A stretch of DNA of 64,000 nucleotides from an uncultured Ruminiclostridium sp. Its GTDB lineage: Bacteria > Bacillota > Clostridia > Oscillospirales > Ruminococcaceae. Location of the stretch: positions 1 to 64,000 of the forward strand of contig CANRFO010000001.1 in assembly GCA_947629925.1 (NCBI GenBank), given 5' to 3'. The notes under the pieces were generated by a model. The model searched no databases. It was not told the DNA's origin and worked only from the letters and a program-made list of their open reading frames with translations. The position numbers and the translations under genes are program-made. This document shows positions 1 through 64,000 of the stretch, one piece after another (the first letter of the stretch is position 1; each line of letters starts with the position of its first letter).

Positions 1-128
1 GTTTTTCTTTCTCAACTTTCAGTCGGCTTTTTATTTACTGCCTTTTGGCTTTTTTGTTGAGTTTTGCTCTTATCTAAAACACCCACGCTTACAATACAAG
101 GTCATTATATCATAAACGCTGTTTGGTT

Positions 129-389
129 TCAAGCTTTGCCCGAATATCTTATGATGTCTTCAAGCAGATCCGTGACCTGCTTTCCGCTTTTGTTAAAATG
201 TTCTGAAACCTTTATACAGGTATTCCCCACAATAAAAAAGGTCGTTCCGTCTGGTTCTGCGATATAATACGGCGATCGCTCCTGCGGCTCACAAGGCTGT
301 TTACACTGCTTTGAAACAGATTTTGGAATTAAAACTTTCGGCTCATAACATTCGCACAAGTCTATGTTCTCATAATTTTTTCTTTTCAC
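129..389 (-). CDS. Small TnpW-like transposon-associated protein (86 aa)
   Basis: This is a short cytoplasmic protein starting at GTG, preceded by AGAGGAA. Its C-terminal half (roughly residues 47-82) has the pattern FIVGNTCIKVSEHF followed by an acidic helix ending DLLEDIIRY. This resembles the core of the small TnpW family carried by conjugative elements of Clostridia (IG.TTY.V..HFS, then D..LRLI). The N-terminal half is Cys-rich with no domain I recognise. It stands alone at the window edge with no other transposon gene visible here, so it is either the edge of an element extending left of the window or a relic. The family call rests on recalled pattern only. Confidence 0.42.
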   Translation of the reverse strand: MKRKNYENIDLCECYEPKVLIPKSVSKQCKQPCEPQERSPYYIAEPDGTTFFIVGNTCIKVSEHFNKSGKQVTDLLEDIIRYSGKA

Positions 390-934
390 TGATTATTCCT
401 CTCTTTCTTTTATGCTGTCAGATGACGGGATCGGATCAAGGCATATCTCGCCTGTTTCGGCTTGCCTCGCAGAGCGCACATACCGCTAAACTTGTTTTGT
501 GGTATATAAGTGCGCCCTTGTTCCAAGGAAAGAAATGCTGATAGGACTGCAAAACTGCTTTTTCATATTTTCTCCTTTCAGATTTTATTCAGGAATTTCT
601 GTCCACGGGATAAATTGTCAACTTTTTGTTTGACACTGTGTACGCCCTGAATCAGGGCTCCCTTTTTCTTTTTGCAGTAGGAAGCGAAATTGGTTTGTTC
701 TTTTGAATTTTTTAGATCTGAATTTTATCAAAAGTTTTAGTGAAGTTGAGAGAAATTTGCCCCTCACTTTTAAAGCCGAAAATTTGGCAAGTGGACCACA
801 TTTTTTAAAAAATTTTTAAATTTGTTTGGAGCAGAGTTTTGCACGTTCGGGAATGAAAAATATGTACGAATTGACGGAAAGCTATTTTGCAGAATTTAAT
901 AAAATCGCTGCTTGTGCAAAGTGCCTGAACATAG

Positions 935-965
935 AAAAAGACCGCTCTTAAAAAGAACAGTCTTT
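935..965 (-). terminator. Leftward terminator-like hairpin
   Basis: Read on the minus strand, AAAGACTGTTCTT pairs with AAGAGCGGTCTTT with one mismatch and ends in five Ts. It lies about 500 bp beyond the end of the surface operon and could be a second-line terminator or part of the structured cluster beside it. Confidence 0.45.
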
Positions 966-1001
966 GAAAAAATTGTTCAAGCGCTGAGGTGCAGATGGTT
1001 G

Positions 1002-1115
1002 ACAGCAAGCATAGCCTTTGTCTGCTCTTGATTTTTCTGTGAAAAATCAAGAGCAGACAAACTCCCGTTTGTAAAATCAGGAACCTAAACCTGATTTTAC
1101 AACTTCGCTTGCTGT
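1002..1115. repeat. Nested inverted repeats: two perfect hairpins inside an outer stem
   Basis: The outer stem is ACAGCAAGC (1002-1010) with GCTTGCTGT (1107-1115). It encloses a perfect 20-bp hairpin (arms 1017-1036 and 1042-1061, 5-nt loop) and a perfect 13-bp hairpin (1069-1081 and 1090-1102, 8-nt loop). The whole could fold as a three-way junction in RNA or single-stranded DNA. No coding potential is seen. The function is unknown. Confidence 0.75.
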
Positions 1116-1381
1116 GGAAATCCCAGACCCCTTTAAAATCAAAAATCTTAATTTTACTGTCAGGACTGCATTGAAATTTGAACAGCCTAACAATATAAAA
1201 ACTGATTTATGACAGCCGATAAGATATAAAGAAAAACTTCATCATCAGTGTCAATAACCTAACTGATAAGTTATAACACATATATTTTTACATAAAGTCA
1301 GCGTGTCATGAAACAAAGGTATTGGATTTTTTGTCAATGAATTTTAAAATACTGCGTTGGTTGAAAAGCGCATAAGTTAAC

Positions 1382-1422
1382 TGCCCCGCCACAGGAAATT
1401 TGTGTTTTCCTATGGCGGGGCA
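1382..1422 (-). terminator. Terminator of the cohesin/dockerin surface operon
   Basis: A GC-rich inverted repeat (TGCCCCGCCA...TGGCGGGGCA with A/T extensions) sits 35 bp past the stop codon of the cohesin-like gene. The leftward T-tract is weak (TTAACTTATG), but the stem is long and well placed to end the operon. Confidence 0.75.
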
Positions 1423-1457
1423 GCTGCATATCCACAATATTTATACAGAATTAAGTT

Positions 1458-2807
1458 TTATTTGCGCTTCTTTATGCTAAGAGCCACAGCAGTTCCGGAG
1501 ATTGCAATAAGAACCGCAATAGCGCCTGTTGCGGGGTAATTTGCTGTGGGAACATTGGAATCTTCGCTGTCAGCCGCATTATCACTGCTTGCGGCAGTCT
1601 GTTCTTCGCTTACCGAAGGAGCGGCAGTTTCACTGCTTGCAGTATCTTGGGTACCATTATCAGGCTGTGCAGTAGCTTCGCTGCTTGCTTCAGGGGTTGA
1701 ATCAAGTGCGTCTGAAGTTTCATTAGAGGAAGTTGTGGTTTCTTCAGGTACATAGAAGTAATAATGATTCCCTGTGCTGCCCGTAGGAGAAGTCGTACGG
1801 GTTTCCGTTTCGCCGCATACTTCGCATTCGCGTATTTGCTGTCCTAATGTGCCCTCAACATCTTTCCAATCGCCCCATGTATGACCGGCAGCCTTTATCG
1901 TTTCGGTCACTTCTTCTGCACATACAGTGCAAGTACCTTTACGCTCGCCGTCCTCGGTGCAGGAAGCTTCTTTGGAGGTTTCCCATTCAGTTACATTGTG
2001 ACCTTTAGCAGGTTCGGTCTCTTCGGTAATGGTTTCTCCGCATACTGAACATTCACCTGTTTTCGTGCCGGGAGCCGTGCAGGTAGCAGGTGTTTCGTCC
2101 CAAGAAGAAACCTTGTGACCAAGCGCTTTGGTGGTTTTTGTTTCTGTTTTGCCGCAGACTGTGCATTCTCTTGTCTGTTCGCCGCCTTTGGTACAGGTCG
2201 CGGTGTCCGCAGACCAATCGCTCCATGTATGACTATCGTCGTCACAAGGCAGTAAAAGCTTGGTTTTGGCGGTGTCTACATAGATGTCATCACTATCGTA
2301 CAAAGAAGCAGTCAACAAAGGATCGCTTTCGTCTATGCGCACGATCTGGAACTTGCTTATAGTGACAAGATCCTTATAATTGCCAAAATCGGCGTTATCA
2401 TTGACAACAAATTTAATTGTCGCCAGTTTTCCTGTAACAGTAAAGTTTTTTGTTGCCAGAGGCTCTGACCATCTGAGACCGATAGGACTTGAGGGAACAA
2501 CACCGGGCTGAAGTCCTGTGAAGCCTGTAAGTAATTTTTCGTCTGTTACATTACTTGTTGCGGGAACGGACAAAACATCTTCGTCAAACGCTACGCTGAG
2601 ATTTGCAACGATAAGTCCTGCGTTTTTGTCCATAGATATAGTTGCGGTGACTGTATCACCTCTTGACGCCGTTTCCTTGTCAAAGGAAATGGTGAACGCT
2701 ACTTTGGCGTCACTGGCGCTTTCAGCAGCATTGACGACAGCGGAAGTACACAGTGTCCCGCTCAGCGCTACTGCTGCCGTCAACAGATAAGAAATAACTT
2801 TCTTCAT
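1458..2807 (-). CDS. Cohesin-like, wall-anchored surface protein with CxxC repeats
   Basis: The 449-residue precursor has a signal peptide (1-28). A cohesin-like beta-sandwich follows at about 35-185, with GDTVTATI, FDEDVLSV and GKLATIKFVVND matching the usual cohesin strand pattern. Four modules at about 190-340 each carry CxxC (215-218, 253-256, 293-296, 328-331) and an HTW.DW/GH start. Then come a Ser/Thr/Glu linker and a sorting-type tail: YPATG at 424-428, a hydrophobic helix and KKRK. It is the last gene of an operon whose other secreted products end in dockerins, so its likely job is to hold them on the wall. The cohesin call comes from motif reading and genomic pairing and is not proven. 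No sortase lies in the window. The start has an AAAGGAG site. Confidence 0.72.
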   Translation of the reverse strand: MKKVISYLLTAAVALSGTLCTSAVVNAAESASDAKVAFTISFDKETASRGDTVTATISMDKNAGLIVANLSVAFDEDVLSVPATSNVTDEKLLTGFTGLQPGVVPSSPIGLRWSEPLATKNFTVTGKLATIKFVVNDNADFGNYKDLVTISKFQIVRIDESDPLLTASLYDSDDIYVDTAKTKLLLPCDDDSHTWSDWSADTATCTKGGEQTRECTVCGKTETKTTKALGHKVSSWDETPATCTAPGTKTGECSVCGETITEETEPAKGHNVTEWETSKEASCTEDGERKGTCTVCAEEVTETIKAAGHTWGDWKDVEGTLGQQIRECEVCGETETRTTSPTGSTGNHYYFYVPEETTTSSNETSDALDSTPEASSEATAQPDNGTQDTASSETAAPSVSEEQTAASSDNAADSEDSNVPTANYPATGAIAVLIAISGTAVALSIKKRK

Positions 2808-2869
2808 CTTTTTAACTCCTTTTTTTCTTTTTTTATATTAGTCCCTTTCGGGAGTAATACCATTGATTT

Positions 2870-5815
2870 TTATACATTCCACCCTGCGAGTTTTCTTGCC
2901 AGCATAACGCTGTCCAGCTCGTCTATATCGCCGTTTCCGTCAACATCTGCGGCAGATTGGTCTATCGCAACGTTCCAGCTCGCAAGGTAACGCGCAAGAG
3001 CTACGCTGTCAAGCTCGTCCACTTCGCCGCTGCCGTCGACGTCACCCGGAGTGGTAGCGACAAGCTTTGTTGTTGAAAGCAGGTATTCGCTGAAGTGGTT
3101 TGTGGTGAAGATAATGTAATTTCCCGAAACAACCGCATGCATATCTGTCAGATTGCCGTTGGCGTCCTTATAGTAAGCATATATCTGTTTGCCGCTCCAG
3201 CCGTCAGGAACAGGGATACGAACAGTAACGTTGTCATTAGGCTGTATCTCTTTTCCGTTTTGGGTGAGAGTTATGTTGTAGGAAACAGATGTGTCTGTCT
3301 TATCCGTCTGTTCAACGTTTAGCTTTGTATCATCGGGGATAACGCCATTGTCGGCGGTCACGGAAACACCAATGTCACTGTTAAGGAAAATTCCGAAAGA
3401 AACGAAAGGTATATTTGCTCCCTTGGCATAGCTCTCAGCAGATGTACTTGTGTAGCCGTAAATGGTGAGATCGGGGCAGCCAAACCATTCGTTATTTGAA
3501 AAAGCGTAGTCGGATATAGTTTTCACATATGGAGAGATCACGGCTTTTTTAAGATTATGGCAGCTAAAAAATGCACGCGATTCTATGGATTGAACGTTGT
3601 CGGGAATTTCTATCTCAGGCAAATTGCTATTAAAAAATGTCGCATACTCTATGGTCGTTATACTTTTAGGCAGTTTTACCTTTTCAAGTGAGTAACAGTA
3701 AATAAAAGCCTCCTCTTTTATTTCCGTAACACTATCAGGAATGATTATTTCTGTCAATGATGTGCAGGCTCTAAATGCCCCTTTCCCTATTGTTGTCAAA
3801 CCGTCGGGAAGATTTATGCCCGTCAGCGAAGTGCCGCCAAACGCACCGTCACCTATTGTCGTCAGACCATCGGGAAGATTTATGCTCGTCAGCGAAGTGT
3901 CACTAAACGCATAGTCACCTATTATCGTCACACTGTCAGGAATAGTTATTTCAGTCAGCGAGTAGCAACCTTGAAACATACCCTCAGGTATTGCTGTCAA
4001 ATTTTTCGGTAAATCTACTTTTGTTAGTAATTGGCACCAACCGAATACGTTTTTCCCTATTTCTGTCACGCTGTCCGGAATGGTTACCTCGGTAAGCGAG
4101 GAGCAGCCATAAAATGCCTGTTCCCCGATTGCTGTAACCTTTTTTCCACGGATCTCAGAGGGAACGGTCACTTCGGCGTCTTTGCCGTTATACTTTATGA
4201 TGGAAAGAGTTCCGTCATCCAACTCCTCATACATAAAATTTTTATATGCGCCAATTCTTTTATTAAATCCGCTTACCGTAAAGGTCACTTCAACCCTTTC
4301 GCCAAAATCGTACCGGTTTATGCCCGGGTGTAAAGCTTCCCAACTATTGCATAATACTACGGCATAAACCTCCATCCCGTATTCTGTGTTGTAATCTTCG
4401 GGAAGATAACCGTAAACATCGGAATACTCGTCAACATATAGATGACGAGTAGTTAATTCGGCATCTTTCCCACTTTCTATTTCCTTGCCGTCTATTTTCA
4501 CACTATCTATCACTATATTTAGATCGGGCTGAATGTAAGGCTCAATGTTTGTTTGCAGCGTAAGCATATACCATGTTTCTTCAGTAGAGCCGTCTTTGAA
4601 AGGTATCAAATCCTTTTCAAAAGAAACCGTGTAGGTGCCGTTGTCTGTTATTTCAACATCATTTACCGACCAATTAGGGCACACTGACACTGTTGATTCG
4701 TCAATGTACAAATATGCATCGCTCTGATTTATGTTATTACGGAATGAACCGGCTGTCTCGAAAGTAAGACCTGCGAAAACACTGCCCTGAGGAACGCTCT
4801 TTGCCGGTGAAACAATGTATGTTCCCGAATTGTCAACGGTGAATACGGTAAACATAGTGCCATTAAAATCTAACTTCGTATTGGTTATCTCGTTTCCGTC
4901 CGCGTTCTCAATATGAGCTTGCATATTTTTTCCCCAGCTGCTTAATGGAATATATATTTCTGTCGCTCCGCCAAAGGGGTATTGCTTGCCGTCAACGGTA
5001 ATATAAATGTTGTAATATGTTAAGTAATTCTCACCGCTTGAGATCTCCACATTCAGATCCGCTCCCTCGGGAAGGGTCCAATCCACTGCAGAAATCATAA
5101 TATCTGTCGGCTCATTTGTGAGAGTGAGGTCAGGGTCAATAAAGGCAATGCTGTTTTCCTTTGCGTAGGTCTCAGCATAGGAACCTCTCTGACCGTATAT
5201 CTGAACTCCGGGCTCAATTGCGCCTTCACCTATTGTAGTAACACCTGCGGGAATGGTTATTTTTTTCAACGACGAGCATTTGGAAAATGTATAGTCACCT
5301 ATTGTTTTCACACTGTCAGGAATAGTTATTTCCGTCAGCATTTCACACTTATAAAATGCATATTTTCCTATTGTTGTTAAGCTGTTGGAAAAAGTTATTT
5401 CTGTCAATAAACTGCAATGTTCAAATGCATTTTCCCCTATTGTCGTCACACTGTCAGGAATTGTCAACTCTGTAAATTCACTGCTAGTGAACGCACTATT
5501 TCCTATCGTTGTCACGCTGTCGGGAATGGTTACTTTTGTAATAAAATGTCCTGCGAACGCTCTATATCCGATTACAGTCACCCTTTTACCGTAAATTCTA
5601 GATGGAATGACCACTTCGTCGTCTTTACCATCATACTTATTAATAATCAGCGTTCCGTCCTCTAATTCCGAATACCAAAAGTCCTGATACTTTCCCCCAT
5701 CTCCCGCCGCAAGAATTTCTTCATGCGTCAGGGGCTCCGCTATCGCCGCCTGAGTCAGGCAGGCAACTGTCATTGCGGCAGCAAGAAAAGCTGCCAAAAG
5801 TTTCTTTTGTTTCAT
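2870..5815 (-). CDS. Secreted BspA-like leucine-rich-repeat protein with C-terminal dockerin (981 aa)
   Basis: A signal peptide (about 1-26) leads into a first block of BspA/LRR_5 repeats (about 60-225; consensus A F..C..L TEITIPDSVTTIG). A non-repeat beta-rich region follows (235-520), then a second LRR block (540-780), a beta domain (about 800-905) also found in the two sister proteins, and a type I dockerin (924-981) with two calcium loops, DVDGSGEVDELD and DVDGNGDIDELD. LRR_5 proteins commonly bind host or matrix ligands; the dockerin should dock to a cohesin, plausibly that of the gene 62 bp downstream. Its signal-peptide and dockerin DNA almost match the copy at 7536-9899, suggesting duplication or gene conversion. 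The start has GGAGG. Confidence 0.9.
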   Translation of the reverse strand: MKQKKLLAAFLAAAMTVACLTQAAIAEPLTHEEILAAGDGGKYQDFWYSELEDGTLIINKYDGKDDEVVIPSRIYGKRVTVIGYRAFAGHFITKVTIPDSVTTIGNSAFTSSEFTELTIPDSVTTIGENAFEHCSLLTEITFSNSLTTIGKYAFYKCEMLTEITIPDSVKTIGDYTFSKCSSLKKITIPAGVTTIGEGAIEPGVQIYGQRGSYAETYAKENSIAFIDPDLTLTNEPTDIMISAVDWTLPEGADLNVEISSGENYLTYYNIYITVDGKQYPFGGATEIYIPLSSWGKNMQAHIENADGNEITNTKLDFNGTMFTVFTVDNSGTYIVSPAKSVPQGSVFAGLTFETAGSFRNNINQSDAYLYIDESTVSVCPNWSVNDVEITDNGTYTVSFEKDLIPFKDGSTEETWYMLTLQTNIEPYIQPDLNIVIDSVKIDGKEIESGKDAELTTRHLYVDEYSDVYGYLPEDYNTEYGMEVYAVVLCNSWEALHPGINRYDFGERVEVTFTVSGFNKRIGAYKNFMYEELDDGTLSIIKYNGKDAEVTVPSEIRGKKVTAIGEQAFYGCSSLTEVTIPDSVTEIGKNVFGWCQLLTKVDLPKNLTAIPEGMFQGCYSLTEITIPDSVTIIGDYAFSDTSLTSINLPDGLTTIGDGAFGGTSLTGINLPDGLTTIGKGAFRACTSLTEIIIPDSVTEIKEEAFIYCYSLEKVKLPKSITTIEYATFFNSNLPEIEIPDNVQSIESRAFFSCHNLKKAVISPYVKTISDYAFSNNEWFGCPDLTIYGYTSTSAESYAKGANIPFVSFGIFLNSDIGVSVTADNGVIPDDTKLNVEQTDKTDTSVSYNITLTQNGKEIQPNDNVTVRIPVPDGWSGKQIYAYYKDANGNLTDMHAVVSGNYIIFTTNHFSEYLLSTTKLVATTPGDVDGSGEVDELDSVALARYLASWNVAIDQSAADVDGNGDIDELDSVMLARKLAGWNV

Positions 5816-5863
5816 GTTTTTTTCCTCCGTTATTTTTTCAGGCTTCCGCCTGTTGTTGACTTT

Positions 5864-7513
5864 TTATTCTATCGTAAACTGCGGCTTGTCGTTTATCATA
5901 AACGCCAGCGGGGAAGTTGTATCTTTCAGATCCGCAAGCATTCTTTTCGCTTCTTCGATACAGTATAAGCAATACTGCGCGCTTGCGTCGTCGCCGCCGT
6001 TTTCATATAATCCCGCCGCTGTTTCCAGCATATAGCAGTAATCCTTGTATTCTTCAACGGTATATTTTGAAAGCTCTATCGCTTTCTTTTTGTATTCTGT
6101 CATTTTTAAAACATCGCCGCGGGAAAATTCCGCCCTTGCCTTAGCGCTGTAAGCTATGGAAACGTCGCTGTTCAAAGACAAAATCTTGTCTGCAAGCTCC
6201 TCCGCTTCATATATATTATCGGATTCGCTTATCTGCTGAATGTATGCCATGGTGTACATCGGATACATTTGCGCCGACAGGTCGGCGCGCCCTGTGTAGT
6301 ACAGCATATTTGCAGCGCCAAGATATATCGACAGCCCCGCAGATATGACCGACGCGGTCAGCGGAGCGGAATTGTTTTTGATCTCAATGTATTTGTCATT
6401 GTTACATTCCGCCGCAATGATCAGTATAAGATCCACAGCCAAAAACTGTAAGTCAAAATCAAGCATACTGTGAAGCACGAGCAGAATTATAACGTATCTG
6501 CAAACGGCAGAGCTTTTTCTTATTGCCGAAACGAAAGCCGCCGCACAGATCGCCGCAGGTATCCAGCCAATGTCCAGCAGTATCTGCAAAAAATCGTTAT
6601 GTATGTTCATCACGGAGTAAACGCCGTTTTGAAACGAGCCTTGAGCAAAATAATATCCCATATATCCCAGACCCATCGGGTGCGTCAGTATAACAGGAGC
6701 CGCGTCAAAATAATAAAGCAGTCGCCCTATAAGGGTACTTGAGGTAAAGGATGAGGTAAGGTATCTTCCCACGGTTTCAAGATTCCCCGTTATAAGAGCA
6801 TAGGCGGCTGTTCCTGCGGCGAGAACGCCCACGGCGCCTGCAAGGAAAATCTTTTGCTTTTTGTTCTTTGAAGCTATGATATACACTGCCGCAGAGACCA
6901 TCATAAACAAAAACACCGTTCTGCTTCCTGAGGCAAAAATGCCGATAATTAAAATCCCGCAGATAATTCCCGTACGCAGGTCAAATTTTTTATTATATAA
7001 TTGTATAAATACGCCTGCGAGCAAAAAGATCGCAAAGGTGTTCGGATATTGGAAGAAGCCGCCCAGACGTCCGTTTACCAACAAATATGTCCTTAAAACA
7101 GGTACAAGGCACAGCACCGCTGACAGGACCGTCATCACCGCTCCGCTCAAAGGCACTGTATCAAGAACGCTTTGTTTATGTTCGGGGGAAAGCTGAGCTG
7201 CGGCAACGGAAAAAAGCGGAAGAGGCAGAAATTTTATAAATCCCATCAGCGCCATTCCTTTATCGACCGCCCATAACGGAGAAACTGCAAAAAAGGCGGT
7301 CACAAAAACACAGGCGAGCATTGTCAAGGTTTTTGGGACAAGTATTTTTCCTGTACGGATCTTGCAGCAGCACAGGTAACAAAGGAGGAAAACTGATACC
7401 AATGCGGCAGTCCATTCATAATACAGACCTATCACATAAGGCGATATAAAAACGATGAGCGCTATTGGAAAATGCTGCGGATAAAATTCCTGCCTCGCTT
7501 TTTTCTCTTTCAT
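5864..7513 (-). CDS. O-antigen ligase / Wzy-type membrane polymerase with C-terminal helical repeats
   Basis: The 549-residue protein has about a dozen membrane segments followed by a soluble helical tail (about 430-549) resembling TPR repeats. WaaL/Wzy/PglL family signatures are visible: GRLGGFFQYPNTFA, then SRTVFLF, then a large outer loop with HPMGLGYMGYYF and NIHNDFLQILLDIGW. The family transfers or polymerises lipid-linked glycans outside the membrane. It lies between two dockerin-LRR genes in the same operon (22 and 48 bp gaps), so it may glycosylate these surface proteins or make a co-regulated polysaccharide. That role is inference. No glycan-assembly genes accompany it. GAGGTC precedes the ATG. 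Confidence 0.8.
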   Translation of the reverse strand: MKEKKARQEFYPQHFPIALIVFISPYVIGLYYEWTAALVSVFLLCYLCCCKIRTGKILVPKTLTMLACVFVTAFFAVSPLWAVDKGMALMGFIKFLPLPLFSVAAAQLSPEHKQSVLDTVPLSGAVMTVLSAVLCLVPVLRTYLLVNGRLGGFFQYPNTFAIFLLAGVFIQLYNKKFDLRTGIICGILIIGIFASGSRTVFLFMMVSAAVYIIASKNKKQKIFLAGAVGVLAAGTAAYALITGNLETVGRYLTSSFTSSTLIGRLLYYFDAAPVILTHPMGLGYMGYYFAQGSFQNGVYSVMNIHNDFLQILLDIGWIPAAICAAAFVSAIRKSSAVCRYVIILLVLHSMLDFDLQFLAVDLILIIAAECNNDKYIEIKNNSAPLTASVISAGLSIYLGAANMLYYTGRADLSAQMYPMYTMAYIQQISESDNIYEAEELADKILSLNSDVSIAYSAKARAEFSRGDVLKMTEYKKKAIELSKYTVEEYKDYCYMLETAAGLYENGGDDASAQYCLYCIEEAKRMLADLKDTTSPLAFMINDKPQFTIE

Positions 7514-7535
7514 TATGACCTCATATTATCCGATA

Positions 7536-9899
7536 TCACACATTCCATCCCGCAAGTTTTCTTGCCAGCATAACGCTGTCAAGCTCGTCTATATCGCCGT
7601 TTCCGTCAACATCTGCGGCAGACTGGTCTATCGCAACGTTCCAGCTTGCAAGGTAACGCGCAAGAGCCACGCTGTCAAGCTCATCTACTTCGCCGCTGCC
7701 GTCGACGTCGCATGGAGTGGTAGCGACAAGCTTTGTTGTTGAAAGCAGGTATTCGCTGAAGTGGTTTGTGGTGAAAATTATGTAACCGCCTGAAACAGCA
7801 GCTTTTATTTCAGTGAGCTTGCCGTTTGCGTCACGGTGGTAAACGTATATGTTTTCAGTATCCCAGCCTTCGGGGACAGGGATACGGACGATGACCTCGC
7901 CCTCAGGCTGTATCTCTTTTCCGTTCTTTGTGAGGGTTATGCTGTAAGTCAAAGAGGTTTCCGTCTTTTCGGTTTGTTCAGCGTTGAGCTGTGAGCCCGT
8001 GTGAACGCTGTTCTCGCCTGCGGTCATCTCTATCCCTGTTTTCGAGTCGGTAAACTCATTCAGAGAAGAGAAAGGTATACGGTTATTGTCAGCATACGTC
8101 TGTGCAGAAGAGCCTGTATGACCGTAAATGGTGAGGTCAGGCGAACCCCATGACGAAAAAGCACGATAAGCAATATTTGTTACACCTGCAGGAATGTATA
8201 CTGATTTTAAATTTGGACAGAATTCAAAAACTGCATCAGGTATTTTGGTTATTCCCTCAGACAATATCACTGATGTGATAGAATCGCAGAATGCAAATAC
8301 GCCTGTCCCTATTTCCGTAACGCTGTCGGAAATAAATACCGTCTTTAAGGCACTGCCCATAAACGCATCGCCTTGTATGGAGACGGTGCTGTCGGGGACC
8401 GCGTAGGAGTCGCCGCTTTTTCCTGCGGGATAAGCAACTAACACAGAGCTGTCTTTTGTAAACAGAATGCCGTAGTCAGATTTGAAGAAATTGTTGTTTT
8501 CTTCCACCTTAATATCTGTCAGGGAAGAACATCTGCCGAATACGCCTGTTGATATGGCAGCCGTGTTTTTGGGAATGGTCACCGCTTCCAATCCGCTGTT
8601 CCAGAAAGCGCTGGGACCTATGGAAGTCAATGTTTCGGGAAGTTCAACGGAAGTTAAGCTGCTGCAGTTTCCGAATGTCCTGTATTGTATCGTTGTCAGG
8701 CTTGCAGGAAAATCTATCTTATTTAATTTGCCGCAGTTGGCAAATACATCGTCATTGAGCGTTGCCAGAGCAGAGGGCAATTTCACCGACTGCAGCTCGG
8801 AGCAGCCATTGAACGCTCCTTCTCCTATTTCCTCTACGCTTTCGGGAAATTGCAGTCGAGTAAGCTTTTCGCAGGACGCAAATGCGTTGGCTCCTATCTT
8901 CTTCAGGCTGTCAGGGAAAGTTATTTCCGAAAGAAAATCGCACCAGTAAAACGCGCCATCTTCTATTGTAGTCACGCCGTTGGGTACAGCATATGAATCG
9001 ATATCCTTGCCGCAAGGGTACAGTATCAGGGTAGTTATGTTTTTGTTAAACAAAATTCCGTCTGTCGAGCTGAAATTTTTATTGTTTGCCTTTACGTTTA
9101 TCGAGGTCAAATTGGTGCATCTCACAAATGCTTCCTTGCCAATCTCCTCAACATTGTCGGATATCGTTATTTCCGCCAGGGAAGTGCAGCGGTAAAATGC
9201 CCTTTCCCCTATTACCGTCACGCTGTTGGGAATATTTATCTCTGTCAGTTTATAGCAGCCGAAAAACGCATAGTCCCCTATTATCGTCACGCTGTCGGGA
9301 AGATTTATCTCTGTCAGTGATGAGCAATCAGAGAACGCTCTTTCTCCTATTTCCGTCACGTTTTTTGGGAGTTTGACGGACGCCAGCTTATAGCAGCTTC
9401 TAAACGTTCCGTTCTCTATTACTGTCAAGCCTGCGGGAAGTGTTATTTCCGTCAGGGAATAGCAGTAATAAAACGCATTGCTGCCCATAGTCGTCAAGCT
9501 GTCGGGAAGAGTTACTTTCGCCAAAGAGTTGCAACTAGAGAACGCTCCGTCGTCTATCTTGGTCACGCTGTTGGGAAGAGTTATCTCCGTTAGCGAGGAG
9601 CAGTAATAAAACGCCCTATCCCCTATCTCCGTCACCGCTTGCCCGTTTATTTGAGAAGGAATAGTAACTTTGGTCTCTGTGCCTTCATACCCCGTTATAG
9701 ACAGCGTTCCATCCTCCAACTCCTCATACTCAAAATCTCCGTCTGTGAATCTGTCTCCCGCCGACAAAGGCTCCGCTTCCTGCGGCACGCCTTCCGTCAG
9801 TGTTTCCTGCGTCAGGGGTTCTGCAATCGCCGCCTGAGTCAGGCAGGCAACTGTCATTGCGGCAGCAAGAAAAGCTGCCAAAAGTTTCTTTTGTTTCAT
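7536..9899 (-). CDS. Secreted BspA-like leucine-rich-repeat protein with C-terminal dockerin (787 aa)
   Basis: It shares the signal peptide of the 981-residue paralogue. The first 30 residues are identical, and the DNA is identical from 9826 to the start codon. A nearly continuous LRR_5 array (about 75-600) is broken by two degenerate inserts with SINVKANNKNF and DIKVEENNNFF. After it come the shared beta domain (about 630-715) and a dockerin (730-787); the usual Gly before the first calcium loop is Cys here (PCDVDGSG). The secreted product should dock to a cohesin. It is the second gene of the operon, 55 bp after the 720-residue paralogue, with GGAGG before the ATG. Confidence 0.9.
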   Translation of the reverse strand: MKQKKLLAAFLAAAMTVACLTQAAIAEPLTQETLTEGVPQEAEPLSAGDRFTDGDFEYEELEDGTLSITGYEGTETKVTIPSQINGQAVTEIGDRAFYYCSSLTEITLPNSVTKIDDGAFSSCNSLAKVTLPDSLTTMGSNAFYYCYSLTEITLPAGLTVIENGTFRSCYKLASVKLPKNVTEIGERAFSDCSSLTEINLPDSVTIIGDYAFFGCYKLTEINIPNSVTVIGERAFYRCTSLAEITISDNVEEIGKEAFVRCTNLTSINVKANNKNFSSTDGILFNKNITTLILYPCGKDIDSYAVPNGVTTIEDGAFYWCDFLSEITFPDSLKKIGANAFASCEKLTRLQFPESVEEIGEGAFNGCSELQSVKLPSALATLNDDVFANCGKLNKIDFPASLTTIQYRTFGNCSSLTSVELPETLTSIGPSAFWNSGLEAVTIPKNTAAISTGVFGRCSSLTDIKVEENNNFFKSDYGILFTKDSSVLVAYPAGKSGDSYAVPDSTVSIQGDAFMGSALKTVFISDSVTEIGTGVFAFCDSITSVILSEGITKIPDAVFEFCPNLKSVYIPAGVTNIAYRAFSSWGSPDLTIYGHTGSSAQTYADNNRIPFSSLNEFTDSKTGIEMTAGENSVHTGSQLNAEQTEKTETSLTYSITLTKNGKEIQPEGEVIVRIPVPEGWDTENIYVYHRDANGKLTEIKAAVSGGYIIFTTNHFSEYLLSTTKLVATTPCDVDGSGEVDELDSVALARYLASWNVAIDQSAADVDGNGDIDELDSVMLARKLAGWNV

Positions 9900-9954
9900 G
9901 ATTCTTCTTCCTCCTAAAAATTTGTTTTATCAATAAAATCAATGCGCTAAATTA

Positions 9955-12117
9955 TCATACATTCCACCCTGCGAGTTTTCTTGCCAGCATAACGCTGTCA
10001 AGCTCGTCTATATCGCCGTTTCCGTCAACATCTGCGGCAGACTGATCTATCGCAACGTTCCAGCTTGCAAGGTAACGTGCAAGAGCTACGCTGTCAAGCT
10101 CGTCTACTTCGCCGTTGCCGTCGACGTCGCCGAGCTTGATTGTCGTCTGCTTCTCGGTGGTGAGAACATATTCGCTGAAGTGGTTTGTGGTGAAAATTAT
10201 GTAGCCGCCTGAAACAGCAGCTTTTATTTCAGTGAGCCTGCCGTTTGCGTCACGGTGATAAACATAGATGTTTTCAGTATCCCAGCCTTCGGGAACGGGG
10301 ATACGGACGGTAACATTCCCTTCGGGTTGGATCTCTTCTCCGTTGCAGGTGAGGGTTATATTATAGGAAACAGATGTTTCAGTCTTCTCCGTCTGTTTAA
10401 CATAAAGCTTTGTATCATCGGGGATAACGTTTGTGTCAGCGGTGACCGATACATCACTTTCACTGTTCAGGAAAAGGCCGATAGAAACGAAAGGTATTTT
10501 ATATTCGTTTGCATAAGTTTCGGCATAAGAGTTGGTGTAACCGTAGATGGTGAGGTCGGGGCAACCGAAAAAGGCATTATATCCTATTTTCGTGACGCTT
10601 GTGGGAATGGTTATTTTCGTCAGTGAGGAGCAGTCTTCAAATACACAAGAATCAATTGTTGTCAAGCTGTCAGGAAGATTTATTTCCGTAAGCGAGGTAC
10701 ATTCACAAAATGCAGAACCTCCTATTATTATCAAACCTTCGGAAAAATTTATTGTTGTCAGCGATTTACATCCATAAAACGCATGGCTCCATATTGATAC
10801 CGAGCTTTTGGGAATAGTTATTTCCTTTAGTAAAGAGCATCCTTCAAACGCACCGTTCTTTATTGATATCACGCTGTCGGGAATTTCATATGAAGTAACA
10901 TCTTTACCGCAAGGGAATTGTATAAGTTCAGTTACATCTTTGTTAAACCAAACTCCATCTATTGAGCAGAAATTTTTGTTGTTTTCGTCCACGTTTATTT
11001 CCGTCAGCGAGGAGCAATTGGAGAATATACTTCCAAATACTAATGTTGTCACGCTGTCAGGAATGGTTATTTCCGTCAGTGAGGAGCATCCGTAAAATGC
11101 GCTGTCCCATATTGTTGTCAAACTGTCGGGAAGAATTATTTGCGACAACGAGGAGCATTCTTCAAACGCTCCTGCCCCTATTGATGTCAGGCTGTCGGGA
11201 AGATTTATTTCCGTAAGCGAAGTGCAGTATGCAAATGTCGAGTCCCCTATTGCTGTCACACCGTTAGGTATGGTTATTTCCGTCAGCGAGGAGCAGCCCC
11301 CAAACGCCTCTTTCTTTATTGTTGTCACACTTTTGGGAATGGTTATTTTTGTCAGTGATTCGCATTTGACAAATGCCTCTTCCCCTATTGTCGTCAAGCC
11401 GTCGGGAAGATTTATTTCCGTCAGCGAGGAGCAGCTCCCAAACGCCTCGTTCTCTATTATTGTCACGCTGTCGGGGAGATGTATTACTGTTAGCAATTCA
11501 CAGCGGTCAAACGCCTCGTCATCTATAGTTGTCACGCCGTCGGGGATCATATATGAAGTAATGGCTTTGCTGCAAGGGAAACGTATCAGAGTAGTTGCGT
11601 CCTTGTTAAACAAAACACCATCTATCGAGCAGAAATTTTTATTGTTTTCGTCCACGTTTATTTCCGTCAACGAGGAGCAGCCTTGTAAAGCAAATATCCC
11701 TATTGACGTAATGTTGTCAGAAAAATTTATTTCTGTTAGTGATGAACAGGCAGCAAACGCATAAGCCTCTATTGTTGTTAAGCTGTCAGGAATAGTTATT
11801 TTTTCAAGCTGATAATTCCAGCGGAACGCACTGTCGCCTATCACCGTCACCTTTTTCCCGTTAATTTCAGAGGGAACGACCACTTCAATGTCACCGCCGT
11901 TATATTTCGTGATAGCCAGCGTTCCGTCCTCTAATTCCTTATAGCGGAAGCCTTCGTACAAGTTTGAATCACCTTCACCGACTACGACCGACGCAGGCTG
12001 AAGACCTTCCGACTGCAAGAAATCATCGCTTTCTGCAAGTGCTGTTTGAGGCAAAGCTGTCACCGCCATTGCTGCCGCGATAAAAGCTGCTGTTAATTTT
12101 TTGAATGTTTTCTTCAT
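9955..12117 (-). CDS. Secreted BspA-like leucine-rich-repeat protein with C-terminal dockerin (720 aa), first gene of operon
   Basis: The reading frame is open upstream to 12174, but the true start is the ATG at 12117. It is preceded by GGAGGAGT and begins a normal signal peptide (MKKTFKKLTAAFIAAAM). The mature part is an LRR_5 array (about 60-540), the shared beta domain (about 560-645) and a dockerin (663-720) with the same two calcium loops as its paralogues. Two 'EINVDENNKNFCSIDG' inserts interrupt the array. Only 55 bp separate the start from the left inverted repeat of the invertible segment, and no convincing promoter lies there. Transcription should therefore depend on the segment's orientation or on read-through from the recombinase gene. 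Confidence 0.9.
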   Translation of the reverse strand: MKKTFKKLTAAFIAAAMAVTALPQTALAESDDFLQSEGLQPASVVVGEGDSNLYEGFRYKELEDGTLAITKYNGGDIEVVVPSEINGKKVTVIGDSAFRWNYQLEKITIPDSLTTIEAYAFAACSSLTEINFSDNITSIGIFALQGCSSLTEINVDENNKNFCSIDGVLFNKDATTLIRFPCSKAITSYMIPDGVTTIDDEAFDRCELLTVIHLPDSVTIIENEAFGSCSSLTEINLPDGLTTIGEEAFVKCESLTKITIPKSVTTIKKEAFGGCSSLTEITIPNGVTAIGDSTFAYCTSLTEINLPDSLTSIGAGAFEECSSLSQIILPDSLTTIWDSAFYGCSSLTEITIPDSVTTLVFGSIFSNCSSLTEINVDENNKNFCSIDGVWFNKDVTELIQFPCGKDVTSYEIPDSVISIKNGAFEGCSLLKEITIPKSSVSIWSHAFYGCKSLTTINFSEGLIIIGGSAFCECTSLTEINLPDSLTTIDSCVFEDCSSLTKITIPTSVTKIGYNAFFGCPDLTIYGYTNSYAETYANEYKIPFVSIGLFLNSESDVSVTADTNVIPDDTKLYVKQTEKTETSVSYNITLTCNGEEIQPEGNVTVRIPVPEGWDTENIYVYHRDANGRLTEIKAAVSGGYIIFTTNHFSEYVLTTEKQTTIKLGDVDGNGEVDELDSVALARYLASWNVAIDQSAADVDGNGDIDELDSVMLARKLAGWNV

Positions 12118-12172
12118 AAGATACTCCTCCGTATAATTTTGAAATTTAAGGAAATAATGGTCCTGCCAAAGC

Positions 12173-12198
12173 ATTTTCGCTTATTGTATCCATAAACG
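12173..12198 (+). repeat. Left inverted repeat of the switch
   Basis: This 26-bp arm contains the perfect 19-bp core CTTATTGTATCCATAAACG (12180-12198). The extension ATTTTC on the operon side also matches the right arm, leaving one mismatch over 26 bp. Confidence 0.9.
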
Positions 12199-12228
12199 AA
12201 GCGGCGCCGTTTTAAGCGCCGCTTTTTT
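12199..12228 (+). terminator. Hairpin with T6 just inside the left repeat
   Basis: AGCGGCGC pairs with GCGCCGCT and is followed by TTTTTT on the plus strand. Leftward, after the recombinase gene, the same hairpin is followed only by TTCGTTTATGG. It should stop rightward transcripts efficiently but may let some recombinase transcripts leak into the LRR operon. Confidence 0.8.
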
Positions 12229-12241
12229 CAGATATTTACGG

Positions 12242-13204
12242 TCACAGGCTGCTTGCAGGGCGCAGGAGCGCCATATTCCGCCGCTTTTGCTCGATGGACG
12301 AGTGAACGTACCTGTTCAGCGTGGTTTTAACATCCCTGTGTCCCAGAATTTCCGACAAGGATTTTATGTCAAATCCCGCTTCGACGCATCTTGTGGCAAA
12401 TGTGTGCCGCAGGGCGTGAAAGTTCGTTTTCGGCAAGCCGCATTTTGCAATATACTTTTCAAATTTGTACTGCATAACGCGCGGCTCAACAGGCTTTCCG
12501 CCCTTTGTCTTCATCAGCGGTCCGCTGCTCCTGAATTTTTCCGTCAGAGGAACAAGGAACTCGGGCAGCGGGATCGTGCGGTAGGAACTTTTCGTTTTGG
12601 GTGAGGTTACCTCTAAGATCGTCCCCTCGTCATCCTTTATCCTGTGAAAAGTCTTGGAGACTATAAGCTCACCGTTTTTCAGATCATCCCAGCTCAGGGC
12701 GCAAAGCTCGCCCAACCTTATCCCCGTGTAAAGTGCTAGCAAAACGCCGAATTTGTAAATGTCCATGTCAGTGAGGAGGAAAGCCTCAAGCTTCTTCTGC
12801 TCAGCAACTGACAGCACGCGCATTTCCTTCTCCGCTTCCCTCACATAGTGGAATCTGATCTTCGGTATCCCGTATGTTTCCTCCGCGTAGGACAGCGCTG
12901 AGCTTATCATCACAAGGATATCGTTTACGCTTTTCCCGCATAGGGAAGAAAGCAGCTCTGACGCAAAGGAATTTATATCTTTTCCCGCGAGGGAGCGGAC
13001 GGGGATGTCCCCTACGGTAGAAAACAGGATATGATTGCGTATCAGACATTCATATTTGCGGTAAGTGGAATTTTTCACCGTAAGGGAGACCGAATACAGC
13101 CATTCCCACATAAGCTTCGACAGCGTGACGGTGGAAAGCGGCGGCTCGTCCTCCGCCTGTGAAACGCCCTGTAAATTGTAAATTACTGCGTTTTTTTCAG
13201 ACAT
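12242..13204 (-). CDS. Tyrosine recombinase (integrase family), probable invertase
   Basis: The 320-residue protein has an N-terminal SAM-like DNA-binding part (about 25-110) and a C-terminal catalytic domain. The expected residues are present: R163 (TGIRLGELCALSW), K203/K205, H263 and R266 (HALRHTFATR), H289 (GHRDVKTT) and nucleophile Y299. The fold matches phage integrases and XerC/D relatives. It lies entirely inside the inverted repeats and no other phage or conjugation gene is near, which fits a dedicated DNA invertase better than a prophage integrase. GAGGTGAT precedes the ATG. A TATAAT box lies 27 bp upstream. In the present orientation it is transcribed towards the LRR operon. Confidence 0.93.
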   Translation of the reverse strand: MSEKNAVIYNLQGVSQAEDEPPLSTVTLSKLMWEWLYSVSLTVKNSTYRKYECLIRNHILFSTVGDIPVRSLAGKDINSFASELLSSLCGKSVNDILVMISSALSYAEETYGIPKIRFHYVREAEKEMRVLSVAEQKKLEAFLLTDMDIYKFGVLLALYTGIRLGELCALSWDDLKNGELIVSKTFHRIKDDEGTILEVTSPKTKSSYRTIPLPEFLVPLTEKFRSSGPLMKTKGGKPVEPRVMQYKFEKYIAKCGLPKTNFHALRHTFATRCVEAGFDIKSLSEILGHRDVKTTLNRYVHSSIEQKRRNMALLRPASSL

Positions 13205-13230
13205 AACAGATCACCTCTCGTTTTTTCTTA

Positions 13231-13236
13231 ATTATA
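13231..13236 (-). promoter_or_regulatory. Likely -10 box of the recombinase gene
   Basis: A TATAAT on the minus strand lies 27 bp before the start codon. The expected -35 position (CGTTTT) is poor, suggesting low expression. Confidence 0.4.
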
Positions 13237-13281
13237 CAATAAATCCGCGCCGCAAAACGTCTCGGGTGAAATAAATTTATA

Positions 13282-13310
13282 TTGACAAATCCCGCTGATT
13301 GTGATAAAAT
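13282..13310 (+). promoter_or_regulatory. Strong outward promoter of the invertible segment
   Basis: TTGACA (13282-13287), a 17-bp spacer and TAAAAT (13305-13310) form a near-consensus housekeeping promoter reading right, across the right repeat. As drawn it serves no gene: its RNA would meet the terminator at 13363-13422 after about 100 nt. Inversion would aim it at the LRR/dockerin operon. Confidence 0.85.
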
Positions 13311-13336
13311 TATGAAAAAGATTGTCATTTACCAAA

Positions 13337-13362
13337 CGTTTATGGATACAATAAGAGAAAAT
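13337..13362 (-). repeat. Right inverted repeat of the switch
   Basis: This is the reverse complement of the left arm: perfect over 19 bp (13337-13355) and 25 of 26 overall. The mismatch is at the seventh base from the outer end. Confidence 0.9.
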
Positions 13363-13422
13363 AAAATCAGCCGCCGACAGGAAAAACGATGTTTTTCCGT
13401 ATCGACGGCTGTTTGATTTTTT
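13363..13422. terminator. Strong bidirectional terminator outside the right repeat
   Basis: AAAATCAGCCG.CGA and GGAAAAA pair with TTTTTCC and TCGACGGCTG.TTTGATTTT around a GATG loop, with T-rich tails on both sides. It would stop the outward promoter's RNA in the present orientation and also shield the segment from the leftward lipoprotein gene at 13710-14807. Confidence 0.85.
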
Positions 13423-13709
13423 GGGAGATTTAACTGACGGAGATATTCTTAAGCCTGTTGCTGGTGCTATAAGATAGTTTGTTTTTCTTTATTATGTCAC
13501 AAGAACAAACATTCGCGCGCCAACTAACTTCGGCAAAGAATAAATAATATTTCACAAATCACAACAAAAATTCCACAGATACTATCGGGCCAAATACCCT
13601 TTTATAGACCTCTGATCGCCCTTGAACGAGGCATATGTTCTTCGCAACAACGCCAAGAATTTTTAACCCCTGATACTTAATAATTCCGTTTTGAAGCCTG
13701 CGGAAAGTT

Positions 13710-14807
13710 TTAATCCACAGGGATCAGATTATCAAGCGCAGTCTCATAATCAAAGCCGACAGCCTGACGTACAGAATCGCCTGTGTAGCTGCCTATCGTA
13801 TCATCATCGGTGACAACAGAAAATGAACCATCATCATTTTTCATCAGCCACACGCTCCATACGCTGTAATATTTATTTCCTACGGTATATTCTCCGCCGA
13901 ACTTTTCCATATTGTTATCGTTCAGGTAATCGTCTGCCAGTTTTTCCAGCTCCGCTTTTTCCTCTTCCTTTATTTCAGCAGGCGCTGGTGTTACATAGCA
14001 TTGTTCGTCGTTATTCCAGAAAAGAAGATAATTGCAAAACAGCATAGGATAGGTTTGACTAAAAGCAAAGTTGTCTTTAATTTCACCTAACTGAAACTGA
14101 CTTATTTCACATTCAGGCTGATTGTCATTGAAACTGAAGAACTTATTTACCGATGAGTCTGTGCTGACGCCGCCTGAAAGAATAAGATGACTGAATCCGC
14201 TATATTGCAATTCATACAATTTGCTGTCACAAGCATATATTTCGTCATCAACAGTAAATTTTTTATTTTTGTCCGCGAAAATCAGAACATCCTTAAAATC
14301 GCCCGATATAAGATCATTTTCAAAAATCATAACGTACTCTGTCTGACCGTCTTGGTCAAAGTCCTTTATTAAAGCTTGGGTCAATTCAGGAGCTGCATTG
14401 AGGGAATCACTGTTATTGTAATTACCGTATTCATTTTCGCTCAACTTTTCCTGAGCTGCCTGCCTTGCCTGCTCAAGCAGCTCTTTATCTTCAAAATCAT
14501 CTTCCGAGCTTATCACATCATCAGTCGACAAGCGCATTTCATAGTATTTTGTGTCTGCGGTAAGCTGAATCGCTTCTGTCTCAGCGTTTTCTTCTTCTGA
14601 AGCAGAGGTTTCCACAGTATTTTCTTCGGTTTGCGAAGCAGTCGAGGCTTCCGTTGTTGATTCGGAAGCGGTCGTTTCCTGACGGGTCTGTTCAGTTGAG
14701 GAAACGGCAGTTGTTTCCTCCTCAGAATTGTTTTCTCCTGAGCATGCTGTAAACAGAATCGCCGCGGATAAAATAATGGTGAGGAGCTTTAAATATTTGT
14801 TTGTCAT
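13710..14807 (-). CDS. Lipoprotein of unknown function, Thr/Ser/Glu-rich linker
   Basis: The 365-residue precursor has a lipobox (LFTAC, Cys22) and would be anchored to the outer face of the membrane. Residues 25-85 are a low-complexity Thr/Ser/Glu linker. The remaining globular part includes an acidic FDQDGQTEYVMIFENDL segment, reminiscent of FG-GAP/VCBS-like calcium loops, but no family is secure. It is monocistronic, with its own TTGATT-17-TATAAT promoter (14836-14864) and a terminator region before the switch. The acidic loop style recurs in the lipoprotein at 55681-57006. Confidence 0.85.
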   Translation of the reverse strand: MTNKYLKLLTIILSAAILFTACSGENNSEEETTAVSSTEQTRQETTASESTTEASTASQTEENTVETSASEEENAETEAIQLTADTKYYEMRLSTDDVISSEDDFEDKELLEQARQAAQEKLSENEYGNYNNSDSLNAAPELTQALIKDFDQDGQTEYVMIFENDLISGDFKDVLIFADKNKKFTVDDEIYACDSKLYELQYSGFSHLILSGGVSTDSSVNKFFSFNDNQPECEISQFQLGEIKDNFAFSQTYPMLFCNYLLFWNNDEQCYVTPAPAEIKEEEKAELEKLADDYLNDNNMEKFGGEYTVGNKYYSVWSVWLMKNDDGSFSVVTDDDTIGSYTGDSVRQAVGFDYETALDNLIPVD

Positions 14808-14835
14808 ATTTCCCTCCGATGTTTTATTTTAAATA

Positions 14836-14864
14836 ATTATACCAGTAAATACCATGAAAATCAA
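14836..14864 (-). promoter_or_regulatory. Promoter of the lipoprotein gene
   Basis: On the minus strand TTGATT, a 17-bp spacer and TATAAT precede the start codon by about 30 bp. Confidence 0.75.
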
Positions 14865-15021
14865 GGCGATATAAATTTTCATGTCATATTTATTATAATT
14901 TTCGGGATTTATAGTTGATGGAAAAGCTGTTTCTGAACCATCTTGCGTTGCCATCGCCCAGAACAACCTTTGTTTTTAAGAAAGATCATCAATTTAAATA
15001 TCCATCCAAAAGCCATTTTTT

Positions 15022-15088
15022 AAAAAACAAACGCCCATTCGAACGGCTGACACGTTTCGACCACCGTAAACGGGCGTTTAGTTTTTTG
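15022..15088. terminator. Large bidirectional terminator-like hairpin in a gene-poor stretch
   Basis: AAACGCCC (15029-15036) pairs with GGGCGTTT (15072-15079), flanked by A-run and T-run. The 35-nt interior holds a weaker TTCGAAC/GTTTCGA pairing. The surrounding 14865-15240 has no convincing gene. Confidence 0.55.
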
Positions 15089-15240
15089 GATTTCCGATTG
15101 CTTTGCGCTGCTTATGTTTTGTCGTATTTTATGCGGGGGTCATTGAAGAAACTTTGAATTGTAATAAACACTAAAAAGCCTTCTCCGATTCAAATGCGAT
15201 CGAAGAGGGTTTTATGTAATTGTAAGCGTGGTGTGTATCC

Positions 15241-15378
15241 TTAACTAAGTGAAGCATCATTCTCCCACTTTGACACCGCCTGCGGGCTGACGTTCAGCAT
15301 TTCCGCAAGCTCGTCCTGTTTCAGCTCCTTCTCACGGCGAAGCGCCGCGATTCTTTTTCCCAAGGTATAATTCTCCAT
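15241..15378 (-). pseudogene. Truncated XRE-family helix-turn-helix regulator (45 aa)
   Basis: The product opens like a normal XRE repressor (MENYTLGKRIAALRREKE), keeps the helix-turn-helix (QDELAEMLNVSPQAVSKWEN), and stops right after WENDASLS. Usual relatives continue with a fifth helix and a C-terminal domain. A good AAGGAG lies before the ATG. It may be a remnant, or a micro-protein that still binds DNA. It is too short to be sure it is expressed. Confidence 0.6.
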
Positions 15379-15636
15379 AATTTTCTCCTTTTTGAAAAAA
15401 TGTTCCTACATCTGACATTTTGCGAACGATTTTGCGCAATATCCTTCTCGCTGTGATAATTATAACCGCAAAATGACGGAAAGGGAAGAGAATATCGGTT
15501 GTTTTAAGGCGATTTTGCTCAACTAAAGGTGGATTTTTCCCTCAACCAAGGGTTGAATGGCGGGATTTTGTATAACTTAAAGTTAAAAATATATTAGATA
15601 TAACTAACAGTATAAAAATATTTCCTGTCAGAACCC

Positions 15637-16461
15637 CTACCTCTCCTTATCCTCCTTAGGCGAGCTGCCGAAATACTTAACGTACGCCCTGAAAAAAGAC
15701 GAGTAATCCGAAAATCCGCAGCTCATTCCCGCATTCTGGGCGGTCATACCGCTGCGTATCTTTTCTCTTGCGGCGGTGAGCCGTTTTATCGTGATATATT
15801 CCCACGGCGACGTCCCCGAAGCCTGCCTGAATATCCTGCCGAACTGGGAGGTGCTGAGGAAAAAACGCTTAGCCAGCTCAGGCACTGTCAGCTTATCGAA
15901 CAAATGAGCGTTTACATAAGACATTATTTTTTCCGCAGTGCTTCTGGGAGGAGGATACGCAAGATCGGTGCGGTTCAAAAACTCTTTATTCAGCATATCC
16001 AACAGCAGAAAAAGCAAGGCTGTTATCCTGAGATTTTTTTCGTAATCGTCGGATACCTCAAATATCTCCAAAAACATATTGCCTATATTTTCTCCCGCCG
16101 CTCCTGCGGGATAATATAAATTCCCGCGCCCCAGCGGTCGGTCGTTGAACGCTCTCAGAAGCCTGCCCAGAGGATCAACGTTCTTCACAAGCTGCGGTGA
16201 AAAATTTACGGCGTATCGCTCATATTTTGAACTTCCGAGAATTTTCACCCGATGTGATTCCGACGGGCGCATTATCAATATGCACCCGCTGTAAAGGGGA
16301 TAGCGTGACCCCTCCACCAGATACTCAGCGTTTCCCGAAATAAAATAATATATCTCATACTGCTCATGAACGTGCATTGAAAAATCATCGTCAGCAGGCG
16401 CTTCGTCAACAGCGTGCCTTACGTAAATATTGTCCGCCGAATATTCCTGAAGTATATCCAC
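15637..16461 (-). CDS. AraC-family transcriptional regulator of the mannan/sugar operon
   Basis: An N-terminal cupin-like sensor (about 15-140; HVHEQYEIYYFISG) precedes a C-terminal double helix-turn-helix (about 175-274) with the classic end FSDYSSFFRAYVKYFGSSPKE. The frame is open to 16512, but the GTG at 16461, 7 nt after AAGGAAGG, fits the family length better (274 aa). It is divergent from a sugar operon 121 bp away, so it most likely senses a sugar and activates that operon through palindromes in the shared intergenic region. Confidence 0.88.
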   Translation of the reverse strand: MDILQEYSADNIYVRHAVDEAPADDDFSMHVHEQYEIYYFISGNAEYLVEGSRYPLYSGCILIMRPSESHRVKILGSSKYERYAVNFSPQLVKNVDPLGRLLRAFNDRPLGRGNLYYPAGAAGENIGNMFLEIFEVSDDYEKNLRITALLFLLLDMLNKEFLNRTDLAYPPPRSTAEKIMSYVNAHLFDKLTVPELAKRFFLSTSQFGRIFRQASGTSPWEYITIKRLTAAREKIRSGMTAQNAGMSCGFSDYSSFFRAYVKYFGSSPKEDKER

Positions 16462-16534
16462 ACTTTCACCTTCCTTTGCGGGTATTATAGCATACCGTGC
16501 GCAGATTTGCAATATATTATGCTTGATTTCACAA

Positions 16535-16563
16535 TTGCAATTGCAAATTTTTTGCGGTACAAT
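16535..16563 (+). promoter_or_regulatory. Promoter and palindromic operator of the sugar operon
   Basis: TTGCAA (16535-16540), 17 bp and TACAAT (16558-16563) precede the isomerase gene. The -35 overlaps a perfect 12-bp palindrome TTGCAATTGCAA (16535-16546), a candidate regulator site. Confidence 0.65.
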
Positions 16564-16582
16564 CTAAGCAAGAGGTGATATT

Positions 16583-17404
16583 ATGAAATTTGAGCTTTCA
16601 GCGTTTGCCGACGAAGCGGGCGGTGAGCTTGACGAACAGATAAGCGCACTGACCGAAAACGGCATACGCTTTCTTGAAATACGGGGAGTTGATGGCGGGA
16701 ATATTTCCGATATTACCGCCGATAAGGCCAAGGAGATACGCAGACGCCTTGACGGCGAGGGGATATCTGTCCGGTCGCTGGGCTCGCCCTACGGGAAAAT
16801 AGGGATAAACGACGACTTTGAACCTCACCTTGATAAATTCAAGTACGGACTGGAGCTTTCCCACATTCTCGGCGCAGGGCATATCCGCCTGTTCAGCTTT
16901 TACGTCCCGAAGGGCGAGGCGGAAATATACCGTGATGAAGTTATGGAGCGGTTGGAAAAATTCACGCTTGCGGCAAAGGACAGCGGAATTATCCTCTGTC
17001 ACGAAAACGAAAAGGGAATATATGGAGATACGGCTGAGCGATGTGAGGACATACACAAAGCGTTCCCCTCCATAAAAGCGGTGTTTGACCCTGCGAATTT
17101 TATCCAGTGCGGCGAAGATACCGAAAGGGCGTGGGATATGCTTTGCCCGTATGTCGAATATCTTCACATAAAGGACGCGCTTGCGGACGGAAAGGTGGTC
17201 CCCGCAGGAAAGGGCGTGGGAAATATCCCCTATATTCTGTCGCAGTATAAGGGAAAGATACTTACCGTTGAGCCGCACCTTTCGGTTTTCGACGGGCTTG
17301 ACAGATTAGAGCAGGGTCGGAAAACAAATATGGACGAATACAGCTATCCGTCGCCGCGAGCGGCGTTTGACGCGGCTGTAAATGCTTTAAAGGAGCTTTT
17401 ATGA
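16583..17404 (+). CDS. Sugar phosphate isomerase/epimerase (TIM barrel, AP endonuclease-2 fold)
   Basis: The 273-residue protein has the xylose-isomerase-like TIM barrel pattern with conserved metal-ligand segments: IILCHENEKGIYGD, KAVFDPANFIQCG, VEYLHIKDAL and ILTVEPHL. Such enzymes interconvert keto and aldo sugars or epimerise them. It opens a four-gene operon and overlaps the GH26 gene by 4 bp (ATGA), implying coupled translation. The substrate is not evident; a mannose-derived or oxidised sugar made with the downstream oxidoreductase is a reasonable guess. Confidence 0.88.
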   Translation: MKFELSAFADEAGGELDEQISALTENGIRFLEIRGVDGGNISDITADKAKEIRRRLDGEGISVRSLGSPYGKIGINDDFEPHLDKFKYGLELSHILGAGHIRLFSFYVPKGEAEIYRDEVMERLEKFTLAAKDSGIILCHENEKGIYGDTAERCEDIHKAFPSIKAVFDPANFIQCGEDTERAWDMLCPYVEYLHIKDALADGKVVPAGKGVGNIPYILSQYKGKILTVEPHLSVFDGLDRLEQGRKTNMDEYSYPSPRAAFDAAVNALKELL

Positions 17405-18363
17405 GCGATAAGTTATTTGCACCAACAAACATAAACGCACAGCAAGGCGTGAAAAACGTTTTAAAATATCTTTCGGATATTACATACGAAAAAATGCTGA
17501 CAGGTCAGCACACTCAGACAATGGCGATGGAGGAGCTTGCTCACATAAGGCGGGTAACTGGCAAAGAGCCCGCTTTGCTGGGATTTGAGCTTCTTTCATA
17601 TTCTCCGAACATAAATTACCTTGATACGGACGAGGAATGTATGGCGGAGGTCAGGGGAAATCTGGGCACGCTTAAACGGGCGTGGGAATGGGCTGACAAA
17701 AAGGGGCTTCTGACGTTCACTTGGCATTGGTTTTCGCCCTTGGGCGGACGTTCAAAGTCATTTTTTACACAGAATACCGATTTTGACGCAAGCAAGGCCG
17801 TTATTGACGGAACGCCTGAAAACGCCGCTTTGCTTTCGGATATGGATATGATGGCGGGAATGCTTCGTCCGTTTTGCGATAAAGGAGTGCCTATCTTATG
17901 GAGACCTTTTCACGAAGGTGACGGCAGCTGGTTCTGGTGGGGAGCGAAAGGTGCTGAAACGGTCAAAAAGTTATACCGTATGATGTATGAACGGTACACC
18001 CATATCCACAAGCTGAATAATCTCATCTGGGTATGGAATACGCCTGTTCCCGAATGTTATCCCGGTGACGATACGGTGGATATCATCTCAAGGGATATGT
18101 ACCCCACCGATCATACCTCCTGCGCAAAGCTGTATAATGAGCTTTTGAAAATAACGGCTCAGCCTAAGATAACGCTTATCGGAGAAACGGGGAGCGTGCC
18201 TGACGTTGAAGCCGTTCATAATGAAAGGATCGGCTGGGCAAGCTATATGACATGGTCAAAGGAATACTGCCTCACCGAAAAATATACTGACGCCGAATAT
18301 CTTAAAAAGGTTTATTCAAGCCCTTATGCCGTCACAAAGGAAGATCTTCCGATACTTTATTGA
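17401..18363 (+). CDS. GH26 beta-mannanase without signal peptide
   Basis: The 320-residue protein is a single glycoside hydrolase family 26 domain. The acid/base is E172 in WRPFHEGDGSWFWWG and the nucleophile is E262 in LIGETGSVPD; GQHTQT near residue 36 and VWNTP near 212 also fit the family. GH26 enzymes cleave beta-1,4-mannosidic links with retention. There is no signal peptide, carbohydrate-binding module or dockerin, so it should act in the cytoplasm on imported manno-oligosaccharides. It is co-transcribed with an isomerase, an oxidoreductase and a transporter. Confidence 0.93.
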   Translation: MSDKLFAPTNINAQQGVKNVLKYLSDITYEKMLTGQHTQTMAMEELAHIRRVTGKEPALLGFELLSYSPNINYLDTDEECMAEVRGNLGTLKRAWEWADKKGLLTFTWHWFSPLGGRSKSFFTQNTDFDASKAVIDGTPENAALLSDMDMMAGMLRPFCDKGVPILWRPFHEGDGSWFWWGAKGAETVKKLYRMMYERYTHIHKLNNLIWVWNTPVPECYPGDDTVDIISRDMYPTDHTSCAKLYNELLKITAQPKITLIGETGSVPDVEAVHNERIGWASYMTWSKEYCLTEKYTDAEYLKKVYSSPYAVTKEDLPILY

Positions 18364-18391
18364 ACGACACAAAAATCAAGGAGAATATGAA

Positions 18392-19564
18392 ATGGAAAAA
18401 ATAAGACTGGGCATAATCGGTATGGGAAATATGGGCACAGGTCATCTGCAATACATAAAGGACGGTCTTTGCCCTAAAATAGAGGTCACGGCTTTCGCTG
18501 ACATTGACCCGCAAAAGCTGAAGCGGGCGAAGAATATGCAGCCAAGCGCGGCGGCATTTTCAGACGCAACAGAAATGCTTGACAGCGGGCTTATAGATTC
18601 GGCGCTTATCGCCGTGCCCCATTACGGACACCCCGAATACGCCATGGAATGTTTTAAACGCGGTATCCACGTTATGCTGGAAAAGCCCGCAGGAGTCTAT
18701 ACAAGCAGAGTCGGGGAGATGAACGCCGCCGCCGAAAAAAGCGGAGTAAAATTCGGGATAATGTTCAATCAAAGAACAAGCCCTTTGTTTATGAAAGCCC
18801 GTGAAATTGTAAAAAGCGGCGGCATAGGAAAGCCTAAGCGCCTTGTATGGATAATAACGAACTGGTACCGCACGCAGGCGTATTACGATTCGGGAAGCTG
18901 GCGTGCTACCTGGAACGGCGAGGGCGGCGGCGTTCTGCTGAATCAGGCGCCTCACAACCTCGACCTGTGGCAGTGGATATTCGGTATGCCCAAAAGGATA
19001 AGAGCCTTCTGCTCAGTGGGGAAGTATCACAACATAGACGTGGAGGACGACGTTACCATTTACGGCGAATACGACAACGGTGCGACGGCGGTATTCATCA
19101 CCACCACGGGCGAAGCTCCCGGCACGAATCGCCTTGAGATATCCGGCGATCTGGGAAAGCTGGTACTTGAGGACGGAAAGCTGAAACGGTGGAAGCTTCT
19201 TTCTCCTGAAAGAGAATTCTGCTTTACCTCCAAAGAGGGCTTTTACGTTCCGCAAACCGATTATGAGGAATTTTCGGCGGAAGAACCCGACGGTCACCCT
19301 ATCCTGCTTGAAAATTTCGCCGAGGCGATATTGGAGGGAAAGGAGCTTATAGCCGACGGCAGAGAGGGAATAAATTCCCTGACGCTGTCAAACGCCGCAT
19401 ACCTTTCCTCTTGGACTGATTCGTGGACTGAGCTGCCGATGAATGAGCGGGAATTTGAGGAGCGTTTGCATAAGCTTTGCCTGAAGGAAACTGTAAAAAA
19501 GACGGGCGCTGAGATCACTGAAAGCTCCGAAAGCCTTTCGCAGCGCTGGAAAGTAAGATGGTAA
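18392..19564 (+). CDS. Gfo/Idh/MocA-family NAD(P)-dependent oxidoreductase
   Basis: The chosen ATG follows AAGGAGA; the frame is open further upstream but overlaps the GH26 gene. The 390-residue enzyme has an N-terminal Rossmann fold (LGIIGMGNMGTGHL) and the family motif EKPAG near residue 95, then the substrate-binding beta sheet with GGGVLLNQAPHNLDLWQWIFG. These enzymes oxidise or reduce sugars and inositols. With the adjacent isomerase and mannanase it probably processes a mannan-derived sugar. Confidence 0.92.
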   Translation: MEKIRLGIIGMGNMGTGHLQYIKDGLCPKIEVTAFADIDPQKLKRAKNMQPSAAAFSDATEMLDSGLIDSALIAVPHYGHPEYAMECFKRGIHVMLEKPAGVYTSRVGEMNAAAEKSGVKFGIMFNQRTSPLFMKAREIVKSGGIGKPKRLVWIITNWYRTQAYYDSGSWRATWNGEGGGVLLNQAPHNLDLWQWIFGMPKRIRAFCSVGKYHNIDVEDDVTIYGEYDNGATAVFITTTGEAPGTNRLEISGDLGKLVLEDGKLKRWKLLSPEREFCFTSKEGFYVPQTDYEEFSAEEPDGHPILLENFAEAILEGKELIADGREGINSLTLSNAAYLSSWTDSWTELPMNEREFEERLHKLCLKETVKKTGAEITESSESLSQRWKVRW

Positions 19565-19568
19565 ACCA

Positions 19569-20405
19569 ATGAGTTCTGTTTTTTTAATGCTAACCGTGAC
19601 GGCGTGCTACACCTTATCCTCACTGGGGGACAAATACGCCGTTTCCAAAGCAAAATTCAACAGCGACGAATTTACATTTCTGATGTGTTCGTCGCTGTCG
19701 GTATTCGTTGCGCTTCTGCTTCCGTTTCAGGAAATATATTTTTCCTTAACTGTGCAGTCCTTTGCGGCAATATTGCTGACGGCGCTATCGAAGATAATCG
19801 AGTTTGAGACCTGCGCCGCAGTGCTTAAGTATTTATCCGCATTTGAGCTTAAAGCGTGGCTGGGCGTAACTTTGTTTGTATCTTACGCTACTGACTTGTT
19901 TTTCGGAGAAACGCTCAGCGCCGTTAAAATTCTCTTTATAGCGATCACCGCCGTCGGGCTTGTGCTTATCGCAAGGTCAGGCAGAGAGGAAAAGATAAAT
20001 TACCGCAAGTTGGCGCTGCCGCTTATACTGTACCTTGCCTCAAAATACGGCTATGGGCTTGTGATAAAGAGCTTTACTCCTTTTATATCGTCTTCAATGC
20101 AGCTTTTGCCTGCGCTTATACTTGTTTCTGTGGTGCTTATTCCCAGAGCAAAGCCGATAAAGCTGATCAAAAGCAAGCCCGACGGAGCGCTGAAAATGTC
20201 GCTTTTTCGCATACCCAACGCCATCGGTATGGTGGCGGAAAATATGGTCATCGCCGTCAGCCTCACGGATTATTCGTTTATACAGCCGATGATACTTGTT
20301 GCGCTGTTCGCAATAGGACTTATCCGCAGAGAGAATTGCTCAAAACTCAACGTTATCGGCGGCATCATCTGCGTTGTGGGCGTTGTGGGTTTTCAGGCGG
20401 TGTGA
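19569..20405 (+). CDS. EamA/DMT-type membrane transporter
   Basis: The 278-residue protein has about ten membrane segments in two repeats, typical of the drug/metabolite transporter superfamily. It follows the oxidoreductase by 4 bp and ends the operon, suggesting uptake or export of the pathway's sugar or product. Substrates of this family cannot be read from sequence alone. Confidence 0.82.
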   Translation: MSSVFLMLTVTACYTLSSLGDKYAVSKAKFNSDEFTFLMCSSLSVFVALLLPFQEIYFSLTVQSFAAILLTALSKIIEFETCAAVLKYLSAFELKAWLGVTLFVSYATDLFFGETLSAVKILFIAITAVGLVLIARSGREEKINYRKLALPLILYLASKYGYGLVIKSFTPFISSSMQLLPALILVSVVLIPRAKPIKLIKSKPDGALKMSLFRIPNAIGMVAENMVIAVSLTDYSFIQPMILVALFAIGLIRRENCSKLNVIGGIICVVGVVGFQAV

Positions 20406-20420
20406 GGGGGCAACAGATAT

Positions 20421-20471
20421 AAAAATACGCTCTCAGTTTTCTGAGAGCGAATCGAAGCCGCTCAGCAGCTG
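20421..20471 (-). repeat. tRNA-trailer repeat, extra copy
   Basis: This closely matches the tRNA-Pro trailer at 20599-20648: the TACGCTCTCAG hairpin, then CGAAGCCGCTCAG. It lies beyond the trailer with no tRNA attached, so it looks like a stranded duplicate. It may also end the sugar operon. Confidence 0.65.
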
Positions 20472-20507
20472 TAATATCGTTACCAAAAAGATATTTGGGT
20501 GGCGAGC

Positions 20508-20571
20508 AAAAAAATAACGCTCCCGTGGTATGGGAGCGTATCGGGTGCAGCGTCACGCTGCTGTGATATCG
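20508..20571 (-). repeat. Diverged tRNA-trailer-like repeat
   Basis: An ACGCTCCC hairpin followed by the palindrome GCAGCGTCACGCTGC has the same layout as the two neighbouring copies. Like the 20421 copy, it is followed by a GTRATATCGT motif, indicating a common origin for the pair. Confidence 0.5.
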
Positions 20572-20598
20572 TGGCTAAACATTTTTTAAACCGCAGAT

Positions 20599-20648
20599 AA
20601 AAAATACGCTCTCAGTTTTCTGAGAGCGTATTGAAGCCGCTCAGCGGC
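20599..20648 (-). terminator. Trailer and terminator of tRNA-Pro
   Basis: Leftward from the CCA end come GCCGCTGAGCGGC, TTCAAT, the hairpin ACGCTCTCAG/CTGAGAGCGT and a T-run. The same arrangement follows tRNA-Leu at 51871. Confidence 0.85.
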
Positions 20649-20725
20649 TGGTCGGAGTGACCGGACTTGAACCGACGACCTCTACCACCCCAAGGTAGCG
20701 CGCTACCAATCTGCGCCACACCCCG
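20649..20725 (-). tRNA. tRNA-Pro (anticodon GGG)
   Basis: The 77-nt cloverleaf has acceptor CGGGGTG/CACTCCG (one G-U pair), D-arm TGGCGCAGATTGGTAGCGC, anticodon stem CTACC/GGTAG with loop TTGGGGT, T-arm GGTTCAAGTCC, and an encoded CCA. The anticodon GGG reads CCC and CCU. The 5' leader carries a short GCCGACA/TGTCGGC hairpin. Confidence 0.95.
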
Positions 20726-20759
20726 ACCTTTATGCCGACATTAATTTGTCGGCTATCAT

Positions 20760-20788
20760 ATTATACAGTATCCTTTAAAAAAAGTCAA
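20760..20788 (-). promoter_or_regulatory. Promoter of tRNA-Pro
   Basis: On the minus strand TTGACT, 17 bp and TATAAT lie about 35 bp before the tRNA. Confidence 0.8.
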
Positions 20789-20825
20789 TACCTTTTTTCA
20801 CCTTTTTGCAATTTTTTCTTCGGCG

Positions 20826-21422
20826 TCAATATCTTCTGTTTGGTCTGTCCGCCCGTATATCCTCCCACATGACCACATACTGCCTTACATACATAACGAA
20901 CGCCAGCAGCATACAGGCTCCGCTGAGGGCGATAAGCGTACTGCTGAGGGCAAATGGCATTTTCGCGGCGGGCACTGCCAAAAGTATGAACATAACGCCG
21001 TAAAATACCGCCGTAGACAGCTTGCCGTACCAGTGGGCGCCTTTCAGCTTTCTTCCCTTGCGGGCAAATACCACCGCCAGCACCGCCATAGTTATCTCCT
21101 TGATGACCAGCAGGACGATGACTGCGATAAGCAGCGGGTATTTCAGCACAAGACATACCAACACCGCAAACTGGGTCAGCTTGTCCGCCAAAGGGTCGAT
21201 TATCTTACCCAGCTCGGTTATCTGATTGAATTTGCGGGCGATCTTGCCGTCAAGCATATCGGTAAGCCCCGACACGACAAGCACGATTATCGCTCCGATA
21301 TGAAAGCCCACGCCGTTTTTTGCGTTGAGGAACAACACGATGAACACAGGAATAAGAGCTATCCTAAAATAGCTCAGAATATTCGGTATAGTGAATATAT
21401 CCTTTTTCAAATTCCCGTTCAT
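20826..21422 (-). CDS. pgsA: CDP-diacylglycerol-glycerol-3-phosphate 3-phosphatidyltransferase
   Basis: This integral membrane enzyme makes phosphatidylglycerol phosphate from CDP-diacylglycerol and glycerol 3-phosphate. The CDP-alcohol phosphotransferase signature is complete (DMLDGKIAR, then G..IDPLADK, about residues 60-85), with further membrane helices after it. The ATG at 21422 follows GGAGAACGG; a longer open frame lacks a better site. Length 198 aa is normal. Confidence 0.92.
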   Translation of the reverse strand: MNGNLKKDIFTIPNILSYFRIALIPVFIVLFLNAKNGVGFHIGAIIVLVVSGLTDMLDGKIARKFNQITELGKIIDPLADKLTQFAVLVCLVLKYPLLIAVIVLLVIKEITMAVLAVVFARKGRKLKGAHWYGKLSTAVFYGVMFILLAVPAAKMPFALSSTLIALSGACMLLAFVMYVRQYVVMWEDIRADRPNRRY

Positions 21423-21518
21423 TTTCCGTTCTCCGCAAAGAGATAACAAATTCCGCCGTATAAACAGCACAGAACAGTATAGCACAATTCAACAGAAAAG
21501 TCAAATAGTTGTTAGTTG

Positions 21519-21610
21519 GATAGTAGTTAGTTGTTAGTTATGGATTTGCAGACGGCAATTCCGATAACATCGCCGCAGGCGATACCTTTAACTAACTACT
21601 AATAACTATC
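21519..21610. repeat. Imperfect 22-bp inverted repeats enclosing a small hairpin
   Basis: GATAGTAGTTAGTTGTTAGTTA (21519-21540) matches the reverse complement of 21589-21610 at 19 of 22 positions. The 48 bp between includes an ATCGCC/GGCGAT hairpin. It could be a MITE-like insertion or a large terminator between two genes. Confidence 0.5.
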
Positions 21611-21622
21611 AAACCGGCAACT

Positions 21623-21653
21623 GTGATATTTTCGGCATAGCCGAAAATATCAC
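21623..21653 (-). terminator. Perfect 14-bp hairpin at the end of the 46-residue ORF
   Basis: GTGATATTTTCGGC pairs with GCCGAAAATATCAC around a 3-nt loop. It includes the stop codon of the small membrane-peptide gene. Confidence 0.55.
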
Positions 21654-21790
21654 GACCAGCCGTAATCGTCGTATTCGCTCCAGCTTGCCGCGCCTGCGGA
21701 CTGCTGTCCAAGCTTGAAAATAAGCACGGCGACCGCAGCGAGTATCGCCGCGATGGAGAGGATAACAGGTAAGGTCATGCTTCTTTTCAT
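21650..21790 (-). CDS. Small single-pass membrane peptide (46 aa)
   Basis: A strong AAAGGAG site precedes the ATG. The peptide starts MKRSM, has one hydrophobic helix (about residues 5-26) and a short polar tail ending in acidic and aromatic residues (WSEYDDYGW). I recognise no family. The good ribosome binding site and signal-anchor layout make it a likely real small protein, but nothing shows its role. Confidence 0.55.
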   Translation of the reverse strand: MKRSMTLPVILSIAAILAAVAVLIFKLGQQSAGAASWSEYDDYGWS

Positions 21791-21848
21791 AAAATTTCTC
21801 CTTTCGTAAGAAAAAAATAATAAAATTATAAGATTTTAAACAGCTTTA

Positions 21849-22682
21849 TTATTCCTGCGCGGACAGCTCGCGAAGCTTCGCGTATATCTGCGATTTGGGA
21901 AAACCGCTGAGCTTTGCCGCTTCCTTGCAGGCTTCGGGGGGCTTCATCCCCTCTTTTTCCAAGGACAGCGCCAGCTTTGCCGCGTCATCGAGGGACATTT
22001 CCTCCTCCGCCTTTTCGGGCACTCCCTCTACCACAAGGACGTATTCCCCTCTCGGCTCCTGTTCCTTGTAAAGCTCGGTCATCTCGCTTATCGTTCCCCG
22101 TATGACCTCCTCGTGGACCTTTGTCATTTCCCTGCAAAGGCTTATGCGCCTGTCGCCAAGCTCTTCAAGAAGGTCGTTCAGCGTGTTTTTCAGCTTGTGG
22201 GGAGCCTCATAGAATATCAAAGTCTGCGGAAGGTCTTTAAGCTGCCGCAGATGTTCTCTGCGGATACGTTTTGTGACGCTGAGAAAGCCCTCGAAACAAA
22301 ATCTCTTGGTGGGAAGCCCGCTTATGGCAAGGGCGGACATTGCCGCCGTAGGTCCGGGAACGGCGATGACCTCTATCCCGTGTTCAGCGCACAGCTTTAC
22401 TATTTCCTCGCCGGGGTCGCTTATGCACGGCATTCCCGCGTCGGTCACAACCGCCGCACTTTCTCCTGCAAGGAGCCGAGGGAGCAGTTCCTCTCCCCGC
22501 TGGCGGGCGTTATGCTCGTGATAGCTTATCATGGGCTTTTTTATGCCGAATTTTGAAAGCAAAACTCCCGTCACTCTCGTGTCCTCGGCGCAGATGAAAT
22601 CCACGCTGTTAAGCACTTCCACTGCTCTTTGGGAAAGATCCCCAAGATTTCCGATGGGAGAGCCGACTATATAAAGCGGCAA
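21849..22682 (-). CDS. rsmI: 16S rRNA (cytidine1402-2'-O)-methyltransferase
   Basis: RsmI methylates the ribose of C1402 in the decoding centre. The tetrapyrrole-methylase fold shows its usual landmarks: LYIVGSPIGNLGD at the start, AEDTR near residue 34, DAGMPCISDPG near 82 and VPGPTAAMSAL near 108. The start codon is TTG, fixed by AAGGAGGTGA at ideal spacing; no better ATG exists. It may be co-transcribed with the methylase gene upstream. Confidence 0.95.
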   Translation of the reverse strand: MPLYIVGSPIGNLGDLSQRAVEVLNSVDFICAEDTRVTGVLLSKFGIKKPMISYHEHNARQRGEELLPRLLAGESAAVVTDAGMPCISDPGEEIVKLCAEHGIEVIAVPGPTAAMSALAISGLPTKRFCFEGFLSVTKRIRREHLRQLKDLPQTLIFYEAPHKLKNTLNDLLEELGDRRISLCREMTKVHEEVIRGTISEMTELYKEQEPRGEYVLVVEGVPEKAEEEMSLDDAAKLALSLEKEGMKPPEACKEAAKLSGFPKSQIYAKLRELSAQE

Positions 22683-22719
22683 GCTGTCACCTCCTTTTCA
22701 GGCTCAGTTATTTTTCATT

Positions 22720-23433
22720 TTATTTATATATTTCCATCAATTCGTCGGTATAACCGCCGTCCTCATTTCTCATCACAAGGGGCTTTTCCACGGAAAGCCC
22801 GACTTTCCCGCCCTTTTTTCCCTCGATAAGGGCGAGCCACGGCTTTTCGCCCGCTTTGTTGCACACAAGGGTCAGCCTTTTCGGCTCAATGCGCTTTTCC
22901 CGCATAAGGCAGAACACGTCGGCGATACGCTCCGTCAGGTGGCATATTTTCAGCGTCCCGCCGTATTTCAGCAATACCTCCGCCGTGTTTATAACGTCGG
23001 GCAGGGAGCAGGCTATCTCGTGCCGAGCTATGCGCTGAGCCTCGCTGAGCCGTTCCTTTCCAGAATTTTCCTTGTAGTAAGGGGGATTTGCCGTAACCAC
23101 GTCCACGCTGCCCGCAGGTATCTTTTCCGTCAGGAGCGGGATATCCCGCAGGTCGGCGTTTATGGGGAACACACGCTCCTGCAAATTGTTTTCCTCCACG
23201 GACCTTTTGAAAAGCTCTGCCGCCTCCTGCTGTATCTCCACGCCGTAGATCTTTTTCGGCGGCTTTTCCTTGCAGAAGTACAGCGGTATCACCCCGCAGC
23301 CCGTACAAAGGTCGCACACCACGTCCCCCGCTTTAGGCGAAGCAAAGCCCGCCAGCAGTATGGCGTCGGTGCCGAAACGGTGGTCGGCATTGACATATAC
23401 GCTTATGTTTCCAAGCAAAAATTTTTCTTCCAT
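22720..23433 (-). CDS. TrmN6-like class I SAM-dependent methyltransferase (tRNA1(Val) A37-type)
   Basis: The 237-residue protein has the Rossmann methylase fold with the glycine motif VCDLCTGCGVIPLYF and the N6-adenine catalytic motif NPPYY near residue 115. The opening DHRFGTDAILLAGF matches the TrmN6/YfiC group, which methylates A37 of tRNA-Val in E. coli. Its neighbour RsmI is also an RNA methylase. The ribosome binding site before the ATG is weak. Confidence 0.85.
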   Translation of the reverse strand: MEEKFLLGNISVYVNADHRFGTDAILLAGFASPKAGDVVCDLCTGCGVIPLYFCKEKPPKKIYGVEIQQEAAELFKRSVEENNLQERVFPINADLRDIPLLTEKIPAGSVDVVTANPPYYKENSGKERLSEAQRIARHEIACSLPDVINTAEVLLKYGGTLKICHLTERIADVFCLMREKRIEPKRLTLVCNKAGEKPWLALIEGKKGGKVGLSVEKPLVMRNEDGGYTDELMEIYK

Positions 23434-23480
23434 ATGTTTATGTGTTGTTTAAAATATAAATATTATTCAGCAGTACAGTT

Positions 23481-24344
23481 TTACGCCAAAGTCCACCTTT
23501 TCACTCCCGATGATACTGTCATACCGATGTGAAAATAAAACTCCTGTTCCGATAAAACTACCGCTCTCTTTGCGCCGCGCTCTGCCGCGATATTTGCCGC
23601 CGCATATACGACCGCCCTGCCAAGCCCCTTTTTTCGGTGTTCGGGGACCGTTGCCAGCGGCTCTATATAGGCGGTTTCGCCGCCGTCATACCACACGCCG
23701 CAGTGCGCCGCATATATGCCGTCCTTTTCCGCAAATACCTTTATATACGCATCGTCATACAGCCGCCTTTGCGCTTTTGCGGTCTCTTTGTCAGGCGCTT
23801 CGGGTTCACCGTCGTTGTCAAAGCCGTGCCGGATGACCTGCCGCCACTTATATTCATCAGGCTCATAAACCGTTTTGAAGCCGTTCGGCAGGGTATCATT
23901 CAGCCTTTGACCTATAAGCGGGAGTTCTAAAACGCTTTCGGAGTGCTGTCCCGCAAAGCCTTTGCTTTCAAGGAAATCGCAAAGCGGCTTATCCCGTTCA
24001 TTTGTATGGATAATCGCCTCATTTCCGTCAACGTCGATAACATATCCGACCATTTTTCTGAAAAGCTCCTGATTTGAAACGGCGTGCAGGAGATACCACC
24101 TGTCATCATAAGAAGTATCAAACAGCGCAAGTCCTGCGGTCTTACCGTTTTCGTCTTTAAAAAGCGCCATTCGTGAGATATTTTCCCTGTCAAGATACGG
24201 GGAAGTCATCATCCAGTCAAATCGTCCCCAATGAAAATGTTCGTTTACCCCGCTGTCGGCAAATTTTGTCAAAAAGCGGTGAACGTCGCCGTATTGACCT
24301 GCAAAACGTTCAGGCAGGAGCTTATAGTTTTCTGTCGTATACAT
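23481..24344 (-). CDS. GNAT-family N-acetyltransferase
   Basis: The 287-residue protein appears to hold two GNAT-like halves. The C-terminal one has the acetyl-CoA loop (VPEHRKKGLGRAVVYAA, about 230-250) and the closing FYFHIGMTV segment. The N-terminal half reads as a degenerate GNAT fold. The substrate is unknown. Confidence 0.85.
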   Translation of the reverse strand: MYTTENYKLLPERFAGQYGDVHRFLTKFADSGVNEHFHWGRFDWMMTSPYLDRENISRMALFKDENGKTAGLALFDTSYDDRWYLLHAVSNQELFRKMVGYVIDVDGNEAIIHTNERDKPLCDFLESKGFAGQHSESVLELPLIGQRLNDTLPNGFKTVYEPDEYKWRQVIRHGFDNDGEPEAPDKETAKAQRRLYDDAYIKVFAEKDGIYAAHCGVWYDGGETAYIEPLATVPEHRKKGLGRAVVYAAANIAAERGAKRAVVLSEQEFYFHIGMTVSSGVKRWTLA

Positions 24345-24363
24345 GGTTGACCTCCGCCTTACA

Positions 24364-25710
24364 TCACCCTATAAGTATCTCGCAGTCGGGGAGGACCTTA
24401 TCCTTTTCAGTCTCGGTTTTTCCTGCGGTAAGAGTGAGCAGCATGGAAACGGGTCCCACGCGTCCCACAAACATTGTAAAACAAAGTATGAGCTTTGTCG
24501 CGATCCCCGCCTGAGCGGATACTCCCGTGCTGAAGCCTGTTGTAGTAAAGGCGGATACCACCTCGTACAATATATCCACTTCGGGCATTTCGGGATTTAT
24601 CAGATATATCGCGGCGAAGGCGATTATCATGAACCCTACCGACAGGACAAGCACCGTTACCGCTTTGTAAATGAGCCTTTTGTGAACGCGGTGTCCGAGG
24701 AGGGAAGCGTCGTCCCGTCCCTTTATGACAGCGGCGACGGTAGCTATAAGTATGGCGAGGGTAGTGACCTTCAGACCGCCCGCCGTGGAGCCGGGGGCGG
24801 CTCCTATAAACATCAGCAGGATAGTCCCCAGCTTGGCAAAGTCATTTGCCGTAGGCATATCGGCGATGGAAAAGCCCGCCGTCCTTGCGGAGAAGCTGGA
24901 GAACGCCGAGGAAAGAACAAGCTCGCCTGCGCTCATATCCGAAAAATGCTCTCTGTAAATTATGCTCACTATAAGATATATCAGAAATCCCAGAATAAGC
25001 ATTATGCCGCTCATGGCAAGGACAAGCTTCGTATGCATAAGAAGCCGTTTGGTCTTGCGGTAATTCGCCAGATTATCCCACACGACGAAGCCTATACCGC
25101 CGAGGAATATCAGCAGCATCATCACGATAAGCACCTGCGGCTTGTCGGAGTATGCGGTGGGTCCCGCTTCGCCCATTACGTCAAAGCCCGCGTTGCAGAA
25201 TGAGGACACCGCCATGAATATCGCCGCGAAAACGCCGTAGGCTCCGTATTCGGGGACAAAGGTGAGCGCCATTATCGCCGCCCCCGCAAGCTCCATTCCG
25301 AGGGTGTAGCCGACAATGCGGGTAAAAAGGCGTTTTGAGCCTGCAAAGCCGTTCACGCTCACGTCGCCCACAACGGCGTTGGCTTTTATAAGACCTATCT
25401 TCCTGCCCATGGCAAAGTTGAAGAAGGTAACGATAGTCACCAGACCCAGACCGCCGATCTGCATGAGCAGAAGTATCACTGTCTGACCGAACATAGTCCA
25501 GTATGAGAAGGTGTTGTAAAGGGATATGCCTGTCACGCAGGAAGCGGACACGGCGGTAAACAGACAGTCTATCATGTCTGTCCACTTTCCCTCTTTTGAA
25601 GAAATGGGCAGCCACAGAAGCAGCGTTCCCACAAGCACAACGCACAGCAGGCTCAGCGTCAGCGTTCTTACGGGGCTGAGCTGCTTTTGCTTTTTCTTTA
25701 TTATAGGCAA
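24364..25710 (-). CDS. TrkH/KtrB-type potassium uptake membrane subunit
   Basis: The 448-residue channel has the four-fold membrane-pore-membrane repeat of Ktr/Trk K+ transporters. The pore glycine segments are visible: CVTGISLYNT, FCNAGFDV, GSTAGGLK and TTTGFSTG. Length and lack of extra N-terminal helices fit KtrB better than TrkH. The regulatory KtrA/TrkA subunit is not adjacent. The start abuts the stop of the upstream GT-C-like gene, so the two are probably co-transcribed. Confidence 0.93.
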   Translation of the reverse strand: MPIIKKKQKQLSPVRTLTLSLLCVVLVGTLLLWLPISSKEGKWTDMIDCLFTAVSASCVTGISLYNTFSYWTMFGQTVILLLMQIGGLGLVTIVTFFNFAMGRKIGLIKANAVVGDVSVNGFAGSKRLFTRIVGYTLGMELAGAAIMALTFVPEYGAYGVFAAIFMAVSSFCNAGFDVMGEAGPTAYSDKPQVLIVMMLLIFLGGIGFVVWDNLANYRKTKRLLMHTKLVLAMSGIMLILGFLIYLIVSIIYREHFSDMSAGELVLSSAFSSFSARTAGFSIADMPTANDFAKLGTILLMFIGAAPGSTAGGLKVTTLAILIATVAAVIKGRDDASLLGHRVHKRLIYKAVTVLVLSVGFMIIAFAAIYLINPEMPEVDILYEVVSAFTTTGFSTGVSAQAGIATKLILCFTMFVGRVGPVSMLLTLTAGKTETEKDKVLPDCEILIG

Positions 25711-27591
25711 TCAGCTCTCTCCTTTCGGTGTTTCGGCGACAGGCTCCAACGGCTCTTCCTCCGCGCCGTTCTGCGCCTGAGCGTAAGCGACGGGGCGCTC
25801 GCCGTAGGCGTAAATGCGGTAGCTGTCGGTCTGTCCCATGTATACGACGGGAAGACGCTCCTGCCCCTGAAGATAAAGCCTTGCTCCTATCGGGACCACA
25901 ACGTAGGTGTTGCCCCGTATCTCCGACGGAAGCGCCGCCGAATAAACATTTATGTTCTGATTGATATACTGTATCATCATGACGCTGTCCCCGCCGCACT
26001 GATACATTGTGACTCCGGGGGCGTCAGTGTTGTTGAAAAGCTTTTCCGAAAGGGTGATATATTCCGCGTTGTGAGCCATGCTGTAATCCCTTGCAGTGGG
26101 AAGATATGCGAAAAGTCCGAAGCAGAGGCTGTATATCGTCACTGCCGTCACGGCTCCCGCCGCTACAAGCTTTTTAAGGTTCTTCGCGCAGGAAACTATG
26201 ACTAAAAGCACCGCCATAAGGCACATCGAACAGCTTATGCCTGCGATGAGCCCTGTGGAGCTTATCTGAGAGCCCACCTTTTCGCCGATGAGGGCGGGTA
26301 TCAGTCCCAGTATCATATCGGCGCTTCCCGCAGGCGCTTCAAGCACATTCTGCCGCGCGGCGGCGTAAAAGCCGATGTATACGATGGCGGCGGAGATTAT
26401 GCCGCCTGATATTTCCGAAAGGGTAAGCTCCCTTGTGAACACGAAAACAAGCACCAGCAGTACCGTAAAAGGCATTACGCTGTCGCTGAAGCGGCTGAAC
26501 AGGAGAGTATCCTGAGACATACCGAAGTCCGCCTGCCCGAAGCGGGCGAAAACTCCCGCAAAGACCGTAAATATCGACAAAAACGCGGTGAATGTGACAA
26601 AAACCGACAGGGAGCTCGTTTTCGGCTCTCTCCCCGCGCGAAGGTCGGAAAGATATCTGACTCCCATAGCCGCAGTAAGCGAGATACCCAGAGCGGCAAG
26701 GCCCCATGAGCCGCAGACAGCACTGTAAAGCTGAGCGGCGAGAGCGGTGATGAACCGTATGAAGCCGCCGTCCGCAAACATTTCGGGAAGACCCGCAAAA
26801 AAGCTTTCCACCGTTCCCTCAAGCTCAAAAGGACTGTTGGCGCCCCGGAAGCTCTGCTGTACAAGGCAGGTGCAGACCTCCGCCATGGCGCAGAAGCCTG
26901 CAAGAGCGGCGATAAAGACGGGAAAATCGACAGTCTTTCTTTTAAACAGAAGCCTTGAAAGTATCACCGTGAACAAAAGGGCGAGTATAAGCGGGCAAAG
27001 GCGCTGATCGGCGCAGAAGGAGAGCGCCGCCGCAAACGCGGTGAGTATGGAAAAAGTGATCTTTGACGCACGTTTTTTTACCGTATCCGCTTTTAAAAGC
27101 AGATATATCACCAGCCACGGCATAAATACCGCCGCGGTCTCATTTATCAGAAACTTGCCGTAAACCACGGCGGTCATCCACCCGCCGCAGCATATTGCCG
27201 ACAGTATAGCCTGCCACCGTTTTCCCGTTCCCGCAAGAAGCAGCGCGCAGGAATATACGATAACAGGTATGAAGCTCAGCACGGCGCCGTTTGCCGCAAG
27301 CATCATGCGGTACTGAACGAACGGGTCGTCAGTGAAAAGCAGGGCGGGGATATAGATAAACGACTGCAAAAAGCCGCAGTATCCCGCCGAAAGGTCGGCG
27401 GCAGCCGACCAGTTTTCCCCGATGAACATATTCGCAACAGCGACGGACGTAAACTCATCAGGCTGGAGCGAGGGAAGATACGCCATGCTGCTTATTACCG
27501 TATGCATGGCGAAAAAAGCGAGATACAGCAGGATCATTATGCCCCTGTGTCCCGCTCTGCCGTATAGACGTTCCAGCAGCGCAGATCTCAT
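25711..27591 (-). CDS. Multi-pass membrane protein, GT-C glycosyltransferase-like
   Basis: The 626-residue protein has about 12-14 membrane helices and a final extracytoplasmic domain (about 500-600). Near the N-terminus, after helix 1, is LPSLQPDEFTSVA. An acidic DE in the first outer loop is typical of GT-C enzymes, which use polyprenyl-phosphate sugars. No family is certain. The gene directly precedes the potassium transporter gene and follows the RING-type protein gene. Confidence 0.7.
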   Translation of the reverse strand: MRSALLERLYGRAGHRGIMILLYLAFFAMHTVISSMAYLPSLQPDEFTSVAVANMFIGENWSAAADLSAGYCGFLQSFIYIPALLFTDDPFVQYRMMLAANGAVLSFIPVIVYSCALLLAGTGKRWQAILSAICCGGWMTAVVYGKFLINETAAVFMPWLVIYLLLKADTVKKRASKITFSILTAFAAALSFCADQRLCPLILALLFTVILSRLLFKRKTVDFPVFIAALAGFCAMAEVCTCLVQQSFRGANSPFELEGTVESFFAGLPEMFADGGFIRFITALAAQLYSAVCGSWGLAALGISLTAAMGVRYLSDLRAGREPKTSSLSVFVTFTAFLSIFTVFAGVFARFGQADFGMSQDTLLFSRFSDSVMPFTVLLVLVFVFTRELTLSEISGGIISAAIVYIGFYAAARQNVLEAPAGSADMILGLIPALIGEKVGSQISSTGLIAGISCSMCLMAVLLVIVSCAKNLKKLVAAGAVTAVTIYSLCFGLFAYLPTARDYSMAHNAEYITLSEKLFNNTDAPGVTMYQCGGDSVMMIQYINQNINVYSAALPSEIRGNTYVVVPIGARLYLQGQERLPVVYMGQTDSYRIYAYGERPVAYAQAQNGAEEEPLEPVAETPKGES

Positions 27592-27628
27592 TATCTTCCT
27601 CCGTATTGAACTCAGGCGGTCTTTCGCG

Positions 27629-28441
27629 TCAGCCGAAATATCCCGCCATGATAAATGTCATCACAGCCATGGAAAGCACGAACTGTACGCCGAGCGCCGC
27701 GATGACCCGCCCCCAGCTTCCTCGGCCCGCTTCGGAAAGCGCGTCGTAATATTCGGGGGTTTTTCCGTTGTTGTAAAGGACCCTTATCTCTTTTATCCTT
27801 TTCGACATTTTCAGAACGTAAAAATAATCTCCCAGAAGGCAAAGCGCCAGCATAAGCCCTATCCTTACATATCCTGCTATACCTGCCGCGGCGACGAGCG
27901 TCATATTTTCCGCGAGCTGCTCCACCATATCGGGGCGAAGGAAATATATCCCGTACATTATTATCTGAGGCAGCGACGTCAGAAAATCCACGAAAAGCGC
28001 CAGTATCCCCAGAGGGGTCAAGCCCTTGTAAAACTGGTAGTAAGGGACAAGTATGCCTGAAAAGATGTTAAAGCCCACCTTACGTCCGTTTGCCATCATA
28101 TCGCAGAGGGAAGCAAGGCGGAACATCTGCTGCGGTGAGCGGACGTTCATGTAAGCCGCCATTTCCCGCTCGCTGACGCCCATGTACTTTTCTTCCTCAA
28201 AATCCTTTTCCGCCGCAGCGGCGGCAGCCTCAAGAGCGTCAGGCTCCTCCTGCTCCTTTTCCTCCTCGGCGGGCTTCCACACAAAGCCCTCGCCGTGAAG
28301 GTGCGCGTAAGGACATTCGCCCTTTTCATGCCAGCAGCTTCTGTGAACGGGAGCGCCGCAGTCGGGGCAGTATACTATATCGTCGTCGTCCTTGAAAGGC
28401 TCGCGGCAGACTTCGCAAACCGTGCCGTTAAGTTTTCCCAT
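27629..28441 (-). CDS. Membrane protein with N-terminal prokaryotic RING-type zinc finger
   Basis: Residues 9-44 hold the metal-binding spacing CEVC...CPDC...H..C...C (CEVCREPF, YCPDCGAPVHRSCW, GECPYAH), matching the prokaryotic RING finger group. An acidic Ala/Glu linker follows, then a membrane part with about four helices (150-270) like small DUF2628-type proteins. No ubiquitin-like partner gene is near, so ligase activity should not be assumed; the finger may simply mediate protein contacts. Confidence 0.78.
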   Translation of the reverse strand: MGKLNGTVCEVCREPFKDDDDIVYCPDCGAPVHRSCWHEKGECPYAHLHGEGFVWKPAEEEKEQEEPDALEAAAAAAEKDFEEEKYMGVSEREMAAYMNVRSPQQMFRLASLCDMMANGRKVGFNIFSGILVPYYQFYKGLTPLGILALFVDFLTSLPQIIMYGIYFLRPDMVEQLAENMTLVAAAGIAGYVRIGLMLALCLLGDYFYVLKMSKRIKEIRVLYNNGKTPEYYDALSEAGRGSWGRVIAALGVQFVLSMAVMTFIMAGYFG

Positions 28442-28559
28442 AGTTATTTCCTCGCAAATATCGGGTCGTTTTTCCGCTTTTTTAAGCGGGCGTCACCTTA
28501 TCAGAATAGTATAGCAGATTTTTCCCCAAATTGCAAGAGGTAAAGCGGACATGATACCC

Positions 28560-28588
28560 TTGACATACTTATTTGAATGTGATATACT
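28560..28588 (+). promoter_or_regulatory. Promoter of the GT2-yfhO-coaX cluster
   Basis: TTGACA, 17 bp and TATACT form a near-consensus promoter about 190 bp before the GT2 start. The leader between them has no clear gene. Confidence 0.8.
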
Positions 28589-28774
28589 GATTTAGTATCT
28601 GCTTTTATGGGAACGCTGTTTATACGGTATTTTCCGTAAAATCAAATATATGTGAGATCCTGTGACCTTTTTGCCTTTAGGAAAGCTTCCGCCGGGGGGC
28701 GGCTGATATCTCGGCGGATCGGCGCGATACGGGCGTTTACATACGGAACCATACGAAAAAGGACGGAAAACATT

Positions 28775-29719
28775 ATGATGTCAATAATAATCCCCGCTTA
28801 CAACGAGGAGGAAAATATCGAAAAGACCGCCTCGGTGATAGGCGGGATAATGGAGGAAAACGGCATCGACTGCGAGGTAATTTTCGTGGACGACGGCTCC
28901 AAGGACAAAAGCTGGGAGATAATCGACCGTCTTTCCCGTGAAAAGGATTATATAAGAGGACTGAAGTTCTCCCGCAATTTCGGCAAGGAGGGGGCTATCT
29001 TCGCAGGGCTGAAAAACTGCCTTGGCGACTGCGCCGCCGTTATCGACTGCGACTTGCAGCACCCGCCTCAGCTTCTCCCCGAAATGTACAACCTGTGGAA
29101 GCAGGGCTATAAGGTAGTGGAAGCGGTCAAGGCTTCAAGAGGAAAAGAGGGCTTTATCTACAAGACCTTTGCAAAATGCTTTTACGGTATGATGAAAGGT
29201 TCTTCGGGGATAGACATGAAGGGCGCCAGCGACTATAAGCTGATGGACAGGCAGGTGGTGGACGCACTCAACGAACTGCCCGAAAGGATAACGTTTTTCC
29301 GCGCGCTGTCAAGCTGGGTGGGCTTTGAGACCGCAAAGATAGAATTCAACGTGGCGGAGAGAAATGCGGGCAAAAGCAAATGGAGCTTCAAAAAGCTGTT
29401 CAAATTCGCCATGTCCAACCTTACCAGCTTTACCAACGTGCCTATGCAGATAGTTACCGTGACGGGCGTGATATTCTTTATCGCCGCCATAGTCATCGGG
29501 ATACAGACCTTGGTGAAATTCTTCACGGGAACTGCGCAGGAGGGCTTTTCCACCGTCATTCTGCTTATCCTGCTCACAGGCTCGTTGATTATGATAGCTC
29601 TTGGAATCATCGGATATTATATAAGCAAGATATATGAGGAGATAAAGTGCAGACCGCGCTATATCCTCTCATACGACACAAATCAGCGCAAACGCGGAAA
29701 GGACAACGAAAATGAGTGA
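28775..29719 (+). CDS. Family 2 glycosyltransferase, DPM1/CsbB-like
   Basis: The start is the ATG at 28775 (or 28778) after AAGGACGG; the open frame upstream is not coding. The 314-residue enzyme has the GT2 fold (SIIIPAYNEEENI, FVDDGSKDKSW, DCDLQHPP) and two C-terminal membrane helices (about 230-300), as in CsbB/GtrB enzymes that load a sugar onto undecaprenyl phosphate. It overlaps the YfhO gene by 8 bp. In Bacillus and Listeria, CsbB and YfhO pairs decorate teichoic acids, so a wall-polymer modification is likely. Confidence 0.93.
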   Translation: MMSIIIPAYNEEENIEKTASVIGGIMEENGIDCEVIFVDDGSKDKSWEIIDRLSREKDYIRGLKFSRNFGKEGAIFAGLKNCLGDCAAVIDCDLQHPPQLLPEMYNLWKQGYKVVEAVKASRGKEGFIYKTFAKCFYGMMKGSSGIDMKGASDYKLMDRQVVDALNELPERITFFRALSSWVGFETAKIEFNVAERNAGKSKWSFKKLFKFAMSNLTSFTNVPMQIVTVTGVIFFIAAIVIGIQTLVKFFTGTAQEGFSTVILLILLTGSLIMIALGIIGYYISKIYEEIKCRPRYILSYDTNQRKRGKDNENE

Positions 29720-32700
29720 GACAACTCCCGTAACCGACGCAGTGGAAGCTCCCGCTGCGGCGAAGCCTAAAAAGGGCTTCGGCACAGTGGTAAAGGAATA
29801 CGCGGGCTATGCGAAAAACGGCGTAAAATACTTTTTCAGGAATGAAAATCAGATGTGGCTTTCTTTCCTGCTGCCCGCCCTGATACTGCTTTGCAGTTAT
29901 TTTATCTTCGGGGTCTGGCCCTTCGGGGCGGAAAGCGTTCTGTCCCTTGACCTGAACGGACAGTATGTTTACTACTACGACCATATGTACGACGTCATCT
30001 ACGGCGGAGAAAGCGTTTTCTATTCATGGAGCAGAAACCTTTCGGGCGAATGGATGGGCATTATGGGCTATTATCTGGGAAGCCCGTTCAACTGGATAGT
30101 ATGGCTTTTCCCAAGGAACTGCATACTTGAGGGCCTGCTCACCATGATGTGCGTCAAGGTGGGAGCTATCGGTCTTTGTATGTCGATATACCTTTCAAGG
30201 GCGAAAAAGATGAAAAAGCTGACAACGATCTTGTTCAGCATTTGCTACGCTCTGTGCGCCTATACCATAGTCCAGACGATGAACCCCATGTGGCTGGACG
30301 GCGTTATGTCGCTTCCCATTATCTGCCTCGGGATAGAGCGCTTTGTGGATCAGGGAAGGTTCCGCCTGCTTGTCGCCGCGTGGGTCTATGCTTTTGTGAC
30401 CTGCTTCTATATCGGCTTCATGCTGGCTATCTTCTCAATAATCTACTTCCTGTTTTACATGGTCATAACCCGCTGCGAAGAAGCGAGGGAGCATTTCTTC
30501 ACGAAATCCTTCGGCGCGCTGGGACTTGGCGTGACGGCGGTGCTTATCTCCTGCTTCATGCTCATACCTGTGTACGAGTCCCTTTCCTACGGAAAGTTCG
30601 AGTTTTCAACGCCCAACTATGAGCTGGTGGAAAACTTCCCGTTCATAGAGCTTTTCGACAAGATACTCCCCAACAGCTACGACACGGTGAGAATGACAGG
30701 GCTTCCCTTTATTTACTGCGGGGTAATAACTGTACTTCTGCTTCCCGCCTACTTCATGCTCAAAAAGGTAAGGCGCAGCGAAAAGATAGGCTATGCAGCG
30801 GTAATGCTGCTGCTTGTGCTTTGTATGTATATCCGCCCTGTGGATATGATATGGCACGGCGGTCAGATGCCCAACTGGCTCCCTTACCGCTATTCGTTCA
30901 TGCTGTCGTTCCTTATGATAGTCTGCGCGGCAAAAGCCTTCGACAATCTTAAAAAAGTTTCCACAGGCGTTATCGGCGGCACCTGCGCCGCATGGCTCGC
31001 GCTTATGATATATCAGGAGAGCATGGATAACTTTGTGCCCGACCTTAACAACGGCAGAGACACGCTGAACAACTTCTCCGTTATCCTCCCCGCCATGCTG
31101 ATACTGTTCACACTTACGGCAATGCTTTTGCAGCTCAGAAAGAGCTTCAACTACAACCTTAACGGAAAAAGCACGAAGATAATCTCCGTTGTGCTCATCA
31201 TAATAATATGCGGCGAAGCGATGTACAACACCGTGGGTCAGATAAGCACTCAGGACAAGGATATAGTTTATTCCAACCATGACAGCTATATAGACGTTAT
31301 TCCGCCCACAAGAGATGTTGTGAACGAAATAAAAGCAAACGACGACGGCTTTTACAGAATAGAGAAAAACTATTTCAGAACGGTGAACGACCCGCTGGCT
31401 ATCGGGGCTTACGGTCTTTCCCATTCTTCATCAACTCTGAACGCAAAGCCTATCGAGCTTCTGAAGCGCCTCGGCTTCACCGCAAGGAGCCACTACACCA
31501 GATACAGCGGCGCTACGCTTATAACGAGCAGTCTGTTCGGAGTAAAGTATATCCTTTCAACTCCCAACAACACCATAGACGACGTAAAGGCGGGGCTTGA
31601 GATAAGCGTGGATAAAAACGACTACGCTTTGCCGATATGCTATCTGGGCGACAACGATATTCTGGATCTTGAACTTACTCAATATGACCCGTTCACTGCT
31701 CAGACCGAGCTGCTGAATACGCTCACAGGCAACGATTATATGTACTTTGAGCGCATAACCGACACCGAGATGACGCCGAGGAACCTGCGGCAGGGCACCA
31801 CCAACGACGCTCACCACAGCTTCCATGTAGAAAAAGAGGGGGAGACCGCAAGTCTTACCTATGTGTTTAAAATGCCCAGAAGCGGCGCGCTTTACATGTA
31901 CCTCCCCTCTACCTATGAAAGAACGGTGAACCTTACCCTTAACGGCGTTTCAGCAGGCAAATACTTCGAGGGCGACAACAACTACATGAGAAATCTGGGG
32001 ACCTTTGAGGAGGGCGAGGAGATAACGCTTGTGATGACCCTCACAAAGGAAAACCTGTACTTCCGCGAGGCGCAGTTCGCCGTGTTCTATGAGGACAGCG
32101 CCAAGCTCTCGCTGTCACAGCTCCTTGAAGAAAATAAGGATACAAACTGCTACCTTGCTTCCGCAACTCACGTTGTTACCGAAGTTAACTGCGACGGAGA
32201 CAAGACCTTCTTCTCCACGATACCGAATGAAAAAGGCTGGAAGGTCTACGTCGACGGAGTTGAGACCGAGCCTGCCGAGGTGCTGGATTCGCTTATCGCA
32301 GTCCCGCTGAGCAGCGGCAAGCATAAGATAGAGATGAAATTTACCACCGCGGGTTATCCCGCCGCGGTAATACTGTCAGCAGCGGGCGTTATCATCTTTA
32401 TAGGAATTATCCTTTTGTGGCTCAGGCGCAATCCTGAGGACCGTGCAAAGCGCAGGGCGCACCGTATGTATATTTACAGCGGCGAAGCGCTGACAGACCT
32501 CAGAACGAAAGAGATAGAGGACAAGACAAAGCGCGAGGCGAAACGCCGCAGACAGCGGGAGGGATCGGAAGAAGATGATGACGAATACGAGGAAGTCCTT
32601 TTGTCCGTAAGCAATATCGGAGACGGCAGCGATGACGAATTTTCCGAAGATGAGGACGAAGCGGAGGAATTTGACGGCGAAGAGGAAGAAACCGACGAAG

Positions 32701-32750
32701 ATACGGCAGAGCCTGATGATGAAGCCTCAGAAGAAGACGAAGAAGAATAA
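29712..32750 (+). CDS. YfhO-family membrane glycosyltransferase with acidic tail
   Basis: The 1,012-residue protein has about 13 membrane helices, the early outer-loop segment SLDLNGQYVYYYDHMYD typical of YfhO, and a large extracytoplasmic domain (about 540-880). One last helix precedes a cytoplasmic tail in which residues 945-1012 are almost all Asp/Glu. YfhO proteins transfer sugars from the lipid carrier made by CsbB-type partners onto lipoteichoic acid. The acidic tail is unusual and may bind a basic partner or cations. Confidence 0.9.
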   Translation: MSETTPVTDAVEAPAAAKPKKGFGTVVKEYAGYAKNGVKYFFRNENQMWLSFLLPALILLCSYFIFGVWPFGAESVLSLDLNGQYVYYYDHMYDVIYGGESVFYSWSRNLSGEWMGIMGYYLGSPFNWIVWLFPRNCILEGLLTMMCVKVGAIGLCMSIYLSRAKKMKKLTTILFSICYALCAYTIVQTMNPMWLDGVMSLPIICLGIERFVDQGRFRLLVAAWVYAFVTCFYIGFMLAIFSIIYFLFYMVITRCEEAREHFFTKSFGALGLGVTAVLISCFMLIPVYESLSYGKFEFSTPNYELVENFPFIELFDKILPNSYDTVRMTGLPFIYCGVITVLLLPAYFMLKKVRRSEKIGYAAVMLLLVLCMYIRPVDMIWHGGQMPNWLPYRYSFMLSFLMIVCAAKAFDNLKKVSTGVIGGTCAAWLALMIYQESMDNFVPDLNNGRDTLNNFSVILPAMLILFTLTAMLLQLRKSFNYNLNGKSTKIISVVLIIIICGEAMYNTVGQISTQDKDIVYSNHDSYIDVIPPTRDVVNEIKANDDGFYRIEKNYFRTVNDPLAIGAYGLSHSSSTLNAKPIELLKRLGFTARSHYTRYSGATLITSSLFGVKYILSTPNNTIDDVKAGLEISVDKNDYALPICYLGDNDILDLELTQYDPFTAQTELLNTLTGNDYMYFERITDTEMTPRNLRQGTTNDAHHSFHVEKEGETASLTYVFKMPRSGALYMYLPSTYERTVNLTLNGVSAGKYFEGDNNYMRNLGTFEEGEEITLVMTLTKENLYFREAQFAVFYEDSAKLSLSQLLEENKDTNCYLASATHVVTEVNCDGDKTFFSTIPNEKGWKVYVDGVETEPAEVLDSLIAVPLSSGKHKIEMKFTTAGYPAAVILSAAGVIIFIGIILLWLRRNPEDRAKRRAHRMYIYSGEALTDLRTKEIEDKTKREAKRRRQREGSEEDDDEYEEVLLSVSNIGDGSDDEFSEDEDEAEEFDGEEEETDEDTAEPDDEASEEDEEE

Positions 32751-32781
32751 AATATCATAAAAAGGAGAAGGGAGCCGACCC

Positions 32782-33579
32782 TTGGCGGCGGCTACCCTGA
32801 AAGACATGATGATACTTGCAGTTGACGTAGGGAATACTAATATAGTTTTCGGCGTATTCGACGGGGAAAAGCTTCTGTTTGAATCGAGAGCCGACACAAA
32901 CCGTCACCGTATGGCGGATCAGTATTCGGTGATGATGGAGCAGATATTCTACCTGTACGAAATCGATAAGAAAAAAATAGACGGAGCGGTGATATCCTCG
33001 GTGGTAGCGCCTGTTTCCGACCAGCTTAAGATCGCCGTGCAAAGGCTTCTGGGGATAACTCCCCTTATGGTGGGCGCGGGGATAAAGACGGGGCTGAACA
33101 TTCTCATTGACGACCCGTCCTCTCTCGGCGCAGACCTTGCCTGCGGAGCGGCGGCGGCGAAGGAATTATATCCTCTGCCCTGCATAGTAATAGATTTAGG
33201 GACTGCAACAAAGGTGTACGCCGTGGACAAAAACGGCGCTATGATAGGCGGCATTATCGCTCCCGGCGTGAAGATATCCCTTGAGGCGCTGGCGGGCGGC
33301 ACTGCAAGCCTTCCTATGATAAGCCTTGAGGGCAAGACCGAGGTGATAGGCAAGAATACCGTGGACTGTATGCGCTCAGGCGTGCTTTACGGTCATGCGG
33401 GCATGCTGGACAGCTTTATTGACAGGTTCAAGGAAAAGTTAGGCGAAAACGCTTCGGTAGTGGGAACAGGCGGGTTCATCTCCGTGCTGAAGGACTACTG
33501 CCGTCACGATTTTGCGGTGGATCCGCAGCTTGTTATGGAGGGAATGAGGATAATCTACAACAAAAACAAAAAGAGCTGA
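32782..33579 (+). CDS. coaX: Type III pantothenate kinase
   Basis: CoaX phosphorylates pantothenate, the first step of coenzyme A synthesis. The ASKHA fold is clear: LAVDVGNTN for phosphate binding, DPSSLGADLACGAAAA, VIDLGTATKV and ISLEALAGGTASLP. A TTG at 32782 sits 7 nt after GGAG and is the best-placed start; the ATG at 32806 would give the usual family N-terminus but has a poor site. The next gene is an ECF-type vitamin transporter, supporting a shared pantothenate role. Confidence 0.94.
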   Translation: MAAATLKDMMILAVDVGNTNIVFGVFDGEKLLFESRADTNRHRMADQYSVMMEQIFYLYEIDKKKIDGAVISSVVAPVSDQLKIAVQRLLGITPLMVGAGIKTGLNILIDDPSSLGADLACGAAAAKELYPLPCIVIDLGTATKVYAVDKNGAMIGGIIAPGVKISLEALAGGTASLPMISLEGKTEVIGKNTVDCMRSGVLYGHAGMLDSFIDRFKEKLGENASVVGTGGFISVLKDYCRHDFAVDPQLVMEGMRIIYNKNKKS

Positions 33580-33600
33580 CCGTTTAAAGGTAAAATAAGA

Positions 33601-33702
33601 GGAATCGTCTTCGGCAGAAGTGCCGAAAGATTCCCGCAATAACGGGGTTCACGGCGTAAGCCGTTAATATAAAACCCGCGAGGCACTCTTTGGAAAAGAG
33701 GC
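33601..33702 (+). promoter_or_regulatory. Structured leader RNA before the ECF S-component gene
   Basis: Three consecutive stems fill the gap: GGAAT/ATTCC with inner CTTCGGCA/TGCCGAAAG; CGGGGTT/AACCCG with inner ACGGC/GCCGT; and CTCTTT/AAAGAG. The ribosome binding site AAGGAG follows, and the first strand GGAAT could in principle compete for GTTCC beside it. I do not recognise a known riboswitch class. Confidence 0.5.
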
Positions 33703-33721
33703 TTCAGCAAAGGAGTTCCAA

Positions 33722-34336
33722 ATGGAAGAAACAAAAACAAAAAAAGGTTCGGGCTGGAGCTCGGACAAGACCTTTACCGTTGTAGGTATGGGGCTGCTGA
33801 CGGCATTGATCATTGTTTTACAATGGCTTGCGGTCAGCATAAGATTCGGTCCTTTCAGCATTACTCTCGTCCTGGCGCCGATAATAGTCGGAGCGGCATT
33901 ATACGGCTGGAAAGCGGGAGCGTGGCTGGGCTTCGTGTTCAGCGTAGTTGTTCTGCTGACAGGGGACGCGGCGGCGTTTCTGGCGGTGAATATTCCCGGC
34001 ACTATCGTCACCGTTATACTTAAAGGCACTGTGGCGGGTATTGCCGCAGGGCTTGTTTACAGGGCAATAAGCAGGAAAAATCAGCTCGTGGCGGTAATTG
34101 CCTCGGGCGTCACTGCTCCTGTTGTGAACACGGGGATATTTATTCTCGGCTGCCTTGTATTTTTCCTCCCCACTATTGAGCAGTGGGGCGCTGACGCAGG
34201 ATTTCAGAATGCGTTTGCATACCTTTTTATAGGCATGGCGGGACTTAACTTCCTTGTAGAGCTTGCCATAAATATGGTGCTTTCTTCCGTGATAGTTGCT
34301 GTCATAAATCTGGTGAAGAAGAAAATAGCGGCGTAA
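33722..34336 (+). CDS. ECF transporter S component, possibly for pantothenate
   Basis: The 204-residue protein has six membrane helices in the S-component pattern, with a charged N-terminal tail and MGLLTALIIVLQWLA in helix 1, followed by FGPFSITLVLAPIIVGAALYG. S components bind a vitamin and plug into a shared energising module encoded elsewhere. The position directly after coaX suggests pantothenate; other vitamins are possible. Confidence 0.78.
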   Translation: MEETKTKKGSGWSSDKTFTVVGMGLLTALIIVLQWLAVSIRFGPFSITLVLAPIIVGAALYGWKAGAWLGFVFSVVVLLTGDAAAFLAVNIPGTIVTVILKGTVAGIAAGLVYRAISRKNQLVAVIASGVTAPVVNTGIFILGCLVFFLPTIEQWGADAGFQNAFAYLFIGMAGLNFLVELAINMVLSSVIVAVINLVKKKIAA

Positions 34337-34366
34337 AACGCTGCATTATCCCGCAAAAAACCAAAT

Positions 34367-34408
34367 AACGACAGGGCGTAAAGCGATTTTACGCCCCTGT
34401 TGTCGTTT
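34367..34408 (+). terminator. Terminator after the ECF S component
   Basis: AACGACAGGGCGTAAA pairs with TTTTACGCCC.TGTTGTCGTTT around GCGA. It lies only 30 bp before the mfd start. Confidence 0.8.
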
Positions 34409-34437
34409 CCGAAATAAATTCCGAAAGGACAGAGAAA

Positions 34438-37400
34438 ATGGACTTCTTTTCCGCAGCGGCGCAGAATATCCCCGAATTTGTGAGAGCCGAAAAGGCGCTG
34501 AAAAATCCCGCCCGCCCCTCAATGGTAACAGGGCTTGCGGGTATACACAAGGCGCATTTGCTGTCAAGGCTGGCGTACAGCGGGCAGGCGCCTGTGCTGG
34601 TGATAACGAAAAGCGAGGCGGACGCCGCCCGCCTTACCGCCGATATAAACACCTTCAGCGGCAGGGAAACGGCTATGCTGTTCCCCGCAAAGGATCTGAC
34701 TTTGACCCAGGTGGAGGCGACCACAGGCGACTACACGGGGCGCAGGATAGAGGTGCTTTACCGTCTGCTCAGCGGGAGCTTGCCTATGGCGGTATGCTCG
34801 CCTGACGCGGCGGCGCAGCTGACTGTTCCCGCCGAAATGCTGAAAGCACACTGTGTGACCTTAAAGCGGGGGGAGGAGATCTCTCTTGACGGACTGACGC
34901 AGACACTTGCCGCTTCGGGATTTTCCCGCTTTGACGCAGTCGAGGGAAGAGGGCAGTTTTCCCGCCGAGGGGCTATCCTCGACGTTTTCCCCGTGAACAG
35001 CGAAAAGCCTGTGCGGGTGGAGTTCTGGGGGGACGAGATAGACACCGTTTCTTACTTCGATATAGAAACTCAGCGGCGCACAGACAGCATAGACGAGCTT
35101 CACATCGCTCCCTGCACGGAAATGCTCTGTACCTCGGAGGAGCTTGTGGAAAGGCTTGAGGCGCTTATCGCAAAGCAAAAGGGGAAAAACGCCGACAGGG
35201 TGAAAAAGAATCTGAACAGGGACCTTTCCCGCATTAAGGGCGGGATAACGCCTACGGGGGACAAGCTTTTCCCGCTGTACGTTCCAAATCCCGCAAGCGT
35301 TTTTGATTACGTCAACTGCGTTGTGGTGTGTGAAAATTCAGGCTGCAGCGAAACGCTGAAAGGGGCATTGTCACAGCATAACGAGGACTTAAAGCTGCTT
35401 TTGGAGGAGGGGGCGATATGCAAGGGGCTGGACAAATACTATTTAACCCGCCCCGAATACAGCGAAAAGCTCACCGCAAAGCTGCGCCTTTATCTTGACA
35501 ATTTCCTGCGGGGAGGCGGGATAGAGCTGGAAAACATAATTCCCGTGAGGGCGAACTCCGTTTCCCTCTGGAGCGGGGAATATGCAGTTCTGAACGAACA
35601 GCTCACCGACTATCTTGAACAGGGCTACGCCGCCGCTGTTTTTGCGGGGACAGAAAAAGCGGCGAAGACCCTTTCCGACGACCTGAAAAAGGACGGCTTT
35701 GACGCAGTTTTCTCCGCAAATCCTCAAAAGCCCGTGAGGAACAAGGTCTACGTTATCCCGGGAATGTTGTCGGCGGGATTTGACTATCCCGACGCGAAGT
35801 ACCTGTGCATTTCCCACACGGCGGTGACCAGCATAAAAAAAGCCGCTCCAAGGCGGAAGAAAGCGGAGATAATCAATTCCCTTGACGAAATAGCGGTGGG
35901 GGATCTTGTGGTACACAACACCTACGGTATCGGCGTTTTCGAGGGAGTTCAGAATATCCGTGACGGCGGCGTTGCAAAGGATTATATCAGGATAAAGTAT
36001 GCGGGAACGGACGTGCTTTACGTTCCCGTAACGCAGCTCGATATGATATCCCGCTATATCGGCAGCGCTGACGCAGCTACGGTGAAGCTGTCAAAGCTCC
36101 ACACCGACCAGTGGCAAAAGACCAAAACCAGAGCCAAAGCCGCCGCAAAGGAAATGGCGGCGGAGCTGGCGGAGCTTTACGCCAAGCGAATGAGGAGCAA
36201 GGGCTTTGCCTTTTCTCCCGACAGCGTGGAGCAGGACGAGTTTGAGAACCGTTTCGACTACGTTGAAACGGACGACCAGCTGCGCTGTTCCGCCGAGATA
36301 AAATCGGATATGGAGCGAGAAGCGCCTATGGACAGACTGCTTTGCGGGGACGTGGGTTTCGGCAAAACAGAAGTCGCCTTGCGCGGAGCGTTCAAGTGCG
36401 TTATGGACGGAAAACAATGCGCCCTGCTTTGTCCCACAACGGTGCTTGCATGGCAGCATTATCAGACCGTTCTCAGGAGAATGGAGGGGTATCCCTTCAG
36501 GATAGCCCTGCTCTCCCGCTTTGTCACTCCCAAGGAGCAGAAAAAAGTCCTTGAGGACTTGAAAAAAGGCATTATAGATATAGTTATCGGAACTCACCGC
36601 CTTGTCCAGAAAGACGTGGTGTTCAAGGACTTGGGGCTGGTGATAATCGACGAGGAACAGCGCTTCGGCGTTGCTCACAAGGAACGGTTCAAGGAGATGT
36701 TCGCAGGGGTGGACATTCTGACACTTTCCGCAACGCCTATCCCTCGAACGCTGAATATGGCGATGACCGGGATAAGGGATATGAGCGTAATTGAAACGCC
36801 GCCTCAGGACAGACAGCCTATAACCACCTACGTTATGGAGCATGACTGGGGGATAGTCGCCTCGGCAATAAACAAGGAGCTGCGCCGCAACGGACAGGTA
36901 TACTATATTCACAACAGGGTGGAAAGCATAGTTTCCTGCGCCGCAAGGCTGCACGAGCTTGTCCCCGAGGCGTCTATCGGTATCGCTCACGGGAAAATGG
37001 ACGAGGAGGAACTGTTGCAGGTGTGGGGCAGACTGCTCAGCGGGGAAATAAATCTGTTGGTCTGCACGACGATAATCGAAACAGGCGTTGACGTTCCCAA
37101 CGTGAACACGCTGATAATCGAAAATGCGGAAAATATGGGTCTGGCACAGCTACATCAGCTGAGAGGGCGTGTGGGGCGCACCAACCGCCGTGCTTACGCT
37201 TACTTTACCTTCAAAAGAGGAAAGGAGCTGTCGGAGATCGCCTCCAAGCGCCTTGAGGCGATACGGGAATTTACAAAATTCGGCAGCGGCTTCAGGATAG
37301 CTATGCGGGATCTGGAAATAAGGGGCGCAGGGTCAATTTTAGGGGCGAGCCAGTCGGGACACCTTACCGCAGTGGGGTACGATATGTATCTGAAGCTCCT

Positions 37401-37872
37401 TGACGAGGCGGTAAAGGAGCGTGACGGCGCAGAAGAGATCGCACCCAAGGAATGTCTTGTAGATATAAAGATAAACGCCTACATTCCCGAAAGCTACGTT
37501 CCAAGCTCCGCCCAAAGGATAACTTGCTACCGCAGGATAGCTATGATAAAGACACAGCAGGACGCTATGGACGTGACAGACGAGCTTATCGACCGCTACG
37601 GGGACGTTCCCAAGTCGGTATACGGGCTGATTCAAGTCGCACTTCTCCGCAAAGCGGCGGAAAAGGCGGGGATAGACGAGATAGTGCAAAGCGGGGAAAA
37701 TCTCCTGTTCTACACAGAAAAGCCCGATCTGGAGAAGATGAGCAAAGCCGCAGAAAAGCTTTACGGCAGAGTAAGCCTTAACATGACAGGACGGGTTAAT
37801 ATAAAAGTCGCTGTGGGCGGGGAAGGTCCGCTGGAGAGCATGGAGGAGTTTCTGGGAGCATACAGCGCATGA
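34438..37872 (+). CDS. mfd: Transcription-repair coupling factor
   Basis: Mfd removes RNA polymerase stalled at DNA damage and recruits UvrA. At 1,144 residues it is full length. The N-terminal UvrB-like module (about 10-330) precedes the RNA polymerase interaction domain (VHNTYGIGVFEG, about 485-550). The translocase follows with Walker A GDVGFGKTE, DEEQRFGV, LSATPIPRTLNM and helicase motif VI QLRGRVGR, and the TRCF domain comes last. GGACAGAGAAA precedes the ATG. Confidence 0.97.
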   Translation: MDFFSAAAQNIPEFVRAEKALKNPARPSMVTGLAGIHKAHLLSRLAYSGQAPVLVITKSEADAARLTADINTFSGRETAMLFPAKDLTLTQVEATTGDYTGRRIEVLYRLLSGSLPMAVCSPDAAAQLTVPAEMLKAHCVTLKRGEEISLDGLTQTLAASGFSRFDAVEGRGQFSRRGAILDVFPVNSEKPVRVEFWGDEIDTVSYFDIETQRRTDSIDELHIAPCTEMLCTSEELVERLEALIAKQKGKNADRVKKNLNRDLSRIKGGITPTGDKLFPLYVPNPASVFDYVNCVVVCENSGCSETLKGALSQHNEDLKLLLEEGAICKGLDKYYLTRPEYSEKLTAKLRLYLDNFLRGGGIELENIIPVRANSVSLWSGEYAVLNEQLTDYLEQGYAAAVFAGTEKAAKTLSDDLKKDGFDAVFSANPQKPVRNKVYVIPGMLSAGFDYPDAKYLCISHTAVTSIKKAAPRRKKAEIINSLDEIAVGDLVVHNTYGIGVFEGVQNIRDGGVAKDYIRIKYAGTDVLYVPVTQLDMISRYIGSADAATVKLSKLHTDQWQKTKTRAKAAAKEMAAELAELYAKRMRSKGFAFSPDSVEQDEFENRFDYVETDDQLRCSAEIKSDMEREAPMDRLLCGDVGFGKTEVALRGAFKCVMDGKQCALLCPTTVLAWQHYQTVLRRMEGYPFRIALLSRFVTPKEQKKVLEDLKKGIIDIVIGTHRLVQKDVVFKDLGLVIIDEEQRFGVAHKERFKEMFAGVDILTLSATPIPRTLNMAMTGIRDMSVIETPPQDRQPITTYVMEHDWGIVASAINKELRRNGQVYYIHNRVESIVSCAARLHELVPEASIGIAHGKMDEEELLQVWGRLLSGEINLLVCTTIIETGVDVPNVNTLIIENAENMGLAQLHQLRGRVGRTNRRAYAYFTFKRGKELSEIASKRLEAIREFTKFGSGFRIAMRDLEIRGAGSILGASQSGHLTAVGYDMYLKLLDEAVKERDGAEEIAPKECLVDIKINAYIPESYVPSSAQRITCYRRIAMIKTQQDAMDVTDELIDRYGDVPKSVYGLIQVALLRKAAEKAGIDEIVQSGENLLFYTEKPDLEKMSKAAEKLYGRVSLNMTGRVNIKVAVGGEGPLESMEEFLGAYSA

Positions 37873-37874
37873 TG

Positions 37875-37906
37875 AAAAACGGTACTGAAAGATCAGTACC
37901 GTTTTT
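37875..37906. terminator. Terminator after mfd, shared with the convergent gene
   Basis: AAAAACGGTACTGA pairs with TCAGTACCGTTTTT around a short loop. The A and T runs on both sides let it work for the convergent anti-sigma-like gene as well. Confidence 0.85.
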
Positions 37907-37959
37907 ATATTGCTTTTTTCAGCGCCGCACCTTATCCTGTCGACGCAATATCGTTATCG

Positions 37960-40900
37960 TTAATTCGCAGCCGTCGGATAACCGCATATCGACGCTATAT
38001 CGTTCTCGTCAACATTAACGGTCGTAGCCATCGCCGAACCGCCGCCGTACTGAACGCTGACCTGCATTCCGTTTTCAAGCTTTGAGGAGCCGTCTGCGGG
38101 AGCATTGTCCTTTGTTACAACAACGCTTGTTATATCAGGGGAAATTGCTTTTATCGCGGATATAAGCTCGTCTGCCGTATAGCCGTTTGCCGCCGCCATG
38201 CTTATCACAGCTTCAACCTGCGAGAAAATGTCGTCCTCGCCGCCCGCAAAATCCTTTGGCGGGATCAGTTCGGGGGTTCTGGCGTCGATATAGTCCCTCA
38301 CCATTGTAAAATCGTCTATCAGCAGGTTTACGCCCGCGTCGTCCACGCTGTCGTCTTTATATCTCAGGGAGATATAGTCGGGCTTTACTCCGGTGTCGCC
38401 GCCGCCTATAAACAGCTCATAATCTCCCTCCACGTCATATTGCAGTATGTAAAGACCTGAACCTACATCCTCGCTTTGATACTGTTCAAAGTCGCTCCAT
38501 GTAAGGTCTTCGCCCTTGATCGCCTTTAAACAGATTATCCTGTAAAGTGTAAGCTGCTCTTTATCCTCCGTCTCAAGAACAGCGCTGTCGTCTTTTAAAA
38601 AGCTCACCAATTCCTCATAACCGCTTGTGAGCAGGTCGATGCTTCCGTCGCCGCCGTTTTGCGTCAGAGTGGCTTGCAAAAGCGCTTCGTCTGAGGAAGG
38701 AGAAGACGCGGTTATGCCCAGAGTGTACCGTCCTTCAACATCAAGCATCACTATGAAAAGCCCTGAGCCTATCTCCGTGAAGTTATAATTTTCAAAATCG
38801 CTCCATGTGAGGTTCTCGCCCTTGCGTTCCTTTATGGCAAGAAGGTCGTTTATCGTAAGGTCTTTCTTGCGCTTTTCGGGATCAAGGAGCGAGCGCACCA
38901 TGTTTTCCAGCTCTTCCTCGGTAATTCCTTTTGCGATTATCTCAAAGTCCACGCCGCCGTTTGAAAAGTCAGCCATATAGCTTCCGTCTTCGTCAGCGTA
39001 TCTGTAAAGCATGGCGGTATTGCCGCATATCGTGGAAGCGAAGCCTGACAGATACATCAAAGCGTCGTCGCCGTAGTTTTCGCTGTCCTTTGAGATCATG
39101 ACCTTTATATCCTTGCCGCTGCCCTGCGCTCTTATGGTGTTGAAGCTGTTGTATATAGTGCCGTCGCTGTATTTGTAAACGCCTGTTTCGGCAGTGAATG
39201 CGCCTGTAAGTCCCCACGGGAAATCAGGCATTATCTCAACGCCGTAATATTCCCGCAGCTCTTCCTTCGTCATGGGAACAAAATCCTTTTCGTCCGCAAA
39301 TTCACGGGGGTCAATGTCGCCGTAGCCGGGGTCGTGTTCGTCGAAGTAGCGTATATGATCCACGTCGGAATGAGCGTTCATGATAAGCGAGCGGGCGACT
39401 TCTATCATTTCATCAAGGGCAAATCCGCCGTAGCAGTCTATTCTTACCCATGTGTTGTCCAGCATAAACTGGATCTCGTAATTGTCGTTGCCGTCATAGG
39501 AGTGAATAACAGCGGCAGGAACGCCCTGTATGGAAGAAAGCTGATCTTTGTCGTCCCACACGCCGTTTATTCCCTCCTGCATTTTGCCGTAGGAGAAAAA
39601 TACCTGTATAGTCCGCTTGCCTGACGGGTCGGCGTATTCATACGGACAGTAGGAGTAATATGCTTCGCCGTCTTTTACATAAAGTCCTCTGTTATGGTCG
39701 CTCATTAAGTTTTCCGTAAGGTCGTCGGGAACTTCAGCGAAAACATTTATTCCGAAATAGTCCATAAGCTCCGCTTCGGTCATGGGAACAAAGTCCTCGT
39801 CCCTCAGCTCAGGGCTTTCGGGGCGGTCGCTCCACCGATCGGGGGTAAGCTCTGTCACTTTTATATCGTCATTGATCTCGGAGGGCGTTTTATAATCATT
39901 TGACATAAGCTCTTTTATAACGGCGGTAAGCTCACTCAGCATAACATTTTTCGCGCTTATATCCAGACAAGCGTCTTGTACTGTGAGCTGCGCGGTGTAG
40001 CAGCAGCCGTCGTCTGACCGACTTATTCCCGTGAACAGCAGTTTTCCGTTTATAACGGTGGATTCATCGGTTCCGTGTTCAAGAATATGGTTCTCGCCGC
40101 CGAAGCCTATAAGAGAGGGGGAAATGATGATATATCTGTCATCAGGGTCAGAGTTGTCAAAATAGCTGAAGCTCAGACGATCGCTGTAAATTTCCTTGTC
40201 GCTGTTTTGCAGTAAAAACAGCTCCGTTTCGGGAAGCTTATAGAAAGACATACCTTCGGGGATACTGCTGAGCTTTGAAAAATCTGCGCCGTAATATTTC
40301 GCCAGCTCGTCATAATTCATGTAAACGATGTCGTACCGATACCGATCAACGTCAAGAGGTTCGTCGGGCTGTTCGCTGAGCAAGGGGATAAGGCAGAAGG
40401 TATCCTTGCCCAGTCTGCCGAAAACACCGCCGAACCCGTCGGCAAAGGTTTCCCAAAGGTTTGTGCCGAGCAGATCTGTGTAGTTACCGTTTTTATCGTT
40501 TGCCGATATGAGGGTGACGGAAGCGGGGGCGGTATCGGGAGCCGTTTTAAGCTTTTCGATATCCTTCGGGAGGGTCAGTTCCTCTCCGAAAGGCTCTCCC
40601 GTTAAGCGGACCTCAAAGATACCCTCGATATCATATACGCGGGTCGCGCTGTCCCCGTCAATGACAAATTCGCATAAGTAAGGCTCAAGGTCGCTCCATG
40701 TTATAGCACGGTTTTCGCTGTGGCAGTCATATTCCGCCGCCATAAAGTCAAGGAAAGTCAGAAGCGGTTTTTCCGACGAATAGTCGGCGAAACAATTAAA
40801 AGGCGGATATGTGAAGTTTTCAACACGATGCGTTTCGCCGCTCGTTCCGTCATAGGTGGAAAAATACCATTCGTTCTCGCTGTTGAACAAAACGGGTGTT

Positions 40901-41349
40901 CCCTCTGCGATATTGAATATATACATCTCGCCGTTTGAGGGGACAACAGGCTCAACAGGCACCGTCACAAGACCTTCGCCCCAGCTTGTAAGCTTCTGCT
41001 TTGTTTCTTCGCTTTCCACACGCAGGATCGACGCCTGCCCGTCCTTGTCGGTATAATAGACCGTGCTTCCCACGTTGAACAAGCCGCTCATCTCCTCGGA
41101 GACAGCGCCGCTCTCCTGAACAGAAGGCACTGCTTCGCTGAGCTGCGGCAGAACGCCCTGCCATACGCCTATGCCGACAGCGGCGACAGCTGCGGCGCCC
41201 GCCGCGGCGATAGCCACGGGACGCAGAGAAAAGCTTTTCTTCCTGACAGCGGGCTGTGCGCCGTCAGCGCATTTTTCGATCACTCTTTTCTGCATATCTT
41301 CGGGCATGCTGATATTTTCAAGGGATTTTTTTATCATTTCATCATTCAT
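37960..41349 (-). CDS. Very large anti-sigma-like membrane protein with internal repeats (1,129 aa)
   Basis: The first 45 residues are cytoplasmic and helical (NDEMIKKSLENISMPEDMQKRV), followed by one membrane helix (about 46-70). The other 1,050 residues are outside. Its start overlaps the ECF sigma gene by 8 bp, the usual layout of a sigma/anti-sigma pair. The outer part repeats itself: TWSD(L/F)E.Y modules near residues 216, 848 and 950, and FVPMT..EL..Y(F/Y)G modules near 527 and 695. Typical anti-sigmas are 200-400 residues and no zinc-binding motif is seen, so the partner role is inferred from position and topology. Confidence 0.75.
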   Translation of the reverse strand: MNDEMIKKSLENISMPEDMQKRVIEKCADGAQPAVRKKSFSLRPVAIAAAGAAAVAAVGIGVWQGVLPQLSEAVPSVQESGAVSEEMSGLFNVGSTVYYTDKDGQASILRVESEETKQKLTSWGEGLVTVPVEPVVPSNGEMYIFNIAEGTPVLFNSENEWYFSTYDGTSGETHRVENFTYPPFNCFADYSSEKPLLTFLDFMAAEYDCHSENRAITWSDLEPYLCEFVIDGDSATRVYDIEGIFEVRLTGEPFGEELTLPKDIEKLKTAPDTAPASVTLISANDKNGNYTDLLGTNLWETFADGFGGVFGRLGKDTFCLIPLLSEQPDEPLDVDRYRYDIVYMNYDELAKYYGADFSKLSSIPEGMSFYKLPETELFLLQNSDKEIYSDRLSFSYFDNSDPDDRYIIISPSLIGFGGENHILEHGTDESTVINGKLLFTGISRSDDGCCYTAQLTVQDACLDISAKNVMLSELTAVIKELMSNDYKTPSEINDDIKVTELTPDRWSDRPESPELRDEDFVPMTEAELMDYFGINVFAEVPDDLTENLMSDHNRGLYVKDGEAYYSYCPYEYADPSGKRTIQVFFSYGKMQEGINGVWDDKDQLSSIQGVPAAVIHSYDGNDNYEIQFMLDNTWVRIDCYGGFALDEMIEVARSLIMNAHSDVDHIRYFDEHDPGYGDIDPREFADEKDFVPMTKEELREYYGVEIMPDFPWGLTGAFTAETGVYKYSDGTIYNSFNTIRAQGSGKDIKVMISKDSENYGDDALMYLSGFASTICGNTAMLYRYADEDGSYMADFSNGGVDFEIIAKGITEEELENMVRSLLDPEKRKKDLTINDLLAIKERKGENLTWSDFENYNFTEIGSGLFIVMLDVEGRYTLGITASSPSSDEALLQATLTQNGGDGSIDLLTSGYEELVSFLKDDSAVLETEDKEQLTLYRIICLKAIKGEDLTWSDFEQYQSEDVGSGLYILQYDVEGDYELFIGGGDTGVKPDYISLRYKDDSVDDAGVNLLIDDFTMVRDYIDARTPELIPPKDFAGGEDDIFSQVEAVISMAAANGYTADELISAIKAISPDITSVVVTKDNAPADGSSKLENGMQVSVQYGGGSAMATTVNVDENDIASICGYPTAAN

Positions 41350-41824
41350 TGTTGCTTACCTCCGATCTGTAAGCCTGTTCAAGCAATGCGCGGCCCTTCT
41401 GAAGCCGCATTTTTATTGCGGAAGGAGTTTTGCCTGTCATTTTTGCTATCTCGTTTACCTTATAGCCTTCTACATAATGGAGCGTAAGAACTGTCCTGAA
41501 CTTGTCGGGCAGGGTCATCAGCGCCGCTATGACTTCGCCGCTTTCCTCCGTCTGACCGTATCCCGCCACGGTTTCTATATCCACCTGCGGACGGCGGGAA
41601 CGTATCATATCGCGGCAGCGGTTCACAGCCACCCTTATGAGCCATGCCTTTTCATGCTCGTCGCTTTCAAAAGCGGGAGCCTTCTGTATGTATCTCAGGA
41701 ACGTGTCCTGAACGGCGTCCTCCGCGTCCGCGTTGTTGCCGAGGGATACAAGACATATTCTGAACAGCATCGTTCCGTATCTGTAAACAGCGGTTTCCGC
41801 GCTGCGCTCCGTCTGCTCCCGCAT
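41342..41824 (-). CDS. ECF-type RNA polymerase sigma factor
   Basis: The 160-residue protein has region 2 (about 15-80; GNNADAEDAVQDTFLRY and WLIRVAVNRCRDMIR) for -10 binding and region 4 (about 105-150; LPDKFRTVLTLHYVEGYKVNEIAKM and IKMRLQKGR) for -35 binding. No extra C-terminal domain is present. It is translationally coupled to the large membrane protein downstream, which probably holds it inactive until an outside signal arrives. Confidence 0.95.
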   Translation of the reverse strand: MREQTERSAETAVYRYGTMLFRICLVSLGNNADAEDAVQDTFLRYIQKAPAFESDEHEKAWLIRVAVNRCRDMIRSRRPQVDIETVAGYGQTEESGEVIAALMTLPDKFRTVLTLHYVEGYKVNEIAKMTGKTPSAIKMRLQKGRALLEQAYRSEVSNNE

Positions 41825-42041
41825 TCGACCTCAGCTCCTTTCCCCATATACGAAACGACAGTCTGTTTTATCCTGCGGCAGGGAAAAACAATATTTCGCT
41901 TCGTATTTTTATGTATTCTGTAAATAATACGTTTTAAAAGTCGGTATGGTCAATTTTTCCAAAAAATTTTTCGGAAATTTTTTAAAAAATAAAGCGCTGT
42001 GACGGAAAATCCGCTTTTCTCGTCAGAGCGCCTTGATATCA

Positions 42042-42575
42042 TTATTCTTCTTCCTCTTTTTCTTCCCCGAAGTCAAGCTTTTTTCTTACTGCATAGGGAA
42101 CGCTGAAGTTTATGTTGGTCACAGTCTCCTCGGAAGGGGTGAATATGACCATTATCTTCCCCAGCTTGCTGTGTTCGGCGATAAGGTACCACGCGCCGTA
42201 GCCTGTGGCGTCGCTCGCCATGACCGTGGCGGAAACTCCGTTTCCCTCTGTCCCCTGATACTCGCCCCACTCGCTCACGCTTCCCAGCTTCACGGTGACA
42301 AGGCGCTTGCGCTTGCGTCTGCCGCTTATCTTGTCTATATCAAGGTCGTTGTTTGTGACGATGTATTCGTATTCCACAAAGGTCCCCATCAGAAGGAGAT
42401 ATGCTAAATAGCACGCCCCCGCCGATATTACTATAAGCGGGAGGAAGCGGAACAAAAACGCTCCGAATACCGTTATGCCGATGATCACCACCGTTGCGGC
42501 GATTATCAGCACCCGCAGTATTATGTCCTTTGTTTCGGTTTTTTTGGTAACAAGCTGTTCGTTGTAATGATCCAT
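42042..42575 (-). CDS. Small membrane protein of unknown function (177 aa)
   Basis: Two membrane helices (about 20-65) are followed by a beta-rich cytoplasmic domain (VEYEYIVTNNDLDIDKISGRRKRKRL onwards, shown here only by position 70-165). It ends in an acidic tail. The layout resembles small PH-like membrane proteins of Clostridia of DUF6106 type, but I cannot fix the family. It is monocistronic and divergent from the HNH gene. Confidence 0.72.
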   Translation of the reverse strand: MDHYNEQLVTKKTETKDIILRVLIIAATVVIIGITVFGAFLFRFLPLIVISAGACYLAYLLLMGTFVEYEYIVTNNDLDIDKISGRRKRKRLVTVKLGSVSEWGEYQGTEGNGVSATVMASDATGYGAWYLIAEHSKLGKIMVIFTPSEETVTNINFSVPYAVRKKLDFGEEKEEEE

Positions 42576-42647
42576 TTGAACGTCCTCTTGAAATTATTTT
42601 TTTTATTATAACATTTTTTGCAGGAAAAAACAAGGACTATTTCAATA

Positions 42648-42676
42648 TTGCTTTTTTTATTCAAATATGTTATACT
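42648..42676 (+). promoter_or_regulatory. Candidate promoter for the HNH gene
   Basis: TTGCTT, 17 bp and TATACT lie about 190 bp upstream. A second TATAAT (42823-42828) lies closer to the gene but lacks a clear -35 box. The 42577-42866 gap holds no gene. Confidence 0.5.
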
Positions 42677-42866
42677 TTATATTGGCATAGTATTTATATT
42701 TAAATGTAATTTTTCATGATTTGTCATAGAGCAAAAAATCACATAGAGAAATTTTGCGACGTATGCTGTCGTTTCGTGGTCATAGTGAAATAACCAAAGC
42801 TAATAAAGATGCCGAGCTTTGATATAATATGATTATTTATCGTCTTTGCAATCAAAGGAGAAAACA

Positions 42867-43598
42867 ATGCCTAATCAAGGTCAAACAGGTGCTGTACTGT
42901 TGGTGATTTTTGCAATAGCAATTGCATTGGTAATTATATATTTGATTTTTCGTTCCCCGTTTCATTACCCCTATTGGTATTATGAAATTGATATTTCAGG
43001 CAGAAGGGAGCCTCAATATGAGGATTATATAGACCGTTTTATAATTGCGGGACGATTTTATTCTGTTCAAAAGCATTATGAAAGCATTAAAGCGTGGAAA
43101 GAGGAATGCAGGATCAGAATAGATAAAAGCGTATTAAAGAATTATCGAAATTCACAGTTTCAAAAATGTCTGGACGACCGCCATGCATTTCAATTCAAAT
43201 TTACACGAATGCAGACCAGATATCGACAGGTCAACTATATTAAACATGCATATAAGGTCTCTAATGTTGTAGGCACATTTTTATGCACTTATGAATATCT
43301 TCTGGACCGCAAGAAGCAGCTGGAAGCTATTAACTACGAAATGCCTCTTCGAGCTTATTTTATCAAAAACCAAAGAAAACTGATGACAAAAAGCTTGCGG
43401 GAAAAAATCATGCGCCGCGACAATTACACTTGTCAGATCTGCGGCAAATATATGCCTGACGGGGTCGGTCTTCAGATAGATCATATTATTCCGGTCTCAA
43501 AAGGCGGAAAAACTACCGAATCAAACTTACAGGTAACTTGTTCCAAATGCAACGGTCACAAAAATAATAGAATACAACCGTCATATTTTTTGCAGTGA
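42867..43598 (+). CDS. Membrane-anchored HNH nuclease-like protein
   Basis: The ATG at 42867 follows AAAGGAG. Residues 8-28 form one membrane helix. A basic helical region follows, then an HNH domain (about 183-238) with CQIC, LQIDHIIPVSKGG, SNLQ and CSKCNGHK, meaning four cysteines for zinc plus the catalytic His and Asn. HNH domains nick or cut DNA. A membrane-tethered version is uncommon, and no restriction or phage genes surround it. Its codon use and lower GC differ from the neighbours, hinting at transfer. Confidence 0.85.
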   Translation: MPNQGQTGAVLLVIFAIAIALVIIYLIFRSPFHYPYWYYEIDISGRREPQYEDYIDRFIIAGRFYSVQKHYESIKAWKEECRIRIDKSVLKNYRNSQFQKCLDDRHAFQFKFTRMQTRYRQVNYIKHAYKVSNVVGTFLCTYEYLLDRKKQLEAINYEMPLRAYFIKNQRKLMTKSLREKIMRRDNYTCQICGKYMPDGVGLQIDHIIPVSKGGKTTESNLQVTCSKCNGHKNNRIQPSYFLQ

Positions 43599-43656
43599 TT
43601 ATTAACAGAGATAGAAATTTACATATAAATGTGTTGAGGAATAGAAAGGTCTATAT

Positions 43657-44358
43657 ATGAGCTTTGTTGAACTTAAAGGCGTATGCAAGCGCTATAAGGT
43701 GGGGGAAGTTGTCATTTCCGCCGCCGACCATATGGAATTTTCAATTGAAAAGGGTGAGCTTGCCATAATCCTCGGACCGTCAGGTTCGGGAAAGACCACG
43801 GTGCTGAACCTTCTCGGCGGAATGGATACCGCCGACGAGGGCGTTATCTCCGTGGACGGGAGCGACGTTGCAAAATACGACCGAAAGCAGCTTATAAGCT
43901 ACCGCAGAAGCGAGATAGGCTTTGTGTTCCAGTTCTATAACCTTATCCCGAACCTTACCGCCAAGGAGAACGTGGAGCTGGCGGCTCAGACCTGCTCCGA
44001 CTTTATCCCCGCCCCCGAAATACTGGAGCAGGTAGGGCTGAAAGACCGTCTGGACAATTTTCCCTCCCAGCTTTCAGGCGGCGAGCAGCAGCGCGTCGCC
44101 ATAGCAAGGGCGCTGGCGAAAAAACCGAAGCTCCTGCTTTGCGACGAACCTACGGGCGCGCTTGACTACAACACGGGAAAGCTTATTCTGAAGCTTTTGC
44201 AGGACACATGCCGCAAAAGCGGCATGACCGTTATCCTTGTGACGCACAACTCCGCTATCGCTCCCATGGCGGACAGAGTGATACACCTAAAAAACAGCAG
44301 GGTAAGCTCGATAGACATAAACCCCTCTCCCACTCCCGTGGAGGAGATCGAATGGTAA
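43657..44358 (+). CDS. ABC transporter ATP-binding protein, MacB/LolD type
   Basis: The 233-residue ATPase carries Walker [11 protein letters not shown]-loop [18 protein letters not shown], signature [15 protein letters not shown], Walker [13 protein letters not shown] and the switch His in VTHN. The FYNLIP/TAKENV pattern is that of mechanotransmission (MacB-like) systems. It pairs with the FtsX-like permease 40 bp downstream. Confidence 0.95.
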
Positions 44359-44398
44359 GAGGCGCACTGCCGCCTCAGTACCCGAAAGGAGGGGTAAT

Positions 44399-47300
44399 GT
44401 GAAAAGCGCACTGAGAAAAAACGCAGTCAAAGAAATTTTCAAGACAAAAAGCCGCTTTTTGTCCATATTCTGTATCGTAGCGATAGGCGTGGCTTTTTTT
44501 GCGGGAGTAAAAGTCGCTTCTCCAGATATGAAGCGCTCCGCCGACAGCTATTTTAAAAACGAAAATCTGGCTCACTTCCGACTTGTTTCCACAATGGGCT
44601 TCAGCGATAACGACATCGCCGCCCTTGAAGCGGAAGAAGGGCTTACCGTATATGCGGGATATTTTACCGATGTGCTTATCGATTCCGACGAAAACGAAAC
44701 CACCGCCAGAATAATGTCTTTAAGCGATTATGAAAAAAGTAATGAGGTGAATATCCTTACAATAACCGAAGGGCGTTTTCCTGCCGCCGCCGACGAGTGC
44801 ATAGTTGACAACGGCGGATTTACAGGCGGAAGGAGCATAGGCGACAGGATAAAGCTTATATCGGGAACGGAGGAGGACCTTTCCGATACCCTTGCGGTGG
44901 ACGAATATACCGTAGTGGGGACGTTTTCCTCTCCGATGTATATAGACAAGACCTCGCGGGGAAGCACCACCGTTGGGAACGGAACGCTGAACTCCGTAAT
45001 ATACGTTCCCGAAGAAAATTTTAAGACCGAAGTATATACCGAAATTTACATAACAGTTGACAGGCTCAAAGGCGAAAACGCTTACAACGACAGCTACGAC
45101 GACATTCAGGAGGCTGTCGCCGACCGCCTTGAGCAGATCGCGGACGTAAGGGAAGAAGAACGCCTTGAAGAGATAGTTTCCGACGCGAACGACGAGATAG
45201 ACGATGCTCAGAAGGAGCTGGACGACGCAAAAGCCGACGCGGACAAAGAGCTTTCCGACGCTGAAAAGGAGCTTGCCGACGCGAAGGCTGAGATAGAGGA
45301 CGGCGAAAAGGAGCTTGCCGACGGTAAACAGCAGCTTGCGGATTCCCTCGTTCAGCTTCAGGACAGCAGAAAAGAGCTGGACGACGGCTGGGCGGCATAC
45401 AACGACGGCGTAAAAGAGCTTCAGACTCAGACCGAAAATGCAAAAGCCGAGATAGAGGAGCAAAGAAAAGCGCTTGATGAAGCCGAAAAGGAATATAACG
45501 ACGGCTATTCTGCTTATCAGCAGGGGCTTTCCGCCTATAACGACGGAAAGGCGCAGTATGACGAAGCCCTTGCTCAGTGGGAGCAGGGAAGCGCTTATTA
45601 CGGTCTGCTGGCGGAATTTTACGGCGGGGACATGACAGCGCTTTACGCGCTTGCCGCTGCCGCGGGGATCGAACTGCTGCAGCCTGACCAAAGCGGAGCG
45701 CTTCCGCCCGAAGCGCAGGCGTTTATATCCTCTCTCCCCTCAGAAGAAGAGACTGCCGCTATGACGGCGCAGCTCGAAGCTTCAAAGGCTCAGCTCGACG
45801 AAACGGAGCAGACGCTTGCCGCTTCAAAGGAACAGCTTGACAGCACCGAAGCGCAGCTTGAAGCGGCAAAATCGCAGATAGACGACGGCAGAGCCATGCT
45901 GGAGCAGGGGGAAAGGACCCTTGAACAAAGCGCTGCCGACGGTGAAAAAGCTCTTGCCGAAAGCCTTGAACAGCTTGAGGACGGCGAAAGACAGTACAGC
46001 GAAGGAGTTTCCGCATATGAGGAAGCGGAAGCCGAGCTTGACGAAGCGGAACAGACGCTTGCCGACGGAAAAAAGGAGTACGAAGACGGGCTGAAGGAAT
46101 ATGAGGAAGCAAAAGCCGACGCGGATAAGGAGATCGCCGACGCCGAAGCCGAGATAGAGGACGCAAGGCAGGAGCTTGCCGATCTGGAACCGCCTGAGTG
46201 GTATGTGTTCGACCGAAGCGGAAACCCGGGATACTCCGAATACGGACAAAACGCCGAAAGAATAAATAATATCGCGTCGGTATTCCCCGTGTTCTTCATT
46301 CTGGTAGCGGCGCTTGTCTGCCTTACGACCATGACCCGCATGGTGGAGGAACAGCGTTCTCAGATAGGAACTCTGAAAGCGCTGGGCTACACTAACGGTC
46401 AGGTGATATACAAATATATGTTTTACGCTTTGTTCGCCACTATCGCGGGCGCTCTGGCGGGAGCCGTGGTGGGGCAGAAGCTTTTCCCTATCGTTATAAT
46501 AAAGGCTTACGGAATGATATATACCATTCCCGACGTGATAGTGCCTACCGACTGGCTCCTCACCTCGGTCTGCACGGCGGTCGCCGCGGCTGCGGCTGCG
46601 GCTGCGGTTTACCTGTGCTGCAAGAGCGAGCTTTCCGAATGTCCCGCACAGCTCATGCGCCCGAAAGCGCCAAAAGCGGGGAAGAAGATATTCCTTGACA
46701 GGCTCCCCGTATGGAGAAAGGTGAGCTTTAACGGAAAAGTTACCGCGAGGAACCTTTTCCGCTATAAGCGGAGAATGTTCATGACGGTGGTGGGCATAGC
46801 GGGCTGTACCGCGCTCACTCTGACAGGATTCGGTCTGAAGGACTCTATCGGCGACATTGTGGAAAAGCAGTTCACTCAGCTTAATTTTTACGACGGCATA
46901 CTCGCTTTTGACAGCGATGAGGAAAAGATCGGCGGTGTGCTGGAGGAATACGGCGCACAGAGTACGGTCTACTATCAGAAATCCATGACCGTTTCTTCGG
47001 GAGGAAAGACCGTTTCCGCTTATCTTGTGGTGCCCCGCGACACAGCGGACTTTGCGGGATACTATCTCTTCCGTGACAGAAAGACCCACGAGGTCTATCC
47101 TCTCACTTCGGAGGGGGTCCTGCTGGACGAAAAGACGTCGCTTCTGCTGGGACTTGAACGGGACGGCGAGATCGGGCTTTACGAGGACGAGACTGACGTG
47201 AAGAACGTTACGGCAAAGGCTTTTATCGAAAACTATCCCTCCCACTACATATATATGACCGAAGAGCTTTATGTTAAGCTTTTCGGCGAAGTACCCGAAT

Positions 47301-47845
47301 ACAATATGATGGCGTTCAAAGGCGACCTTGACACCGACGAAAAGAGAGACGAGCTGGCGGCGGAGCTTCTGGATACAGGCTCCGTGCTGACGGTAAGCTA
47401 CAAGAACTCTCTAATGAATACCATGAACAATATTCTTACCGCGCTGAACTCGGTGGTGGCGGTGCTTATTGTGAGCGCGGGCGCGCTTGCCTTCGTGGTA
47501 CTTTACAACCTGACCAATATAAATATCACCGAGCGCATAAGAGAGATCGCTACGCTGAAGGTGATGGGCTTTTACGACACAGAGGTGGACGGATATATCT
47601 TCCGCGAAAATCTCCTGCTCACTCTTATGGGGATAGCCGCAGGGCTTTTCGGAGGAACGTTTTTGGCAATGTTCATCATTCAGACCGCCGAGATCGACCT
47701 TGTTATGTTCGGCCGTGAGATAAAAGTATCCAGCTACCTGCTCTCCGCCGCGATGACGCTTCTGTTCAGCATCGTTGTGGCGCTCTATATGCACAGACGG
47801 CTCAAGAAGATAGATATGATAGAAGCGCTGAAATCCGTGGAGTAG
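44399..47845 (+). CDS. FtsX-like ABC permease with long extracytoplasmic coiled coil
   Basis: The start is GTG after AAAGGAGGGG. The 1,148-residue protein has an N-terminal helix and a MacB-type outer domain. A long Glu/Ala/Asp/Lys coiled coil (about 265-600) follows, broken in the middle by a short globular insert (about 400-445). Next is an FtsX block (about 620-740; FFILVAALVCLTTMTRMVEEQ and IGTLKALGY), then a second outer domain and a final FtsX block (about 1010-1148; EIATLKVMGFYD). Such permeases use ATP to move substrates or relay force outside the membrane rather than classical transport. Confidence 0.93.
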   Translation: MKSALRKNAVKEIFKTKSRFLSIFCIVAIGVAFFAGVKVASPDMKRSADSYFKNENLAHFRLVSTMGFSDNDIAALEAEEGLTVYAGYFTDVLIDSDENETTARIMSLSDYEKSNEVNILTITEGRFPAAADECIVDNGGFTGGRSIGDRIKLISGTEEDLSDTLAVDEYTVVGTFSSPMYIDKTSRGSTTVGNGTLNSVIYVPEENFKTEVYTEIYITVDRLKGENAYNDSYDDIQEAVADRLEQIADVREEERLEEIVSDANDEIDDAQKELDDAKADADKELSDAEKELADAKAEIEDGEKELADGKQQLADSLVQLQDSRKELDDGWAAYNDGVKELQTQTENAKAEIEEQRKALDEAEKEYNDGYSAYQQGLSAYNDGKAQYDEALAQWEQGSAYYGLLAEFYGGDMTALYALAAAAGIELLQPDQSGALPPEAQAFISSLPSEEETAAMTAQLEASKAQLDETEQTLAASKEQLDSTEAQLEAAKSQIDDGRAMLEQGERTLEQSAADGEKALAESLEQLEDGERQYSEGVSAYEEAEAELDEAEQTLADGKKEYEDGLKEYEEAKADADKEIADAEAEIEDARQELADLEPPEWYVFDRSGNPGYSEYGQNAERINNIASVFPVFFILVAALVCLTTMTRMVEEQRSQIGTLKALGYTNGQVIYKYMFYALFATIAGALAGAVVGQKLFPIVIIKAYGMIYTIPDVIVPTDWLLTSVCTAVAAAAAAAAVYLCCKSELSECPAQLMRPKAPKAGKKIFLDRLPVWRKVSFNGKVTARNLFRYKRRMFMTVVGIAGCTALTLTGFGLKDSIGDIVEKQFTQLNFYDGILAFDSDEEKIGGVLEEYGAQSTVYYQKSMTVSSGGKTVSAYLVVPRDTADFAGYYLFRDRKTHEVYPLTSEGVLLDEKTSLLLGLERDGEIGLYEDETDVKNVTAKAFIENYPSHYIYMTEELYVKLFGEVPEYNMMAFKGDLDTDEKRDELAAELLDTGSVLTVSYKNSLMNTMNNILTALNSVVAVLIVSAGALAFVVLYNLTNINITERIREIATLKVMGFYDTEVDGYIFRENLLLTLMGIAAGLFGGTFLAMFIIQTAEIDLVMFGREIKVSSYLLSAAMTLLFSIVVALYMHRRLKKIDMIEALKSVE

Positions 47846-47861
47846 GCGCAAAATCCCAAAA

Positions 47862-47884
47862 AAGGAGGAGTCCGTTTTTCGGAC
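47862..47884 (+). promoter_or_regulatory. Shine-Dalgarno with hairpin between it and the start codon
   Basis: AAGGAGGA (47862-47869) is followed at once by the hairpin GTCCG-TTTTT-CGGAC (47870-47884), and the ATG is at 47895. The linear spacing is too long, but folding the hairpin brings the site to about 11 nt. Confidence 0.55.
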
Positions 47885-47894
47885 AAAAGCAGCT

Positions 47895-49562
47895 ATGAAA
47901 AGACCGGGTCTTATTATGACAGTCATGCTGGTGATATTCGCAGTCCTTTTCTGCACGCTTGCCGCGCTTGCGGTGGTGCTGGCGAGAGGGATAGAGTATT
48001 ACGCCATAATTTTCCTGCCCATCGGCGTGGTGCTTTGCGTGGCGGAGGTAATACTGGGGATAATCATACTGAAAAAAGCAAAAAAGCGCTATGACGACGC
48101 TTTTGACAAAATACTCACCGCCTTTTCTCCCGATGACGTGAAAGGGCTGAGAATGCTCAGCGACGGTGAACCTTCCCCCGAACAGATCTCTCAGTGGATA
48201 GCGGAGCAGACCGCCGTTTCATATAAGTTCAAGGAGCGCTCCTCCGTTTCCTCCGTATTTGTCGAGCAGTCGGCTGAGCTTTACTGGCAGATATCGAACC
48301 ACTCCTGCCGCCTCTCAAAAAGCACATACTGGCGCCGCAACTACGGCGAGACAAGGCTTGACGCAGAAACCGACATAAGGGAGCTTTTGTCCGTTCCCAC
48401 AAGGATAGAGCTGGGGCGTATGCTCAAGGAAGTGAGCCGTACCGTCGGCTCGGACTTCAGCATTTCGGGAACGCTGGAGCTTTCCCCTCAGCAGAGCATA
48501 AGGGTGAAGATAAAGGGAAAAAGCCTTTACCTGAAGGAATACGGCGAGATCGCCGTGGTGGGAACGATAAGGGACATGGAGCCGCAGGCGCAGCTTGCTG
48601 ACAATCTCAGGGCAGAAAGGATAAAATCCGCTTTCCTGCTCCATTCGGGACATGACGCCGTTTATGAGGTGGATCTCACCGAAAACAGACTTGTAAGCCT
48701 TAACCCTGAGGTGAGCAAGGAAATGTTCGGCATAGAAGGCATGATAGATTTTGAAACTCAGCGGCGGCCTTACTGGGAGAGAGTCCACCCCGACTACCGC
48801 GAGGGCTTTATCGACCGCTTTTTCAATTACAATCACATGCTCATTCTCCCCGCTCATAAAATAACCTATGAATACCGCGTGAAGAACCGCTATGGCGATT
48901 ACATCTGGGTGGAACACCAGGCTCAGGTCACCGCTTATTCAGGCGGCGTTGTAAAAAAAGTCATCGGCCGCATAAGCAACATAAACGAAGCCAAAAAGCG
49001 TGAGACCATCGAAGCGCTTCAGACCAGCATAGACGGGCTTACGGGGGCGCTGCTCAAGAGCGGCGTTGCCAAAGGCTACGAAAAGCCCGAATATAAGTCG
49101 GGAAAACGCGCGGTCGTCCTGTTCGACATAAACGGCTTCCGCAGCATAAACAACGAATACGGCTTTGATATGGGGGACAAGGTGCTTGTCTTTCTTGTGA
49201 CAACTCTGTGGGAAAATCAGAAGGGCAGATGCCTTGTGGGAAGACTGGACAACGACACCTTCGTTACGGCGATGCTGAACGTTACCGAAGTGGATACCCC
49301 CGCAGCTCAGATAGACAAGGTGATGAAGCATTTTGAACAGCCTGTCAATATTGACGGAAAGATGATGAACATTACGATACGCGCCGCCGCGTCGGGCGTT
49401 TCAGGCCCCGATGACAGCTTCGAGGACGCGCTGAAGCAGGCTGAGCTTGCCATGAAGGTGTGCAAGGAAGCTACAATGCCCTTTACCAACGGCAGAAAAG
49501 AATACAGCGAGCTTCCTCCCGAAGTGAAAGCCGAGCTGCAAAAAGAACAAAGCTTATCCTGA
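47895..49562 (+). CDS. Membrane PAS protein with degenerate GGDEF domain
   Basis: Two N-terminal membrane helices (about 7-60) are followed by a helical linker and a PAS-like region (about 250-370; RRPYWERVHPDY, ITYEYRVKNRYGDYIWVEH). A GGDEF-fold domain comes last (about 380-545) with SIDGLTGALLK and the active-site strand VGRLDNDTFV. The catalytic GGDEF is replaced by DNDTF, so cyclic-di-GMP synthesis is unlikely; it may sense a ligand or nucleotide instead. Confidence 0.85.
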   Translation: MKRPGLIMTVMLVIFAVLFCTLAALAVVLARGIEYYAIIFLPIGVVLCVAEVILGIIILKKAKKRYDDAFDKILTAFSPDDVKGLRMLSDGEPSPEQISQWIAEQTAVSYKFKERSSVSSVFVEQSAELYWQISNHSCRLSKSTYWRRNYGETRLDAETDIRELLSVPTRIELGRMLKEVSRTVGSDFSISGTLELSPQQSIRVKIKGKSLYLKEYGEIAVVGTIRDMEPQAQLADNLRAERIKSAFLLHSGHDAVYEVDLTENRLVSLNPEVSKEMFGIEGMIDFETQRRPYWERVHPDYREGFIDRFFNYNHMLILPAHKITYEYRVKNRYGDYIWVEHQAQVTAYSGGVVKKVIGRISNINEAKKRETIEALQTSIDGLTGALLKSGVAKGYEKPEYKSGKRAVVLFDINGFRSINNEYGFDMGDKVLVFLVTTLWENQKGRCLVGRLDNDTFVTAMLNVTEVDTPAAQIDKVMKHFEQPVNIDGKMMNITIRAAASGVSGPDDSFEDALKQAELAMKVCKEATMPFTNGRKEYSELPPEVKAELQKEQSLS

Positions 49563-49577
49563 TCTTAATAAAACAAA

Positions 49578-49612
49578 AATGCCGCAGAAGACCTCTGCGG
49601 CATTGATTTTTA
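49578..49612. terminator. Terminator between the degenerate GGDEF gene and rny
   Basis: AATGCCGCAGA pairs with TCTGCGGCATT and is followed by GATTTTT. It is symmetrical enough to serve both convergent genes. Confidence 0.85.
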
Positions 49613-49622
49613 ACATATAAGC

Positions 49623-51221
49623 TTACTTTGCGTAATCCACCACTCTGGATTCCCTTATAAGATTTATCTTCACCTGACCGGGATATTCCACTTCGTTTTC
49701 TATCCTCAGCGCGATCTCTCTTGCAAGCACGGTCATGCGTTCGTCGTTCACGACTTCGGGCTTGATGATTATGCGCACCTCACGGCCCGCCTGGATAGCG
49801 TAGGACTTTTCAACGCCGTCGTAATCGGTGCATATCTCTTCAAGCTTTTGCAGACGCTTGATGTAGTTTTCGTAATTTTCGCTTCTTGCGGCGGGACGGG
49901 CGGCGCTTATCGCGTCGGCAGCCTGAACGAGAGCCGCTATGACGGTGCGGCACTCAACGTCGCCGTGGTGAGCTTCAACTGCGTGGATAACTTCGGGGTG
50001 TTCCTTATATTTCTTGCAGACCTCGACGCCTATGGCAACGTGGCTTCCCTCTATCTCCTGAGTTAAAGCCTTTCCTATATCGTGGAGCAGACCCGCTCTT
50101 CTTGCCATGGAAGCGTCAACGCCCAGCTCGCTTGCCATTATGCCTGCAAGATGAGCGACTTCGATGGAGTGAACAAGAACGTTCTGGCTGTAAGAGGTCC
50201 TGAAGTACAGACGGCCCAGCAGCTTTACAAGCTCAGGATTGAGCCCGTTGACATTTGTTTCGAGGCAGGCGTTTTCGCCCTCTCTTCTTATCTTCTGCTC
50301 GACCTCGCGCTTAGCGCGGTCAACGGTCTCCTCAATGCGGGTGGGATGGATACGTCCGTCCTGTATCAGCTTTTCAAGGGCGATACGGGCGATCTCGCGC
50401 CTAACCTTATCCTGACTGGACAAGGTTATCGCTTCAGGAGTATCGTCGATGATAAGATCAACGCCCGTGAGCTGTTCAAGAGTGCGTATATTGCGTCCCT
50501 CGCGCCCGATTATCCTGCCCTTCATTTCGTCATTGGGCAGGGGGACCACCGATACCGTCATTTCGGAAACGGTCTCCGAAGCAAGCCTTGAAATGGCGAG
50601 AGCGATAACGGAACGCGCCTTGTCGTCGCACTCGTCCTTCAGCCTCTGCTCGTATGAATTTATTCTTACTGCTTTTTCATGGATAAGCTCGCCGTCCAGC
50701 TGTGACAGGAGAAGCTCCTTCGCCTGCTCTGAGGTGTATCCGCTTATCTCTTCCAGCTTAGCCTGTTGCTGATTCTTCAGCTCCTCCGCTTCGGCAAGCT
50801 TTTTCTTTACGTTTTCGGTTTTTGCTGTAAGGCTTTCCTCCATTCTTTCCAGCTTGTCGGTCTTGCGGTCAAGGTTTTCTTCCTTCTGCTGTAATCTGCG
50901 CTCGGACTTTGTTACCTCCGCCCTGCGCTCCTTCAGTTCATGCTCGGTATCGCTCCTGAGCTTCTGAGCTTCTTTTTCCGCGTTTTCACGCAGCTTGTAG
51001 ATCTCTTCCTTCGCTTCTATCAAAGCGGTCTTTTTCGCGGTGGAGGCTTTTTCCTTCCCCTCCGCGATGATTCGGGCGGCTTCCTTTTCCGCCGATTCGA
51101 TTTGTGCTTCCGCTGTTTTTTTGCGGTGCTCTATTCCCATGCGGAACATCACAAGTCCCGCTATGAGAGCGCCTACAATGAACGTCGCAATGCAAAGCAC
51201 GATTGATAACCAAAGGTCCAT
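49623..51221 (-). CDS. rny: Ribonuclease Y
   Basis: RNase Y starts mRNA decay at the membrane. The ATG at 51221 follows GGAGGAAAC; a longer open frame upstream is the leader. The 532-residue protein has an N-terminal membrane helix (about 4-24), a long coiled coil (30-200), a KH domain ([20 protein letters not shown], then [13 protein letters not shown]) and an HD phosphohydrolase domain with LLHDIGKA and HHGD. Length and order are standard. Confidence 0.97.
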
Positions 51222-51566
51222 TGCGTTTCCTCCCTGATAATTTTGGGCATTATCACACAAAGTTGCACCCGAAGGCGGAGCGCCTCTGCGGACAGTGCCT
51301 GTGTGTCGGTTACCCGAACAATCCCACAACGGTCGAAGAGCAAAACGCTTTAAAACCGCGGCTTCATCTATATCAATGCATTATGAACGCGACCCGTTGT
51401 ACGGCGGGCCTTTCACAGAACGGAAGCTTTCGCCTCCGCCAAAGCATTTAAATCATAAATTTCAGATAGGGATTATATGTAACCTAAAACGCCGAAGCGT
51501 GAATAAAATATTTCGTGAAGACAGCGGAGCCGAAAAACGGGCATAATCCGCCATCTTATTTCACAT
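51222..51566 (-). other. Long 5' leader of rny
   Basis: About 345 nt lie between the predicted transcription start and the rny start codon. I see no conserved gene in it and no riboswitch class I can name; several short GC-rich palindromic segments are present around 51260-51440. Confidence 0.5.
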
Positions 51567-51571
51567 ATACC

Positions 51572-51600
51572 ATTTTACGGTATTTTTGGCAAATTGTCAA
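51572..51600 (-). promoter_or_regulatory. Promoter upstream of rny
   Basis: On the minus strand TTGACA, exactly 17 bp and TAAAAT form a near-consensus promoter. Confidence 0.8.
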
Positions 51601-51731
51601 TACTTTTTAGGGAAAAATTACAAAAATTTTTTGACAAAATTATATATTTCTACGATTTTTCCAAAGCCGCCAATAAAATTTTTCGCATTTCCGTTCTTTT
51701 TTGCGGAACGAATTTTATTTCCCTCTTTTCC

Positions 51732-51760
51732 TTGACTTTTTCGGCGTAATGTGATACAAT
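51732..51760 (+). promoter_or_regulatory. Promoter of tRNA-Leu
   Basis: TTGACT, 17 bp and TACAAT end 23 bp before the tRNA. Confidence 0.8.
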
Positions 51761-51783
51761 GACTTGAAGTCTCAGAGATATTT

Positions 51784-51870
51784 GCCGGTGTGATGGAATT
51801 GGCAGACGTGCCGGACTCAAAATCCGGTGGTAGCGATACCGTGCGGGTTCGACCCCCGCCACCGGCACCA
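51784..51870 (+). tRNA. tRNA-Leu (anticodon CAA)
   Basis: The 87-nt gene has acceptor GCCGGTG/CACCGGC, a Leu-type long variable arm, anticodon stem CCGGA/TCCGG with loop CTCAAAA, T-arm GGTTCGACCC and an encoded CCA. The anticodon CAA reads UUG. Confidence 0.95.
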
Positions 51871-51920
51871 GCGGCTGAGCCGCTTCAATGCGCTCCCATA
51901 ACAAGGGGGCGTATTTTTAT
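51871..51920 (+). terminator. Trailer and terminator of tRNA-Leu
   Basis: Immediately after CCA come GCGGCTGAGCCGC, TTCAAT, the hairpin GCGCTCCC/GGGGGCGT and a T-run, the same order as in the tRNA-Pro trailer. Confidence 0.85.
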
Positions 51921-51959
51921 GTTCTGCTGCTTTAAAATCTATTTGGTCACAACATCACA

Positions 51960-52020
51960 GTGGCTGAGCCGCTTCAATGCGCTCCTCTAACACGGGGGAG
52001 TATTGAAGCGGCTCAGCCGC
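51960..52020. repeat. tRNA-trailer repeat with complete inverted arms
   Basis: GGCTGAGCCGCTTCAAT (51962-51978) and its exact reverse complement (52002-52018) enclose a GCTCCTC/GGGGGAG hairpin. It copies the tRNA-Leu trailer and adds a second arm, making it look like a mobile or duplicated palindromic unit. It may also end the XRE gene. Confidence 0.7.
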
Positions 52021-52047
52021 CGATCTTGTTGCCGTTTTATTTTTCTG

Positions 52048-52299
52048 TCACGAGTCGTCGGTAAGCTCCTCCATGCTCACCCCGAAAAGCTTGGCGAAGG
52101 CTTTAAGCTCTATATCCGTCACGAAACGCTGTCCGCTCTCGATACGCTGGACGGCGTTTTTGTCTATGTCTATCCCCAGAAGCTGCATTTTATCCGCCAG
52201 CGCCCGCTGAGAGTTGGGCTTTTTCATCTCTCTGCGCAGCATGGCGATATTTTTTCCGCTTATATTGTTTTTACCGTCAGCGCATTTGTTTTTGTACAT
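52048..52299 (-). CDS. XRE-family regulator, divergent from the YD-rich lipoprotein
   Basis: The 83-residue protein is a single helix-turn-helix domain (about 18-78; SQRALADKMQLLGIDIDKNAVQRIESGQR, given here as residues 29-58) with a basic N-terminal tail. AAAGGAGG precedes the ATG. Two near-identical dyads lie in the shared upstream region, one directly before this gene's ribosome binding site, so autorepression and control of the lipoprotein gene are likely. Confidence 0.88.
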   Translation of the reverse strand: MYKNKCADGKNNISGKNIAMLRREMKKPNSQRALADKMQLLGIDIDKNAVQRIESGQRFVTDIELKAFAKLFGVSMEELTDDS

Positions 52300-52316
52300 A
52301 AAATTTTCCTCCTTTT

Positions 52317-52335
52317 TGACATTTACTACTTGTCA
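52317..52335. promoter_or_regulatory. Operator dyad 1
   Basis: TGACATTTACTACTTGTCA has arms TGACA/TGTCA separated by 9 bp. It overlaps the -35 box of the lipoprotein promoter. Confidence 0.65.
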
Positions 52336-52358
52336 TATCCATTATGATATGCTATAAT
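52330..52358 (+). promoter_or_regulatory. Promoter of the YD-rich lipoprotein gene
   Basis: TTGTCA (52330-52335), 17 bp and TATAAT (52353-52358) lie between the two operator dyads. Confidence 0.85.
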
Positions 52359-52368
52359 AAATAAAAAT

Positions 52369-52387
52369 TGACATTCAGTAAGTGTCA
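52369..52387. promoter_or_regulatory. Operator dyad 2
   Basis: TGACATTCAGTAAGTGTCA has the same arms and 9-bp spacing; in reverse complement it matches dyad 1 at 15 of 19 positions. It lies just after the transcription start, a good site for a roadblock. Confidence 0.65.
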
Positions 52388-52403
52388 AAACATGGAGGTT
52401 ATT

Positions 52404-53618
52404 ATGAAGAAAAAAGGATGTATTGTTACGGCAGCGGTGCTTCTTGCGTCGATTTTTGCCATTTCAGGCTGTAATGCGGGTCAAAATGCGCCCAATATCG
52501 GAACTGAGACCACCGCAAGCCCAACCGAGTCGGTTTCCGTGACGACTGAAAAGACTGATGAAGCTGCGGCTGAAACGTCAGCTAAGGAAGAGGTGACGAC
52601 TGAAAGGACGACAGAGGAAAGCAAAGAAACAGAGCCTGTTGCAGGCACACCTATCGACCAAATTGAGGACGCGGTAGAAAAAGATGTTAAGGATACTTTA
52701 TCTTCTGTTAACGCTAAGTATGAAGAGCTTACAGCTGATATTGACACATATGATAAATTTGTAAGCAATACTGACCGAGTAGAGTCTTTCTATAACGGGA
52801 TCCTTGAAGACACAAAAGCCATCTGCGTCAGAATGAGGGAGTACAGTATAGCATATGCTGAAGCGGTTTTATCATTAGATATGTCGGAATATGATAAATA
52901 CGACGAGCTGGAGGGGCTGTATGACTGCATATATGACGATGCAGGAGATGATATATACGATGGGATCTACGACGACCTGTTTGACGATTTATATGATAGC
53001 TTTTACGATGGTATCATTGACGAAGCATATGACAGTATTCCTTACAAGGAGTGGTCTGAAGTACATTCAGGCGAATATGAGCGTTGGTCTGATACAAGGT
53101 CGGACATATACGATGAATGGTCTGATTGCAGGTCGGATATTTATGAATTATGGTCTGATGTGGGATCTGAATTATTTGATGATGATATCGAAAGAGCATA
53201 TGATAAAATAAATGATTTTAAAGATGATGTAGCTAAACTAAGCGGCAGCGTTACTGCTTCAACGTCTGAAAAATCCGAAGAAGCAGCTTCTCAGGAGATG
53301 CAGACTTCTGCTCCTGCCGAAAAAACGGAAGATACAAAAACAGATGAGTTAGTTGACGGTATGCGCCCTGAATTTAAGGAAGCGATGGATAGCTACGAGG
53401 CGTTTTACGATGAGTATTGCGCTTTTTTGAAAAAGTACATGGATGATCCTTCTGATTTGGGCTTGCTTGCCGAATATGCGGAAATGATGACCAAGGCTTC
53501 GGAGATGGATGATAAATTTGAAGAATGGGATGAGGATGAGATGAATGATGCAGAACTGAAATATTACCTTGAAGTCCAAAGTCGTGTTATGGAGCAGCTT
53601 ACCGAAGCAATGCAGTAA
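52404..53618 (+). CDS. Lipoprotein with YD-rich and 11-residue tandem repeats
   Basis: The ATG follows GGAGG; the open frame before it overlaps the promoter. Cys23 in AISGC is the lipid site, and a Thr/Glu linker follows (25-90). Residues 178-225 are a run of (L/I)YD(D/S/G) tetrads, then three 11-residue repeats: YERWSDTRSDI, YDEWSDCRSDI and YELWSDVGSEL. A helical C-terminal part (325-404) ends the protein. The extracytoplasmic role is unknown; the acidic aromatic repeats could bind metal or wall polymers. It is controlled with the divergent XRE gene. Confidence 0.86.
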   Translation: MKKKGCIVTAAVLLASIFAISGCNAGQNAPNIGTETTASPTESVSVTTEKTDEAAAETSAKEEVTTERTTEESKETEPVAGTPIDQIEDAVEKDVKDTLSSVNAKYEELTADIDTYDKFVSNTDRVESFYNGILEDTKAICVRMREYSIAYAEAVLSLDMSEYDKYDELEGLYDCIYDDAGDDIYDGIYDDLFDDLYDSFYDGIIDEAYDSIPYKEWSEVHSGEYERWSDTRSDIYDEWSDCRSDIYELWSDVGSELFDDDIERAYDKINDFKDDVAKLSGSVTASTSEKSEEAASQEMQTSAPAEKTEDTKTDELVDGMRPEFKEAMDSYEAFYDEYCAFLKKYMDDPSDLGLLAEYAEMMTKASEMDDKFEEWDEDEMNDAELKYYLEVQSRVMEQLTEAMQ

Positions 53619-53628
53619 ACATAAACCC

Positions 53629-53662
53629 ACCGCCCCGCCTGCACATCTGCAAGCGGGGCGGT
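53629..53662. terminator. Terminator between the lipoprotein and spoIID
   Basis: ACCGCCCCGC pairs with GCGGGGCGGT and is followed by CCTTTGT. It serves convergent genes. Confidence 0.8.
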
Positions 53663-53674
53663 CCTTTGTCCGTC

Positions 53675-54607
53675 TTATACGCTTCTCAATTCCGTCACTT
53701 TGCACCCTTTATAAAAATACTCCAGTATCTCCTGCGCGCAGGCGCCGTTTTTTGCCATTTCGTTGGCGGTGTACTGGCTCATTCCTGCGCCGTGACCGTA
53801 GCCGCTGGTAGTGATAGTGAACGCCATGCCGTTCCAGCTTATGTCGAACGCCGTGGAGCGAAGCTTCAGCGCCCGCCACAGATCACCGCCCGACAGGGTC
53901 TTTCCGCCCGCGTTGACGCTGAGGATATAGCCGTTTTCGTCCCTGTTCACGTCGGTGAACCATTTGGCATAGTCCAGCGGCATTTCCAGCGTCCCGTCAT
54001 ATTTAAGCAGCAGTACCCGCATCTCCTCGGCAGAGATCTCGTTTGAAGCGGAAAAGTTGGGGAAATTCCTGTCCGACGGGCATTCTACGCGCGTGAGATA
54101 CGGCGGGGAGATCCCCCATATATATTCGGGCAGAGCGGTAACTCCCGCGCTCACCGAATGGTAAACGCTGTATATCGGCTTGTTTTCGTAATATATTCCG
54201 TGAGAGGCGCCGTAAGCGGCGGCTCTTTTTATTTTGTCAAGATACAGGTCATAGCTCTCCCCGTAATATTCCCTTGCTCTTGCGGGAGTGAAGTAAGGCT
54301 GACACTCCGAGCTGCTGTCGGAAAGCTCGTTTCCGTTTTCGAGCAGCCTCAGAGCATAGGTGTAGGCGGCTGCCGCCTGCGCCTTCAGCGCTTCTTCCTC
54401 ATAAGAAACGTCTATCTGCGCAAAAAGGCAGCCGATAAGGTAATCCTCGGCGGAAAGGGTAATTTTGCTCCCGTTCTCCACCAGCGTAAGTTCGATCTCC
54501 TTGGGAGCGGAAACGGGAAACGCCGCCCCGAACACCGCTGTGAACAGCGCGGGCAGAAGCGCCAGCGCCAATGCGAGAGAAACAGCCATTATTATGTACT
54601 TCTTCAA
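53675..54607 (-). CDS. SpoIID/LytB-type lytic transglycosylase
   Basis: A signal anchor (about 5-28) precedes the SpoIID domain, with LSAEDYLIGCLFAQID at its start and the closing WNGMAFTITTSGYGHGAGMSQY, where SGYGHGAGMSQYGA-type motifs are diagnostic. In spore formers SpoIID strips denuded peptidoglycan during engulfment. Whether this copy is the sporulation protein or a vegetative LytB relative is unclear; no spoIIR or spoIIQ is beside it. Confidence 0.9.
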   Translation of the reverse strand: MKKYIIMAVSLALALALLPALFTAVFGAAFPVSAPKEIELTLVENGSKITLSAEDYLIGCLFAQIDVSYEEEALKAQAAAAYTYALRLLENGNELSDSSSECQPYFTPARAREYYGESYDLYLDKIKRAAAYGASHGIYYENKPIYSVYHSVSAGVTALPEYIWGISPPYLTRVECPSDRNFPNFSASNEISAEEMRVLLLKYDGTLEMPLDYAKWFTDVNRDENGYILSVNAGGKTLSGGDLWRALKLRSTAFDISWNGMAFTITTSGYGHGAGMSQYTANEMAKNGACAQEILEYFYKGCKVTELRSV

Positions 54608-54851
54608 TTTTTCTCCTCCTTTTATCGCTGAAAATGTTGACTAAACGGCAATAATGTATTATAATTATAATAACTATGATGTGAAAATATGTCCTGCGGA
54701 CGGGAGGGAATATCTCTCCGTCCAATGAAAATATATGGGCTTGTACAAAAAATATTCGCCTTACGGAAAAATAACTTCGGCAGTATAAGGCGGAAGGCTC
54801 AGCCGCTCATCTGCCGAAGGACAAACAGCAGAAGAAAAGGAGACATACATC

Positions 54852-55715
54852 ATGCAGAGAAAGATAAGCTTACTTCCCGTGACGGCGGTCGCCGCCGCGG
54901 TCATCGCGGTCATTTTCCGCGTATTTCAGCTTCTTGTGGTGGTCGATTACACCGAGATGGGATTTTTCGACCCTGCGGCGGGCTTTTTTCTGGGAGGCGG
55001 GATATATCTCCTTATAGTCATCGCCGCCGCAGTCATGATACTTGGCTATATAATGGATAAAAAGTCTGACGCTCCCGCCGTCGTCAGAAGCGCGGCTTCC
55101 CTCACCCCGAAGCAGACCGCCGTATGGGGCGCGGCTTTTCTCGCGGGAGCCTGCTTCAGATTTTACGACCTTGTGTTCGGCTTTAACGGGATCGACCTTG
55201 ACTTTATCGGCGAAGCGGCAATATTTGCCGTCTGCGCGCTGATAGGCTTTATGATACTCGGAAAGAAACGTCTGAGAACAACGGTGGGCTATCTTCAGAT
55301 AGTCATATGCATAAGCTACACCCTTAAATCCGCCGCTCTTTTCATGCAGGATACCATCATCATAAGGGTGAGCGACGAGCTTATCCTGCTTCTTTCCTAT
55401 GTGGCGTCGGTGCTGTTTTTCCTTGCGCTGGGACGCTTCATTTCAGGCAACGAGTCAAAGCTCACCCGCTGCAAGCTCCTTGTTTTCGGCGGACTTACCG
55501 CCATACTTTCCGCAGCGGCGTCCTTGGCGGGATATATCGCTCTTGCGGTAGATTCGGATTATATCGGCGCGCATATGTCCATGCACCCCATCTCCGAGAT
55601 CGGAGCGACGATCATCGCTTTTGCAGTGATCTTCACAATGTACAGCGGAAATATGCTGACTGTTGAAGAGGAAGTGAAAAATGAAGCCGAAAATTCGGAA
55701 ACAACAGATAATTAA
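54852..55715 (+). CDS. Multi-pass membrane protein of unknown function
   Basis: The 287-residue protein has about seven or eight membrane helices and no catalytic motif I recognise. AAAAGGAG precedes the ATG. Its end overlaps the following lipoprotein gene by 35 bp, so the two are translated together, and both precede the two-component genes. Confidence 0.8.
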   Translation: MQRKISLLPVTAVAAAVIAVIFRVFQLLVVVDYTEMGFFDPAAGFFLGGGIYLLIVIAAAVMILGYIMDKKSDAPAVVRSAASLTPKQTAVWGAAFLAGACFRFYDLVFGFNGIDLDFIGEAAIFAVCALIGFMILGKKRLRTTVGYLQIVICISYTLKSAALFMQDTIIIRVSDELILLLSYVASVLFFLALGRFISGNESKLTRCKLLVFGGLTAILSAAASLAGYIALAVDSDYIGAHMSMHPISEIGATIIAFAVIFTMYSGNMLTVEEEVKNEAENSETTDN

Positions 55716-57006
55716 GTCTTTCGCCGTCGTTTTGACAGCGGCGCTGCTTGGCGGCTGCTCAGGCTTCGGCGCTACCACCGAGTCGCTGCTGAGCCCGCCG
55801 AAGCTCACCGAGAGCCAGAACTCCATATATCAGGCGCTTGTAAAAAGCATCGGCGATCAGCCTGAAATGGTCTATCCCAGAAGCGGAGAATACCGAAGCG
55901 CCTTTGTCATGTATAACCTTGACGACGAGGAAACGGAGGAAGCGATCGTCTTTTACCGCACATCGGAAGCTCCCGCAGGCGAAAGCGGGCTGAGGATGAA
56001 CTTCCTCGACCGCGAGGAGGGAGAGTGGGTGTCCGTTTTTGACCGCTCTTTGGCGGGAACTGAAGTGGAATCCCTTTCCTTTGTGGATTTCGGCGCGGGG
56101 GAATACATGGTTTTAAAGACCTCGGCTCTTAGTCAGGCGGAGCAGGCGGTAAATGTCCTTTCTTACCAAAGCGGCGAAGTGACGGAGCTTTACCGCGGGA
56201 ATTTCGCCTTCCTTGAGGCGACGGATCTGGACAACAACGGCGCGGGCGAGCTTTTCCTGATAAATTACGACGCAACGATATCAAGCTATATGGCGCACAT
56301 TGTCACGCTTTATGTAAATGAAAACAAGATAACCGCTTTCGGAGATGTAAGCTCCCTGCCCCTTACCAATGCCGCGCAGGGCGGTCTGCGGTACGCAAGG
56401 CAGAGGCTTGGCGAAACGGACAACATTCTTTTCATAGATTATTCTTCAGGCGAAGGCGAATACGGAACGCAGGCGCTTCGCTGCTACAACAACAATCTTA
56501 CTCTGGCGGACGGCGAGTTCAGCAGTATCTCCCGCCGCTCCAACGGACACACTCCCGTTTTGCACAGCACGGACATAGACGGCGACGGAAGGATAGAAGT
56601 CCCCTCCACAACGCCGCTTCCCGGCTATGAGAACCTGCCCATTCCCGAACAGCTTTACAGCGTGGACTGGTACACTATGGACGACAGCAGCCTTGTGTTC
56701 ACCAAAAAAAGCTCCTCTTATGTGAGCATGGGACGGGAATTTATGTTTTATATCCCCGCCAGATGGCAGGGCGTTGTGACGGTGGAAAAAAACGGGGCTT
56801 TTACGATATTTGAGCGTTATCAGCTTGACCCCGAACCGCTGCTGACGGTGTACCTGTCCACGGACGGCTCGCCGCCCGACGCAGGCGGCGATTGGGTCAG
56901 CAGGGGAACATCGGGTGCCGCAAGCGTTTATGTGAACAATTCCGAGAGCAGCGACCCCATGGCGCTGACTGATGATGAGCTGAACAGCCTTTTGATAACG
57001 AACTGA
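55681..57006 (+). CDS. Lipoprotein with FG-GAP/VCBS-like calcium loops
   Basis: The 441-residue precursor has lipobox LLGGC (Cys26). The globular part contains acidic loops such as TDLDNNGAGELFLINYD (about 180-197) and STDIDGDGRIEVPS (about 299-312), typical of calcium-stabilised beta-propeller blades. It overlaps the upstream membrane protein gene and is followed after 43 bp by a response regulator, so it may be the outer sensor or a target of that system. Confidence 0.85.
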   Translation: MKPKIRKQQIIKSFAVVLTAALLGGCSGFGATTESLLSPPKLTESQNSIYQALVKSIGDQPEMVYPRSGEYRSAFVMYNLDDEETEEAIVFYRTSEAPAGESGLRMNFLDREEGEWVSVFDRSLAGTEVESLSFVDFGAGEYMVLKTSALSQAEQAVNVLSYQSGEVTELYRGNFAFLEATDLDNNGAGELFLINYDATISSYMAHIVTLYVNENKITAFGDVSSLPLTNAAQGGLRYARQRLGETDNILFIDYSSGEGEYGTQALRCYNNNLTLADGEFSSISRRSNGHTPVLHSTDIDGDGRIEVPSTTPLPGYENLPIPEQLYSVDWYTMDDSSLVFTKKSSSYVSMGREFMFYIPARWQGVVTVEKNGAFTIFERYQLDPEPLLTVYLSTDGSPPDAGGDWVSRGTSGAASVYVNNSESSDPMALTDDELNSLLITN

Positions 57007-57049
57007 GCCTGCCGTCGGATGGCGGAAGAAATACGGAGGGAAAAGGAAT

Positions 57050-57745
57050 ATGCCTAACAAAAAAGTGCTTGTCTGCGAGGACGAGGACGCCATAAGGGAA
57101 TTTGTGGTACTGAACCTTGAAAGGGCAGGCTACGAAGTGGTAGACGCAAACTGCGGCGAAGAGGCGCTGAAAGCCTTTGACGGCGGAAATGGCGGCTTTT
57201 CGGTGGTAATACTGGATATAATGATGCCGGGGATAGACGGGCTTCAGGTGTGCAGGACCATACGGGAAAGCGACTCCTCGGTGGGAATTATCATGCTCAC
57301 CGCAAAAAGTCAGGAGAGCGACAAGGTGGAAGGCCTTACAGGCGGAGCGGACGATTATATAACAAAGCCTTTCTCCATATCCGAGCTTGTTGCAAGGGTT
57401 GACGCGGTCTACCGCCGCATAGGGAACAGCGACCCCGAAAAGAAAAGGATAATCCGTTCGGGTCCCTTTGCACTGGACACTCAGAGCAGGACGATAACGA
57501 AGAACGGCGTATACATAGAGCTTACTCAGATGGAATACAACATGATGGAGTATTTCATAAAAAATGCAGGAATCGCCCTTGACAGAAACTCCATACTGAG
57601 GAAGATATGGAGCGACGAATATTTCGGCGACGTGAAGATAGTGGACGTTAATATCCGCCGCCTTCGCATGAAGATAGAGGACGACCCCTCGGTGCCTTAC
57701 TATATACAGACCGTCTGGGGATACGGATATAAGTGGACGATTTAG
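57050..57745 (+). CDS. OmpR/PhoB-family response regulator
   Basis: The receiver domain has the acidic pair EDED, the phospho-acceptor D56 (VVILDIMMPGIDG) and Lys in MLTAKSQE. The C-terminal winged helix (about 130-231) has LTQMEYNMMEYF and the recognition region VDVNIRRLRMKIE ending in TVWGYGYKW. It pairs with the histidine kinase 35 bp downstream. Confidence 0.97.
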   Translation: MPNKKVLVCEDEDAIREFVVLNLERAGYEVVDANCGEEALKAFDGGNGGFSVVILDIMMPGIDGLQVCRTIRESDSSVGIIMLTAKSQESDKVEGLTGGADDYITKPFSISELVARVDAVYRRIGNSDPEKKRIIRSGPFALDTQSRTITKNGVYIELTQMEYNMMEYFIKNAGIALDRNSILRKIWSDEYFGDVKIVDVNIRRLRMKIEDDPSVPYYIQTVWGYGYKWTI

Positions 57746-57780
57746 CGATAACGGACTTTTAACTGTCAGTTGGTATACTT

Positions 57781-59208
57781 ATGGCTAAGAAACGAAAAAG
57801 TATCGCCACCCGCTGGTTCATAAACAGCTTCGGCGTGGTGGCGGTGATAATGCTCATAATCACCGTGGCGGTGTATATAACCGCGCGGACATATTATTAC
57901 AACGCCGTCAGTATGTACCTGCGCTCGGAAGCGGGCGTGGTAGCGGGCGTTCTTACGGGATTTTACGAAGGCTCCTCCAGCAACTACGCCGACGAGGTGC
58001 GGGACGCTGTGGAAATGTTCGACAAAAAGGACGTAATGGAGCTTATGGCGATAGACAAAAACGGACATATCGACATATCCAGCAGCGGCTTTTCCCCTGA
58101 GAACGAAGCGGATATGCCCGACTATAACGCCGCTATGGAAAGCGCCGACGGAATGGGCGAGTATATCGGAAGGATAAGCCGAAGCTCGGTGAGCGAAAAA
58201 TATATGGCGGTGACGGTGATGATAGCGTCAGGGAACTCTGATTACAACGCCATACGCGTAATGAGCAGCCTTGAGCGGGTGGACAGCCAGATATTCGGCA
58301 TTGTCCTCATAGCTGCGGGAGCGGGCTTCTGCGTGCTTATACTCGTGCTTTTCCTTGACCTTTACTTTGTGCGTTCCATACTGCGGCCCATAAGGAAGAT
58401 GGCGGATTCGTCAAGAAAGCTTGCCAAAGGGGATTTTTCCGAGCGGATACCCAATGACCGCGACGATGAGATAGGCGAGCTTTGCACCGCTTTTAACTAC
58501 ATGGCGAACGAGCTTCAGGACAGCGAAGCCATGAAAAATGATTTCATAAGCTCCGTTTCCCACGAGCTGAGAACGCCGCTCACCGCCATAAAAGGCTGGA
58601 GCGAAACGGTAATGGAGATGGACGACAGGGAGACCACAAAAAAAGGTATGCGCGTTATAACCGACGAGACAGAGCGCCTTTCCTCAATGGTGGAGGAGCT
58701 TCTTGATTTCTCAAGGATACAGAATAACCGCCTCTCCCTTCAGAAAACCAACATGGACGTTCTGGCGGAGCTTGCGGACGCTATACTGATATATACCGAG
58801 AGAGCGGCGAAAAACAACATCATAATAAACTACCACGAGCCTGAGGGGATCGCCATGATATACGGCGACAAGAACCGTCTGCGGCAGGTGTTCATAAACA
58901 TAATCGACAACGCCGTTAAATATATAGGAAAAGACGGCGTTATAAACGTAGAGGCGCACCTTTTCGACGACAGGGTGGAAATAAAGATAGCAGACAACGG
59001 CTGCGGCATAAGCGCCGAGGACCTGCCGAAGGTAAAGAACCGCTTTTACAAGGCGAACAATACCGTAAGAGGCTCAGGTATCGGTCTTGCTGTGGCGGAC
59101 GAGCTTGTGTCCCGTCACGGCGGGCGGCTTGACATAGAAAGCGAAAAGGGCGTGGGAACAACGGTCACCATAGAGCTGCCCACTGCTACCCTCGACAGCG
59201 CTCAGTGA
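57781..59208 (+). CDS. Sensor histidine kinase
   Basis: The 475-residue kinase has two membrane helices (about 15-36 and 172-194) around an outer sensing domain, then HAMP (about 198-250). The phosphorylated His is H261 in SSVSHELRTP. The ATPase domain has NIIDNAVKY, DNGCGI and GSGIGLAVADEL. It is the partner of the adjacent response regulator. Confidence 0.97.
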   Translation: MAKKRKSIATRWFINSFGVVAVIMLIITVAVYITARTYYYNAVSMYLRSEAGVVAGVLTGFYEGSSSNYADEVRDAVEMFDKKDVMELMAIDKNGHIDISSSGFSPENEADMPDYNAAMESADGMGEYIGRISRSSVSEKYMAVTVMIASGNSDYNAIRVMSSLERVDSQIFGIVLIAAGAGFCVLILVLFLDLYFVRSILRPIRKMADSSRKLAKGDFSERIPNDRDDEIGELCTAFNYMANELQDSEAMKNDFISSVSHELRTPLTAIKGWSETVMEMDDRETTKKGMRVITDETERLSSMVEELLDFSRIQNNRLSLQKTNMDVLAELADAILIYTERAAKNNIIINYHEPEGIAMIYGDKNRLRQVFINIIDNAVKYIGKDGVINVEAHLFDDRVEIKIADNGCGISAEDLPKVKNRFYKANNTVRGSGIGLAVADELVSRHGGRLDIESEKGVGTTVTIELPTATLDSAQ

Positions 59209-59233
59209 GCATTGAACAAAAGGAAGGATTTTT

Positions 59234-60229
59234 ATGGCAAAGAGAGAAAAGCCCCTGCGCCGCACCACGATAGGCGGTCAGGCACTTATTGAGGGGATAA
59301 TGATGAGGGGCGTCAGCAAGGGCGCCATGGCTGTCCGCAAAAAGGACGGCACCATCGACCTTGAGGAATGGGATCTCCCCGAAAGAAAATGGTATCAGAA
59401 ATGTCCCTTTGTAAGAGGCATATTCAACTTCGTCCTCCAGCTGAAGGACGGAATGACCTATATGAACAAGTCTATGGAAAAGTCAGGCTATCTTGAGGAC
59501 GAGGAGGACGATGAGCCCTCAAAATTCGAGAAGTGGCTGGAAAAGACCTTCGGCAAAAGTATAGTCGCCGTTATCTCCGTTATAGGAGCAGTTCTGGGAG
59601 TAGCTTTGGCGCTGCTTTTGTTCCTGTTCGTCCCCACCTGGATATTCACGGGGATACAGGCGCTTTGCGGCAGTGTGGACATTTCCCCGTTCCGCTCGCT
59701 TTTTGAGGGAATTTTGAAGATAGGCATATATATCCTGTACCTCTGGCTCACCTCCCTTATGTCCGACATACGCCGCACCTATGAGTATCACGGGGCGGAG
59801 CATAAGACCATAGCAACTTACGAGGCGGGAGAGGAGCTTACCGTGGAGAACGTGAAAAAGCACACCCGCTTTCACCCCCGCTGCGGCACAAGCTTCATCT
59901 TCCTTGTGCTGGCAATAAGCATACTTGTCTATTCCATAGTTCCCATAAACAGCGAAATGTTCATCGCCTGGTTCGGCGTGGGCAAGTTCGTCGCCGACCT
60001 TATAAGGATAGCCTGCAAGCTGATACTTCTCCCAATAGTTGTGGGAATAGGCTATGAGCTGATAAAGATAGCGGGAAGATACGACAATATCGCCACAAGG
60101 ATAATTTCCGCCCCCGGGCTTGCCATGCAGAGACTTACCACCCGCGAGCCTGACGATCCTCAGATCGAGTGCGCGATAGCGGCGATAACTCCCTGCCTGC
60201 CCAAGGAGGGCGAGAACGACCAATGGTGA
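59234..60229 (+). CDS. DUF1385 family membrane protein
   Basis: The 331-residue protein starts with the conserved GGQALIEGIMMRG segment and has about five membrane helices, with YHGAEHKTIATYEAGEELT and HTRFHPRCGTSF in the cytoplasmic loops. The conserved His and Glu residues suggest metal binding. Next to prmC this is a common arrangement in Clostridia. The biochemical role is not known. Confidence 0.93.
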   Translation: MAKREKPLRRTTIGGQALIEGIMMRGVSKGAMAVRKKDGTIDLEEWDLPERKWYQKCPFVRGIFNFVLQLKDGMTYMNKSMEKSGYLEDEEDDEPSKFEKWLEKTFGKSIVAVISVIGAVLGVALALLLFLFVPTWIFTGIQALCGSVDISPFRSLFEGILKIGIYILYLWLTSLMSDIRRTYEYHGAEHKTIATYEAGEELTVENVKKHTRFHPRCGTSFIFLVLAISILVYSIVPINSEMFIAWFGVGKFVADLIRIACKLILLPIVVGIGYELIKIAGRYDNIATRIISAPGLAMQRLTTREPDDPQIECAIAAITPCLPKEGENDQW

Positions 60230-61065
60230 TGCGCCTGCTGAAAAAACAGCTTAGAAATATTTTAGAGCAAAACGACCCCTGTTCAGCCGAATTTGAGGCA
60301 AATCAGCTTTTGCAGTGGGCGACGGGGCTTGACCGTTCCGCCCTTATGCTGGAAACGGAGATAGACGACAACGCCGCCGAAAAAACGGTGAACGCCGCCC
60401 GCCGCCGCATAAAGGGCGAGCCGCTCCAGTACATAGTCGGCGAGTGGGACTTTTACGGTCTGCCCTTTAAGGTTGGTGAGGGCGTGCTTATCCCCCGCCC
60501 CGAAACGGAAATTCTTGTGGAGCTTGCGCTGGAGCGCCTGCCCGAAAATGGAGTTCTTGTGGATTTATGTTCGGGGAGCGGCTGTATCCCAATAGCCGCC
60601 GCAAAAAATTCAAGCGCCCTCTGCTATGGCGTGGAGATTTCCGAAGCGGCAACGGCGTACTTTAAGGAAAATATTTCGTTAAACGGCGTTCAGGACACTG
60701 TTTTTCCCCTGCAAGGCGACGTGCTTGAGCCCACGGAGGAGCTTTTCTCTGCTCTTCCCGAAAAATGCGACGTAATCACCGCAAATCCCCCCTACCTGAC
60801 TGCGGAGGAGATGGAAAACCTTCAGCGTGAGGTAAGGCACGAGCCTGACACCGCCCTTTTCGGCGGGCGCGACGGGCTGGACTTTTACCGTGTTATCTTC
60901 GGAAAATGGAAAAAGCTGCTGAAAAGCGGCGGTTCGTTTATAGTGGAAATGGGCGAGGAGCAGTCCCAGGACGTACAAGCCTTTATGGAAAGGGAAGGCT
61001 TTTCCTGCGAAATTTTCAAGGACTTGAACGGAGCAAAAAGAGTTGCGGCGGGGAAGATACTGTGA
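60223..61065 (+). CDS. prmC: Release factor glutamine methyltransferase
   Basis: PrmC methylates the GGQ glutamine of peptide release factors. The ATG at 60223 overlaps the DUF1385 gene by 7 bp, and AAGGAGGG lies upstream within it. The 280-residue enzyme has GEPLQYIVGEWDFYG, LIPRPETEILVE, VDLCSGSGCIPIA and the catalytic NPPYLT near residue 188. Confidence 0.95.
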   Translation: MVMRLLKKQLRNILEQNDPCSAEFEANQLLQWATGLDRSALMLETEIDDNAAEKTVNAARRRIKGEPLQYIVGEWDFYGLPFKVGEGVLIPRPETEILVELALERLPENGVLVDLCSGSGCIPIAAAKNSSALCYGVEISEAATAYFKENISLNGVQDTVFPLQGDVLEPTEELFSALPEKCDVITANPPYLTAEEMENLQREVRHEPDTALFGGRDGLDFYRVIFGKWKKLLKSGGSFIVEMGEEQSQDVQAFMEREGFSCEIFKDLNGAKRVAAGKIL

Positions 61066-61277
61066 TACGGTAAGTAAAATTTTGCTTTGATTATACCAAA
61101 AGTAAAACAAAAATAACAAATCCGAAAAGCCGAATTTGCAAAAAGTTCCAAGATACGACAAAACCTGAACAAATTCCGCAAATATTTATAAATAAAGAAT
61201 TTGCGCTGTATCATCACAGCTGAAATATATTACATTATGTTAAAATTTAATCTTATTATACAGAAAGGCAAGAAAAT

Positions 61278-62471
61278 ATGGCTAAATCCAACAACACCAA
61301 AAAGACTCCGTCCGTGGTAAAGCTCACCACCCCTGAGGAGAAGAAAAAGGCTCTTGACGCCGCTATCGCAATGATAGAAAAGCAGTACGGACAAGGCTCC
61401 GTCATGATAATGGGCAAGCAAAAGACCAACCTTAACGTAGAGGCAGTTTCCACAGGCTCTTTGGGACTTGACCTTGCGCTGGGCATAGGCGGGCTTCCCA
61501 AGGGAAGGATAATCGAAATATACGGCCCCGAATCAGGCGGCAAGACTACCGTTTCACTTCAGGCGGTGGCGGAGGTGCAGAAAAAGGGCGGAATTGCGGC
61601 GTTCATCGACGTGGAACACGCTCTTGACCCTGTTTACGCAAGACAGCTGGGCGTTGACGTGGATCAGCTCATCGTTTCCCAGCCCGACACAGGCGAGCAG
61701 GCGTTGGAGATAATCGAGGCGCTTGTCCGTTCGGGTGCGATAGATATAGTTGTCCTTGACTCAGTGGCGGCTATGGTCACCAAGGCAGAGATAGAGGGAG
61801 AAATGGGCGACAGCTTTGTAGGCGTTCAGGCAAGACTTATGTCCGCCGCTATGAGAAAGCTCACCTCCGTTATTTCCAAATCCGACGCCGTTGCCATATT
61901 CATAAATCAGGTGCGTGAAAAGATAGGCGTTATGTACGGCAACCCCGAAACTACCCCGGGCGGACGCGCGCTGAAATTCTATGCGTCCGTAAGGATAGAG
62001 GTTCGCAGAGGCGAGCCTATCAAGGACGGAAGCGAGATAATCGGCAACCGCACCAAGTGCAAGGTAGTGAAGAACAAGGTGGCTCCGCCCTTTAAATCCT
62101 GCGAATTTGACATGATATACGGCAAGGGCATAAGCAAAATGGGCGAGATCGTGGATATGGGCGTGGAGCTTGACATAATCAAAAAGTCGGGCTCATGGTT
62201 CAGCTACGGCGATCTGAGGATAGGTCAGGGACGTGAGAGCGTTATGAAGTGGCTCCCCGAAAATCCCGACGTGCTGAACGAGATAGAGTCGAAGATAAGG
62301 GAAAAAGCGGACCAGCTTTTCTCCGCCCAGACCGAGGACGAGGGCGAGGAAGAAGCCCCAGCCGAGACCGAAGACAAGCCCACCGCAAAAAAATCCGCCA
62401 AGAAAAGCGTTGTAGTCGAGGCGGAGGAGGATTTTGAGGAATTTGCCATTGAGGACGACGAAAACTCATGA
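61278..62471 (+). CDS. recA: RecA recombinase
   Basis: RecA drives homologous recombination and SOS induction. The 397-residue protein has Walker [10 protein letters not shown] (83-91), the family signature ALKFYASVR and L1/L2 loops. It ends with a longer than usual Lys/Glu tail. AAAGGCAAG precedes the ATG. No GAAC-N4-GTTC LexA box is seen in the 212-bp upstream gap, which does hold a CGCAAAT/ATTTGCG dyad. Confidence 0.98.
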
Positions 62472-62956
62472 GCTTTCTTGATGAGGAAAACGACGCCGAA
62501 TATCAGCGGGCAAAAAAGCGAGCAACATATCTTTTAGGCTCACACGCCTATTCTTCCGCCGCATTAAGGGAAAAGCTGCTGAAAAATTACTCGGCGGAAA
62601 CTACCGACAAAGTTATGGAGGATATGCTGCGCTACGGCTTTATCAACGACGAGGACTACGCCAAGCGCCTTGCAAACGCCTTGATAAACGGGAAAAAATT
62701 CGGCTTGCGCAGAGCAAAGGCGGAAATGCGCCGCAAGGGCGTTCCCGAAGAGCTGACGGAGCAGACCTTGTCGGAATTTGACCGTGAGGAAATGACGGAC
62801 GTTCTTACTGACCTTGTTCGTAAAAAATATTCCGACAAAATAACCGACCGAGAACAGCGGCAAAAGGTGATAGCCGCCCTTGCAAGGCGGGGCTACAGCT
62901 TCGGCGAGATAAAAGAGGCGATAACCTCTGTACTTGAAGAAATAACGGAGGAATAG
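62468..62956 (+). CDS. recX: RecX regulatory protein
   Basis: RecX restrains RecA filaments. It overlaps the recA stop by 4 bp (ATGA), so it is translated together with recA. The 162-residue helical protein has the usual RecX pattern: [30 protein letters not shown] and [17 protein letters not shown] in successive three-helix units. Confidence 0.93.
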
Positions 62957-62987
62957 CCCTTAAAATAAAAACAAAATCGGAGCAGAT

Positions 62988-64000
62988 ATGGAAAAAATAA
63001 AGGTAGGAATGGTTTCCCTCGGCTGTCCCAAAAATCAGTGTGACGCCGAGCTTATGATGGAAAAGATAAACAAAGCGGGCTACAAGCTGGTGGAAGAAGC
63101 GGGGCTTGCCGACGTGGTGGTGATAAACACCTGCGGCTTTATCCAATCCGCCAAGGAAGAAGCTATTGAAGAGATAATGGAAGCGGTGAACCGCAAAAAC
63201 GACGGCATAAACAAAAAGATAATCGTTACAGGCTGTCTTGCTCAGCGGTACACAAAGCTGATGGACGAGGAATTTCCCGAAGTTGACGGAATACTGGGCA
63301 TAGGCTGCAACGACGACATCGTTGACGCTATCGAGGCAGTCTTAAAGGGCGAAAGAATAGTGCGTGAAAGCGGCGAAAAGCCGCTGGATATGGAGGGAAA
63401 GCGCCTGCTTTCCACAATGGCGCATTACGCTTATCTCAGGATAGCCGACGGCTGTGACAACCGCTGTTCCTACTGCGCTATACCTTATATAAGGGGCGGC
63501 TTTAAAAGCAGACCTATGGAAAACATCATCGAGGAAGTGAAATACCTTGTTTCCCAAGGGGTAAAAGAGCTTGTGTTAGTGGCGCAGGACACCACCCGCT
63601 ACGGGCTTGACCTTTACGGAAAGCTGATGCTCCCCGAACTTCTGGATAAAATCTGCGAGGTGGAGGGAGTAAAGTGGATACGCCTGCTTTACTGCTATCC
63701 CGACAGGATAACCGACGAGCTTATCGCCTGCATAAAGCGCAATCCCAAGATACTTCACTATATGGATATTCCCCTCCAGCACTGCAACGGCGATATCCTG
63801 AAAGCCATGAACAGGAGCGGCGACAGGAAAAGTCTTACCGCCCTGATAAATAAAATAAGGGCGGAGATACCCGACATTGTTCTGCGTACCACCTTTATAA
63901 CAGGTTTTCCCGGTGAAAGCAACGCTCAGTTTGAGGAGCTTGCGGAATTTGCACAGGAGATTAAATTTCAGCATTTAGGCTGTTTTGCCTATTCCGCCGA
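62988..64000 (+). CDS. rimO: Ribosomal protein S12 methylthiotransferase (partial)
   Basis: RimO adds a methylthio group to Asp in ribosomal protein S12. The reading frame starts at 62988 after CGGAG and runs off the window after about 337 codons. It has the N-terminal MTTase domain (VSLGCPKNQCDAELM, VINTCGFI, TGCLAQRY) and the radical SAM cluster motif CDNRCSYCAIP. The TRAM domain should lie beyond the edge. RimO rather than MiaB is chosen from SLGCPKN. Confidence 0.95.
   Translation, partial: MEKIKVGMVSLGCPKNQCDAELMMEKINKAGYKLVEEAGLADVVVINTCGFIQSAKEEAIEEIMEAVNRKNDGINKKIIVTGCLAQRYTKLMDEEFPEVDGILGIGCNDDIVDAIEAVLKGERIVRESGEKPLDMEGKRLLSTMAHYAYLRIADGCDNRCSYCAIPYIRGGFKSRPMENIIEEVKYLVSQGVKELVLVAQDTTRYGLDLYGKLMLPELLDKICEVEGVKWIRLLYCYPDRITDELIACIKRNPKILHYMDIPLQHCNGDILKAMNRSGDRKSLTALINKIRAEIPDIVLRTTFITGFPGESNAQFEELAEFAQEIKFQHLGCFAYSA

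Follow-up and report, generated by a model that had tools for sequence, protein, structure and literature searches.

A recombinase-containing, putatively invertible promoter segment ahead of a cohesin/dockerin surface operon in an uncultured Ruminiclostridium species

How might an operon of dockable surface proteins be expressed when the DNA directly ahead of it is a recombinase gene enclosed by inverted repeats? This question arises in the window, by which we mean the whole 64,000-nucleotide stretch analyzed here, positions 1 to 64,000 of contig CANRFO010000001.1 in assembly GCA_947629925.1 of an uncultured Ruminiclostridium sp., a genus that may equal the [Eubacterium] siraeum group in GTDB usage. 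The operon consists of the following features.

1458–2807, minus strand: gene 5, protein with one cohesin and a sortase-type signal at the C terminus (domain scan; signal by eye)
2870–5815, minus strand: gene 4, LRR-dockerin protein (domain scan)
5864–7513, minus strand: gene 3, O-antigen-ligase-like membrane protein, Wzy_C (domain scan)
7536–9899, minus strand: gene 2, LRR-dockerin protein (domain scan)
9955–12117, minus strand: gene 1, BspA-type LRR protein with a C-terminal type I dockerin (domain scan)
12118–12172, minus strand: leader with the ribosome-binding site GGAGGAG (promoter scan, sequence reading)

The five genes are spaced by 22–62 nt, and all their reading frames are open. The first ATG in the frame of gene 1 is at 12174; we replaced it by the codon at 12117, which is preceded by GGAGGAG and is most likely the start. 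The sortase-type signal of gene 5, a motif recognized by eye, goes with a cohesin protein that is presumed to be the wall anchor. Its cohesin is borderline, with 19.9 bits in one scan and 24.6 in another against a cut-off of 24.1. The homologue in the related genome G036 (44% identical over 312 aligned positions) has a cohesin score of 45.2, and the homologue in G067 scores 25.0 bits, above the cut-off. The dockerin domains of the window's own genome are above the profile cut-off, and cohesin matches number one per anchor gene. Most dockerin carriers scanned are BspA-type LRR, ricin-type lectin or RCC1-repeat proteins, and no glycoside hydrolase family was found among the operon proteins scanned individually. 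The locus thus has the cohesin (that of gene 5 borderline) and dockerin domains of a cellulosome and shows no multi-cohesin scaffoldin with polysaccharide-degrading enzymes. Since no glycoside hydrolase was found among these proteins and the cohesin is single, the term "cellulosome-like" used in the preliminary description is apt for the docking domains only.

Upstream of the leader lies a segment with the following features.

12173–12198, plus strand: left inverted-repeat arm and recombination site (repeat comparison)
12198–12231, unstranded: hairpin within the segment where the recombinase gene ends, stem GCGGCGC/GCGCCGC (folding energy)
12242–13204, minus strand: tyrosine recombinase, 320 aa (Pfam Phage_integrase PF00589, 1.1e-23)
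13282–13310, plus strand: outward promoter TTGACA-17-TAAAAT, −35 at 13282–13287 and −10 at 13305–13310 (consensus match 11/12)
13337–13362, minus strand: right inverted-repeat arm (repeat comparison)
13368–13422, unstranded: terminator outside the right repeat (hairpin folding energy and T-run)

The arms are 26 nt each, 25/26 complementary, and separated by a gap of 1138 nt. In the left arm, whose site borders we infer, the half-sites CGCTTAT and ATAAACG surround the 7-nt spacer TGTATCC (12185–12191), and the identical spacer is found in the right arm at 13344–13350. Among the 25 listed of 32 inverted pairs in the window, no other combines complementarity above 90% with an arm distance above 100 nt. 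The inverted-repeat search that was applied to the whole recombinase family gives this pair a score of 23; in this search, shuffled flanks, preserving base composition, reached at least 17 in 0 of 1780 cases, and ordinary ORFs of the fetched loci (n = 101) reached at least 15 once and at least 17 never. The 25/26 repeats that the preliminary description had placed around a 1,190-bp segment were re-found as the same arms and passed both controls, and such near-perfect repeats around a segment are a mark of invertons. Two other repeat pairs of the window lie at tRNA genes: near-palindromic inverted repeats (29 nt, 83%) at 20424–20632 beside tRNA-Pro (20649–20725), and 45-nt inverted repeats (76%) at 51871–52020 immediately past tRNA-Leu (51784–51870).

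R163, K203, H263, R266, H289, and Y299, which we take to be the catalytic residues, are invariant across five aligned recombinase sequences; with the Pfam match, this bears out the earlier description of an intact R-K-H-R-H-Y tyrosine recombinase. The nearest solved structures are those of the Tn1549 integrase (6en0, 6emy, and 6emz, E about 1e-17). In the alignment to Tn1549 Int, R163, K203, H263, R266, and H289 fall in matching blocks, and the Y/F difference between the Tn1549 chains aligns one residue ahead of Y299, so the catalytic tyrosine is assigned by motif rather than by that alignment. Both recombinases of the window's own genome (12242–13204 and L005:8753–9715) are without an N-terminal stretch present in G067 and G036, and this stretch may be dispensable for inversion. 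The recombinase of a third relative, G065, has an N-terminal stretch unlike the others. No transfer genes were found among the recombinase and the six neighboring proteins scanned. Since the recombinase lies within the segment, the locus departs from the RecV type, in which the enzyme is encoded away from its segments.

The outward promoter, which departs from TATAAT in its −10 box, is the top-scoring of 36 promoter-like sites in the 13.6 kb of 1300–14900, a region that yields a mean of 22.9 (sd 4.7) such sites when shuffled; these calls are consensus matches, not transcription evidence. On the minus strand, the consensus scan found no site of at least 9/12 from the left repeat to the gene 1 start at 12117. 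Both earlier statements, a near-consensus promoter facing out at the far edge and no evident promoter in the DNA that separates gene 1 from the left repeat, agree with these scans. Judged by consensus match, the segment therefore has the layout of an inverton: an inside promoter faces out of one end, and the target at the opposite end is without an evident promoter of its own.

The terminator beyond the right repeat is absent from the preliminary description. Its hairpin (13368–13411; −22.1 kcal/mol on the plus strand and −29.4 on the minus strand) is followed by TTTGATTTTTT on the plus strand and lies 58 nt from the outward promoter. Because the promoter is now aimed at this terminator, the assembled orientation reads as OFF, and the segment would have been captured in its OFF state. 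After in-silico inversion, the promoter would map to about 12225–12253 on the minus strand, which fits the earlier claim that a flip puts it about 100 nt before the operon (predicted RNA start about 12218, ATG at 12117). The hairpin at 12198–12231 (−18 to −20 kcal/mol) has a T-run on the plus side and a weaker U-run on the minus side. Since the recombinase is co-directional with the operon and the hairpin between them has this weak U-run on their strand, the OFF state may be leaky through recombinase transcription. The short distance from promoter to strong hairpin would also suit a present-state promoter that makes an RNA of about 100 nt, ending at the outside terminator and having its own function. 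However, most of the transcribed stretch would be recombination site, and the corresponding hairpins of three related species differ in sequence, which makes this explanation barely credible.

We consider it very probable that the segment is a self-contained invertible promoter with the dockerin/cohesin operon as its target. In this mechanism, the recombinase would act at two TTCG(C)TTAT-N7-ATAA(A)CGAA sites and flip the 1.19-kb segment. In the OFF state, the promoter would fire rightward into the outside terminator, leaving the five-gene operon without an evident promoter directly ahead; in the ON state, transcription from the inverted promoter would begin at about 12218, some 100 nt ahead of the first start codon. 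A separate weak promoter within the segment presumably drives the recombinase, which could thus act in either state. A TATAAT box is seen by eye at 13231–13236, where the scan gives no 9/12 site. Cells would then differ in the display of cohesin-docked surface proteins.

A second cassette in the same genome (2.37 Mb, 44 contigs, 99.75% complete) bears on this mechanism. Allowing up to 3 mismatches, the repeat core has two matches elsewhere in the genome, which form an inverted pair of equal spacing on contig C11, bounding a cassette near 64683–65872; the reversed core, used as a pattern control, gives 1 match at the same tolerance. The C11 recombinase is 98% identical to that of the window, the cassette is alike in geometry and orientation, and it heads another dockerin operon, with LRR-dockerin, ricin-type-lectin-dockerin, and LRR-dockerin proteins as cargo and its own cohesin gene, 95% identical to the window's, at the end. 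The cohesin tails of the two operons (window 1241–3330 and C11:54879–56978) are 93% identical, and the genes between differ. These dockerin operons look as if cargo had been swapped between a common head and tail.

The duplicated DNA spans 12059–13447 at 95% identity and covers the leader, the start codon of gene 1, and the outside terminator. Its extent bears on a reading in which the recombinase moves the 1.19-kb unit as a minimal mobile element, with the repeats as its transposon or integration ends. A Tn1549 integrase as the nearest solved structure would be consistent with that reading, as would the loci L049 and L050, which lie near relaxase- or large-serine-recombinase-like genes (by eye). 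Yet the duplication overruns both repeats, so the unit was not cut at them, and an outward promoter with a nearby target recurs from locus to locus; a mobile element is therefore quite unlikely.

The C11 spacer is TGTATTC in both arms, as against TGTATCC in the window cassette. This concerted change would be the mark expected of sites that repeatedly exchange strands. Two 95%-identical cassettes in one genome could also mean that exchange between the cassettes, with the large rearrangements it entails, is the main activity of the enzyme and local inversion a secondary one. We regard this as very improbable, since the spacers agree within each cassette but differ between them. Private spacers are not a general rule of insulation; the paralogues L108, L112, and L113 of genome G064 have identical sites. 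Between the two recombinase genes, 26 of 321 codons differ synonymously and 7 nonsynonymously, so function was apparently kept.

The self-contained invertible promoter has counterparts in three related species, G067, G065, and G036, which are metagenome-assembled genomes labelled Ruminiclostridium (twice) and Eubacterium. Their recombinases are 74%, 64%, and 65% identical to the window's over the aligned part, respectively, and 61–71% identical over the five-sequence alignment. Perfect repeats of 22, 22, and 18 nt flank them, TTGACA promoters lie at the far edge (11/12, 11/12, and 12/12), and a hairpin lies beyond the far repeat in each. Each of the three has a co-directional operon that encodes dockerin proteins, mostly with LRR, lectin, or RCC1 repeats, and has a cohesin gene as its last member; in the G067 operon, genes 1 and 2 are without dockerin.

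The five dockerin loci (two in the window's genome and one in each relative) are all in the same OFF orientation, and in every known relative of this group the recombinase reads toward the operon. The opposite orientation was found neither in the 71 genomes of the genus, nor in 396 family genomes (recombinase E 1e-60 or better), nor in a scan of named genomes from which the records nearest the window's own were possibly left out; these searches gave the known relatives alone. The uniform orientation would be expected of a locked relic, a segment that once inverted and is now fixed OFF, with the operon silent or dependent on leaky recombinase transcription. The missing N-terminal stretch of the recombinase and its co-directional arrangement with the operon, with a weak terminator between, also fit this explanation. 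Against it stand the excess of synonymous over nonsynonymous codon differences, the concerted change in both arms of the second copy, the open frames of the operon, and the outward promoter itself, which is useless to the operon while OFF and yet is kept at 5/5 loci. We therefore consider a locked relic unlikely.

How much of the docking system would such switches control? Counting domains at E 0.001 or better (own-genome cohesins at E 0.01), 6 of 7 dockerins and both cohesins of the window's genome sit in the two switch-headed operons. In the relatives, the dockerins in such operons are 3/3 in G065, 4/4 in G036, and 1/2 in G067, and the single cohesin of each is there too, so that the four genomes together have 14/16 dockerins and 5/5 cohesins behind switches. 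Near the seventh own dockerin gene (contig C3) and the second of G067 (contig C6), no near-perfect, widely spaced repeat pair was found. A cohesin match occurs in 28 of 71 genomes of the genus, and a recombinase more than 60% identical over most of its length occurs, among the matches listed, in only 4. Since cohesins also occur in genomes of the genus without a close recombinase relative, the cohesin-switch link belongs to this lineage and not to cohesins generally.

The recombinase belongs to a wider family, for which 60 fetched stretches (from the upper hit lists, not every listed hit) and 31 loci gave a set of 91 loci. Flanking inverted repeats score at least 15 at 82 of the 106 recombinase hits in this set and at least 17 at 76, and are absent at 24, many of them tandem second recombinases. 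Outside the count of 106 stand L077–L079, L086, and L090 (same places as included loci), L100 and L101 (26–30% identity), the lower-scoring L010–L015 and L033–L044, and short versions of re-fetched loci. The 12 genus loci L033–L044 showed no such repeats, and viral contigs yielded one distant recombinase homologue, also without repeats. After L095 (a long inverted duplication) and L099 and L140 (weak repeats) were dropped, 79 elements of 1140–1496 bp including arms remained, some of them near-copies of one another and hence not 79 independent cases. An outward promoter divergent from the recombinase reaches at least 10/12 in 68 of them (11 are without one at this level) and at least 9/12 in 77, with 22 perfect; the other side, which is mostly shorter, has one in 2 and 10, respectively (shuffles for these elements preserved base composition only).

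The centered sites of the 79 elements have a consensus of about TTCGCAAA-N7-TTTGCGAA. Arm mismatches are zero at offsets −2 to +1 of the site, do not exceed 4 at any offset between −7 and +5, and number 7–59 from +6 and from −8 outward, counted with half-integer positions rounded and in arms preselected for similarity, which favors agreement somewhere. In a midpoint-rooted tree of 114 sequences, 79 of them labelled repeat-flanked (L095 kept; L158 removed by the stop or length filter), all 79 fall within one group of 97 alongside 18 unflanked sequences; of these 18, 11 make up a clade of their own, with tandem second recombinases among them. The other 17 unflanked sequences lie outside this group. 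Deep support is modest (0.41; next node 0.89).

Inversion is seen most directly in this wider family. L103 and L104 are paralogous loci of genome G068 whose segments are 85% identical and in opposite orientations; the left flank of L103 and the right flank of L104 align at 93% identity for 965 bp, from at most 2 nt off the repeat edge, and in-silico inversion of L103 turns two opposite-strand matches into a single match of 2207 bp at 88.7%. L120 and L134, from two genomes, carry homologous targets (86% and 51% identical proteins) on opposite sides, the first being TadZ-like in both. L153 and L159 are a weaker case, with 46% identical targets on opposite sides, about 2 kb off the edge in L153. 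The recombinases of these cases are about 39–43% identical to that of the window. The search of related genomes for the opposite orientation, proposed in the preliminary description, thus found it among more distant family members and not in the dockerin group. Under a rough rule that counts as target a gene of at least 100 aa starting within 350 nt of the segment edge, the target is confined to the OFF side in 52 of the 79 elements and to the ON side in 9; another 9 have targets on both sides, and the last 9 have none. OFF looks commoner than ON in assemblies. The earlier reading of an invertible promoter before the dockerin/cohesin operon is strengthened by the concerted spacer change, the three further species, and these distant inversions, and we infer that the segment inverts and the operon is expressed in ON and OFF states in the window's own species.

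The first genes beside the segment (n = 70) include 14 Phage_integrase, 7 LytTR, 6 LRR_5, and 3 Dockerin_1 matches (among the 25 listed of 76 families). Dockerin operons are thus one target among many, and no dockerins were found in the large surface proteins of L125, L127, L147, and L129. On contig C4 of the window's genome (L049:4649–7564), a repeat-flanked recombinase cassette lies directly upstream of a LytTR-type response regulator, followed by a GHKL kinase and an AgrB-like gene (below its cut-off); this is possibly a phase-variable agr-like signalling operon. The neighbors of L049 look like relaxase and coupling-protein genes, and L117, L144, and L075 have a similar cassette before a LytTR-type regulator (both by eye). 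In L104, L105, L108, L112, L113, L116, L118, and L080, the switch has a second tyrosine recombinase gene as its immediate neighbor, with sugar-nucleotide or sialic-acid-type genes next in several (by eye). L080 (63%) had been a candidate for another dockerin switch and was set aside, since it heads the second recombinase and glycan genes (by eye). At such loci, a possible cascade would have one inversion activate a further recombinase. In L120 and L134, the TadZ-like gene is of a pilus-assembly type.

Taking these loci together, we lean toward a broader view in which a portable flip cassette (recombinase, divergent promoter, and two sites, with an outside terminator alongside) heads surface operons in many genera of the host family and in Lachnospiraceae-labelled records. 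Here, it would control essentially the whole cohesin-dockerin system and make display of the docked layer a cell-by-cell bet; elsewhere, it would drive second recombinases (cascades), agr-like signalling operons, and pilus genes. The positions of the 5/5 cohesins suggest that they stand behind invertible promoters; if they do, the docked surface layer would be phase-variable, with a bearing on adhesion, phage receptors, and host recognition. Together, the recombinase clade and the consensus sites provide a sequence handle with which recombinase-containing switches of about 1.1–1.5 kb can be listed from assemblies, and the mostly-OFF orientation bias of such switches could be examined in the same way.

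The usual view of cohesin-dockerin systems is that they are docking machines, either constitutive or regulated by substrate. Like cellulosomes, the window system combines type I dockerins with a cohesin, here on a protein with a sortase-type signal; unlike them, it has a single cohesin and putative control by inversion, and the cargo in the operons scanned is LRR, lectin, or RCC1 proteins. Tn916/Tn1549-type integrases move conjugative transposons, whereas the window recombinase lies between closely spaced inverted sites. Hin, a serine recombinase, lies within the segment it inverts and flips a promoter; the window recombinase is likewise inside its segment but is of the tyrosine type, nearest Tn1549 Int. 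RecV of C. difficile is a tyrosine recombinase and a nearer enzyme parallel than Mpi of Bacteroides. It is encoded elsewhere and serves several switches, whereas the window recombinase lies within its own segment.

In the accessible text of PMC5903667, which also names Hin-type inversion, Mpi is called a serine recombinase, so the preliminary description's parallel to Mpi as an integrase-family enzyme does not hold for the window recombinase. The RecV switches (cwpV, flagellar, and cmrRST) likewise invert for ON/OFF expression of surface genes, according to the accessible parts of PMC2784873, PMC5386303, PMC7446863, and PMC8844915, and the flagellar switch works through Rho (PMC7446863). Invertible promoters with tyrosine recombinases are known in gut bacteria, Clostridia included, from the accessible portions of PMC11892184 and PMC5903667. 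Among titles and abstract starts, with most subscription journals outside the coverage, none described a switch that controls a cohesin-dockerin system; nor did titles and abstract starts report a tyrosine-recombinase family sharing the enzyme-inside-segment layout. A PhaseFinder size limit that would hide segments this long was not found in the texts. The mechanism is thus of a known kind, and the target and the shared enzyme-inside layout are the parts without a report found. The closest likeness is to the invertible promoters ("invertons") of gut bacteria in the accessible text of PMC11892184, citing Jiang et al. 2019, which also have inverted repeats around a promoter and surface genes adjacent. 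There, inverton group 139 with invertase group 35 is a Clostridia group with tyrosine recombinases nearby, and two of its invertons have about 206 and 228 bp between the repeats with the invertase nearby. The window segment instead holds its recombinase inside 1.19 kb (1.14–1.50 kb in the 79 family elements), and its target, as compared with the invertons described in that text, is a cohesin/dockerin operon.
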